DNA of 50,778 nucleotides from Tepidimonas alkaliphilus (GTDB taxonomy: Bacteria; Pseudomonadota; Gammaproteobacteria; Burkholderiales; Burkholderiaceae_C), in NCBI RefSeq assembly GCF_007556595.1, contig NZ_VJNB01000015.1:1-50778 (forward strand), given 5' to 3'. The notes beneath the pieces are model-generated. The model had not been told where the DNA came from, did no database searches, and saw only the letters and a list, made by a program, of their open reading frames with translations. Both the position numbers and the translations under genes were made by a program. Within the stretch, counting starts at the first letter, position 1. The number at the start of each line of letters is the position of its first letter. This document shows positions 1 through 50,778 of this stretch, piece after piece.

Positions 1-309
1 CTGCAGCTCAACGACATCGAGCATCGCCGCACCCAGGTGCGCCGGCCACAAACCAACGGGTTCGTGGAGCGCTTGCACCGCAGCGTGCCCGATGAGTTCT
101 TCCGTGTCGCGCTGCGCCAGAAGGTCTGCACGGAGCTCGTCGAACTGCAGCGCGACCTGGATGCCTGGCTGCACCACGACAACCATGAGCGGCCGCACCT
201 GGGCTACCGCAACAACGGTCGCACCCCGTACCAGACCGTGCAGCGCTTCGTGCAGCAGGTCCGACAGGAGCCTGCCGACGAGTCAACAACTGCAACCCAA
301 GAAGGTTAA
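1..309 (+). CDS. IS481-type transposase, C-terminal part (5' end outside window)
   Basis: The reading frame is open from base 1 to a TAA at 307-309 and gives about 102 residues. It carries the final part of a DDE integrase core: NGFVERLHR near residues 19-27, whose Glu23 is the likely last catalytic acid, then DAWLHHDNHERPHLGYRN, the usual end of IS481/IS3-like transposases. The protein would cut and join the ends of its insertion sequence. The gene is cut by the window edge, so whether the element is intact cannot be judged. I could not identify the right inverted repeat with confidence. It is the only mobile-element trace in the window. Confidence 0.85.
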   Translation: MQLNDIEHRRTQVRRPQTNGFVERLHRSVPDEFFRVALRQKVCTELVELQRDLDAWLHHDNHERPHLGYRNNGRTPYQTVQRFVQQVRQEPADESTTATQEG

Positions 310-455
310 GAGTACAGTTAAACCCGGCTCCGAGACTGGCTTGCTTCATTGGCGGCGCTCCTGCGTTGTGCTTCCTCACAGGCGTCATGCTACCTGGTCA
401 GGAGTGGGTTGTGCAGACGTTCCCAAGAGAGTGCAACCCACCAGCATGGGAAACC
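310..455. other. Intergenic stretch between transposase and rpmB promoter
   Basis: No convincing gene is seen between the transposase stop and the rpmB promoter. The end of the insertion sequence is presumably in the first part of this stretch, but its inverted repeat and target duplication cannot be assigned because the left end lies outside the window. Confidence 0.5.
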
Positions 456-464
456 TGGTATAAT
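456..464 (+). promoter_or_regulatory. Extended -10 promoter of rpmB-rpmG
   Basis: A perfect TATAAT lies at 459-464, preceded by TGG at 456-458 (the TGn extended -10 motif). No good -35 hexamer is seen 16-18 bases upstream, as is usual for extended -10 promoters. The predicted start near 471 leaves a leader of about 185 nt before rpmB. Confidence 0.65.
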
Positions 465-473
465 GGCGCTTTT

Positions 474-495
474 GCCGCGGTCAGACGGCCGCGGC
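474..495 (+). promoter_or_regulatory. Hairpin at the 5' end of the rpmB leader
   Basis: GCCGCGG (474-480) pairs with CCGCGGC (489-495) around an 8-nt loop, right at the predicted start of the transcript. It could stabilise the mRNA or take part in ribosomal-protein feedback. No function is shown by the sequence. Confidence 0.35.
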
Positions 496-655
496 AATTT
501 GGCCGCCCGCGAGCCGGAGCCGTCCACACGCCGTGTATTGTCCAGACGAGGCACTCCACGTGTGGCAGGCGGCACAGCACAGGACGCGGGCGAGGTGCGG
601 CCTAGGGTTACCGTTGGGCCTTGGCCGCGGAATCTTCAATGGAGTGACCAGCATC

Positions 656-889
656 ATGGCACGTGTGTGCGAAGTGACGGGCAAAAAGCCCATGGTGGGG
701 CACAACGTCTCCCACGCCAACAACAAAACCAAGCGCCGCTTTCTGCCGAACCTGCAGACGCGGCGGTTCTGGATCGAAAGCGAGAAGCGCTGGGTGCGCC
801 TGCGTGTATCGGGCGCGGCGCTGCGTTTGATTGACAAAGTCGGAATTGAAGCGGTGCTGGCCGACCTGCGCGCCCGCGGTCAAGCTTAA
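656..889 (+). CDS. rpmB: 50S ribosomal protein L28
   Basis: The 77-residue product starts [20 protein letters not shown] and continues with [15 protein letters not shown], the standard L28 signature, and it has the normal length for the family. L28 is a small structural protein of the large ribosomal subunit. The ATG at 656 is preceded by GGAG at 641-644. A much longer open frame exists upstream, but only this ATG gives a normal L28 N-terminus. It is followed 26 nt later by rpmG, and the two form the usual rpmB-rpmG operon behind the promoter at 456-464 and ahead of the terminator at 1129-1159. Confidence 0.97.
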
Positions 890-915
890 ACGCACAGCAA
901 GACGAGGAGCTCATC

Positions 916-1086
916 ATGGCGGCCAAAGGCGGACGCGAAAAGATCAAACTGGAATCGACCGCAGGCACCGGTCACTTTTACACCACGACCAAGAACAAAA
1001 AGACGACGCCGGACAAGCTGTCGTTCATGAAATACGACCCGGTGGCGCGCAAGCACGTGGAATACAAAGAAGCCAAGCTGAAGTAA
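916..1086 (+). CDS. rpmG: 50S ribosomal protein L33
   Basis: This short gene encodes 56 residues, starting [19 protein letters not shown] and containing [10 protein letters not shown] and [15 protein letters not shown], all typical of L33 in proteobacteria. It is a small protein of the large ribosomal subunit near the exit site. GGAG at 906-909 is the ribosome binding site. There are no CxxC pairs, so this is the zinc-free form of L33. It lies 26 nt behind rpmB and is the last gene before a strong hairpin terminator. Confidence 0.96.
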
Positions 1087-1128
1087 GCGCCAGCCACGCC
1101 CGTATCGGCGTGCCGCAGTCGCAATATC

Positions 1129-1159
1129 AAAAAACCGCCAGCCGTCGCTGGCGGTTTTT
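1129..1159 (+). terminator. Rho-independent terminator of rpmB-rpmG
   Basis: CCGCCAGC (1135-1142) and GCTGGCGG (1147-1154) form an 8-bp stem with a 4-nt loop, flanked by an A-run before and TTTTT after. The symmetry means it could also act on transcripts of the minus-strand desaturase gene that ends at 1267. Confidence 0.9.
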
Positions 1160-1266
1160 GCTTGGTCGATGTCGCTACCGCGCCGGCATCGCGAGCCCGT
1201 TCAAACAAGAACAGCGGCCAACCCTGCCGCCGTTTTCCGCTGCGCGATAGATCACCAGTCCCGCCT

Positions 1267-2493
1267 TTACGGCGCCGTCGGCGCCAGCTGCGCCGCGCGC
1301 AAGCGCTGCGCGAAGCGATGCAGCGCCTCGATGCCGCTTTGCTCGGCGCGTTGGATCCACGCCTGCAGCTCGCGCGCCATCTGCTCGCGCGACAGCGCCG
1401 CATCCGACCACAGGCGGCGCAATTCTTCGCGCATCGCGTGCATCGTCGCCAAGCTCGGCGCGTGACCCAGCAGCTGCTGCAGCCGCGCGCGCACCGACGC
1501 CGGCACTTTGTCATCGTCACGGTGCAGCCAGCGCCGCGCCAGCTTCAACAGCGACTCGTCGCCGACTTGGGCGCGCAGCGTCGCCCACTCGGCGCGCACC
1601 GCAGCGCGCATCTCGCGCGCGTAGCGCGCCATCACTTCGTAGCGGTTGGCGATGATGGCCTCCAGCGTCTTCTCGTCGGGCACCGGCTTGACTTGGCCGA
1701 ACGCGAGCTTAGGCGGCACTTTCTTTGGGCGCGCCAGACGCAGCGCGGCCAGCGCCCGGATGTAGAGCCAGCCGAGGTCAAACTCATACGGCTTGACCGA
1801 AAACTTCGCTGAAGTGGGGAAGGTGTGATGGTTGTTGTGCAGCTCCTCGCCGCCGATGATCACCCCCCACGGGAACACGTTGGTGCTGGCATCGGGCGCC
1901 TCGAAGTTGCGGTAGCCCCAGTAGTGGCCAATGCCGTTGATGACGCCGGCGGCCCAAAACGGAATCCACGCCATCTGCACCGCCCACACCGCCAAGCCGG
2001 CCGCCCCAAACAGCGCCACGTCCAGGATCAGCATCAGGCTCACCCCGAGGCGCGAGTGACGCGCATACAGGTGACGCTCGATCCAGTCGTCCGGCGTGCC
2101 GTGGCCGTAGCGGCGCAGCGTCTCCTCGTTCTTCGCCTCGGCGCGGTAGAGCTCGGCACCCTGCCACAGCACCTTGCGGATGCCGAACACTTGCGGGCTG
2201 TGCGGGTCGCCCTCCTGCTCGCACTTGGCGTGGTGCTTGCGGTGAATGGCCGTCCATTCTTTGGTCACCATGCCGGTGGTCAGCCACAGCCAAAAGCGAA
2301 AGAAGTGCGCCACGGCTGGATGCAGATCCAGCGCCCGGTGCGCTTGATGGCGATGCAAATACAGCGTGACGCTGACGATGGTGATGTGCGTCATCGCCAG
2401 CGTGAACAGCAACATTTGCCACCACGAGGCGCCGGCAAGCCCCTGGGCCAGAAAGTCAAGCAAGGCATCCCAGCCCGTTTGATCGAACAACAT
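1267..2493 (-). CDS. Membrane fatty acid (acyl-CoA) desaturase
   Basis: The 408-residue protein has the three histidine boxes of delta-9 type membrane desaturases: HRHQAH at 47-52, HRKHH around 84-88 and HNNHH around 218-222. They hold the di-iron centre that inserts a cis double bond into an acyl chain. Hydrophobic stretches near residues 25-45, 60-75 and 150-195 are the expected membrane segments. The C-terminal third (after about residue 290) is helical and charged, without a recognised motif. The ATG at 2493 is preceded by an AAAGGG-like ribosome site. The gene stands alone between rpmG and tmRNA. Its unsaturated products would be natural substrates for the methyltransferase at 31495, but that link is inference. 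Confidence 0.9.
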   Translation of the reverse strand: MLFDQTGWDALLDFLAQGLAGASWWQMLLFTLAMTHITIVSVTLYLHRHQAHRALDLHPAVAHFFRFWLWLTTGMVTKEWTAIHRKHHAKCEQEGDPHSPQVFGIRKVLWQGAELYRAEAKNEETLRRYGHGTPDDWIERHLYARHSRLGVSLMLILDVALFGAAGLAVWAVQMAWIPFWAAGVINGIGHYWGYRNFEAPDASTNVFPWGVIIGGEELHNNHHTFPTSAKFSVKPYEFDLGWLYIRALAALRLARPKKVPPKLAFGQVKPVPDEKTLEAIIANRYEVMARYAREMRAAVRAEWATLRAQVGDESLLKLARRWLHRDDDKVPASVRARLQQLLGHAPSLATMHAMREELRRLWSDAALSREQMARELQAWIQRAEQSGIEALHRFAQRLRAAQLAPTAP

Positions 2494-2638
2494 GCAAACC
2501 CTTTAAACGTCCTCAACTCCAACCCATACCCGCACCGGTGAGGAATCGTGCGGATGGCGCATTGTAGGGGCAACGACGCCGGGGCGGGGATGATCGCGAT
2601 CAAACATCGCCCGCAGGGTGGCGGAACTGGCGGGTGTT

Positions 2639-3016
2639 TGGTGGAGCTGGGCGGAGTCGAACCGCCGTCCGCAGGCCTTTCCTGCGCAGTTCTACATGCG
2701 TAGCCGTCTGTATGGAGTCTCGTCCCGCGCGCCGCGCAGCGGCACGCTGCGCGCGGAACCAGCAACCTTAGGTCTCGTCGCGCCACAGGTTGCCCGCGGC
2801 GCGACCAGCCGATTGAAGCGCCCTTGCTGCCGTCAGGGCCTTACGGCCCCTCCAGCCCGGTCTATCGGCCGACCGGTGCAAGGCTCACCGCGATCAGGCG
2901 GCGAGAGCGAAACGTTCGTCGTTCGCAGTTAATTTGCTGCTGTGGTTTAGCGAGGTGACAGCACCTCGGCATGCCCTGCGGCAGGTCTGCACCCACGTCG
3001 AAACCGGTGCAGCCCC
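2639..3016 (-). ncRNA. ssrA: tmRNA (transfer-messenger RNA)
   Basis: Read on the minus strand, the 5' end is GGGGCTGCACCGGTTTCGAC and the 3' end is GGTTCGACTCCGCCCAGCTC followed by CACCA, so the CCA is encoded and ends at 2639. The length of about 378 nt is normal. The RNA rescues stalled ribosomes together with SmpB. The tag reading frame lies at 2894-2926. The 5' end could be one base further upstream (3017). A weak promoter-like pair (TTGAAC at 3055-3050, TAAACT at 3034-3029, minus strand) overlaps the end of the phosphatase gene. Confidence 0.96.
2894..2926 (-). other. tmRNA proteolysis-tag reading frame (ANDERFALAA)
   Basis: On the minus strand the codons GCG AAC GAC GAA CGT TTC and GCT CTC GCC GCC, then TGA, encode ANDERFALAA. 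The GCG resume codon is followed by the standard AND start and ALAA degron end recognised by ClpXP-type proteases. This form of the tag is common in Burkholderiales and supports the taxonomic reading. Confidence 0.93.
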
Positions 3017-3031
3017 CTTAAACCTGTTAGT

Positions 3032-3706
3032 TTAGGACAAATCCAGAAAGTTCAACAGCTCGGCAGGATGGTCGATGTGCGCATCGGCGCTCCAGGCGGC
3101 CACATCCGGCTCAAGACCCAAATAGCCGTAGCGCGCCGCCACCGTGCGCATGCCCGCAGCGCGGCCAGCGACGATGTCGCGCTCGTCGTCGCCCACGTAA
3201 ATGCACGCGGCTGGCTCCACACCCAAACGGCGGGCCGCCTCCAGCAACGGCGCGGGGTGCGGCTTGGGATGCGGGGTGGTGTCGCCCCCGATGACGACGG
3301 CCGCCCGCGGCAAGGGATCCACGCGCGCGGCGATCGGCAGCGCGAAGCGCTCCACCTTGTTGGTCACCACGCCCCACGGCAGGCCGGCGCCATCCAGCGC
3401 CTGCGCCAGCTGCGGCACACCGTCGAACGGCGCCGTGGCGCGCAGCATCACCTCCTCGTACACCGCCAGGTATTCGGCCTTGGCCGCCTCGAAGGCGTCG
3501 TCCCCGGGGTGCAGGTCGAGCGCCACCGCCAGCATGCCGCGCGCGCCGCTGCTGGCGCGCGGGCGGTACACCTCCAGCGGCAGCGGGGGCAGGCCGCGGC
3601 GCTGCCGCAGCACGTTGGCCGCGTGGCCAAGATCCGGGGCGCTGTCCAGCAGCGTGCCGTCCAGGTCGAACAGCACCGCGCGCACGCCGCGCCAGCGCGC
3701 GCTCAC
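3032..3706 (-). CDS. HAD-family phosphatase next to ubiG (phosphoglycolate phosphatase-like, possible MupP)
   Basis: The 224-residue HAD subfamily IA hydrolase has the nucleophile motif LFDLDGT (Asp14 and Asp16), TNK near the middle and a GDDERD metal site. I place the start at a GTG at 3706 that overlaps the ubiG stop as GTGA; the longer open frame upstream only overlaps ubiG. It could hydrolyse 2-phosphoglycolate. In Pseudomonas, however, the phosphatase immediately behind ubiG is MupP, which dephosphorylates N-acetylmuramate 6-phosphate in cell-wall recycling, and this gene has the same position. The window holds two other phosphoglycolate-phosphatase-like genes, so a different job here is plausible. 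The family call is secure; the substrate is not. Confidence 0.85.
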
Positions 3707-4419
3707 GCCGCCTCCCGGCGCGCGGCCATCAAATAGTTGACACTGGTGTCCGCCGTCAGGGCAAATCGACGCGTCAGCGGGTTGTAAGTCAACCCCTTTA
3801 GCTGTTTCACCTCCAATTCCGCCAGCCGCACCCACTGCGCCAATTCCCGGGGGCGGATGAAGCGGCGATACTCGTGCGTGCCGCGCGGCAGCAGCCGCAG
3901 CACATATTCCGCCCCTACGATGGCCAGCAAGAATGCTTTGGGGTTGCGATTCAGCGTTGAGAAAAACACCCAGCCGCCAGGTCTGACGAGCGCCGCGCAG
4001 GCCGCCACCACCGAGGCCGGGTCCGGCACGTGCTCCAACATTTCCATGCAGGTGACGATGTCGAACGAGGCGGACTGCTGCTGCGCCAGTTCTTCCACCG
4101 CAACAGCGCGATATTGCAGCCCCGTCACTCCCTGCTCAAGCGCGTGCAACTGCGCCACTTTGAGCGGCTTGTCGGCCAGATCGATGCCCAGCACGCGCGC
4201 GCCGCGGCGCGCCATCGCCTCGGCCAAAATGCCGCCGCCGCAGCCGACGTCAAGCACATCGCGTCCGCTCAGCGCGCCCGCCAGCTCCTCGATCCAACCC
4301 AGACGCAGCGGGTTGATCTGGTGCAGGGGGCGGAACTCACCCGCCGGATCCCACCAGCGGTGGGCCAGATCCGAGAACTTGGCCAGTTCGGCCGCATCGG
4401 CGTTCAGCTTCGCTTCCAT
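3703..4419 (-). CDS. ubiG: Ubiquinone biosynthesis O-methyltransferase
   Basis: The 238-residue protein begins [20 protein letters not shown], then [20 protein letters not shown], the diagnostic N-terminus of UbiG. The SAM site VLDVGCGGG is at residues 55-63, followed by [11 protein letters not shown]. UbiG carries out both O-methylations of the quinone ring, using S-adenosylmethionine. I chose the ATG at 4419 because it gives the conserved start; an in-frame ATG further upstream adds only an Arg-rich tail. Its last four bases overlap the GTG of the phosphatase gene, so the two are translationally coupled. Confidence 0.96.
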
Positions 4420-4469
4420 GGCTCGATTATCGCGGCAGCCCCGCCCCCGCGCACGGGGCCGCGGAAACG

Positions 4470-4493
4470 ACAAAAGCCCCTTGCGGGGCTTTC
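4470..4493 (-). terminator. Terminator behind ompA
   Basis: AGCCCC (4475-4480) and GGGGCT (4485-4490) form a stem with a 4-nt loop. On the minus strand it is followed by TTTT (4475-4472), so it fits termination of ompA before ubiG. Confidence 0.8.
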
Positions 4494-4547
4494 GTCACAG
4501 GGAAACGGCCGTACCCGCCAAGGGCATGGGCGCGGGCGCCAACCCGA

Positions 4548-5225
4548 TCAGCGCGTACCGACGACCTCGATCTCCACCCGACGGTTCTTGGCGCGACCCT
4601 CGCGGGTGCGGTTGTCGGCCACCGGCTGAGTCTCGCCTTTGCCTTCGGTGTAGATGCGGTTGGCATCGACCCCCTTGCTAACCAGGTAAGCCTTAACCGC
4701 TTCGGCGCGGCGCACCGAAAGCTTCTGGTTGTAGGCTTCCGGGCCCGTCCAGTCGGTGTGGCCGACCGCGATCACCACTTCCAGCTTGATGGACTTGATT
4801 TTCTCAACCAGGTCATCCAGCCGCGCTTTGCCTTCGGGCTTGAGCACCGCCTTGTCGAAGTCAAAGAACACGTCGGCGGCGTAGGTCACTTTGGCCGGCG
4901 CGACCGCAGCGGGAGCAGGCGCCGGCTCCGGCGCCGGAGCCGGAGCTGGTGCCGCCGCAGCCGGAGCGGGGGCTGGAGCCGGCGCAGGGGCGGGGGCTGG
5001 AGCCGGCGCCGGCGCCGGTGCCGGTGCCGGCGTGATGGCACCGTCGCAGCCCTGAGCGGCGGTGGCCGGCGTCCACGCGCTGTTGCGCCAGCACAGCTCG
5101 TTGGTGCCGTTTTTCCACACCAGGTCGCCCGAACCGTTGCGCCAGTTGTCAACAGTCTGGGCGCCTGCCGCCGAGGCCATCGCAGCCGAGGCGAACAGCG
5201 CGGCAATCTTGGTGAGCTTGTTCAT
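4548..5225 (-). CDS. ompA: OmpA-family outer-membrane / peptidoglycan-binding protein
   Basis: The 225-residue protein has a signal peptide (about residues 1-22, cleavage near AGA-QT), a short Trp- and Cys-containing segment (NWRNGSGDLVWKNGTNELCW), an Ala-Pro spacer at 66-111 and an OmpA C-terminal domain at 112-225. The domain carries FFDFDKAVLKPEG, GHTDWTGPEAYN and the NRRVEI end that bind peptidoglycan. There is no eight-strand beta-barrel, so it is a periplasmic or surface-anchored protein that probably links the envelope to the cell wall. AGAGGA stands just ahead of the ATG at 5225. The ompA-ubiG-phosphatase order near gyrA is common in Burkholderiales. Confidence 0.92.
   Translation of the reverse strand: MNKLTKIAALFASAAMASAAGAQTVDNWRNGSGDLVWKNGTNELCWRNSAWTPATAAQGCDGAITPAPAPAPAPAPAPAPAPAPAPAPAAAAPAPAPAPEPAPAPAAVAPAKVTYAADVFFDFDKAVLKPEGKARLDDLVEKIKSIKLEVVIAVGHTDWTGPEAYNQKLSVRRAEAVKAYLVSKGVDANRIYTEGKGETQPVADNRTREGRAKNRRVEIEVVGTR
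4893..5030 (-). repeat. Ala-Pro repeat tract in ompA
   Basis: Codons for alternating Ala and Pro, interrupted by an AAAA and a single Glu, run over residues 66-111. At DNA level this is a GC-rich imperfect 6-bp repeat (GCCGGA/GCCGGT variants), prone to slippage in steps of two residues. In the protein it is an extended spacer that reaches from the membrane to peptidoglycan. Confidence 0.9.
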
Positions 5226-5572
5226 GGGGTTCCTCTAGGTATGGGTCAACGCGGAGACAGATCGCGGATCCGCATTCCATAGACGGATCTTTGCGCTCTT
5301 GGTTCCATTCTGCCACAACCGACACGCGCACCCAAGCCGCCTGCGGCATCTCAAGCGACGGCTTGGCCGTGGGATGTTGCCGCCATGCGACACACCCAGG
5401 GGCGATCCGTCAGCCTGCGCCTCGACCCGGGGGGCGCGGGACGGCCCTCAGCGCCTCGGTAGAATCTGTTTGGATCATTTTCGATGGCCGGCTCGCCCCT
5501 GGCGGATACGGAACCAGGCGCGACCCGTTGGCGGCATTGCCGCTTCTTGAATAGCCGGCGCAGGTTGCATTC
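5226..5572. other. Divergent intergenic region ompA / gyrA
   Basis: No gene is seen in this stretch of 347 nt. It must hold the promoters of ompA (minus) and gyrA (plus). The best candidate for gyrA is TAGAAT at 5460-5465, without a good -35 element, which would give a leader of about 100 nt. No clear ompA promoter stands out. The gyrA ATG has only a weak ribosome site (CAGGTTG). Confidence 0.4.
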
Positions 5573-8197
<2,625 letters not shown>

Positions 8198-8201
8198 GCC
8201 G

Positions 8202-9344
8202 ATGGCGCGCCCGTTCAATTTCTCCGCCGGCCCGGCCACCATGCCCGAGGCGGTGCTGCGCCAGGCCGCCGCCGAGATGCTGGACTGGCACGGCTGCGGC
8301 ATGGGCGTGATGGAGATGAGCCACCGTGGCCGCGAATTCGGCGAGATCCTCGAGCAGGCGCAAGCCGATCTGCGCGCGCTGCTGGCCATCCCCGACCACT
8401 TCAAGGTGCTGTTCAGCCAGGGCGGCGCGCTGGCGCACAACGCGATGGTGCCGCTCAACCTCGCCGGGCGCCATCCGCAGCGCGCGGTGGATGTGGTCGT
8501 CACCGGCGCGTGGAGCCAGAAGTCGGCGCAGGAGGCGCGCCGCTACGCCGACGTGCAGGTGGCCGCCAGCGGCGCCGACGGCGGCTACACCGCCATCCCC
8601 GATCCGGCCACGTGGCGGCTGCGCGCCAACCCCGCCTACGTGCACCTGTGCAGCAACGAGACCATCCACGGCGTCGAATTTCACCAGCTGCCCGATCTGG
8701 CGGCGCTGGGGTGCGACGCCCCGCTGGTGATCGACTTCTCCTCCCACGTGCTGTCGCGCCCGATCGACTGGGGCCGCGTGGGGTTGGCGTTCGGCGGGGC
8801 GCAGAAGAACATCGGCCCGGCGGGGCTGACGCTCATCATCGTGCGTGAGGATCTGCTCGGCCACGCGCTGCCGATCTGCCCGAGCGTGTTCGACTACCGC
8901 GTGCTGGCCGAGCAGCAGTCGATGGTCAACACGCCGCCGACCTGGGCCATCTACGTGGCGGGCCTGGTGTTCCAGTGGGTGGCCGCGCAACGCGAAGGTG
9001 AGCTCACCGGCGTGGCGGCGATGGAGGCGCGCGCGATCGAGCGCGCGCGGCTGCTGTACGAGGCCATCGATGGCTCGCAGCTTTACGTCAACCTCGTGGA
9101 TCCGGCCTGCCGCTCGCGCATGAACGTGCCGTTCTTCCTGCGCGGCGACGACGGCCGGCCGCTGAAGGACCCGGCGCACCCGCGCAACGCCGCCTTCCTG
9201 CGTGGCGCGCAGCAGCGCGGGCTGCTGCAACTGAAGGGCCACAAGTCGGTCGGCGGCATGCGCGCCAGCCTCTACAACGCCATGCCGATCGAGGGCGTGC
9301 AGGCCCTGGTGGATTACTTGCGCGAGTTCGAGCGCAGCGCGTAA
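8202..9344 (+). CDS. serC: Phosphoserine aminotransferase
   Basis: The 380-residue protein starts [19 protein letters not shown], the SerC signature. The PLP lysine is Lys202 in [11 protein letters not shown]. It transfers the amino group of glutamate to 3-phosphohydroxypyruvate (serine pathway), and the same enzyme serves pyridoxal phosphate synthesis. It follows gyrA after 4 nt and precedes pheA by 18 nt, as in many betaproteobacteria. Confidence 0.97.
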
Positions 9345-9362
9345 AAGAGGAAACCCGCGCCG

Positions 9363-10487
9363 ATGACGACGCCCAGCCCTGCCCCGCCTCCACAGCCCCA
9401 GGCCAGCCCGGCGCTGCGCGCCTTGCGCGACCAGATCGACGCCCTCGACCGCGAGCTGCTGCGTTTGCTGAATGAGCGCGCGCGCATCGCGCAGCAGGTT
9501 GGCGAACTGAAACGCGCCGAAGGCTCGCCGTTTTTTCGACCCGACCGAGCGGCGCAGGTGATCGCCAACATCGAGGCTGCCAACCCGGGCCCGCTGCACA
9601 ACCGCCACGTGGCGGCGATCTGGCGCGAGATCATGTCGGCCTGCCTGGCGCTGGAGGCGCCGATGCGGGTGGCCGTGCTCGGCCCCGAAGGCACGTTCTG
9701 CGAGCAGGCCGCGATCGAATACTTCGGCAGCGCCGCCGAGCTGATTCACTGCCCGAGCTTCGACGAAGTGTTCCACGCCACCGCAGCGGGCACGGCGCAG
9801 TTTGGCGTCGTCGGCATGGAAAACTCCACCGAGGGCGTGGTGGCGCGCTCGCTGGATCTGTTCCTGCGCTCGCCAGTGCACATCGTCGGCGAAATCAGCC
9901 TGCTGGTGCGCCACAACCTGCTGCGCCAGGTGCCCAGCCTGGAGGGCATCGAGGTGGTGATGGCGCACCCGCAGGCGCTGGCGCAGTGCCAGGGGTGGCT
10001 GTCGGCGCACCTGCCGCACGCCGAGCGGCGCGCCGTGGCCAGCAACGCCGAAGGGGCGCGGCTTGCCACCACCCACCCGGCGTGGGCGGCGCTGGCCAGC
10101 GAGCGCGCCGCGGCGCAGTACGCGCTGCACATCGTGGCGCACGCGATCCAGGACGAAGCCTACAACCGCACGCGCTTTGCCATCATCTGCCTGCCGCAGA
10201 CGATGGCCATGCCCGGGCCGAGCGGACGCGACTGCACCAGCATCGTCGTCTCGGTGCCGAACCGCCCCGGCGCCGTGCACGACCTGCTCAAACCGCTCAA
10301 GGAGCACGGCGTCTCGATGACGCGCTTCGAGTCGCGCCCGGCCAAGTCGGGGCAATGGGAATATTACTTCTACATCGACATCGCTGGCCACCCCTCGCAG
10401 CCGCACGTGGCCGCGGCGCTGCAGGAGCTGCAGGGCCTGTGCGCGTTTTACAAGATGCTCGGGGCCTACCCGGTGTCGGAATCATGA
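9363..10487 (+). CDS. pheA: Bifunctional chorismate mutase / prephenate dehydratase (P-protein)
   Basis: The 374 residues hold an AroQ chorismate mutase domain (about 12-95, LRDQIDALDRELLRLLNERA), a prephenate dehydratase domain (about 100-280, with AVLGPEGTF and the catalytic TRF in YNRTRFAIIC) and an ACT domain (about 290-370) whose ESRP motif binds phenylalanine for feedback inhibition. It converts chorismate through prephenate to phenylpyruvate. Its TGA overlaps the tyrA ATG (ATGA), so expression of the phenylalanine and tyrosine branches is coupled. hisC, often found between pheA and tyrA in relatives, is absent here. Confidence 0.97.
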   Translation: MTTPSPAPPPQPQASPALRALRDQIDALDRELLRLLNERARIAQQVGELKRAEGSPFFRPDRAAQVIANIEAANPGPLHNRHVAAIWREIMSACLALEAPMRVAVLGPEGTFCEQAAIEYFGSAAELIHCPSFDEVFHATAAGTAQFGVVGMENSTEGVVARSLDLFLRSPVHIVGEISLLVRHNLLRQVPSLEGIEVVMAHPQALAQCQGWLSAHLPHAERRAVASNAEGARLATTHPAWAALASERAAAQYALHIVAHAIQDEAYNRTRFAIICLPQTMAMPGPSGRDCTSIVVSVPNRPGAVHDLLKPLKEHGVSMTRFESRPAKSGQWEYYFYIDIAGHPSQPHVAAALQELQGLCAFYKMLGAYPVSES

Positions 10488-11383
10488 GCGGCGCGGCGGC
10501 TGCGGCGCCGGTGCGGCGCCTGGCGGTGATCGGCTGCGGGCTGATGGGTGGCTCGTTCGCGCGCGCGCTGCGCGCCCGCGGTCTCCTGCAGCAGGCGGTC
10601 GGCGTGGCCCGCTCGGCCGAGGCGCGCGCGCGCGCCGTGGCGCTGGGCGTGGTGGACGAGGCCACCGACGACCCTGCGGCCGCCGCGCGCGGCGCCGACG
10701 TGGTGCTGCTGGCCGTGCCGGTGGCGGCCACCGAAGCGACGCTGCGCGCGCTCGCCCCGGCGCTGGCGGACGACGCGCTGCTGATGGACGTCGGCTCCAC
10801 CAAGGCCGACGTCGTGGCCGCGGCGCGCGCGGCGCTGGATGCGGCGCGGCTGGCACGCTTCGTGCCGGCGCACCCAATCGCCGGCAAGGAAAAGGCCGGC
10901 GTCGAGCACGCCTGCGCCGAGCTCTACCGCGGCGCGCAGGTGATCGTCACACCGCTGCCGGAAACCGCCGCCGACGCGCAACGGCGCGCGCAGGCGCTGT
11001 GGGAGGCCGTGGGCGCGCGCGTGCGCACGATGACGCCGCAGGCGCACGATGCGGCGCTGGCCGCGGTGAGCCACCTGCCGCACCTGCTGGCGTTCGCCGC
11101 CGTGCACGCGCTGGCGCAGCAGCCCGACGGGGCGCGCTTCCTGGAACTGGCCGGGCCGGGCTTTCGCGACTTTACGCGCATCGCCGCCAGCGACCCCGAC
11201 GTCTGGCGCGACATCCTGCACGCCAACGCCGCCGAGGTGCGCGCGCAGGCGGCGGCGTTTCGCGCCGCGCTGGACGCTTTCGAGGCGGCGCTGGCGGAGC
11301 CGGCGCGGCTGCGGCTGCTGATCGACGAGGCCAGCCGCGTGCGCCGCGCCTGGGCGCCGGCCGGCGCGCCCCCCAGCCCCTGA
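10484..11383 (+). CDS. tyrA: Prephenate dehydrogenase
   Basis: The 299-residue protein has the dinucleotide-binding motif GCGLMGGSFA near residues 16-25, MDVGSTK and PAHPIAGKE, all conserved in TyrA. It oxidatively decarboxylates prephenate (or arogenate) to the tyrosine precursor. I set the start at the ATG at 10484, which overlaps the pheA stop in ATGA; the open frame continues upstream but without homologous sequence. Base composition is very GC-rich. Confidence 0.95.
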   Translation: MSGAAAAAPVRRLAVIGCGLMGGSFARALRARGLLQQAVGVARSAEARARAVALGVVDEATDDPAAAARGADVVLLAVPVAATEATLRALAPALADDALLMDVGSTKADVVAAARAALDAARLARFVPAHPIAGKEKAGVEHACAELYRGAQVIVTPLPETAADAQRRAQALWEAVGARVRTMTPQAHDAALAAVSHLPHLLAFAAVHALAQQPDGARFLELAGPGFRDFTRIAASDPDVWRDILHANAAEVRAQAAAFRAALDAFEAALAEPARLRLLIDEASRVRRAWAPAGAPPSP

Positions 11384-11392
11384 AACAAGCCG

Positions 11393-13423
11393 ATGTACGA
11401 CATCCCCTTCCTCGATCTGCCCCCGCTGCGCCGCGCCGGCGGCACCGTGCGCCTGCCCGGCTCCAAGAGCATCTCCAACCGCGTGCTGCTGCTGGCGGCG
11501 CTGAGCGCCGGTCGCACCGTCGTGCGCGACCTGCTGGACTCCGACGACACGCGCGTGATGCTCGAGGCGCTGCAGACGCTGGGCTGCGGTCTGGAGCGGC
11601 TCGACGCCACCACGGTGGCGGTGACGGGCCTCGCCGGGCGGCTGCCGGTGCGGCAGGCGGCGCTGTTCCTCGGCAACGCCGGCACCGCCATGCGCCCGCT
11701 GACGGCGGCGCTGGCGCTGCTGGCCGCACGCGAGGGTGGCCACTTTGAGCTGCGCGGCGTGCCGCGCATGCACGAGCGGCCGATCGGCGACCTGGTGCAG
11801 GCGCTGCGCCAGCTCGGCGCCGGCGTCGATCACCTGGGGCAGGAAGGCTACCCGCCGCTGCGCGTGCGCGGCCCGGCGGCGCTGCACTTGGAAGCCCCGA
11901 TCCGCGTGCGCGGCGACGTCTCCAGCCAGTTCCTCACCGCGCTGCTGCTGGCGCTGCCGCTGGTGGCGCAGGCGCAGCCGGTCACCGTGGAGGTGGCGGG
12001 CGAGCTGATCTCCAAGCCCTACGTCGAGATGACGCTCAAGCTCTTGGCGCGCTTCGGCGTGGCGGTGCAGCGCGACGGCTGGCGGCGCTTTACCATCCCG
12101 GCTGGCGCGCGCTACGTCACGCCGGGCGAGGTGCACGTCGAGGGCGACGCCTCCGCGGCCAGCTACTTCATCGCCGCCGGGGCGCTGGCGGCCACGGCCC
12201 AGCCGGTGACGATCGAAGGCGTGGGGCTGGCCTCGATCCAGGGCGACGTGGCGTTTGCCGACGCGGCGCGCGCGATGGGCGCGGTGGTGGAAGGCGAGGC
12301 CAACCGGCTGCACGTGCACCGTGGCGCCTGGCCGCTGCGCGCGCTCGATCTGGACTGCAATGCGATTCCCGACGCCGCGATGACGCTGGCGGTGCTGGCG
12401 CTCTACGCCGACGGCCCAAGCACCCTGCGCGGCATCGGCAGCTGGCGCGTCAAGGAGACCGACCGCATCGCCGCCATGGCCGCCGAACTGCGCCGGCTCG
12501 GCGCCACCGTCGAAGAGGGGCCGGACTGGCTGCGCGTGCACCCGCTGCCGGCCAACGGCTGGCGCGCCGCCGCGCTGCACACCTACGACGACCACCGCAT
12601 GGCGATGTGCGGGTCGCTGGCGGCGTTCAATCCGGCGCGCCAGCCGGTGCGCATCCTCGACCCCCGGTGCGTCGCCAAGACCTTCCCGGACTATTTCGAG
12701 ACGCTGTGGCAGGTGGTCGAGGCCGACCCCACCGACATCCCGGTGATCTGCATCGACGGGCCCAGCGCCTCCGGCAAGGGGACGCTGGCGGCGGCGCTGG
12801 CGCGGCGGCTCGGCTACCACGTGCTGGACTCGGGCGCGCTGTACCGGCTGGTGGGGCTGGCGGCGGCGCGCGCCGGCGTGCCCACCGACGCCGCGGCGCT
12901 GCAGGACGAGGCGGTGCAGGCGCGGCTGGGGGAGCTGGCGCGCACGCTGCCGGCGCGCTTCGACGGCGGGCGCGTCTGGCTCGGGCAGGAAGACGTCACC
13001 ACCGAACTGCGCAGCGAGGAGGCCGGCGCGGCGGCCTCGCGCGTCTCGGCGGTGCCGGCGGTGCGCGCCGGGCTGCTGGCGCTGCAGCGGGCCTTCCGCC
13101 GCCTGCCGGGGCTGGTGGCCGACGGGCGCGACATGGGCACGGTGATCTTTCCGGACGCGGCGCTGAAGGTGTTCCTGACCGCCAGCGCCCGCGCGCGCGC
13201 CGAGCGGCGCCACGAGCAGTTGCGCGCGCGCAACGAACATGCTAGCATTGAAAGTCTTTTGGCCGAGCTCGAGGCCCGCGATGCGCGCGACCGCGCGCGC
13301 AGCGTGGCGCCGCTTGCGGCGGCCGAGGATGCGCTGCTGCTCGACAACACGCACCAGACGATCGAGGAGTCGGTCGAGGCGGTGCTTGGCTGGTGGGCGC
13401 AGCGGCGGCCGTTCGAGGTATGA
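11393..13423 (+). CDS. aroA-cmk: Fused 3-phosphoshikimate 1-carboxyvinyltransferase / cytidylate kinase
   Basis: One uninterrupted frame of 676 residues joins two enzymes. Residues 1 to about 443 are EPSP synthase ([10 protein letters not shown] near the start, [13 protein letters not shown], the DDHRMAM motif), the sixth step of the shikimate pathway. Residues from about 450 are CMP kinase, with the P-loop GPSASGKGT at 456-464, LDSGALYR and [11 protein letters not shown]. The two activities are unrelated in pathway. In most bacteria aroA and cmk are neighbours, and the fusion is known from Burkholderiales. The CMP-kinase part contains a possible promoter for rpsA. Confidence 0.96.
13220..13248 (+). 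promoter_or_regulatory. Possible promoter for rpsA inside the cmk part
   Basis: TTGCGC (13220-13225), a 17-nt spacer and TAGCAT (13243-13248) preceded by TGC form an extended -10 type promoter. The surrounding 25 bases are strikingly AT-rich for this GC-rich gene. It would let rpsA be transcribed apart from the biosynthetic genes, with a leader of about 335 nt. Confidence 0.45.
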
Positions 13424-13429
13424 AACCCC

Positions 13430-13573
13430 GGGCGGCTGTCGATGTTTGTCTGTTGATGAAGGCCCCTCTCATTCGCAGGCAGCAAGAGAGCCGCCCGCAA
13501 CGGAGGGATGTTCAACCCAACCCACCCGCGCCTCAAGCCGGGTGACCGCTTAGCCCGCCGCCGCAAGCGGCGG
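13430..13573 (+). promoter_or_regulatory. Structured rpsA leader
   Basis: GGGCGGCT (13430-13437) is perfectly complementary to AGCCGCCC (13489-13496), closing a 51-nt loop. A second hairpin, CCGCCGC/GCGGCGG (13558-13573), sits just before the AGGA ribosome site at 13582-13585. S1 is known to repress its own translation through leader structure in other proteobacteria. That these stems do so here is inference. Confidence 0.45.
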
Positions 13574-13591
13574 TTGTTCACAGGAAACTAC

Positions 13592-15271
13592 ATGTCTGAA
13601 TCGTTCGCCGCCCTGTTCGAAGAGTCGCTTCAACGTGCCGACCTGCGTGTGGGCGAAGTCATCACCGCCGAGGTTGTGCGCATCGACCCCAACTACGTGG
13701 TCGTCAACGCCGGCCTGAAGTCCGAAGCCTACATTCCGGTGGAGGAATTCAAAAACGATCAGGGCGAGCTCGAAGTGCAGGAAGGCGACTTCGTGGCCGT
13801 GGCTGTGGAGGCTGTCGAAAACGGCTACGGCGACACCATCCTGTCGCGCGAAAAAGCCAAGCGCCTGGCGGCCTGGATGATGCTGGAAAAGGCGCTGGAG
13901 TCCGGCGAATTCGTCACCGGCACCACCACGTTCAAGGTCAAGGGCGGCCTCAAGGTCATGGTCAACGGCATCAGCGCGTTCCTGCCGGGCTCGCTGGTGG
14001 ACACCCGCCCCGTCAAGGATTTGACGCCTTACGAGGGCAAGACCATGGAATTCAAGGTCATCAAGCTCGACCGCAAGCGCAACAACGTGGTGCTGAGCCG
14101 CCGCGCCGTCATTGAAGCCAGCATGGGCGAAGAGCGCGCCAAGCTGCTGGAAACCCTCAAGGAAGGCGCCATCGTCACCGGCGTGGTCAAGAACATCACC
14201 GAATACGGCGCCTTCATCGACCTGGGCGGCATCGACGGCCTGCTGCACATCACCGACATGGCTTGGCGCCGCGTGCGCCACCCGAACGAAGTGGTGCAAG
14301 TCGGCCAGGAGGTCACGGCCAAGGTGCTGAAGTTCGACCCCGAGCGCCAGCGCGTCAGCCTGGGCCTGAAGCAGATGGGCGACGACCCGTGGCTGGGCGT
14401 GGCGCGGCGTTACCCCGCCGGCACCCGCCTGTTCGGCAAAGTCACCAACATCGCCGACTATGGCGCCTTCGTCGAGCTGGAGCCCGGCATCGAGGGCTTG
14501 GTGCACGTCTCCGAGATGGACTGGACCAACAAGAACGTCGCGCCGAACAAGGTGGTGGCCATCGGCGACGAGGTCGAGGTCATGGTGCTGGACATCGACG
14601 AGGACAAGCGCCGCATCAGCCTCGGCATGAAACAGTGCAAGCCCAACCCATGGCAGGAATTTGCGGATACGCACCGCAAGGGCGACCGTGTCAAAGGCCC
14701 GATCAAATCGATCACCGACTTCGGCATCTTCGTCGGCCTGGAAAACGGCATCGACGGTCTGGTGCACCTGTCGGATCTGTCGTGGAACGAGCCCGGCGAG
14801 GTCGCGGTGCGCAACTTCAAGAAAGGCCAGGAGGTCGAGGCCGTCGTGCTGGGCGTGGACGTCGAGCGCGAGCGCATCAGCCTGGGCATCAAGCAGCTCG
14901 ACGCCGACCCGTTCACCACCTTCGTGGCCATCCACGACAAAGGCGCCACCGTCACCGGCACCGTCAAGAGCGTGGACGCCAAGGGCGCCGAGATTGACTT
15001 GGGCAACGACGTCACCGGCTACCTGCGCGCCAGCGAAATCTCGCGTGACCGCGTCGAGGACGCGCGCAACGTGCTGAAGGTCGGCGACGAGGTGACCGCC
15101 GTGATCATCAACGTCGATCGCAAAAACCGCAGCATCCAGCTGTCGATCAAGGCCAAAGACGCCGCTGACCAGCAGGAGGCGATGGCCAGCCTGGCGCAAC
15201 ACGCTGGCAACGCCGGCACCACCAACCTGGGCGCGCTGCTGCGCGCCAAGCTCGACAGCAGCAACAATTGA
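13592..15271 (+). CDS. rpsA: 30S ribosomal protein S1
   Basis: The 559-residue protein starts [18 protein letters not shown] and holds six S1 RNA-binding repeats, with [23 protein letters not shown] and [11 protein letters not shown] marking the third to fifth. S1 brings mRNA to the 30S subunit. The ATG at 13592 is chosen over an upstream in-frame ATG at 13508 because it has AGGA at 13582-13585 and gives the conserved N-terminus. It lies 168 nt behind the aroA-cmk fusion and is probably expressed both from upstream and from its own promoter. Confidence 0.98.
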
Positions 15272-15328
15272 CAGCGTCCGAGCTGCGCCGCGCTTGCCGC
15301 GGCGCGCTGGAGCGCTTGCATCGCCATT

Positions 15329-15361
15329 AAGCCCGTCGCGGCTCGCAAGCCCGACGGGCTT
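15329..15361 (+). terminator. Probable terminator behind rpsA
   Basis: AAGCCCGTCG (15329-15338) and CGACGGGCTT (15352-15361) form a perfect 10-bp stem with a 13-nt loop. The following TGTTCGTT is only a weak U-tract, so termination may be partial. Confidence 0.6.
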
Positions 15362-15430
15362 GTTCGTTGGCCCCTGTCGTCTGCACGCTGCAAGAGTCAC
15401 TGCAGCGGCGAATCGGCGGGTCGTGTTGGG

Positions 15431-15436
15431 CATAAT
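15431..15436 (+). promoter_or_regulatory. Candidate -10 element of ihfB
   Basis: CATAAT at 15431-15436 differs from TATAAT at one position. No clear -35 is seen. It ends 8 nt ahead of the ihfB ATG, so a transcript from it would have little or no leader. Confidence 0.4.
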
Positions 15437-15443
15437 CCGCCGC

Positions 15444-15743
15444 ATGAACCGCAGCGATTTGATTGAAGCGCTGGCTGAGCGTTGCCCTCACCTGACGGCA
15501 GCCGACGCTCAGGCCGTGGTGATGACGCTGTTGCAAACCATGGCGGCGGCGCTGGCAGCCGGCCAGCGTATTGAACTGCGCGGCTTCGGCAGCTTCAGCG
15601 TGCACGAACGCGAGCCGCGCCAAGCCCGCAATCCGCGCACGGGCGCCGCAGTGGAGGTGCCCCTGCGACGCGGGGTGCACTTCAAGCCCGGCAAGGCGCT
15701 GCGCGACGCGGTGGATCGGGCCGCTCACCCCAAGCTGCCATGA
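15444..15743 (+). CDS. ihfB: Integration host factor subunit beta
   Basis: The 99-residue HU/IHF-fold protein starts MNRSDLIEALAERCPHL and contains IELRGFGSFSVHEREPR and NPRTG, the DNA-bending beta arm. IHF alpha/beta dimers kink DNA for recombination and transcription. The ATG at 15444 gives the normal family length; the longer open frame upstream is not homologous. No Shine-Dalgarno sequence precedes it. Its stop overlaps the lapA ATG (15740-15743). The rpsA-ihfB-lapA-lapB order is conserved in proteobacteria. Confidence 0.95.
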   Translation: MNRSDLIEALAERCPHLTAADAQAVVMTLLQTMAAALAAGQRIELRGFGSFSVHEREPRQARNPRTGAAVEVPLRRGVHFKPGKALRDAVDRAAHPKLP

Positions 15744-16045
15744 ATGCCTTGCGTTGGCTGCTGCGGGCCGCCTTTTTCTTTTTGATCTTTGCACTGGCGT
15801 TGAACAACACCGCGCCGGTGGTGGTGCACGGCCTCTTTGGCACCCGCTGGGAGGGGCCGCTGGCGCTCGTTCTGTTGATCGTGCTGCTGTTGGGCGTGCT
15901 GTTGGGCATGGCGGTGATGGCGCCGATGTGGTGGCGCGCGCGGCGGCTGGCCCGCCGCGAAACGGTCGCCCCGAGCCCCAGTCCAGCAACCTCAGCCTCG
16001 CTCGAAGGTCGGCGCAGCGAGACGGATTGGCCCGATGCCGTTTGA
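15740..16045 (+). CDS. lapA: Lipopolysaccharide assembly protein A (DUF1049)
   Basis: The 101-residue inner-membrane protein has two hydrophobic helices (about residues 5-24 and 39-65) separated by the loop NNTAPVVVHGLFGTRWEGP, the layout of the LapA/YciS family, and a Pro-Ser-rich cytoplasmic tail. LapA works with LapB in lipopolysaccharide assembly control. The start overlaps the ihfB stop (ATGA), and the end overlaps lapB by 11 nt. Confidence 0.88.
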   Translation: MNALRWLLRAAFFFLIFALALNNTAPVVVHGLFGTRWEGPLALVLLIVLLLGVLLGMAVMAPMWWRARRLARRETVAPSPSPATSASLEGRRSETDWPDAV

Positions 16046-17183
16046 TTTCGGCTGGTTGCTGTGGGCGCTGCCAGTGGCGTTTGGCTTGGGCTGGCTGGCC
16101 TCGCGGCTGGATTTGCGGCACTGGCGGCTGGAAGGGCGACGCGCGCCGCGCGCCTATTTTCGCGGCCTGCAGCACCTGCTCAACGAACAGCAAGATCAAG
16201 CGATTGACGCCTTCGTGGAAGCGGTGCGGCACGACCCCGATGCCGCCGAGCTCTACTTCGCGTTGGGCGCTTTGTTTCGGCGTCGCGGCGATTATGAGCG
16301 CGCAGTGCGCGTGCACGAGCATCTGCTGGCGCGCGCCGATTTGGGCGCCGCCGAACGCGAGCGTGCTCAGCACGCGCTGGCGCATGACTTTCTGAAAGCC
16401 GGCTTGCTGGATCGCGCCGAAGCGGCGTTTCGGGCTCTGCTGCAGACGCGCTTCGACACCGATGCGCGGTTGGCGCTGCTGCACGTGTATGAGCGAGGAC
16501 GGGACTGGACGCGCGCCGCCGAGATGGCTGAAACCCTGGAAGGGCGCGAACACGGCAGTTTTCGGCTGCGGCGCGCGCACCACATCTGTGAGCAGGCTGC
16601 CGCCTTGCAGCGCCAGCAACGGCACGGCGAAGCGCTGGCGCTGCTGGAAGCCTTGGTGCAGCGCATCCCCGAATCGCCGCGCGCCTGGGTCGCCTTGGCC
16701 GAGCTGCGCCAGGCGCTAGGGCAAACCGAAGGGGCGCTGCAGGCCCTGCTGGCACTGGTGCGGCATGCACCCAGCCACGTGCCGTTGGTGGCGCACCCGC
16801 TGGCCCAGACCGCTGCCGCTGCGGGACGTCAACGCGAGGTGCGCGTGCAGCTGCAAACGTGGGCCGAGCAGCACCCACCTTCGGTGGACGTCACGCAAGC
16901 GCTGGCCGCGCTGGAAGACGAACTCAGCGCAGCGCGCCAGCGCTACGTCGAGCACCTGCGCCACGCGCCCTCTTTGGTAGCGGCCAACCTGTGGCTGGCC
17001 GGGGTTCCGTTGGGCGACCCGAATGTCGAGCCGATGGTGCGTCAGGCGTTGCAGCGCGCCTGCGAGCCGCTGAAGCGTTACCGCTGCGTCGCGTGCGGCT
17101 TTGAGACGCAGCACTATTTTTGGCACTGCCCCGGATGCCAGGGTTGGGACACCTACCCGCCCCGGCGCGTCGAAGAGCTATGA
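16035..17183 (+). CDS. lapB: Lipopolysaccharide assembly protein B (TPR protein)
   Basis: The 382-residue protein has an N-terminal membrane anchor (LLWALPVAFGLGWLASRL), the RAYFRGLQHLLNEQQDQAID start of a chain of TPR repeats and a C-terminal rubredoxin-like metal knuckle CVAC-x12-CPGC. This is the LapB/YciM architecture. In enterobacteria LapB directs the FtsH protease to LpxC and so limits lipid A synthesis. It overlaps lapA by 11 nt and converges with the Crp/Fnr gene, whose stop is 10 nt away. Confidence 0.93.
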   Translation: MPFDFGWLLWALPVAFGLGWLASRLDLRHWRLEGRRAPRAYFRGLQHLLNEQQDQAIDAFVEAVRHDPDAAELYFALGALFRRRGDYERAVRVHEHLLARADLGAAERERAQHALAHDFLKAGLLDRAEAAFRALLQTRFDTDARLALLHVYERGRDWTRAAEMAETLEGREHGSFRLRRAHHICEQAAALQRQQRHGEALALLEALVQRIPESPRAWVALAELRQALGQTEGALQALLALVRHAPSHVPLVAHPLAQTAAAAGRQREVRVQLQTWAEQHPPSVDVTQALAALEDELSAARQRYVEHLRHAPSLVAANLWLAGVPLGDPNVEPMVRQALQRACEPLKRYRCVACGFETQHYFWHCPGCQGWDTYPPRRVEEL

Positions 17184-17192
17184 GCGCGCGCC

Positions 17193-17906
17193 TCAGCCGG
17201 TTATGCGGGCTTGCAAGGCCGCTTCATCGGCAATGCGGTAAAGCCGTCCGATGCGATCCAGCGGCTCCAGAATGCCGGCTTTGACCAGGGCGCTGACTTC
17301 GCGGCTCACCGTCTCCAGCTTCAGGTCGAGCATCGCGCCCATGTCCTCGCGTGAAAACAAGGTGACAACCTGGGGGTCGGTGGCGTGGCGCATTTTGAGC
17401 ACAAAGTTGGCCACGCGCTGGCGCGCGGTGCCGAAGTTGAGCGCCGCCAGCCAGTCATCGGCCTCGCGCAGCGCCGCCTGCCACTTTTGCAGCAGGCGCA
17501 TGTGCAAGCGCGGCGAGTGCTGCGCCAGCCGGTGGATCACGTCCACCGGGATGCGGCACACCGAAGCTTCGGTCAGAGCCACGGCCTCGCTGTCGTAGCG
17601 CGGCCCGGCCAGCGCCTCGATGCCCACCACATCCCCAGGCCGCAGGACGCGCAGCACGCGCTGACGCCCGTCGGGGGTGCTGCGCACCAGCTTGATCAAG
17701 CCGCTGCGCAGCGTAAAGACGCTGTGCGCCGGCGCCGCCTCGGCGTAGAGCGACTGCCCGACACCATAGACCAGGTCGTCGATCGGCGCATGGATGAGGT
17801 TGAAATCCTGCTCGTTCAAATCGGCAAACAACACCATGTCGCGGATGCCGCACGCTTTGCAATCCGCGGTGCCGCGCCAGGCTGATTCGGTCTTGATGGG
17901 GATCAT
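17193..17906 (-). CDS. Crp/Fnr-family transcription regulator
   Basis: The protein has 237 residues from the ATG at 17906; an in-frame TTG at 17930 would add 8. A cyclic-nucleotide-binding fold (about residues 30-140, with RPGDVVGIEAL) is followed by a winged helix whose recognition helix reads LETVSREVSALV. Glu198, Ser201 and Arg202 form the E-xx-SR pattern that lets FNR read TTGAT half-sites. Only three cysteines are present (16, 19 and 117), so the four ligands of the FNR iron-sulfur cluster are not complete. The signal sensed is therefore unknown. An FNR-like box lies just upstream (17917-17930), hinting at autoregulation. It is transcribed away from the cbb operon terminator. Confidence 0.88.
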   Translation of the reverse strand: MIPIKTESAWRGTADCKACGIRDMVLFADLNEQDFNLIHAPIDDLVYGVGQSLYAEAAPAHSVFTLRSGLIKLVRSTPDGRQRVLRVLRPGDVVGIEALAGPRYDSEAVALTEASVCRIPVDVIHRLAQHSPRLHMRLLQKWQAALREADDWLAALNFGTARQRVANFVLKMRHATDPQVVTLFSREDMGAMLDLKLETVSREVSALVKAGILEPLDRIGRLYRIADEAALQARITG

Positions 17907-17916
17907 GCGAGCTGAA

Positions 17917-17930
17917 TTGTCGTCGATCAA
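17917..17930 (-). promoter_or_regulatory. FNR-like box before the Crp/Fnr gene
   Basis: On the minus strand the sequence is TTGAT-CGAC-GACAA; the consensus is TTGAT-N4-ATCAA. The first half is perfect and the second has two mismatches. It ends 10 nt ahead of the ATG at 17906 and would suit autorepression. Confidence 0.4.
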
Positions 17931-17978
17931 GCTCGTATTGGACTCACTTGGGAGCCCAAAGTGCCCGCATCACGCCAA

Positions 17979-18006
17979 TAAAAACCCCGCCACGCGGGCG
18001 GGGTTG
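17979..18006 (-). terminator. Terminator of the cbb operon
   Basis: CCCCGCC (17985-17991) pairs with GGCGGGG (17997-18003), extended by AA/TT. On the minus strand it is followed by a TTTTTATT tract. It lies 63 nt beyond the cbbA stop. Confidence 0.88.
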
Positions 18007-18068
18007 GAGTCGGCGCCGTTGGCGGCTACGCACCGACCCCTAAAAGGGGCCGCGCGCCGGGCGGCCAT

Positions 18069-19136
18069 TTACGCCACTTGAGCGGCAAGCTCGCCTTTTT
18101 CGTAGCGCTTGGCCATCGCTTCCAGGTTGTAGATCTTGCCGATGCGGTCGGCCATGCCCGCGCAGCCAAACGCTTCGTAGCGGGCCTTGCAGATGCCGCT
18201 CATGGCCTTGGTGGCTTCCTTGAGGAATTTGCGCGGGTCGAATTCCTTCTTGTTCTCGGCCAAAAACTTGCGGATGGCGCCGGTGGCGGCCATGCGCAAG
18301 TCGGTGTCGATGTTGACCTTGCGCACGCCGTGCTTGATGCCCTCGACGATCTCCTCCACCGGCACGCCGTAGGTAGTGCCCATGTCGCCGCCATAGGTGT
18401 TGATGATGGCCAGCCAGTCTTCCGGCACGCTGGAGCTGCCGTGCATGACCAAATGCACGTTGGGGATGCGGGCGTGAATTTCTTTGACGCGGTCGATGCG
18501 CAGCACCTTGCCGGTGGGCTTTTGCGTGAATTTGTAGGCGCCGTGGCTGGTGCCGATGGCGATGGCCAGCGCATCCACCTGGGTCTTCTGCACGAAGTCG
18601 GCGGCCTCGTTCGGGTCGGTGAGCAGCATCGAATGATCCAGCGTGCCCTCGGCCCCGATGCCATCCTCCTCGCCGGCTTTGCCGGTTTCCAGGCTGCCCA
18701 GGCACCCCAGCTCGCCCTCCACCGAGACGCCGCAAGCATGCGCCATGTCCACCACGGTGCGGGTCACCCGCACGTTGTAGTCGTAGTCGGACGGGGTCTT
18801 GCCGTCCTCACGCAAGCTGCCGTCCATCATCACCGAAGTAAAGCCCGACTGGATCGAGCGCATGCACACCCCCGGCGTGGTGCCGTGGTCTTGATGCAGA
18901 CAGATCGGGATGTCGGGGTATTGCTCGACCGCCGCCAGCACCAGGTGGCGCAAAAACGGTTCGCCCGCGTAGGAGCGCGCCCCCGCTGACGCCTGCAAGA
19001 TGACGGGGCTGCGGGTGGCCGCCGCCGCCTGCATGATGGCGTGGATCTGCTCCATGTTGTTGACATTGAACGCCGGCACGCCGTAGCCGTGCTCGGCGGC
19101 GTGATCCAGCAATTGACGCAAAGTGATCAGTGCCAT
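18069..19136 (-). CDS. cbbA: Fructose-bisphosphate aldolase, class II (Calvin-cycle type)
   Basis: The 355-residue zinc aldolase has the class II motif ICLHQDHG, where Asp83 is the catalytic acid and His84 a zinc ligand, as well as [23 protein letters not shown] and NIDTDLRMA. Its length and sequence fit the CbbA subtype. It condenses triose phosphates to fructose 1,6-bisphosphate, and erythrose 4-phosphate with dihydroxyacetone phosphate to sedoheptulose bisphosphate. GAGGAG precedes the ATG at 19136. It is the last gene of the cbb operon, 31 nt behind pgk and ahead of a strong terminator. Confidence 0.96.
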
Positions 19137-19167
19137 GGCCTAGCTCCTCGGGAAAAACCGCGTGCGA

Positions 19168-20373
19168 TCAGCCGCGCGCGCGGCGTTGCAAAATTTCAAA
19201 CGCCGGCAGGGTCTTGCCCTCCAGCACCTCCAGGAAGGCGCCGCCACCGGTGGAGATGTAGCCGACGTCGGACTCGATGCCGTACTTGGCGATCGCCGCC
19301 AGCGTGTCGCCGCCGCCGGCGATCGAAAACGCCTTGGAGCGTGCGATCGCCTGCGCGAGCGTGCGCGTGCCGTTCTCGAACGCGGCGAACTCGAACACGC
19401 CCACCGGGCCGTTCCAGACGATGGTGCCGGCGCTTTCCAGCAGCGCGGCCAGCTGCGCCGCGGTCTGCGGGCCGATGTCCAGGATCATGTCATCCGCGCC
19501 GACCTCGGCAGCGGCCTTGACGGTGGCCGGCGCATCCGGCTTGAACTCCGGCGCGACGACGACGTCGACCGGGATCGGCACCTCGGCGCCACGCGCCTTC
19601 ATCGCCTCGATGACGGCCTTGGCCTCGCCGACCAGATCAGGCTCGGCCAGGCTCTTGCCGACCGGCAGGCCCGCGGCCAGCATGAAGGTGTTGGCGATGC
19701 CGCCGCCGACGATCAGGCGGTCAACCTTCTGCGCCAGCGACTGCAGGATGGTCAGCTTGGTCGAGACCTTGGAGCCGGCCACGATGGCCACCAGCGGGCG
19801 CGCCGGCTGTTCCAGCGCGCGCGAGATGGCGTCGATCTCGGCGGCCAGCAGCGGCCCGGCGCAGGCCACCGGCGCGTGCTCGGCAATGCCATAGGTGCTG
19901 GCCTCGGCGCGGTGCGCGGTGCCGAAGGCGTCGTGCACGAAGATGTCGCACAGCGCGGCCATCTTGCGCGCCAGCTCCGGGCTGTTCTTCTTCTCGCCCT
20001 TGTTGAGGCGGCAGTTTTCCAGCAGCACCACCTGACCCGGCGCCACGGTGAAGCCGCCATCGACCCAGCGCTGGATCAGCGGCACCGGCTGGCCGAGCAG
20101 CTCGTTTAAGCGCTCGGCCACCGGGGCGAGCGTGTCCTCGGGCTTGGGCTGGCCCTCGGTCGGGCGGCCCAGGTGTGAGGTGACCATGACGCCGGCGCCG
20201 GCCTCCAGCGCCATGCGGATCGCCGGCACGGAGGCGCGGATGCGGGTGTCCTCGGTGATGCGCGCCACGCCGTCCTCGAAGGCCAGCGGCACGTTCAGGT
20301 CGGCGCGGATGAAGACGCGCTTGCCCCGGGCCTGGCCCTGGGCGCACAAATCGGCAAAGCGGATGAAGTCCAT
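19168..20373 (-). CDS. cbbK: Phosphoglycerate kinase
   Basis: The 401-residue protein carries [26 protein letters not shown] and the C-terminal nucleotide motif [11 protein letters not shown] with [11 protein letters not shown]. It phosphorylates 3-phosphoglycerate with ATP in the Calvin cycle and works in reverse in glycolysis (pgk). No second copy is visible in the window, so this may be the only phosphoglycerate kinase of the cell. It lies 87 nt behind gap in the operon. Confidence 0.97.
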
Positions 20374-20460
20374 CGGTTCGGGCTCCGGCTCAGGCGGCCC
20401 CGGCGCACGGGCCGGGGCGTTGGACGAGCAATCGTCGGACAGGTTGGCAGCGCAGGCGCC

Positions 20461-24301
<3,841 letters not shown>

Positions 24302-24360
24302 CTCAAGGTCGATCCCATAAGGTGAGGGCGTGGCCAGAAAACACCGCGGGGCTGTGGCCC

Positions 24361-25245
24361 TCAGGCCAGGCCCAACGCGCGCTTGCGCCGCTCCATCATG
24401 CGCCAGATGAACGGCGTAAAGATCAGTTGCATCGCCAGCTCCATCTTGCCGCCCGGCACGACGATGGTGTTGGCCCGGCTCATCCACGAGCCGTCGATCA
24501 TCGACAGCAGGTAGGGAAAGTCAATGCCCTTGGGCTTGGCGAAGCGGATCACGCACACGCTCTCGTCGGGGGTGGGGATGTCGCGCGCGATGAACGGGTT
24601 GGAAGTATCCACCACCGGCACCCGTTGAAAGTTCACATGCGTCACCGAAAACTGCGGGCAAATGTAGTTCACGTAGTCCGGCATGCGGCGCAGGATGGTG
24701 TCCACCACCGCTTCCTGGCTGTAGCGACGCTGCGTCTTGTCGCGGATCAGCTTCTGGATCCACTCCAGGTTGATCGAGGGCGCCACGCCGATCAGCAGGT
24801 CCGGGTACTGCGCGACGTTGACCTTGTCGGTGACGACCGCGCCGTGCAGACCCTCGTAAAACAGCATGTCGGTGTCTTCCGGCAGGTCCTCCCACGGCGT
24901 GAAGGTGCCCGGCTCCTGCCCATAGGGCGCGGCCTCTTCCTCGCTGTGCAGGTATTTGCGAAAGCGCCCGCGGCCGGTTTCGGCGTAGGTCTTAAAGAGG
25001 TTTTCCAGCTCCTCAAAGAGGTTGGCCTCCGGCCCGAAGTGGCTGAAGTGGCGGTTGCCTTTGGCCTCCTCCTCCGCCATGCGCTGGCGCATTTCCTTGC
25101 GGTCGTAGCGGTGGAAGCTGTCGCCCTCGATGATGGCGGCCTTGACCCCCTCGCGGCGGAAGATGTTTTGAAAGGTGCGCGTGACAGTGGAAGTGCCCGC
25201 ACCCGAAGAGCCGGTGATGGCGATAATGGGGTGTTTTTCAGACAT
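24361..25245 (-). CDS. cbbP: Phosphoribulokinase
   Basis: The 294-residue protein has the P-loop GSSGAGTST at 12-20, [11 protein letters not shown] and [11 protein letters not shown], typical of the proteobacterial (class I, octameric) phosphoribulokinase, an enzyme usually activated by NADH. It makes ribulose 1,5-bisphosphate, the RuBisCO substrate, and has no other common role. Its presence is therefore the strongest sign in the window that the cell fixes CO2. It lies 47 nt behind cbbF and 59 nt ahead of cbbT. Confidence 0.97.
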
Positions 25246-25292
25246 GGCAACAGTTCTCCTCGGGGTCGCTTCAAATCTGGTAAGGCGTGGAC

Positions 25293-26375
25293 TCAGTCGC
25301 GAAACAGCGAGCGCTCGCCAAACAGCGGGTTGTCGTCTTTGGTCGGCGCCGGCTCGCGGTGGTAGCGCTCGATGCGCTCGACCTCGTTCTTGCTGCCGAA
25401 CACCAGGCCGATGCGCTGGTGCAGCGAGGTCGGCTGCACGGTCAGGATCGGCTCGCGACCGGTGCTGGCGCGCCCGCCAGCCTGCTCCATGATGAAGCCA
25501 ACCGGATTGGCTTCATATAGCAAGCGCAGCCGCCCGGGCTTGCTCGGGTCCTTGGTGTCGCGCGGGTAGAGGAAAACGCCGCCGCGCATCAGGATGCGGT
25601 GCGCCTCGGCCACCATGCTGGCGATCCAGCGCATGTTGAAGTCCTTGCCGCGCGGGCCGGTCTTGCCGGCCAGGCACTCATCGACGTAGCGCTTGACCGG
25701 CGGCTCCCAGAAGCGGCTGTTGGAGGCGTTGATCGCGAACTCCTGCGTGTCCTCGGGCACACGGATGTCCGGGTGCGAGAGGAAGAATTCGCCGAGGTTG
25801 GGGTCGAGCGTGAAGCCGTGCACGCCGGTGCCTACCGTCAGCACCAGCATCGTCGAGGGGCCGTAGAGCGCATAGCCGGCGGCCAGCTGCTGGCAGCCCG
25901 GCTGCAGGAAGTCCGCCGCCGTCACGTCGCGGCCGCTGTCGATGACGTCTTGCGGCGCGCGCAGGATCGAGAAGATGCTGCCGACCGAGACGTTGACGTC
26001 GATGTTGCTGGAACCGTCCAGCGGGTCGAACACCAGCAGATACTTGCCGCGCGGGTAGATGGAGGGGATGTTGTAGGGCTCGTCCATCTCTTCGCTGGCC
26101 ATGCCGGCCAGGTGGCCGCCCCACTCGTTGGCGCGCACGAACAGCTCGTTGCTGATGACGTCGAGCTTTTTCTGTTCCTCGCCCTGCACGTTGATCGAGC
26201 CGGACTGCGCACCCAGCACGCCGCCCAGCGCGCCGAAGGCGACGCTGCGGGCGATGGCCTTGCACGCCAGCGCCACGTCCAGCACCAGGGCGTTGAAATC
26301 GCCGCTGGCGCTGGGGAAGCGGCGGCGCTGCTCGATCAGGAACTGCGTCAGCGTGGTGCGTTGGGCCAGAGACAT
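25293..26375 (-). CDS. cbbF: Fructose-1,6-bisphosphatase, class I
   Basis: The 360-residue protein contains the class I signature [36 protein letters not shown] and [11 protein letters not shown]. It hydrolyses fructose 1,6-bisphosphate, and in CbbF-type enzymes often sedoheptulose bisphosphate too. GAGGAGA stands before the ATG at 26375; the listed upstream extension of the frame is ignored because it lacks a ribosome site and homology. It is the second gene of the operon, 46 nt behind cbbY. Confidence 0.96.
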
Positions 26376-26421
26376 GGTGACGTTCTCCTCGGGATTTCTT
26401 CGAATCGTGAAAGGATCAGCA

Positions 26422-27150
26422 TCAAGACGGCTGCGCCCCGCTGGCTTCGGCGTGCCAACGTCGCAAGGTGTCCAGGTCGATGCCGCTGAGGTCATCCAGC
26501 ACGCGCAGCGCGCCGCTGAAGTCGTGGTGCGCGGTGAACGCGTTGCGCGTGATGACGGTGGCCAGCCCCGCCGCGCGCGCCGCCTGCAGCCCGTTGGCCG
26601 AATCTTCCAACGCCAGCGCGCGCGCCGGCGGCAGGTTCAAGCGCGCCAACGTCTGCAGATAGACCTGCGGGTGCGGCTTCTTGCGCGGGGCGGTGGAGGC
26701 GTCCTCCACCACCTCAAAGGCCAGCCGCCAGTCCGGTCCCATCGCGCTGCGCAGCAGCGCCGCAATGTTGACCGGCGAGGTGGTGGTGGCGATCGCCAGC
26801 CGCAAGCCAGCCTGGCGCGCCTGCTCGATCAGCTCCAGCACGCCGGGGCGCAGCTGCACCGCGCCCTGGCGCACCGCCTCCTCGTAAAACGCGGTCTTGA
26901 CTTCGTGCAAGCGCTCAATCAGCGCCGCGAGTTCGGTGCCGTCGATGTCTTGCCGGTCGGGATGCACTTCATGCCAATAGTGGCGGATCCGCTCCTTGCC
27001 GCCGGAGACCTGCAGCAGCCGGGTGTAGAGCGCTTCATCCCAACGCCAGTCGAGCCCCTCCGCGGCAAAGGCGGCGTTGAAGGCGGCCAGATGCACGCGC
27101 TCGGTGTCGGCCAGCGTGCCATCGACGTCGAAGATCAGCGCCTCCAGCAT
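26422..27150 (-). CDS. cbbY: CbbY, xylulose-1,5-bisphosphate phosphatase
   Basis: The 242-residue HAD protein starts [20 protein letters not shown], then [20 protein letters not shown] and [12 protein letters not shown], all typical of CbbY. CbbY removes xylulose 1,5-bisphosphate, a misfire product that inhibits RuBisCO. Of two in-frame ATGs (27168 and 27150) I prefer 27150: it has GGGAG 8 nt upstream, whereas 27168 lies only about 5 nt from the predicted transcription start. This is the first gene of the operon; in Cupriavidus cbbL-cbbS-cbbX stand in front of it, but they are missing here. Confidence 0.93.
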
Positions 27151-27179
27151 GGTGCGGCTCCCGTCCATACGAGGGCTTC

Positions 27180-27208
27180 ACTATAAGCAGCGGCTTTGAT
27201 AAGGTAAA
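27180..27208 (-). promoter_or_regulatory. Promoter of the cbb operon
   Basis: On the minus strand TTTACC (27208-27203), a 17-nt spacer and TATAGT (27185-27180) form a sigma-70 type promoter. The predicted start near 27173 is just ahead of cbbY. The region is markedly AT-rich. Confidence 0.7.
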
Positions 27209-27225
27209 TTCACGATTTCTTCTAT

Positions 27226-27246
27226 TTAAGTTCATCTATGCCTTAA
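27226..27246. promoter_or_regulatory. Probable CbbR operator (LysR T-N11-A palindrome)
   Basis: TTAAG (27226-27230) and CTTAA (27242-27246) form a perfect inverted repeat around 11 nt, the LysR-type recognition pattern. Its centre at 27236 is about 63 bp upstream of the predicted cbb transcription start, where LysR regulators usually bind. It also lies just ahead of cbbR (ATG 27254), so it can serve negative autoregulation. Confidence 0.7.
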
Positions 27247-27253
27247 TAAGCCC

Positions 27254-28195
27254 ATGCGCAATGCCACTTTCCGCCAGCTGCGCATCTTCGTCGAAGTGGC
27301 GCGGCACCTGAGCTTTTCGCGCGCGGCTGAGGCGCTGCACCTGACCCCACCGGCGGTCACCATGCAGATCAAGGAGCTGGAGGGCCACGTCGGGCTGCCG
27401 CTGTTTGAGCGCCAGGGGCGTCGTGTGTCGCTGACCACCGCCGGCGAATACATGCTGGTCTATGCGCGCAAGGTGCTGGCCACGCTGAAGGACGCCGAGG
27501 ACACCGCAGCGCGCCTCAAGCGCCTGGAGGCTGGGCAGCTCACCATCGGCATGGTCGGCTCGGCGCAATATTTTTTGCCGGCGTTGCTGGCGGCGTTTCA
27601 GCAAGAACACCGCGGGGTGGACATCAAGCTGGTCACCGGCAACCGCGAACAGTTGCTGCGCTTGCTGCAAGCCAATGAAGTGGATGCCGCGGTGATGGGC
27701 CGCCCACCGTCGGAACTGGCGGTGCGCGCCGAGCCGTTCGCCGCGCACCCGCACGTGTTCGTCGCGCCGCTGGATCATCCGTTGCTGCGCATCGGCCACC
27801 CGGCGCCGGAGGCGCTGGCGCCCTACCCGTTCATCGTGCGCGAGCGCGGCTCCGGCACGCGCGCGCTGCTGGAACAGTTTGCGCAGCGCCACGGGCTGGA
27901 GCTGCGCATTGCGATGGAGCTGCCGGACAACGAGGCCATCAAGCAGGCCGTGATGGCGGGGCTGGGGCTGGGCTTCGTGTCGCTGCACGCCCTCAAGCTG
28001 GAGCTGCAGCATGGCCTGATCGCGCGGCTGGACGTGGAAGGCACGCCGCTGGTGCGCGCCTGGCACGTGGTGCACACGCTGGCCAAGCTGCTGTCGCCCG
28101 CGGCCGAGGCATTTCGCTACTTCGTGCTGGAGCAGGGCGAGGCGTTTTTGGCCGAGCGCTACGGGGCGCTGCTGCCGCTGGAGCCCACGGGCTGA
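27254..28195 (+). CDS. cbbR: LysR-type regulator of the cbb operon
   Basis: The 313-residue protein has an N-terminal winged helix (FRQLRIFVEVARHLSFSRAA, LHLTPPAVTMQIKELE) and a LysR substrate-binding domain (about 90-300) with GSAQYFLPALL, as in CbbR. CbbR activates carbon-fixation genes in response to Calvin-cycle metabolites. It is divergent from cbbY across a short intergenic region that holds a LysR palindrome and the cbb promoter. Confidence 0.94.
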   Translation: MRNATFRQLRIFVEVARHLSFSRAAEALHLTPPAVTMQIKELEGHVGLPLFERQGRRVSLTTAGEYMLVYARKVLATLKDAEDTAARLKRLEAGQLTIGMVGSAQYFLPALLAAFQQEHRGVDIKLVTGNREQLLRLLQANEVDAAVMGRPPSELAVRAEPFAAHPHVFVAPLDHPLLRIGHPAPEALAPYPFIVRERGSGTRALLEQFAQRHGLELRIAMELPDNEAIKQAVMAGLGLGFVSLHALKLELQHGLIARLDVEGTPLVRAWHVVHTLAKLLSPAAEAFRYFVLEQGEAFLAERYGALLPLEPTG

Positions 28196-28262
28196 GGCCG
28201 CCTCACCGCCCAGTCCGTGGTCAGGCCACGCAGCGCTGCTTGCCCCGGTTGCGTATCGGGGA

Positions 28263-29240
28263 CTAGCGCAGGTGGCGGCGTTGGCGCCAGCGGCGCACCT
28301 CAGCAGCCACATCGGCTGCCTGCCGCAGCATGACCACCGGCGGCGGCAGCGCGCGCGCATGGCGCGCCGCGCCGGCACCGCCCACCCAGAGCTCCACGCG
28401 GGCAGGCAAGCGTTGCCGCAGTTGCGTGACGGGCTCGACCACCTCGCGGCGACGCAGGCGCGCGCTGCAGCTCAGCGCCACTACGTCCACTTGCAGGCGC
28501 TGCGCCGCTTCCGCGATGTCGGCCAGCGGCGTGGAAACCCCCAGCGACCAGCGGTCGCAGCCCTCCAGCGCGAAAAAACATTCGGCCATCAGCAAACCGA
28601 GCTGGTGCAGCTCCCCAGGCGGGGTGGTCAGCAGCACGCGCGGCGAACCCGAAGCGCCGGCTGCAGCCGCTTCCACTTGCGCGATCGCCTCGCGCAGCAC
28701 GGTTTGCACCGCCTCGGTGAAACTGTGCTCTTGATACACGCTGAGCTCGCCCTGCGCCCACGCCTGACCGACGGCCACGCATAGCGGCGCCACCAAGGTC
28801 TCGATGACGGCGGCCAGCCCCTGTTCGCGCACCGCAGCCCGCAGCGCCGCGCGCAGGCGCGGGGTCTGGTTCTGGCGCAACTGCATCAGCCACGGGGTGA
28901 GATCCGCGGGTGCATCGCTCGGCTGGCGGCGCAAGCGGGCCGTGGAGGGCGTGGGGTTCATCCCCTGCTGCGCCCGCGCCTGCAAAGCCGCCAGCGGCAA
29001 GCCGACCACCTGGTGAGGCCGATGTCCGGTGTCCAGCAAGCGCCGGATCAGCCGCAGCTGAGCCAGCTGGTGTTCGTCATACAGCCGCTCGCCGCGCGCG
29101 TCGCGCGCTGGGCTGGGAAAGCCGTAACGGCGCTCCCACACGCGCAGCGTGTTCTTGCCAATGCCGGTTTCACGTTCGACGTCGGCAATCGTCCAATGAG
29201 CCGACCCATGGGACGCCTGGGCGGCGGGGTCTTCCTGCAT
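28263..29240 (-). CDS. litR: LitR/CarH-type MerR regulator with B12-binding photosensory domain
   Basis: The 325-residue protein has a MerR helix-turn-helix (about 15-85, TIADVERETGIGKNTLRVWE, then RRYGFPSPARD), a four-helix cap (about 115-190) and a Rossmann cobalamin-binding domain (about 200-320). Known photoreceptor residues are present: W161-x9-E171-H172 of the cap that covers adenosylcobalamin, and ExHxxG at 210-215 with His212 as likely lower cobalt ligand. LitR/CarH binds DNA in the dark and is released when light breaks the Co-C bond. The residue after the Trp is Ala162, where Thermus CarH has the His that binds cobalt after illumination. It is divergent from the photolyase and lipid operon, its likely target. 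Confidence 0.9.
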   Translation of the reverse strand: MQEDPAAQASHGSAHWTIADVERETGIGKNTLRVWERRYGFPSPARDARGERLYDEHQLAQLRLIRRLLDTGHRPHQVVGLPLAALQARAQQGMNPTPSTARLRRQPSDAPADLTPWLMQLRQNQTPRLRAALRAAVREQGLAAVIETLVAPLCVAVGQAWAQGELSVYQEHSFTEAVQTVLREAIAQVEAAAAGASGSPRVLLTTPPGELHQLGLLMAECFFALEGCDRWSLGVSTPLADIAEAAQRLQVDVVALSCSARLRRREVVEPVTQLRQRLPARVELWVGGAGAARHARALPPPVVMLRQAADVAAEVRRWRQRRHLR

Positions 29241-29280
29241 AAAAAAGGGGGAACCTCAACGATGCAAAAAACGTCCGAGC

Positions 29281-29308
29281 AGCATACAATGGTTTTGTCT
29301 AGGACAAA
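29281..29308. promoter_or_regulatory. Candidate LitR operator and overlapping divergent promoter elements
   Basis: A perfect palindrome TTTGTC-TAG-GACAAA lies at 29294-29308, the only strong one between litR and the operon. On the minus strand it covers the -35 area of a possible litR promoter with TATGCT at 29286-29281. On the plus strand TACAAT at 29285-29290 could be a -10, placing the palindrome on the start of the operon transcript. Dark repression of both directions is an inference. Confidence 0.55.
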
Positions 29309-29343
29309 CACGGTGGTTTTTGACATCACCGGCCGGAGCGCGT

Positions 29344-30648
29344 ATGAACTTTGCGGTTGTGGGATCCGGCATCGCAGGCTTGGCTGCCGCTTATCGGCTC
29401 AGCTCCTGGGCCCATGTCACGCTGTTGGAAGCCGGTGAGCACTTTGGCGGCCATACGCGCACCATCGATGTGACGCTGCCCGGCCAGGACGGTCAGCTCG
29501 TGACGCACGGCGTGGACACCGGCTTTTTGGTGTTCAACCATCGCACCTACCCGGGGCTGACGGCGCTGCTGGAAGAGCTGCGCGTGCCCGCCGCGCCCTC
29601 GACCATGTCGTTTTCGGTGCAGCTGCCCGGCCCCGACGGCCAGCCCGCGCTGGAATGGGGTGGCGCCTCGTTGGCCACGGTGTTTGCGCAACGCCGCAAC
29701 CTCGTGCGACCGCGCTTTTGGGCCATGTTGGCCGATTTGCTGCGCTTCAACCGACTGTGCACCACGCTGGCGCGGCGCGGCGACGATGCGGCCTTGGCCG
29801 AGCCTTTAGGGGCTTTTTTGGATCGTCACGGCTTTGGCCGCGCGCTGCGCGATTGGTATCTGCTGCCGATGCTGGGCTGCATTTGGAGCTGCCCGACGGA
29901 GCAGATGCTGGCGTTTCCCGTCGGCACGATGATTCGCTTCTGTCACAACCACGGACTGCTGCAGGTTTACGGACGCCCGACATGGTTCACCATCCCCGGC
30001 GGAGCTCGGCAGTATGTGCAGCGCATCGTGGCGCGGCTGGCGGATGCGCGGCTGCGCACGCCGGTGCGGCGCATCGAACGCGACCCAGCCGGCGTGACCG
30101 TGATCACCGACGCAGGGCGAGCGCGTTTCGACGCGGTGGTGCTGGCCACCCACAGCGATCAGGCGTTGGCGCTGCTGGCGCAGCCCACCGATCAGGAGCG
30201 GGCCTTGCTTGGGGCGATCCGCTACCAACGCAACCGGGCGGTGCTGCACACCGACACTTCGGTGATGCCAAAGCGGCGATCGGTGTGGTCGGCCTGGAAT
30301 TACGAGCGCGCCGCCGACGCCGGCACCGAAGCGGCGCGGGTGTGCCTGCACTACTGGCTCAACGCGCTGCAACCGTTGCCGTTTCGCACGCCGTTGATCG
30401 AAACGCTGAACCCCGTCCGTCCGATCGATCCGGCCAGCGTCATCGACGAGGTTGAATTTGAACATCCCGTGTTCGACCATGCCGCGGTGGCGGCCCAGCG
30501 CCAAATCGCGGCCTTGCAGGGGCGTCAACGCACCTGGTTCGCGGGGGCGTGGCTGGGATACGGCTTTCACGAGGATGGCCTGCGCGCCGGCGATGCGGCC
30601 GCGCAGGCCATCGAAAAGGCATGGAGGGGCTGGCGTGCAGCTGCGTGA
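29344..30648 (+). CDS. FAD-dependent amine-oxidase-like oxidoreductase of the light operon
   Basis: The 434-residue protein begins MNFAVVGSGIAGLAAAYRLS with the dinucleotide motif GxGxxG at residues 7-12, then FGGHTRT and a C-terminal FAGAWLGYGFHEDGLRAG that closes the FAD site. It belongs to the COG2907 type of NAD/FAD-binding proteins, related in fold to phytoene desaturases and amine oxidases. Such genes stand beside DUF1365 and cfa-like genes in many photo-oxidative stress operons, and oxidation of a membrane fatty acid is a plausible role. GGAG at 29334-29337 supports the ATG at 29344. It is the first gene behind the litR palindrome. Confidence 0.87.
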   Translation: MNFAVVGSGIAGLAAAYRLSSWAHVTLLEAGEHFGGHTRTIDVTLPGQDGQLVTHGVDTGFLVFNHRTYPGLTALLEELRVPAAPSTMSFSVQLPGPDGQPALEWGGASLATVFAQRRNLVRPRFWAMLADLLRFNRLCTTLARRGDDAALAEPLGAFLDRHGFGRALRDWYLLPMLGCIWSCPTEQMLAFPVGTMIRFCHNHGLLQVYGRPTWFTIPGGARQYVQRIVARLADARLRTPVRRIERDPAGVTVITDAGRARFDAVVLATHSDQALALLAQPTDQERALLGAIRYQRNRAVLHTDTSVMPKRRSVWSAWNYERAADAGTEAARVCLHYWLNALQPLPFRTPLIETLNPVRPIDPASVIDEVEFEHPVFDHAAVAAQRQIAALQGRQRTWFAGAWLGYGFHEDGLRAGDAAAQAIEKAWRGWRAAA

Positions 30649-31498
30649 GTCTGCGCCGCTCGCGCACGCGCCGACGGCTGCCGTGCCCTGGGGCGACGAC
30701 CGCATCTGGATTGGCGAGGGCATGGTGCGCCACCACCGGCTGCGCCCGCGCGCGCACGGCTTCGAGCACCGCACGTGGTTCGCGCTGCTGCCGATGCACG
30801 CGCTGCCGCAGGCCGCGGCGGCAAGCGGTCTGGCCGTGAACCGCCGCGGCGCGATCGCGTTCTTCGACGCCGACCACGGCGACGGCCGCGGCCCCGCCGC
30901 CGGCGGCGCGCTGGCGTGGCTGCGCGCCCTGCTGGCCGCGCACGGGGTGCGCGACGCCGACGGGCCGGTGTGGCTGCACACCTACCTGCGTGTGCTCGGC
31001 TACGCGTTCAAGCCGGTCAGCTTCTGGTACTGCCACCGCGCCGACGGCACGCTGCGCGCCATCGTCGCCGAGGTCAACAACACCTTCGGCGAGCGCCACT
31101 GCTACGTGCTGGATCGTCCGGCCTGGGGCGCCACGCTGCACGCGCCGAAGGCGTTTCACGTCTCGCCGTTCTGCCGCGTGGAGGGCGGCTACGCCTTCCG
31201 CTTCCTGCACGCGCGGGCCGGCGAGCAGCCGCGCACGGTGGTGCGCATCGACTACGCCGACCAGGCCGGCGCACTGCTGCGCACCAGCGTCAGCGGCGCG
31301 CTGCGCCCCGCCGAACCTGGCGACTGGCCGCGGCTGCTGTGGCGCCACCGCTGGCACAGCGCGGCGGTGATCGCGCGCATCCACTGGCACGCGCTGCGCC
31401 TGTGGCTCAAGGGCGTGCCGGTGCACGCCAAGCCGCCCGCCCCGGCGCTGTGGGTGACCCGCCAGAGCCCGCTCAACCCTACTGGAGCCGTCCGATGA
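30635..31498 (+). CDS. DUF1365 family protein
   Basis: The 287-residue protein carries the family hallmarks HTYLRVLGYAFKPVSFWYCH, VNNTFGERHCYVL and KAFHVSPFCRVEGGY. No enzymatic activity is established. The GTG at 30635 is chosen as start because GGAGGGG (30623-30629) stands 5 nt ahead; the gene then overlaps the FAD protein by 14 nt. Its stop overlaps the next ATG (ATGA). DUF1365, the FAD protein and the methyltransferase occur together so regularly that they probably act in one lipid-modifying pathway. Confidence 0.88.
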   Translation: MQLRESAPLAHAPTAAVPWGDDRIWIGEGMVRHHRLRPRAHGFEHRTWFALLPMHALPQAAAASGLAVNRRGAIAFFDADHGDGRGPAAGGALAWLRALLAAHGVRDADGPVWLHTYLRVLGYAFKPVSFWYCHRADGTLRAIVAEVNNTFGERHCYVLDRPAWGATLHAPKAFHVSPFCRVEGGYAFRFLHARAGEQPRTVVRIDYADQAGALLRTSVSGALRPAEPGDWPRLLWRHRWHSAAVIARIHWHALRLWLKGVPVHAKPPAPALWVTRQSPLNPTGAVR

Positions 31499-32751
31499 GC
31501 CTGCTGTCCGCCCCTCCACTGCCGCCCGGCGGCGATGCCACCGTCTGGCAACTGGCGCTGCGCCAGGCCCCCGCGGCCGGACGCAGCGTGCTGCGGCTGC
31601 TGCGCCAGATGCGCCACGGCCAGCTGGAGCTGCGCACGCCGCACGGTCTGACGCTGCGCTTCGGCGCGGCGCACGCCCCGGCCGCGCTGCACGCGCGGCT
31701 GGAACTGCACGACTGGCGCGTGGCCGCCGCCGCGCTGCGCCGCGGCGACATCGGCTTTGCCGAGGGCTACCTTGACGGTCTCTGGAGCACGCCGGATCTG
31801 GCGGCGCTGCTGCGCGTGATGCTGGCCAACCGGCGCGAGATCGATGCGGCCATCCACGGCCACTGGGCCGGGCGGCTGCTGTACCGGCTGCGCCACCGGC
31901 TGCGCCGCAACAGCCGCGCCGGCAGCCGGCGCAACATCCACGCCCACTACGACCTCGGCAACGGCTTCTACCGCCTGTGGCTGGACGACACGATGACCTA
32001 CTCGTCGGCATGGTTCGGCGGCGACTTTGGCCAGACGCTGGAGCAGGCGCAGCGCGCCAAGATGCGCCGCGCGCTGCGGCAGGCCGGCGTGACCGAAGGG
32101 GCGCGGGTGCTGGAGATCGGCTGCGGCTGGGGGGCGCTGGCCGAGATGGCAGCGCGCGAGTTCGGCGCGCGCGTGGTCGGCGTGACGCTGTCCACCGAGC
32201 AGCTGGCGCACGGCATGCGGCGGCTGGCGCACGCGGGCCTGAGCGAGCGCGTCGAGCTGCGGCTGCAGGACTACCGCGACATCGCCGACGGGCCGTTCGA
32301 TGCGATCGTCTCGATCGAGATGATCGAGGCCGTCGGGCAGGCCTACTGGCCGGCCTACTTCGACGCCGTGCGCCGCCTGCTGCGCCCGGGCGGCCGGGCC
32401 TGCATCCAGGCCATCGTCATCCGCGACGAGTTGTTCGAGCGCTACCTGCGCGGCACCGATTTCATCCAGCAGTATGTTTTTCCGGGTGGTTGCCTGCTCA
32501 GCCGCGGCGAGATCCGCCGCCAGGCGGCGCGCGCGGGCCTGCAGGTGCGCGACGAGCTGGCCTTCGGGGCCGACTACGCCGAGACGCTGCGGCGCTGGCG
32601 GCGCGCCTTCCTCGCGCAGCGTGAGGCCGTGCGGGCGCAGGGGTTCGACGAGCGCTTCGTGCGGCTATGGACGTTCTACCTGGCCTACTGCGAGGCCGGC
32701 TTCGACGCCGGGGACATCGATGTGGTGCAGGTCACGCTCGAGCGCGCGTGA
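31495..32751 (+). CDS. Cyclopropane-fatty-acid-synthase-like SAM methyltransferase
   Basis: The 418-residue protein has an N-terminal cap region (about 1-140), NIHAHYDLGNGFYRLWLDD, the SAM site VLEIGCGWG at 205-213 and YVFPGGCLLS, whose Cys matches the Cys of cyclopropane synthases. Members add a methyl or methylene group across a double bond of phospholipid acyl chains. In light-stress operons a methylated or furan-type fatty acid is a possible product. It starts in ATGA overlap with DUF1365 and overlaps the next gene by 32 nt. Confidence 0.92.
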   Translation: MSLLSAPPLPPGGDATVWQLALRQAPAAGRSVLRLLRQMRHGQLELRTPHGLTLRFGAAHAPAALHARLELHDWRVAAAALRRGDIGFAEGYLDGLWSTPDLAALLRVMLANRREIDAAIHGHWAGRLLYRLRHRLRRNSRAGSRRNIHAHYDLGNGFYRLWLDDTMTYSSAWFGGDFGQTLEQAQRAKMRRALRQAGVTEGARVLEIGCGWGALAEMAAREFGARVVGVTLSTEQLAHGMRRLAHAGLSERVELRLQDYRDIADGPFDAIVSIEMIEAVGQAYWPAYFDAVRRLLRPGGRACIQAIVIRDELFERYLRGTDFIQQYVFPGGCLLSRGEIRRQAARAGLQVRDELAFGADYAETLRRWRRAFLAQREAVRAQGFDERFVRLWTFYLAYCEAGFDAGDIDVVQVTLERA

Positions 32752-33337
32752 GCGGCGCGCGCTGCTGCACACCGCGGCGGCGCTGGCGCTGACGGCGGCC
32801 ACCCCGGCGGTCGTGGCGCGCGTGGTGGCCGGCGAGACGCAGGGCCTCGGCCCGGCGCTGCTGCCCGGGGCGGCGGTGGTAGGGCGCGGCACGCTGCGTT
32901 TTCTGGGGTTGGCGGTCTATCACGCCACGCTGTGGGCCGCGCCCGGCTGGCAGCCTGCCCAGCTCGGCCAGACGCCGCTGGTGCTGGAGCTGCACTACTT
33001 GCGCTCATTCCGGGGCCGGGACATCGCGCTGCGCTCGCTGGAGGAGATGCGCCGCGCCGGGCCGCTGGAGCCGGCCGAAGAGGCGCGCTGGCTGGCCGCG
33101 ATGCAGCGGCTGTTCCCGGACGTGGCCGACGGCGACCGCATCGCCGGCTTGTGGGATCCGGCGCACGGGGCGCGCTTCGTGCTCGCGCGGGCGGGAGGTG
33201 CGCCGCAGCCGCTGGGCGAGCTGGCAGAGCCGCGCTTTGCCGAGCGCTTCTTCGGCATCTGGCTGGCGCCGACCACGTCGCAGCCGGCGCTGCGCGCGGC
33301 GCTGCTCGGACTTTCCGGCCCCACGGCGGCACGATGA
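32720..33337 (+). CDS. Chalcone-isomerase-like exported protein
   Basis: The 205-residue protein has an N-terminal basic segment with twin Arg, RERRALLHTAAALALTAATP, which resembles an export signal. It also has the bacterial chalcone-isomerase-like motif LVLELHYLRSFRGRDIALRS followed by LEEMRRAG. Bacterial members bind fatty acids or are of unknown role rather than acting on flavonoids. The only in-frame start that retains the signal segment is the ATG at 32720, inside the end of the methyltransferase gene. The stop overlaps the next ATG. Confidence 0.75.
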   Translation: MWCRSRSSARERRALLHTAAALALTAATPAVVARVVAGETQGLGPALLPGAAVVGRGTLRFLGLAVYHATLWAAPGWQPAQLGQTPLVLELHYLRSFRGRDIALRSLEEMRRAGPLEPAEEARWLAAMQRLFPDVADGDRIAGLWDPAHGARFVLARAGGAPQPLGELAEPRFAERFFGIWLAPTTSQPALRAALLGLSGPTAAR

Positions 33338-34650
33338 ACGGCGCGGCCCTGCCCCCCGCCGACGGCCTGCGCTACGGGCTGCTGGGGTTGCCGCTGGCGT
33401 TCGCGGCGCTGCCGCTTTACGTGCACGTGCCGCACGTCTATGCCCAGCTCGGGGTGCCGCTGGCGTGGCTGGGCGCTGTGCTGCTGGCCGCCCGCGCGTT
33501 CGACGCCGTCACCGACCCGTGGCTTGGACGAGCGTGGGACCGCGCCTTCGCGCGCGGCGGCTCGGCGGCGGTGTTGAGGCGCGTGGCGGGGCTGGCCGCG
33601 CTGCTGGCGCTGGCGATGGCGGCGCTGCTGCGCCCGCCGGCGCTGGAGCTGCCCGTGCTGGCGGCCTGGGCGCTCGCGGGGCTGCTGATCACGACGCTGG
33701 CCTACAGCGCGCTGGCGATCGTGCATCAGAGCTGGGCCGCGCGGCTGGGCGGCGACACCGCGCGGCAGGCGCGGCTGGCCGGCTGGCGCGAGGGGCTGGC
33801 GCTGGCCGGCGTGGTGCTGGCCTCGCTGTTGCCGGGGCTGATCGGCTGGTCCGCGACGCTGGCGCTGCTGGCCGCGCTGCTGGCGCTGGGCACGGCGGCG
33901 CTGGCGCGCGCGCCGCGACCTCCAGCCACATCGGTGCCGGAATCGACGACGGCTCCGCAGGCCGGTTGGGACCATCCATGGCGGCAGCCGGCATTTCGGC
34001 GCCTGGCGGCGGTGTTCGTCGTCAGCGGCCTGGCCAGCGCCATCCCGGCCACGCTGGCGCTGTTCTTCATCGCCGACCGGCTGCAGGCCACCGCCTGGCA
34101 GGGGCCGCTGCTGGCGCTGTATTTCCTCGCCGCGGCGGCGGGGCTGCCGCTGTGGCTGCGGCTGGTGCGCCGCCTCGGCGCCGTGCGCGCCTGGGGGCTC
34201 GCGATGCTGCTGGCGGTGGCCAGCTTTGCCTGGACCGCCACGCTCGGCGCCGGCGACGTGGCGGCGTTTGCGGTCATCTGCGCGCTGTCGGGCCTGGCGC
34301 TTGGCGCCGACCTGGCGCTGCCGCCGGCGCTGCTGGCCGGCGTCGTGGCCGCCGCCGGCGAGCGTGGCCGCCACGACGGCGCCTACTTCGGCTGGTGGAG
34401 CCTGCTGGCCAAGGCCAACCTCGCGCTGGCCGCGGGGCTGGCGCTGCCGCTGCTGCAGCGGCTCGGCTACCAGCCGGGCGGCGCCGACCCCGTCGGCCTG
34501 CAGGCGCTCACCCTCGCCTACGCCGTGCTGCCGTGCGCGCTCAAGCTCCTGGCCGCGGCGCTGCTGGCCACGCTGCTGCGCCGCGAGGCGCTTGCGCCCG
34601 CCGCCGGCACCGCGGCGGCCACCCCCGCCTGTGGAGTCCATCCGTCATGA
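33334..34650 (+). CDS. MFS transporter (MelB/GPH-like)
   Basis: The 438-residue protein is almost entirely hydrophobic, with about 12 membrane helices and the family motif AFDAVTDPWLGRAWDRAF near residues 50-67, typical of the MFS_2 glycoside-pentoside-hexuronide:cation group. The substrate is unknown. Homologues in light-response clusters have been noted beside cfa-like genes, so a lipid or pigment precursor rather than a sugar could be moved. It is joined on both sides by ATGA overlaps. Confidence 0.85.
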   Translation: MNGAALPPADGLRYGLLGLPLAFAALPLYVHVPHVYAQLGVPLAWLGAVLLAARAFDAVTDPWLGRAWDRAFARGGSAAVLRRVAGLAALLALAMAALLRPPALELPVLAAWALAGLLITTLAYSALAIVHQSWAARLGGDTARQARLAGWREGLALAGVVLASLLPGLIGWSATLALLAALLALGTAALARAPRPPATSVPESTTAPQAGWDHPWRQPAFRRLAAVFVVSGLASAIPATLALFFIADRLQATAWQGPLLALYFLAAAAGLPLWLRLVRRLGAVRAWGLAMLLAVASFAWTATLGAGDVAAFAVICALSGLALGADLALPPALLAGVVAAAGERGRHDGAYFGWWSLLAKANLALAAGLALPLLQRLGYQPGGADPVGLQALTLAYAVLPCALKLLAAALLATLLRREALAPAAGTAAATPACGVHPS

Positions 34651-35234
34651 ACGCCACCCCCACCGCTTGCTCCGATCTCCCCAACCGGCCACACCACGGA
34701 CGACGCGCCGCCGCGCTGGGCCTGGCGGCCTTTGCGCTGGCGCTGGCCGGCTGCGCCACGCCGACGCCGCAGCAGTACGCCGCCGAGCGCCCCGCGCTGG
34801 ACCTGAAGACCTACTTCAACGGACGCCTCGTCGCGCACGGCATGTTCCAGGACCGCTTCGGCCACGTGCGGCGGCGCTTCGTCGTCGAGATGACCGCGCA
34901 GTGGCAAGGGCGCGACGGCGTGCTGGACGAGCGCTTTACCTACAGCGACGGCGCCACCGAGCGGCGCGTCTGGCGCCTGACCGACCTCGGCGACGGCCGC
35001 TACGAGGGCCGCGCCGACGACGTCGTCGGCGCCGCGCAGGGGGTGGCCGCCGGCAACGCGCTGAACTGGCGTTACACGCTGGCCCTGCCGGTGGACGGGC
35101 GGGTGTGGGAGGTGCAGTTCGACGACTGGATGTTCCTGATCGACGAGCGCACGATGCTCAACCGCGCCACGATGTCCAAGTGGGGCATCCGGCTCGGCGA
35201 GGTGACGCTGTCGTTCACGCGGCTGGATCCATGA
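34647..35234 (+). CDS. DUF3833 family lipoprotein
   Basis: The 195-residue protein has a signal peptide with lipobox L-A-G-C ending at Cys36, so it is lipid-anchored. The remainder matches the DUF3833 pattern: LKTYFNGRLVAHGMFQDRFG, LDERFTYSDG, WEVQFDDWMFLIDE and RATMSKWGIRLGEVTLSF. The fold is probably lipocalin-like, so it could carry a lipid between membranes, but no function is proven. It is in ATGA overlap with both neighbours. Confidence 0.87.
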   Translation: MNATPTACSDLPNRPHHGRRAAALGLAAFALALAGCATPTPQQYAAERPALDLKTYFNGRLVAHGMFQDRFGHVRRRFVVEMTAQWQGRDGVLDERFTYSDGATERRVWRLTDLGDGRYEGRADDVVGAAQGVAAGNALNWRYTLALPVDGRVWEVQFDDWMFLIDERTMLNRATMSKWGIRLGEVTLSFTRLDP

Positions 35235-36001
35235 GCGCCAACCCTCCGCTGCGCGACTGGCAGGGACAGCGCGTCTGGATCGTCGGCGCCTCCAGCGGCA
35301 TCGGCCGCGCGGTGGCCGAGGCGCTGCATGCGCGCGGCGCCCGCGTCATCGCCTCCGCCCGGCAGGCCGAGGCGCTGGCGGCCTGGGCCGCCGCCGCGCC
35401 GCGGCGGCAGGCGCTGCCGCTGGATGTGACCGACCGCGACGCGGTGGCCGCCGCGGCGGCGCGCCTGTGGGCCGAAGGGCCGGTGGACGTCGTGCTGCAC
35501 GCCGCGGCGCATTACCAGCCGCTGCGCGCCACGGCGCTGGACCTCGACGAGCTGCTGCGCCACCAGCGCGTCAACGTCGAAGGCGCGCTGCACGTGGTCG
35601 GCGCGGCGGTGCCGCGGCTGCTGGCGCAGGGCCACGGACACCTGAGCCTGATCGCCAGCGTGGCCGGCTGGCGCGGCCTGCCGCAGGCGCTGGCCTACGG
35701 GCCGACCAAGGCAGCGCTGATCCACCTGGCCGAAATCCTCTACCTCGACCTGCGCCCGCGCGGCCTCGGCGTCAGCGTCGTCAACCCCGGGTTCGTGGCC
35801 ACGCCGCTGACGGCGCGCAACACCTTTCGCATGCCGGCGCTGCTCACCCCCGAGCAGGCTGCGCAGCGCATGCTGGACGGCTGGGCGCGCGGCGCGTTCG
35901 ACATCCATTTTCCGAAGCGCTTCACGCTCGCGCTGCGGCTGTTGCGCTGCCTGCCGTACCGGCTTTACTTCCCGCTGGTGCGCCGCGCCACCGGCCTGTG
36001 A
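35231..36001 (+). CDS. Short-chain dehydrogenase/reductase
   Basis: The 256-residue SDR has the cofactor motif GASSGIG near residues 19-25, NVEG, and the catalytic Tyr-Gly-Pro-Thr-Lys (YxxxK). Ser in SLIASVAGW completes the triad. A hydrophobic C-terminal part (RLLRCLPYRLYFPLV) suggests membrane contact. It probably reduces a keto or oxidises a hydroxy group on the product of this operon. The start overlaps the DUF3833 stop. Confidence 0.88.
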   Translation: MSANPPLRDWQGQRVWIVGASSGIGRAVAEALHARGARVIASARQAEALAAWAAAAPRRQALPLDVTDRDAVAAAAARLWAEGPVDVVLHAAAHYQPLRATALDLDELLRHQRVNVEGALHVVGAAVPRLLAQGHGHLSLIASVAGWRGLPQALAYGPTKAALIHLAEILYLDLRPRGLGVSVVNPGFVATPLTARNTFRMPALLTPEQAAQRMLDGWARGAFDIHFPKRFTLALRLLRCLPYRLYFPLVRRATGL

Positions 36002-36013
36002 ACCCGCCCCGCT

Positions 36014-36472
36014 ATGACGTCCGAGCCCCGCATCCCGCCCGACCCGACCGCGCGCGCCGCCGCCGTGTTCGAGCGGCTCAGCGCCGACCGCCTCGACGCG
36101 CTGGACGCCCTCTACGCGCCGGATGCGCGCTTCAAGGACCCATTCCACGAGGTGCAGGGGCGCGCGGCGATCCGCGCGATCTTCGTGCGCATGTACGCGC
36201 AGCTCGATGAGCCGCGCTTCGTGGTGCACGAGCGGCTCGGCGACGCCACGCAGGGCTTCGTCACCTGGACGCTCGTGTTCCGCTGGCGCGGGCAGCGGCA
36301 GGAACGGCGCATCCGCGGCGCCACGCACTTGCGCTTCGACGCCGACGGGCGCATCAGCGAACACCGCGACTACTGGGACGCCGCCGAGGAGCTCTACGGC
36401 CAGCTGCCGCTGCTGGGCACGCTGATGCGCTGGCTGGCCGCGCGCGTGGCCGGCGGCGCGCACCGGGGGTGA
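36014..36472 (+). CDS. SnoaL-like / NTF2-fold protein
   Basis: The 152-residue protein has the pattern of the SnoaL-like polyketide-cyclase superfamily: LDALYAPDARFKDPFHEVQG, then RAAIRAIFVRMY, followed by FDADGRISEHRDYWD. The cone-shaped NTF2 fold binds small hydrophobic molecules and can isomerise or cyclise them. In this operon it may act on the same lipid as the SDR. It lies 12 nt behind the SDR and 9 nt before the photolyase. Confidence 0.8.
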   Translation: MTSEPRIPPDPTARAAAVFERLSADRLDALDALYAPDARFKDPFHEVQGRAAIRAIFVRMYAQLDEPRFVVHERLGDATQGFVTWTLVFRWRGQRQERRIRGATHLRFDADGRISEHRDYWDAAEELYGQLPLLGTLMRWLAARVAGGAHRG

Positions 36473-36481
36473 AACACCGGC

Positions 36482-38173
36482 ATGAGCGAGGTGCAGCTGG
36501 TCTGGTTCAAGCGCGACCTGCGCGTGCACGACCACGCGGCGCTGGCGGCCGCCGCGGCGCGCGGGCCGGTGCTGGCGCTCTACATCGTCGAGCCCGGGCT
36601 GTGGCGCCAGCCCGACGCCGCCGCGCAGCACTGGGGCTTCATCCGCGAAAGCCTGCTGGAGCTGGACGCGGCGCTGGCCGCCACCGGCCAGCCGCACGCC
36701 GCGCTGCACGTGGCCGTCGGCGAAGCGGTGGCGGTGCTGGCGGCGCTGCACCGCCGCGCGGGCCTTGCGGCGATCCACGCGCACGAGGAAACCGGCAACG
36801 GCTGGACGTTCGCGCGCGACCGCGCCGTGCGGCGCTGGGCGCGCGCACACGGGGTGACGCTGCACGAGGTGCCGGCGTTCGGCGTCGTGCGCGGCCTGCG
36901 CGATCGCGACCAGTGGCTGGCCGCGCGCGAGCGGCTGATGCGCGCGCCGCAGGCCCCGTGGCCGCCGCCGCGGCTGACGTTCGCGGCATGGCCGTGGGCG
37001 GCGCCGCCCGGCATCGGGCCGCTGGCCTGGTGGCTCGGCGACGACAGCGTGCTGCGCCCCGGCCCGTGGCCTGACGCCGCGGCGCTGGGCCTGGATCCAT
37101 GGGAGCCGCCGCAGCGCCAGCGCGGCGGGCGCACCCGCGCTGAGGCTGTGCTGCACGGCTTTCTGCAGCGGCGCGCGGCGCGCTACCGCGGCGGCATCTC
37201 ATCGCCGCTGAGCGCCCCGGGCGCCTGCTCGCGCCTGTCGCCGTATTTGGCCTACGGGGTGCTGAGCCTGCGCGAGGTCGTGCAGGCCACCGAGGCGCGG
37301 CTGCAGGCGCTGGCCGACCGCCGCGGCCCCGAGCATGCCGAGGCCCCGCGGCTGCGCGCCGGCCTGCGGGCGTTGGCCAGCCGGCTCTACTGGCACTGCC
37401 ACTTCATCCAGAAGCTGGAAAGCGAGCCGCAGCTCGAGTGGCGCAACCTGCACCGCGGCTACGATGGCCTGCGCGAAGCCGAGTGGGACGAGGCACGCTT
37501 TGCCGCGCTGCGCGAGGGCCGCACCGGCTGGCCGATGGTGGACGCCTGCGTAGCGATGCTGCGCGCCCACGGCTGGCTGAACTTTCGCATGCGCTCGATG
37601 CTGATGTCGGTGGCCGCCTACCCGCTGTGGCTGCACTGGCGCGAGGTCGGCCTGTGGCTGCCGCGCCTGTTCCTCGACTACGAACCCGGCATCCACTGGC
37701 CGCAGGTGCAGATGCAGTCCGGCACCACCGGCATCAACGCCACGCGCGTTTACAACCCCGTCAAGCAGGCGCTCGACCACGACCCGCACGGCACGTTCGT
37801 GCGCACGTGGTGCCCGGCGCTGCAGCGCGTGCCGGATGTCTGGCTGTTTGAGCCGTGGCGCATGCCGGCCGCCGTGCAGCAGGCGTGCGGCGTGCGCGTC
37901 GGCGCCGACTGGCCGCAGCCTCCGGTGGAGCTGGAGGCCGCCCTGCGCACCGCCAAGGCGCGCCTGCACGCCTGGCGCCAACGCCCCGAGATGCACGCCG
38001 AGGCGCGGATGGTGGCGCAGCGGCACGGCTCGCGCCGCGGCATGCCGGGGGCCTTGGCGCGCGACCCGAACACCGGGCTGGAGCGCTGCACAGCACCGCC
38101 CCGCGCCGTGCGCCGGTCGGCCCCGCGCGCGTCGTCGCCGGGCGTGCCCGAACAGCTCGGCTTCGACTGGTGA
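36482..38173 (+). CDS. Deoxyribodipyrimidine photolyase / cryptochrome family protein
   Basis: The 563-residue protein has the N-terminal antenna domain ([18 protein letters not shown]) and the FAD domain ([20 protein letters not shown], then [15 protein letters not shown] and [20 protein letters not shown]). It uses blue light to split pyrimidine dimers, or may sense light. The FAD pocket differs from the Escherichia coli PhrB sequence (GWQWAASTGTDA there), so it is a separate branch often found in LitR clusters. The C-terminal tail of about 60 residues is low in complexity. It is followed 8 nt later by DUF2256. Confidence 0.88.
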
Positions 38174-38181
38174 GCCCCGCC

Positions 38182-38340
38182 ATGCACCGCAAGCCCTTCC
38201 TGCCGACCAAGACCTGCCCGGTGTGTGGCCGCCCGTTCGCGTGGCGGCGCAAGTGGGCGCGCGACTGGGAACGCGTCGTCTATTGCTCCGAGCGCTGCCG
38301 CCGCCAGCGCTCTGCCGCGCGCAAGGAGTCCGACGCATGA
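38182..38340 (+). CDS. DUF2256 zinc-ribbon-like small protein
   Basis: The 52-residue basic protein [20 protein letters not shown]... has Cys12, Cys15, Cys35 and Cys39 (C-x2-C-x19-C-x3-C), a likely zinc site, and a stretch of Trp and Arg between them. DUF2256 genes are nearly always found next to iron-sulfur photolyases, but their role is unknown. The ATG overlaps nothing upstream; the TGA overlaps the ATG of the next gene in ATGA, so the small protein and the photolyase are made together. Confidence 0.88.
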
Positions 38341-39914
38341 ATGGCACCCATCTTGCCGCGCCAACCGCCGGGGCAGCCAGCGTGACCGCGCCGACGCTGC
38401 GGCTGATCCTCGGCGACCAGCTCGACCTCGACCATCCGTGGCTGCGCGAGCCGCGCGCCGACGTGCTGTACGTCATGATGGAGGTGCGCAGCGAGACCGA
38501 CTACGCCCGCCACCACGCGCAGAAGGTGCTGGCGATCTTCGCCGCCATGCGCTCGTTCGCCAACGCGCTGCGCCGGCGCGGCCACCGCGTGCGCTACATC
38601 CCGCTGGATCACCCGCACAACCGGCAGGACGTGGTGGCCAACCTGCAGGCGCTGGCGCAGGCGCACGGTGCGCAGGCGGTGGAATACCAGCAGCCCGACG
38701 AATGGCGGCTGGATGCCGCGCTGCGCCGTTGGGCGCAGCAGGCACCGCTGCCGGTGCGGGCGGTGGAGACGCGGCACTTCCTGCTGCCGCGCGACGGCGT
38801 GACGCGTCGGCTCGGCGCGCGCCGGCGCTGGGTCATGGAGCACCTCTACCGCGCGCTGCGCCGCGAACACGGCGTGCTGATGAACGGCGAGCAGCCCGCC
38901 GGCGGACGCTGGAACTTCGACGCCGACAACCGCCAGCCCTGGCGCGGCCAGCCGCCCGAGCCGCCCGATCCCCGCCCGCGGCACGACGTGCGCGCGCTGT
39001 GGGCGATGGTGCGGCAGGCCGGGGTGGCCACGGTTGGCGAGCCCGCCGCCGCGGCGCTGCCGTGGCCGCTGACGCGCGCCGAGGCGCTCGCGCAGCTGGA
39101 CGCCTTTGTCGAACAGGCGCTGCCGCACTTCGGCCCCTACCAGGACGCGCTGGCCGAGGGGCGCCCGCGCTTGTTTCACTCGCAGCTGTCGTTCGCGCTC
39201 AACGTCAAGCTGCTGCACCCGCTGGAGGTGATCTGCCGCGCCGAGGACGCCTGGCGCGCCGGCTGCGCCCCGCTGGCCAGCGTCGAAGGCTTCATCCGCC
39301 AGATCCTCGGCTGGCGCGAATACGTGCGCGGCATCTACTGGGCGCACATGCCGGGCTACACCGAACGCAACGCGCTGGCCCACACCCGGCCGCTGCCGCG
39401 CTGGTACTGGGACGGCGACACCGATCTGGCCTGCCTGCGCGCCGCCATCGGCCAGACGCTGCGCGACGCCTACGCCCACCACATCCAGCGCCTGATGGTC
39501 ACCGGCAACTTCGCGCTGATCGCCGGCTGCGACCCGGCCGAGGTGCACCGCTGGTATTTGGGGGTTTACATCGACGCCTTCGAGTGGGTGGAGGCGCCCA
39601 ACACGCTGGGCATGAGCCAGTGGGCCGACGGCGGCCTGATGGCCACCAAGCCCTACGCCGCCAGCGCCGCCTACCTGCAGCGCATGGGCGACCACTGCCG
39701 CGGCTGCCGCTACGACCCCCGGCGCCGCACCGGGGCCGATGCCTGCCCGTTCAACGCGCTCTACTGGGACTTCATCGCCCGGCACGAAGCGCGCTTCGCC
39801 ACCCACCCGCGCATGGCGATGATGGTGCGCCAGTGGCGCAAGCTGCCCGACGACGAGCGGCGCGCGGTGCGCCAAACGGCGCAAGCTGCGCTCCAGCTCC
39901 TCGAGCTGGATTAA
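38337..39914 (+). CDS. Iron-sulfur bacterial cryptochrome/photolyase (FeS-BCP, CryB/PhrB type)
   Basis: The 525-residue protein starts with [15 protein letters not shown] and contains [16 protein letters not shown] and [12 protein letters not shown], the FeS-BCP signatures. Cys366, Cys454, Cys457 and Cys470 have spacings of 88, 3 and 13, the same as the [4Fe-4S] ligands of Rhodobacter CryB and Agrobacterium PhrB. Such enzymes repair (6-4) photoproducts with FAD and a lumazine antenna. Its start is in ATGA overlap with DUF2256. Its last 4 bases overlap the convergent rbgA gene. It is the last gene of the operon. Confidence 0.93.
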
Positions 39915-40864
39915 GCAACGTCAGAGCGAGGCTCCAACGCCGACCGGGCGGCTCGGCGGCGCGCGCGTTGCGCTTGGCGCTCGGCCTGCGCTTGACGCGC
40001 TTGCGCCATCCATGCCTCAAACGCCTCGGGCGTCTCCAACGTCAAGCGCCCCAGCGCGCCCGCGCGAAAATCCGCCAGCACCACCTCGGCGGCTTTGTGA
40101 CCATCCACCACGCCGCCGGGTCGCAGCGCGCCGCGACGTCGCCCAATCGCCTCCAGCAAGGCGCGAGCTGGCCACTCACGCACCTGCAGCTCGCTCACCC
40201 AGGCCCGGTAACGTTGTTGCAGGCGTTCGGGATGGGTTTGTTGCATCCACGCCAGCAGCGCCAGCGCCACCTCCTCCTCATCCCAGGCGTTACGCCCGAC
40301 GGCGCCGCTGGCGGCCAGCCGCCAGCCGCTTTCTGGCGACAGGATTTTGGGCCAGAGCAAGCCTGGGGTGTCGAACAGATACACGTCATCGGCCAGGGCC
40401 ACTCGTTGCTCGTGGCGCGTCACCCCAGGCTCGTCCGCAGCCTTGGCCACCTTGCGTCCGATCAGCGTATTGAGCAGCGTCGATTTGCCCACATTGGGAA
40501 TGCCGGCGATCAGCACCCGCAGCGGCTTGGCCATGCCGCGGCGATGCGGCGCCAAGGAGCGGCACGCTCGCACCAGCAGCTGCGCTGGCCCGGGCGTGTG
40601 GGCATGCAGCGCCAGCGCGCCAGTGCCATCTTGCGCCCGGTAGCGCGCCAGCCAGCGCGCGGTCAGCTCTGGCTCGGCCAAATCTTCTTTGTTGAGCACC
40701 TTTAGCACCGGCTTGCCCGCCGTCAGCTCCGCCAGCAACGGGTTGGCGCTGGAGCCGGGCAAGCGTGCGTCGAGCAGCTCGATGACCACATCGATGGTTT
40801 GGAGCCGCTCGCGCAGCGCCCGGCGCGTGGCGTGCATGTGGCCAGGGAACCATTGAATATCCAT
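39911..40864 (-). CDS. rbgA: Ribosome biogenesis GTPase, RbgA/YlqF type
   Basis: The 317-residue protein begins MDIQWFPGHMHATRRALRER and has circularly permuted GTPase motifs: NKED (G4) at 58-61, GIPNVGKST (G1) at 121-129 and DTPG (G3) at 165-168. This is the YlqF/RbgA family, which helps late assembly of the large ribosomal subunit. The C-terminal tail is rich in Arg, Ala and Gln. It is 21 nt behind the HAD gene on the same strand and converges with the photolyase gene. Confidence 0.9.
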   Translation of the reverse strand: MDIQWFPGHMHATRRALRERLQTIDVVIELLDARLPGSSANPLLAELTAGKPVLKVLNKEDLAEPELTARWLARYRAQDGTGALALHAHTPGPAQLLVRACRSLAPHRRGMAKPLRVLIAGIPNVGKSTLLNTLIGRKVAKAADEPGVTRHEQRVALADDVYLFDTPGLLWPKILSPESGWRLAASGAVGRNAWDEEEVALALLAWMQQTHPERLQQRYRAWVSELQVREWPARALLEAIGRRRGALRPGGVVDGHKAAEVVLADFRAGALGRLTLETPEAFEAWMAQARQAQAERQAQRARRRAARSALEPRSDVA

Positions 40865-40885
40865 CCGTCGTAAGCGCGCATGGGT

Positions 40886-41590
40886 TCACGCGTGCGACTG
40901 CAGCCAAGCGTGCAGCTCCGCTACGGAGTGCACCAGGGCCAGTGGCGCATGCGCCAGCAACTCATCATGCCCGTGGGCGCCGTAGCCGACCGCCAGCGCA
41001 GCGCAGCCGGCGTTGCGCGCCAGCTGGAGATCGTGCGAGGTGTCGCCAATCATCAGCGTGCGCTCGGGCGGCACCTCAAGCTCCTTCATCAGCTCCAGCA
41101 GCATCTGCGGATGGGGCTTGCTGGCCGTTTCCTCCGCCGTGCGAGTGGCGTCAAACACGCCATGCAACGCCACGCTGCGCAACGCAGCGTCCAGCCCACG
41201 ACGGCTTTTGCCAGTGGCCACCGCCAGCCGATGCCCGCGTGCCCGCAAATCATGCAACATCGGCAACACCCCGTCAAACAGCGTCACCTCGTGCTGGCGG
41301 GCAAACCAGTGGTATTGATACCGCTGCACCAGTTGCGCGTGCCGATGCGCCGGCACATCCGGCGCCGCCTGCACCAAAGCCTGCTCCAACCCCAGACCGA
41401 TCACCCAGGCTGCCCGTTCACGCGACGGCACTTGTCCGCCCACATCCTGCACAGCCGCTTGGATGCACTGCACAATCAACGCGGTGGAATCAAACAGCGT
41501 GCCGTCCCAATCAAAGACGATCAAATCAAAACGGCTCCCCAGTCTGTTGGACGCTTGCGGCCACGACGCCTCGCCTTGGTCAGCCGACAT
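40886..41590 (-). CDS. HAD-family phosphatase (phosphoglycolate-phosphatase-like)
   Basis: The 234-residue HAD hydrolase has LIVFDWDGTLFDST, VATGKSRRGLD, SKPHPQML and LMIGDTSHDLQLARNAG. It belongs to the group usually found beside rluC and rne in betaproteobacteria, and its substrate is not known. The FDWDGT motif and ATGKSR separate it from the cbbZ product. I chose the ATG at 41590, which has GGAG upstream and lies behind the terminator of the H-NS gene. Confidence 0.82.
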   Translation of the reverse strand: MSADQGEASWPQASNRLGSRFDLIVFDWDGTLFDSTALIVQCIQAAVQDVGGQVPSRERAAWVIGLGLEQALVQAAPDVPAHRHAQLVQRYQYHWFARQHEVTLFDGVLPMLHDLRARGHRLAVATGKSRRGLDAALRSVALHGVFDATRTAEETASKPHPQMLLELMKELEVPPERTLMIGDTSHDLQLARNAGCAALAVGYGAHGHDELLAHAPLALVHSVAELHAWLQSHA

Positions 41591-41613
41591 CCCTTGCTCC
41601 GCAGCTCGAAATG

Positions 41614-41637
41614 GAAAAGGCGCCCACAAGGCGCCTG
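41614..41637 (-). terminator. Terminator behind the H-NS-like gene
   Basis: AGGCGCC (41618-41624) and GGCGCCT (41630-41636) form a 7-bp stem with a 5-nt loop. On the minus strand it is followed by TTTT, matching the end of the gene at 41698. Confidence 0.8.
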
Positions 41638-41697
41638 CGTTGGTTTTAAGTTGCTTTTGGCTTGCGACCACGGCTCAGCAGCCGCATCGCATCGACA

Positions 41698-42000
41698 TCA
41701 CGACGCGATGCGATATTGCTCGATGTCGCCACCTGCGGCCAGAATGCGGCGCACCCATTCAGGCTTGCGCCCAGGGCCGCCCGACCAAAGCTCGCCGTTG
41801 GGGCCGCGATATTTTGGCGGCGCCTTGGCGCGGCTGGCGCGCTTGCGCCCAGAGCCCGACAAATCTTCGGGCGTGATGCCATATTCGGCCATCTTGGCGC
41901 GAATCTCGGCAATGATGCCGGCGCGCTCTTGCTGACGAACTTGCTCGGCTTGGCGCAGCAGAGCCTCAGCTTGCGCTTTCAGTTCGGCGTAGGTCGGCAT
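41698..42000 (-). CDS. H-NS family nucleoid-associated protein
   Basis: The 100-residue protein has an N-terminal coiled-coil (MPTYAELKAQAEALLRQAEQ, then VRQQERAGIIAEIRAKM) and the C-terminal DNA-binding motif KYRGPNGELWSGGPGRKPEW, the betaproteobacterial H-NS pattern with GRKP minor-groove contact. It silences AT-rich DNA. AGGAAC precedes the ATG at 42000. It lies between rluC and the HAD phosphatase, which are usually direct neighbours, and has its own terminator. Confidence 0.92.
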   Translation of the reverse strand: MPTYAELKAQAEALLRQAEQVRQQERAGIIAEIRAKMAEYGITPEDLSGSGRKRASRAKAPPKYRGPNGELWSGGPGRKPEWVRRILAAGGDIEQYRIAS

Positions 42001-42045
42001 TGGGACGTTCCTGATCAAGTTAACAAAACAGCCGTGCGCAGTATT

Positions 42046-43035
42046 TTAATCCAAAAAACGGGCTACGTCACCCCATTGCTGCAATTCAGCTGGCAATGGC
42101 GCTTGCAGCGTCAGGCGACGCGCATCGACAGGGTGTTGCAGCGCAAGCCTCCAAGCGTGCAAAAACATGCGCGACAGCCCGCAGCGCGCCAATGCGCGGT
42201 TCCAGGCGAAATCACCATACTTGTCGTCGCCGGCAATCGGATGCCCCGCATGCGCCAAGTGCACGCGGATCTGATGGGTGCGCCCGGTTTTGATCGTCAC
42301 CGCCAGCAGCGTGGACCCCAAAGCCGCCGCCTCCCCACACGAGCCGGGCGGCTGCACCGACCCCAGCGGCCGCACCAAGGAGATCGCCGACAGCCCTTGC
42401 GGATCGTCCGCCGCCACCACGCGCACGCGCCGCTCGCCATCGGGCCGCAAGTAGCGTTGCAACGGCGCATCGATCAAGCGGCGCGACGCCGGCCACGCGC
42501 CCTGCACCAAGGCCAGGTAAGTCTTGCCGATGCGCCGTTGCCGAAATTGCTCTTGCAGCGCCCGCAGCGCGCTGCGTTTTTTGGCCACCAGCAACACGCC
42601 GCTGGTCTCGCGATCGAGGCGGTGCACCAGCTCCAGCATCGGCAAATCGGGACGCGCTTGCCGCAATTGCTCGATGACGCCATAAGCCACGCCGCTGCCG
42701 CCGTGCACCGCCACGCCCGCAGGTTTGTTGAGCGCCAGCAACCATTCGTCTTCGTGCAGCACCTCAAATTCGCGCGCCGGCACGTGCACGGCCCCGGGCG
42801 CTTGCTCGGTCTCAGGAAGGCGCAGCGGAGGCACCCGAATACGGTCGCCCTCATGCAGCCGGGCGTCGGCGCGCGCGCGCGCCTGATTGAGGCGCACCTC
42901 GCCGCTGCGGATAACGCGGTAAATCAGCGACTTGGGCGCGCCCTTGAGCCTGCGCAGCAGGTAGTTGTCGAGCCGCTGACCGGCGCAGTCCGCTTCCACC
43001 GTCCAATAGCGAACCGAAGGGGCAGGCTGATTCAT
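42046..43035 (-). CDS. rluC: Ribosomal large-subunit pseudouridine synthase (RluC type)
   Basis: The 329-residue protein has an N-terminal S4 domain (about 15-75, AGQRLDNYLLRRLKGAPKS) and the RluA-family motif HRLDRETSG with catalytic Asp141, then GRTHQIRVHL. RluC modifies uridines 955, 2504 and 2580 of 23S rRNA. The ATG at 43035 gives the conserved start; an upstream ATG adds 10 residues without homology. It is divergent from rne, as in many proteobacteria. Confidence 0.93.
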   Translation of the reverse strand: MNQPAPSVRYWTVEADCAGQRLDNYLLRRLKGAPKSLIYRVIRSGEVRLNQARARADARLHEGDRIRVPPLRLPETEQAPGAVHVPAREFEVLHEDEWLLALNKPAGVAVHGGSGVAYGVIEQLRQARPDLPMLELVHRLDRETSGVLLVAKKRSALRALQEQFRQRRIGKTYLALVQGAWPASRRLIDAPLQRYLRPDGERRVRVVAADDPQGLSAISLVRPLGSVQPPGSCGEAAALGSTLLAVTIKTGRTHQIRVHLAHAGHPIAGDDKYGDFAWNRALARCGLSRMFLHAWRLALQHPVDARRLTLQAPLPAELQQWGDVARFLD

Positions 43036-43098
43036 GCCACACGTCCAGGAACAAACGCCAAGCATCGCCGAAGCGCAACGCTCAGCAGCGCGCCTGTT

Positions 43099-43104
43099 TA
43101 TAAT
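43099..43104 (+). promoter_or_regulatory. -10 element of the rne promoter
   Basis: A perfect TATAAT lies at 43099-43104; the -35 region is not clear. Transcription would start near 43111, giving a leader of about 545 nt before the rne ATG. The rluC gene starts at 43035 in the other direction. Confidence 0.7.
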
Positions 43105-43116
43105 CCAAGTGAGGCA

Positions 43117-43204
43117 GGGTTGAGGGGTCTCCCGATTGCGACTTGGTCGCCAGCGTTTTGACGCGCTTAACGAGTTAGTTTACGCCGCGCAAACCCCTCA
43201 GCCC
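43117..43204 (+). promoter_or_regulatory. Long-range stem in the rne leader
   Basis: GGGTTGAGGGGT (43117-43128) pairs with ACCCCTCAGCCC (43193-43204) over 12 positions with one U-G pair, closing a 64-nt domain. Inside, GCGAC (43138-43142) and GTCGC (43146-43150) form a small hairpin. RNase E controls its own mRNA through leader structure in other bacteria, and this domain is a good candidate for the same role. Confidence 0.6.
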
Positions 43205-43655
43205 GGCCGAGTTGGCCGCCAGTCTGCACGTGCGCGATGGCCTGCGCAAGGATCGTGAGCCTTACCCTTCAAACGACGCCGATCGCCGCGCACCCGCCCA
43301 CAGCGGACGAACTGCCGCTTATCGCAGCGAACTTCAGATGGATTTTGAACATGCAGCCTGCCCACCGAGCCTTGGCGGCTGCATGAGGATGCCCAGTGAC
43401 CATCGCGACGTGCCTGCCGTGAAGCTGTTACCCGGCCCGTCCTTCTTGCTCACCGTGCTCCCAGCGCCGTCCCCGCAGGGCACTGGCAGCGCCGGTCGCG
43501 CTGCCTCGCAAGGCTGCGCCTGACGGATCTTGCCAGCGCGCGGCCCGCGGCGCCGTTCATCATTCTTGTTCGCTCGATCGGCTTGCAGCTTGGCGGCCTT
43601 GGGCGCCCCCTGGAAGGGCGCGTTGTGGTGATCGAGACCGGATGGAACAAGACCC
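43205..43655 (+). other. Remainder of the rne leader
   Basis: No plausible gene is seen here; an open frame at 43212-43523 lacks a ribosome site and any recognisable sequence. One clear hairpin is found: ATGCAGCC (43351-43358) with GGCTGCAT (43377-43384). The long leader fits RNase E autoregulation. Confidence 0.5.
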
Positions 43656-46600
43656 ATGAAACGGATGCTGATCAACGCCACCCAGGCCGAAGAGCGCCGG
43701 CTGGCGATCGTCGATGGACAAAAACTGCTGGACTACGAAGTCGAAATCGAAGGACGCGAGCAACGCAAAGGCAACATTTACAAAGCCGTGGTGACGCGCG
43801 TGGAGCCGTCGCTGGAAGCCTGTTTTGTCGATTACGGCGAAGATCGCCACGGTTTCCTGCCCTTCAAAGAAATCTCCAAACAATATTTTCAGGGCAACGT
43901 GCCGCCGTCGCAGGCGCGCATCCAGGACGTCATCAAGGAAGGCCAGGAACTGCTGGTGCAGGTGGAAAAAGAAGAGCGCGGCAACAAAGGCGCAGCGCTG
44001 ACCACCTTCATCAGCCTGGCCGGGCGTTACGTGGTGCTGATGCCCAACAATCCGCGCGGCGGCGGCGTCAGCCGGCGCATTGAAGGCGAAGATCGCGCCG
44101 AGTTGAAAGCCATTTTGGATAAGCTCGAGTATCCGAGCGGCATGTCCATCATCGCGCGCACCGCCGGCATCGGGCGGGAAGCCGCTGAGCTGCAATGGGA
44201 CCTCAACTACCTGCTTAAGCTGTGGAACGCCATTGAAAGCGCCGCCAAGGCGCTGTCCAAGCCCGAGCTGATCTATCAGGAATCGACGCTGGTCATCCGC
44301 GCCATTCGCGACTATTTCAACAGCGACATCGGCGAAATCCTCATCGACACCGACGACATCTACGAGCAGGCGCGCGGCTTCATGTCGCACGTCATGCCCG
44401 AGTATGTCAACCGCGTCAAGCGCTACCGCGATCACGCGCCGCTGTTTTCCCGTTTTCAAATCGAGCACCAGATCGAGACCGCCTACAGCCGTGTGGTGAC
44501 GCTGCCATCGGGCGGGGCGATCGTGATCGACCAAACCGAAGCGCTGGTGGCGATTGATGTCAACTCCGCGCGCGCCATCAAGGGCGGCGACATCGAGGAG
44601 ACCGCGCTGCGCACCAATCTGGAGGCCGCCGACGAGGTGGCGCGCCAAGCGCGGCTGCGCGACCTCGGCGGGCTGATCGTGATCGACTTCATCGACATGG
44701 AGGACAGCAAGAACCGCCGCGAGGTCGAAAACCGCCTGCGCGAGGCGCTCAAGCAGGACCGCGCGCGCGTGCAGTTCGCGCCGATCAGCAAGTTCGGCCT
44801 GCTGGAGATGAGCCGCCAACGCCTGCGCCCGACGCTGTCGGAGGGCGCCTCCATCCCCTGCCCGCGCTGCGGCGGCTCGGGCCACATCCGCGACACCGAA
44901 TCGTCGGCGCTGCAGATCCTGCGCGTGATCCAGGAAGAGTCGCTCAAGGACAACACCGCCGCCGTGCTGGTGCAGGTGCCGGTCGATGTGGCCAGCTTCC
45001 TGCTCAACGAAAAGCGCGTCGAAATCACCAAGATCGAGCTCAAGCAGCGCATCAGCGTGCTGCTGGTGCCGAACAAGTCGCTGGAGACGCCGAACTACAA
45101 GCTCGAGCGGCTGAAGCACGACGACCCGCGCCTGGACAACCTGGACGCCAGCTACAAGCTGGCCGACATCGTCGAGGACGTGGCGCTGGTGACGCGGCGC
45201 AGCCAGGAGCGCACCAACCGGCAGGAGCCAATCATCAAGGGCGTGCTGCCGGACACCCCAGCGCCGGTCAGCCAACGCGCCGCCGAACCCGTGGCGCTGC
45301 CCGAGCGCGGCGCGACTGCCCCCTCTCACGCGACCCCGGTTGCGCCCTCACCTGCCCCTGCTGCCGCCGCGGCCGCCACGCCGCCCGCCGCGGCCGAGCG
45401 TGCCGAAAAGGGCTTTTTCGCTTGGCTGCGGCGTCTGTTCGGCTGGCAAGCGGTCAACCCGGCGGGCCAAGACGCAGGAGCAGCGACCCCAGCCTCACCG
45501 ACGGCGCCGACCCCCTCGGTTGGGGCCAAGCCAGCCCCAAGCTCGGCTGCGCCGCGCCATGCTCGTCCTCCGCGCTCACCGCGACCGCCGCGCCCCGAAC
45601 CCGCGGCGGCGCGGGCCGAGCGAGCTGGGCGCGACGCGCCGCCGGCGCCCGCCGCGCGCGAGGAGCGCGCCTCGCGCCCGATCCGCGCGACCCCAACCAC
45701 GGCGTCGGAGAGCGCCAACGCAACGACGGCGGACGCAGCAGCCGCTGCGGCGCGCGAGCGGCCCGAACGGCGGCGAGCACGCCCGCAGCCCGAACACGAC
45801 GCAGCGCCGCCTGGCAGCGAATCAGCCCGCGCCGGGGCGCCATCCACGGCTTCCACCCTCGGCGTGCCGAACGAGACCGCCGTCTCAACCACCGATCCCA
45901 TCGCTGCGCCCCCCGATAGCGCGGAAAGCGCTCGCCCGCGCAGCGACCGGCGTCGGCGTCGTCGCGGGCGCACAGCAGCCCCGGGCGCCGAGGCGGCGCA
46001 GCCTGCCTCGGCCAGCGGCAGCGCAGAGACCCTTATAGCGAACGCTGAGGCCAGCGCGCAGCTCCAGCCGCAGCCCGGCAACACGTTCGCCGAGCCGGCG
46101 ACGGCGTCGCCGTCCCCTTCAGCCAGCCCCGCCGTCGAACGCGAGCGACGTCCGCGCGAACGTTACGGACGCGAACGCAACCGTGAACGCCAGGCTGCGG
46201 ATAGCGTCGCCGCGGACTCGCAGCAGCCTGCCGCAAGCCCGGAGGCGGTCGGCGCCGCGGCGGCGGAAGCCTCGGCCCATCCTCGTCGCTCGTATTTTGA
46301 GCGACCGGTCGAGCATGCGGACGCTGCGGCAGAGCCGGCAGCGTCCCAGCCTGAGGCGAACGCTGCGGTGCAACCCGTGCAAGAGAGCGTCGAAGCCCAA
46401 GGGACGGCTCAAGCCCCGGCGAGCGTGCAGGCCGAAGCCGCCGCTGTGGCGGCCTCACCCGCGCCGGTAGAGGCAACCGCCTCAACAGGCTATGTGCTAC
46501 CGGTGGAGTCGCTGAGGCGCATGGCCCAAGCGGCGGGTCTGGAGTGGATCCAATCCGACCCTGAGCGTGTCGCGGCGGCTCAGGCCGCCATCGCCGCCGA

Positions 46601-46724
46601 GCTGCCGCCAGCGCCCGCGCCGCGCCCGCGCCCCATCCCGGTGCAAGTGGATGACGGCCCGCTGGTGCTGGTGGAGACCAAGCGCGACCTGCGCGCGATG
46701 CGCTTTCCGTTTGACGCCGTCTGA
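43656..46724 (+). CDS. rne: Ribonuclease E
   Basis: The 1022-residue protein begins [20 protein letters not shown]. An S1 domain (about 38-118) is followed by the RNase H/DNase I-like catalytic core with AIDVNSAR and [17 protein letters not shown], which hold the magnesium-binding Asp residues, and the zinc link CPRC with Cys402 and Cys405. Beyond about residue 540 the protein is a long disordered tail rich in Ala, Pro, Arg and Glu that in relatives scaffolds the degradosome. It ends in a conserved betaproteobacterial motif ([18 protein letters not shown]). RNase E starts mRNA decay and matures rRNA and tRNA. Confidence 0.97.
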
Positions 46725-46746
46725 CGTAGCGCGGGACGGACGGGGC

Positions 46747-46760
46747 TTGACGCAGGTCAA
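46747..46760 (+). promoter_or_regulatory. FNR-type box of the hemerythrin promoter
   Basis: TTGAC-GCAG-GTCAA is a perfect inverted repeat that matches the FNR/ANR pattern TTGAT-N4-ATCAA apart from the last base of each half. Its centre (46753.5) is 41.5 bp upstream of the start predicted from TACGCT (46783-46788), the class II activator position. The longer stem GGGCTTGAC/GTCAAGCCC could also act as a weak rne terminator. Confidence 0.55.
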
Positions 46761-46798
46761 GCCCTGTCGCCCGCCATCCGCCTACGCTAGCCGCCGCC

Positions 46799-47296
46799 AT
46801 GGCCGAGATCGAAACCCATCCTGAGGTGCCGCCCCTTGCCTGGAGCGCCGAATTGGCCACCGGCGATGCGTGCATGGACGAAACCCATCAAGAGTTCGTC
46901 ACGCAGCTGGCGGCCCTGCGCGCGCTGCCGCCCCAGGCTCAGCTGGAGCCTTATCGCGCGCTGATCGCGCACACCGAGGCGCACTTCGCGCGCGAGGAAC
47001 GCTGGATGGTGGCAGTCGGCTTCGCACCGGACAACTGCCACGCGCGCCACCACCGCGAGATCCTCGACATGATGCGCGCGGTGGAGCGCCACTACCTCGA
47101 CGGCGACACCGACATCATCGCTCGCATGGCGGCGGCCCTGGCGGAGTGGTTCCCGACGCACGCGCAGACGATGGACGCCGGGCTGGCGCAGCACATGCGC
47201 ACGGTCGGCTTCGATTCGCGCACTGAACGGCTGGCGGACCCTAGCCGGGTGCGCCCAGCGACGATGACCGGCTGCGGCAGCGTGCACTGCCGCTAG
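46799..47296 (+). CDS. Bacteriohemerythrin
   Basis: The 165-residue protein carries all seven di-iron ligands in hemerythrin spacing: His30, His62-x3-Glu66, His81-x3-His85 and His121-x4-Asp126. The conserved MDETHQEF is at the first ligand. It reversibly binds O2 and may supply or sense oxygen. An extension of about 25 residues after the four-helix fold ends in Cys159 and Cys164, which is not typical. The FNR-type box upstream suggests control by oxygen limitation. It is a single gene between rne and lldD. Confidence 0.92.
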   Translation: MAEIETHPEVPPLAWSAELATGDACMDETHQEFVTQLAALRALPPQAQLEPYRALIAHTEAHFAREERWMVAVGFAPDNCHARHHREILDMMRAVERHYLDGDTDIIARMAAALAEWFPTHAQTMDAGLAQHMRTVGFDSRTERLADPSRVRPATMTGCGSVHCR

Positions 47297-47436
47297 CGAC
47301 CCGCCATCCTGGCCTTTCCACGCCCCCACGGGTTGGGCCAAGTTTCAAAGAACCGCGGTGGATTTTCACGCCGCCCTGGTTCCTGGCGGCGCTACGATGA
47401 CCCTTTCCACGACGTCTCCAGGAGGAATCCGCCGCG

Positions 47437-48591
47437 ATGACCGTCATCACCTGCATCGAAGACCTGCGCCGCCTGGCGCAGCGGCGCGTGCCGCGCATGT
47501 TCTACGACTACGCCGACAGCGGCGCGTGGACCGAGAGCACCTACCGCGCCAACCAGGACGACTTCCAGCCGATCCGGCTGCGCCAGCGCGTGGCCGTGCC
47601 GATGGAGCCGCGCAGCACGCGCACGACGATGGTCGGCCAGCCGGTGGCGATGCCGGTGGCGCTGGCGCCCACCGGCCTAACCGGCATGCAGCACGCCGAC
47701 GGCGAAATTTTGGCGGCCCGCGCCGCGCAGCGTTTCGGCGTGCCGTTCGTGCTGTCCACCATGAGCATTTGCTCGATCGAGGACGTGGCCGAGCACGCCG
47801 GGCCGGGCTTCTGGTTCCAGCTCTACGTGATGCGCGACCGCGACTTCGTCGGCCGCCTGATCGACCGCGCCAAGGCCGCCGGCTGCGGCGCGCTGGTGCT
47901 GACGCTGGACCTGCAGATCCTCGGCCAGCGGCACAAGGATCTGAAGAACGGCCTGTCGGCGCCGCCGAAGCCGACCCTGGCCAATCTGCTCAACCTGGCC
48001 ACCAAGCCGCGCTGGTGCTGGGGCATGCTGCGCACGCCGCGCCGTCAGTTCGGCAACATCGTCGGCCACGTCAAAGGGGTGGACGACATGAGCAGCCTGT
48101 CGGCGTGGACGCAGCAGCAGTTCGACCCGACGCTGAACTGGCGCGACGTCGAGTGGATCAAGAACCGCTGGGGCGGCAAGCTGATCCTCAAAGGGATCAT
48201 GGACCCCGAGGACGCGCGCCTGGCGGTGGAAAGCGGCGCCGACGCGCTGGTCGTCAGCAACCACGGCGGGCGCCAGCTCGACGGCGCTGAATCGACCATC
48301 CGCGCGCTGCCGCGCATCGTCGAGGCGGTGGGCGACCGCATCGAGGTGCACATGGACAGCGGCATCCGCAGCGGGCAGGACGTGCTCAAAGCCCGGGCGC
48401 TGGGCGCGCGGGGCACCTACATCGGTCGCGCCTTCCTGTGGGGCCTGGGCGCCATGGGCGAGGCCGGCGTGACCAAGGCGCTGGAGATCATCCACAAGGA
48501 GCTGGAGCTCACGATGGCCTTCACCGGCCACACCGACATCGAAACGGTGGACCGCTCGATCCTGATCCCGGGCACCTTCCCGACCGCGTGA
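47437..48591 (+). CDS. lldD: L-lactate dehydrogenase (FMN, quinone-linked)
   Basis: The 384-residue protein is an FMN-dependent alpha-hydroxy-acid dehydrogenase with FYDYADSGAWTE at the start and SNHGGRQLD holding the catalytic His276. LldD oxidises L-lactate to pyruvate and feeds electrons to the quinone pool. Lactate rather than glycolate or mandelate is judged by similarity only. AGGAGG at 47419-47424 is a strong ribosome site. No lactate permease or lldR regulator is adjacent. A hairpin terminator follows. Confidence 0.9.
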   Translation: MTVITCIEDLRRLAQRRVPRMFYDYADSGAWTESTYRANQDDFQPIRLRQRVAVPMEPRSTRTTMVGQPVAMPVALAPTGLTGMQHADGEILAARAAQRFGVPFVLSTMSICSIEDVAEHAGPGFWFQLYVMRDRDFVGRLIDRAKAAGCGALVLTLDLQILGQRHKDLKNGLSAPPKPTLANLLNLATKPRWCWGMLRTPRRQFGNIVGHVKGVDDMSSLSAWTQQQFDPTLNWRDVEWIKNRWGGKLILKGIMDPEDARLAVESGADALVVSNHGGRQLDGAESTIRALPRIVEAVGDRIEVHMDSGIRSGQDVLKARALGARGTYIGRAFLWGLGAMGEAGVTKALEIIHKELELTMAFTGHTDIETVDRSILIPGTFPTA

Positions 48592-48637
48592 GCGAACCCC
48601 GCGGCGGCCACAGCCTCAGCGCCATACCCAACAGCGA

Positions 48638-48665
48638 CGAGCGACCCCAAGGGGGCGCTCGCTTT
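48638..48665 (+). terminator. Terminator behind lldD
   Basis: CGAGCG-A-CCCC (48638-48648) pairs with GGGG-G-CGCTCG (48651-48661) with one A-G mismatch, then CTTTGGGTT. It lies 46 nt beyond the lldD stop. Confidence 0.6.
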
Positions 48666-48766
48666 GGGTTCGTTGCGTCTCGATCACACGCCGCCTGCAC
48701 GGCAGGAGCGACGGCGGCTGCGCACCGACAACCAGAGCGCAGCCCCGCGCCGAGGGCACCCGGCGG

Positions 48767-50497
48767 TCACAGCGCCACGCCGGGGTTTTTCTCCATGCCG
48801 ATCAGCTTGGGCTGGTTGAGCTTGAGCTTGCCGATCACCTTCTTGTCGCGCAGGTATTTGCTGACCACATCCCAAATGGGCTCGGCGGTGCCTTGCACGC
48901 CTTCTTGCACCGACGCCCATCCAGCCACTTTGTATTTCTTGTCGGCCTCCATGGGCTTGCCGCGGATCATCAGGTTCTGGATGCGCTGGCCCATCGGCGC
49001 AGCGGGGTCAATCGTGTATTCGATGCCGCCGACGCGCACCATGTCGCCCCCTTGCTGGTAATACGGGTCGGGGTTGAAAAGGTTGTCGGCCACGTCCTCC
49101 ATGATCTCTTTGATCTGAGCGCCGGTGAACTCATTGAGTGTGGTCGTCGGATAGGTGATGGCCATCTGATCCATCATGCGCTCGTAGGTGATGACGTCGC
49201 CCGGCAGCAGGCTGGTGCCCCAGCGCACGCCCGGCGAGAACGCGGCCTCCGCGCCCTTGACCTCCATCAACGCCTCGCAGATGAGCTGATCCCAGGTGCC
49301 GTTGAAATTGCCGCGCCGATACAGCAAGCCTTCGGTAACCGCCAGCTTTTCTTCCAGCTTGTCTTTGTAAGGCGCGCGCACCTTGTCAATGTAGGCTTGC
49401 ATTTCCTTGTCGGCGGGCAGCAGGTTGGCAAACACCGGCAGCAACCGATATTGATAGCCCTGCACTTTGCCGCCGCGCACGTCAAAGTCCAACACCGCCA
49501 GGAACTTGCCGTTCGAGCCTGCGTTGGTGACCAGCGTCTGCCCGCCCGCATTTTTCACGATCACCGGCGCCGGCATGCCGTCATGCGTGTGGCCGCCCAG
49601 GATCGCGTCAACGCCGCGCACGCGCGAGGCCATCTTGATGTCCACGTCCATGCCGTTGTGCGACAGCACGACGACCACCTGGGCGCCTTTGGCCCGCACC
49701 TCATCGACCATCTTCTGCAAATGGTCGTCGCGGATGCCAAACGTCCAATCCGGCACCATGTAGCGCGGGTTGGCAATCGGGGTGTAGGGAAACGCCTGGC
49801 CGATCACCGCCACCGGAATGCCGTTTTGCTCCTTGATGACATACGGCTCAAACACCAGTTCTTCGAAATCGGCCGTCTTGACGTTGTGCGCGACGAAATC
49901 GATGTGGCCTTTGAAATCCTTTTCGACTACTTCCTTGACGCGCTTGGCGCCAAACGTAAATTCCCAATGCGGCGTCATGATGTTGACGCCCAGCAGCTTG
50001 CAGGCATCGACCATGTCTTGCGCGTTGGTCCACAGCGAGGTGGCCGAGCCTTGCCAGGTGTCGCCGCCGTCGCACAACAGCGCGTGCGGGCGGTCGGCCT
50101 TGAGCATTTTGACCAGCGTGCGCAAATGGGCAAAGCCGCCCACCTTGCCGTAGGTCTTGGCCGCGCGCTCAAAATTCAAGTAGGTAAAGGCATGCGCCGC
50201 CGCCGTGCCCGGCTTGATGTTGAAATATTTCAGCAAGTGCTCGCCGACGATGTGCGGGGCACGGCCAAACGCTTCGCCTACGCCAATGTTGACGCTGGGT
50301 TCGCGGAAATAAATCGGCATCAACTGAGCGTGGCAGTCCGTGAAGTGCAGAAAGCTCACGTTGCCGTATTTGGGCACGTGGTAGAGGCGCTCGCCGGCGC
50401 CAGGCTTGGCCGCCAGCGCGTCTTCGGATGCGATGGCCATACCGGAAGCGCTGGCCACCGCCAGAACTTGCAGGAACTCACGACGGCTAAAACTCAT
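48767..50497 (-). CDS. soxB: Thiosulfohydrolase SoxB
   Basis: The 576-residue protein has a Tat signal (MSFSRREFLQVLAVASASGM) and the metallophosphoesterase-fold motifs of SoxB: HFTDCHAQ, LLCDGGDTWQGS, PHWEFTFGAK, VLSHNGMD and GGHTHDG. SoxB works in the periplasm with two manganese ions and releases sulfate from the thiosulfate residue bound to SoxYZ. AGGAG precedes the ATG at 50497. A terminator-like hairpin separates it from soxZ. soxA and soxX are not between soxZ and soxB. Confidence 0.95.
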   Translation of the reverse strand: MSFSRREFLQVLAVASASGMAIASEDALAAKPGAGERLYHVPKYGNVSFLHFTDCHAQLMPIYFREPSVNIGVGEAFGRAPHIVGEHLLKYFNIKPGTAAAHAFTYLNFERAAKTYGKVGGFAHLRTLVKMLKADRPHALLCDGGDTWQGSATSLWTNAQDMVDACKLLGVNIMTPHWEFTFGAKRVKEVVEKDFKGHIDFVAHNVKTADFEELVFEPYVIKEQNGIPVAVIGQAFPYTPIANPRYMVPDWTFGIRDDHLQKMVDEVRAKGAQVVVVLSHNGMDVDIKMASRVRGVDAILGGHTHDGMPAPVIVKNAGGQTLVTNAGSNGKFLAVLDFDVRGGKVQGYQYRLLPVFANLLPADKEMQAYIDKVRAPYKDKLEEKLAVTEGLLYRRGNFNGTWDQLICEALMEVKGAEAAFSPGVRWGTSLLPGDVITYERMMDQMAITYPTTTLNEFTGAQIKEIMEDVADNLFNPDPYYQQGGDMVRVGGIEYTIDPAAPMGQRIQNLMIRGKPMEADKKYKVAGWASVQEGVQGTAEPIWDVVSKYLRDKKVIGKLKLNQPKLIGMEKNPGVAL

Positions 50498-50532
50498 GGA
50501 TACGGACTCCTGGGTTGGGAAAAGGGAGGCAC

Positions 50533-50574
50533 GAAAAAAGAAAGAGCCAGCGCGCCACCGGCATGGCGCTGACT
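50533..50574 (-). terminator. Terminator or attenuator between soxZ and soxB
   Basis: On the minus strand CAGCGCCA (50571-50564) pairs with TGGCG-CG-CTG (50557-50548, two bases bulged), followed by CTTTCTTTTTT. It would cut much of the transcript from soxZ before soxB. Confidence 0.65.
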
Positions 50575-50644
50575 GGCCCTTGGCCAGCCGCCGCGCCACG
50601 GCGGGCGCGGCGGGGCGGCGTGGCGTGCCGCGGTCACCGCGCCT

Positions 50645-50778
50645 TTAGGCGATGGTGGCCTCGTCGGTGCGGGACTCGCCCTTGTTGTCGGTCCACTTGA
50701 CCACCACCTTGTCGCCCTTGTTGGCGCCCTTGAACTTAAAGCTCAAAAACGGGTTCTGCGACACCGCCCCGCTCCAGG
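50645..50778 (-). CDS. soxZ: SoxZ, thiosulfate carrier subunit, C-terminal part
   Basis: The frame from the window edge to a TAA at 50647-50645 gives about 44 residues, containing WSGAVSQNPFLSFKF, KGDKVVVKWTDNKGE and the end TDEATIA. This is the C-terminus of SoxZ, which pairs with SoxY to carry sulfur intermediates in the periplasm. Only the 3' part is in the window. Confidence 0.92.
   Translation of the reverse strand, partial: WSGAVSQNPFLSFKFKGANKGDKVVVKWTDNKGESRTDEATIA

Follow-up and report, generated by a model that had tools for sequence, protein, structure and literature searches.

A predicted B12-binding LitR regulator divergent from a putative furan-fatty-acid operon with photolyase-family genes in Tepidimonas alkaliphilus

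Furan fatty acids are membrane lipids that mop up light-generated oxidants, and the locus analysed here raises the question of whether their synthesis may be governed by a cobalamin-type light regulator. The tmRNA tag ANDERFALAA and the overall gene content suggest that the 2.46-Mb genome is probably from the Burkholderiales. The window (the whole analysed stretch of 50,778 nucleotides, contig C7 in this genome) carries a MerR/B12 regulator gene, litR (325 aa), divergent from eleven tightly packed genes on the plus strand (29344-39914; Table 1), an arrangement that was part of the original prediction and is borne out by the ORF coordinates and the Pfam matches. The five ATGA overlaps claimed in that prediction (at 31495, 33334, 34647, 35231 and 38337) are all present in the sequence. 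The preferred start of the DUF1365 gene is a GTG at 30635, 14 bp within the FAD gene, that of the chalcone-isomerase-like (CHI-like) gene is an ATG at 32720, and the remaining intergenic gaps in the eleven-gene run are 8-12 bp. The last gene is convergent with a GTPase gene on the opposite strand (39911-40864), with a 4-bp overlap. A search of 28150-40050 for a consensus sigma-70 promoter found none, and terminator-like matches in this interval were at shuffle level (4 found vs 3.6 expected), so the eleven genes are likely to form a single transcript.

Table 1. Features of the litR locus, with positions in the window and the evidence for each assignment
Feature	Position	Strand	Evidence
LitR: MerR HTH + B12-binding_2 + B12-binding	28263..29240	-	Pfam, alignment to Thermus CarH, signature table
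Palindrome TTTGTCTAGGACAAA, probable LitR operator	29294..29308	.	conserved between litR and divergent operon in relatives
UfaD homologue, FAD-dependent (Amino_oxidase / NAD_binding_8)	29344..30648	+	Pfam; precedes UfaO in 77/80 loci (best 80 of 587)
UfaO homologue, DUF1365	30635..31498	+	PF07103 246.8 bits
UfaM homologue, SAM-dependent fatty acyl methylase	31495..32751	+	CMAS 286 bits; tree
Chalcone-isomerase-like protein (Chalcone_3)	32720..33337	+	PF16036 27.5 bits, cut-off 27, shorter start
MFS_2 transporter	33334..34650	+	PF13347 154.8 bits
DUF3833 protein	34647..35234	+	PF12915 236.5 bits
SDR oxidoreductase	35231..36001	+	PF00106 119.6 bits
SnoaL_2 / NTF2-like protein	36014..36472	+	PF12680 75.3 bits
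Cryptochrome/photolyase-superfamily flavoprotein without key CPD-photolyase residues	36482..38173	+	PF00875, PF03441 over cut-off
DUF2256 small protein	38182..38340	+	PF10013 75.1 bits
FeS-BCP (6-4) photolyase homologue (DPRP)	38337..39914	+	PF04244 243.5 bits; 503.8 bits to 7ykn

The run had been described as a lipid-modification operon, which stands, with its lipid product left unassigned, which can now be corrected. The window contains one homologue each of UfaD, UfaO and UfaM, contiguous and in the order D-O-M, and these point to a methylated furan fatty acid, because in two alphaproteobacteria, Rhodobacter sphaeroides and Rhodopseudomonas palustris, UfaD (FAD protein), UfaO (DUF1365) and UfaM (methylase) convert cis-vaccenate chains of phospholipids into such a product, with the oxygen of the furan ring coming from O2 (PMC7380195). 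The R. palustris locus tags RPA2571-2570-2569 imply the same contiguity and order. In a contig scan with an alignment of alphaproteobacterial UfaO sequences as the query, of which the best 80 of 587 confirmed loci were used, UfaD lies directly before UfaO in 77 loci and the complete D-O-M order is found in 68, Rhodopseudomonas pseudopalustris (L137) included. The identity of the window UfaO to its homologues in the named loci is moderate (27-42%). The computed tree of 33 methylases (the window enzyme, 30 other UfaO-linked sequences, E. coli Cfa and a paralogue encoded on contig C6 of the same genome) groups the product of 31495-32751 with the 30 UfaO-linked UfaMs, leaving E. coli Cfa and the C6 paralogue, both long-branched, outside this clade (100/99, branch 1.16). 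With E. coli Cfa placed outside, a true cyclopropane fatty acid synthase is ruled out for 31495-32751. Given the contiguous homologues and the UfaM clade membership, the segment 29344-32751 should encode the furan-fatty-acid pathway, with a methylated furan lipid as the predicted product in this organism. The predicted structure of UfaO is a good model (pLDDT 89.4) that has no PDB match under E 0.001; the best matches, lipocalin/FABP-like barrels (E 3.1e-3, TM 0.30), are too weak to assign a fold or a cofactor.

Comparison of 20 loci from the same family, chosen from 36 UfaO-positive genomes, revealed that the gene order UfaD-UfaO-UfaM-CHI-MFS-DUF3833-SDR-SnoaL is kept in 19 of them, the sole exception being the locus L037 of G010, which has only a UfaO fragment; this computed gene content and order, combined with a divergent LitR, is more than chance. 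The retention of five extra genes without an assigned step would agree with a different product, i.e. a furan or methyl-diene chain that is further modified, moved or used as a signal by the SDR, SnoaL, CHI-like, DUF3833 and MFS proteins, as would the finding that each of the three remaining genes in the R. sphaeroides operon is dispensable for the furan lipid (PMC7380195). However, these five genes have no direct tie to acyl-chain chemistry, and both R. sphaeroides and R. palustris need no more than three genes to make the furan lipid (PMC7380195), and we regard such a product as unlikely. With the furan fatty acid itself as the preferred product, the roles of the CHI-like, MFS, DUF3833, SDR, SnoaL, DUF2256 and 36482 proteins are putative, and the compact operon could serve as a testbed in which those of the five unassigned, co-inherited genes are approached by lipid analysis.

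The product of litR matches PF13411 (MerR_1), PF02607 (B12-binding_2) and PF02310 (B12-binding), all above the Pfam cut-offs, and its residues 12-292 align with Thermus CarH. Its score against the NCBIfam CarH model NF052513 is 140.9 bits (curated cut-off 400), and we classify it, on the basis of its sequence, as a CarH relative and not a CarH equivalog. The signature reported for light-responsive B12 domains (GxxW, EH, GxxH and GxxxP; PMC11796333) is complete in LitR (G158/W161, E171/H172, G209/H212, G234/P238). Our signature table has 45 aligned rows from 40 distinct loci, five of the rows being duplicates of a locus already present. W, EH and the cobalt His are each conserved in 44 rows. 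The full set of four elements is exact in 18 rows, most of the others differing at the G of GxxH; the LitR of L043 has lost its B12-contacting residues (W, EH and H). These domains and signature residues back the assignment of a LitR-type AdoCbl regulator made in the original prediction, and the genome also encodes a CobA/CobO/BtuR adenosyltransferase homologue. A LitR of class II or III, without a B12 domain, is ruled out by the intact pair of B12 domains and the complete signature.

The residue that follows the signature Trp, Ala162, sits at the position of TtCarH His132, and His is found at this position in 0 of the 45 rows (the residues seen are M, L, A, V, Q, E or T). Illumination of TtCarH makes His132 the upper ligand, and the H132A variant remains for the most part tetrameric in light, whereas an earlier study reported disassembly (PMC10442372). 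CtMerR has Arg at this position, yet it is light responsive, and His132 is not universal among light-responsive B12 domains (PMC11796333). With Ala in place of His132, the TtCarH ligand switch cannot operate as such in LitR, although the class of AdoCbl photoreceptors fits its sequence, and the release of LitR would have to use some other light-state coordination. The missing switch and the largely tetrameric H132A variant (PMC10442372) could also be expected of a regulator that reads cobalamin status, repressing when AdoCbl is bound and derepressing upon AdoCbl loss, with little direct effect of light. We consider this improbable in view of the light response of CtMerR with its Arg (PMC11796333), of a regulated gene set that is photo-oxidative and includes photolyase-family members, and of the retention of the adenosyl-contacting Trp and Glu in 44 of the 45 rows. 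For light sensing by LitR, our preferred reading, the clade offers a natural test of the need for the CarH His132 in light switching, a point where the published results disagree.

The interval separating litR from ufaD contains the palindrome TTTGTCTAGGACAAA (pattern TTTGTC-N3-GACAAA), which is a probable LitR operator. With a strong site defined as one that matches 11 or all 12 of the set bases, a scan of 443 kb (the window and 20 loci of family relatives) found 16 strong sites, 15 of them in litR or between litR and the divergent operon and the 16th, in L034, upstream of ufaD with litR on a different contig. All ten loci whose adjacent LitR is intact, the window included, contain a strong site, and none was found in the eight loci without a nearby LitR, in L037, or in L043 with its degenerate LitR. 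Second sites occur 63 bp off in L039, L045, L050 and L051 and 21 bp off in L041 and L048; the partner site scores 10 in L039 and L048, and in L041 it reaches no more than 9. Among 150 family genomes, the exact TTTGTCYNRGACAAA is present in 32 (reversed control: 6), namely in 31 of 63 genomes with LitR vs 1 of 87 others (Fisher p 2e-13, relatedness ignored). Its 41 exact occurrences in the family divide into 23 no more than 2 kb from litR and 18 elsewhere, and the latter may be further targets or chance sites. Where LitR is linked, 19 of the 25 loci checked have a site of at least 11 and 24 have one of at least 10; where it is unlinked, four of five loci score 11 or better, and since sites thus occur near unlinked litR too, this computed conservation indicates that the putative operator follows LitR rather than the lipid genes. 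In the window genome one exact site was found; because allowing up to two mismatches yielded 27 sites vs 34 for the reversed control, only the exact site was used there. Two one-mismatch sites are present in the same genome, one between ORFs that we named by eye lepB-like and era-like, the other inside an ORF similarly named tatC-like. The pattern TTTGTC-N3-GACAAA matches neither the described CarH operators, which are tandem 11-bp direct repeats (PMC8156234), nor that of class II LitR from Pseudomonas, the pmlR1 cluster included, TGTACA-N12-TGTACA (PMC9758184). Letter strings of the palindrome occur in 11 papers of the open-licence literature, and judging by their titles none of these is on LitR.

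Across the 150 family genomes LitR (a match of E 2.1e-28 or better) is present in 63, UfaO in 111 and both in 57 (Fisher p 7e-5, relatedness ignored). Of these 57 genomes, 50 have LitR upstream of the operon in divergent orientation, no more than 3.4 kb away; in the remaining seven it is on another contig (six) or 12 kb away (one). LitR occurs alone in six genomes, and UfaO without a strong LitR match in 54, hence the operon does not need this regulator. Among ten relatives from the genus, G009 has neither LitR nor UfaO and G010 is without LitR. G001, G003 and G004 retain LitR, the palindrome and the beginning of ufaD up to the contig end, and as this end cuts ufaD, the absence of UfaO there is at least partly a matter of assembly. 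In G005, residues 209-324 of LitR adjoin residues 369-496 of a homologue of the 38337 protein, a junction that looks like the outcome of a single deletion of the system.

The link of the operon with photolyase-family genes holds, and the claim of photorepair holds in part: the product of 38337-39914 matches (6-4) FeS-BCP photolyases, while that of 36482-38173 is without the key CPD-photolyase residues. The former is a FeS-BCP (6-4) photolyase homologue, matching such enzymes almost end to end (503.8 bits to 7ykn), with four aligned Cys that we take to be the cluster ligands. The latter scores over cut-off for PF00875 and PF03441, yet reaches the cut-off of none of the NCBIfam photolyase models. 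At the positions of E. coli Phr E274, W277, N341, M345, N378 and W384, which we assume to be the key residues of CPD photolyases, it has R, W, F, S, H and V, respectively, and two aligned relatives are likewise without E274, N341, M345, N378 and W384. The absence of five of these six residues speaks against a class I CPD photolyase, and we assign 36482-38173, from its sequence, to the flavoproteins of the cryptochrome/photolyase superfamily. A canonical homologue that keeps all five of these is encoded on contig C2. Homologues of the 36482 gene directly follow SnoaL in the genus loci L033-L036 and in L255 (G170); homologues of the 38337 gene were identified in L033, L034, L035 and L255 and not in L036.

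Among known systems, the pmlR1 cluster of Pseudomonas mendocina is similar in that a MerR/LitR gene lies beside an operon with phrB, SDR, FAD oxidoreductase and UfaM, which is induced by light there (ufaM and phrB by about 25-33-fold; PMC9758184). This induction, together with the membership of furan-fatty-acid genes in the core sigmaE-ChrR regulon (PMC6852236), agrees with the earlier remark that LitR and ChrR regulons hold such genes. In P. mendocina the light sensor is a LOV protein, and the class II LitR is regarded as not binding B12, which is considered dispensable (PMC9758184), whereas here the B12 signature is intact. That the window LitR has a vestigial B12 domain and acts via a partner, for instance a short LOV protein like that used by class II LitR in Pseudomonas, is very improbable: the LOV control of the related P. 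mendocina operon (PMC9758184) and the loss of the B12-contacting residues in L043 would agree with it, but 44 of the 45 rows retain Trp, Glu-His and the cobalt His.

The same three Ufa enzymes are encoded by RSP1087-1091 and RSP2144 in R. sphaeroides and by RPA2569-2571 in R. palustris, contiguously in the latter as in the window (PMC7380195). The R. sphaeroides genes are under sigmaE-ChrR (PMC6852236), with ufaM located elsewhere, whereas here ufaM is contiguous and the operon lies beside a B12-type LitR and, unlike the R. sphaeroides Ufa set, adds CHI-like, MFS, DUF3833, SDR, SnoaL and photolyase-family genes. The defining product of the pathway is 9M5-FuFA in phospholipids. Control by sigmaE-ChrR is ruled out, as the ChrR-type cupin PF12973 has no match in the window genome or in ten genus relatives (it is present in 13 of the 36 genomes searched); an ad hoc ECF-like pattern gave three matches in the upstream regions of 21 loci. 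CarH and class I LitR (Thermus thermophilus, Myxococcus xanthus, Bacillus megaterium) share with the window LitR the MerR HTH, two B12 domains and the four signature elements, but the latter has no His132 equivalent and a palindrome instead of the direct repeats (PMC8156234), and its putative targets are furan-lipid and photolyase-family genes, as opposed to carotenoid genes. In Vibrio cholerae a MerR-like regulator (MerR/ChrR) adjoins phr, and the blue-light response includes a cfa-like gene; the regulator is placed under an oxidant signal, and the relevant passages of PMC5241685 give no role for B12.

Taken together, we consider it reasonably probable that a B12-type LitR releases in light an operon that makes a furan lipid and takes part in (6-4) repair. 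In the dark, AdoCbl-loaded LitR would bind the palindrome and repress both litR and the divergent operon; light would break the Co-C bond, LitR would leave the DNA by means other than His132, and the eleven genes would be expressed. UfaM would then methylate cis-vaccenoyl chains of membrane phospholipids, UfaD would desaturate the methylated chains, and UfaO would add the O2-derived oxygen, closing the methylated furan ring of a lipid that reacts with singlet oxygen, while the 38337 enzyme would repair (6-4) photoproducts. We infer light response, repression and lipid product in this organism with support from the complete AdoCbl signature, the B12 domains and the adenosyltransferase homologue, from the linkage in 50 of 57 genomes, the palindrome found with litR, the D-O-M order and the UfaM tree, and from the light induction of the P. 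mendocina operon (PMC9758184) and the furan chemistry (PMC7380195). The model is weakened by the absence of His132, given the largely tetrameric TtCarH H132A in light (PMC10442372), by the CarH score of 140.9 vs 400 bits and the exact signature in only 18 of 45 rows, by the 18 of 41 exact palindromes away from litR, by the UfaO identity of 27-42% and by the 54 of 150 genomes with UfaO and without LitR.

Light control of such an operon is already known from P. mendocina (PMC9758184). Among the matches listed in the open-licence literature, none describes a B12-type LitR controlling one, and only PMC9758184 mentions LitR together with ufaM. Notable features of the locus are the missing His132, the candidate palindromic operator and the joining of B12 photoreception to furan lipids. 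The chances seem to us evenly balanced that a large clade of AdoCbl photoreceptors in this family works without the His132 switch, regarded as critical in CarH, binds a palindromic operator and directly controls furan-fatty-acid synthesis. If so, this would be a third route, besides sigmaE-ChrR and LOV with class II LitR, that ties an oxidant-scavenging lipid to light, and it would join cobalamin photoreceptors, studied mainly on carotenoid genes, to furan fatty acids, studied mainly under singlet-oxygen control.

A separate observation concerns the divergence of litR between G000 and G002: their LitR proteins are 57-60% identical (path 1.17), while six enzymes are 92% identical (path 0.085), and four-fold sites differ by 35% in litR, 38% in ufaD and 8-24% in the 12 other genes compared. 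With respect to a possible swap of litR between these lineages, sisterhood is compatible with the AU test (p 0.38).

The link between LitR, the predicted MerR/B12 light-sensor repressor, and photolyase does not depend on the presence of the lipid genes, because a locus from one family genome (G084) pairs the two in a genome that contains no UfaO match. There, a glutathione-peroxidase-like gene (named by eye), a DUF2256 gene and a homologue of the 38337 gene (itself a FeS-BCP (6-4) photolyase homologue) adjoin LitR and its palindrome. In several relatives (loci L038, L043, L046 and L051) a gene for a secreted glutathione-peroxidase-like protein, also named by eye, stands upstream of ufaD and so ahead of the lipid operon, whether LitR is there or not.

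Features discussed in the text
Feature	Locus (genome)	Coordinates
Region compared with L033 (G002)	window	28200-29350
UfaO	window	30635-31498
Cryptochrome/photolyase-like protein	window	36482-38173
LitR and 38337-homologue C-terminal parts	L267 (G005)	1498-2278
LitR, palindrome and photolyase homologue	L241 (G084)	4014-7015
Palindrome and iscR-like gene	L244 (G148)	
Palindrome and iscR-like gene	L245 (G147)	
Palindrome and iscR-like gene	L247 (G031)	
Palindrome and iscR-like gene	L251 (G063)	
Palindrome and iscR-like gene	L253 (G022)	

The cryptochrome/photolyase-like protein of the window is divergent and is missing key CPD residues; one of its conserved stretches reads SRLYWHC, another [16 protein letters not shown], and its closest solved relatives are plant cryptochromes (~130 bits).

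UfaO (DUF1365) was modeled with a pLDDT of 89.4 as a largely beta fold, for which comparison with the PDB gave no confident match. Among 66 sequences, D80, R119, VSPF (176-179) and H250 are invariant, while H33, H41, H81 and H155 are conserved at ≥90%; the conserved residues could form a metal site in this enzyme.

Between the window and its genus relative G002, LitR proteins share 57-60% identity, against 83-98% for the other genes compared, and four-fold-site divergence between these close genus members is elevated in litR and ufaD. The excess divergence of litR may reflect either allele exchange or fast evolution. In another relative, G005, the C-terminal part of LitR adjoins that of the 38337 homologue, as if a single deletion had taken out the regulator and the operon together, in a draft genome where misassembly is possible.

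Five genomes carry an exact copy of the LitR-type palindrome upstream of a gene resembling iscR (named by eye), at a distance of 46-260 bp, a position that may tie LitR to Fe-S cluster supply. One of them, G022, encodes a LitR with the B12 residues missing.
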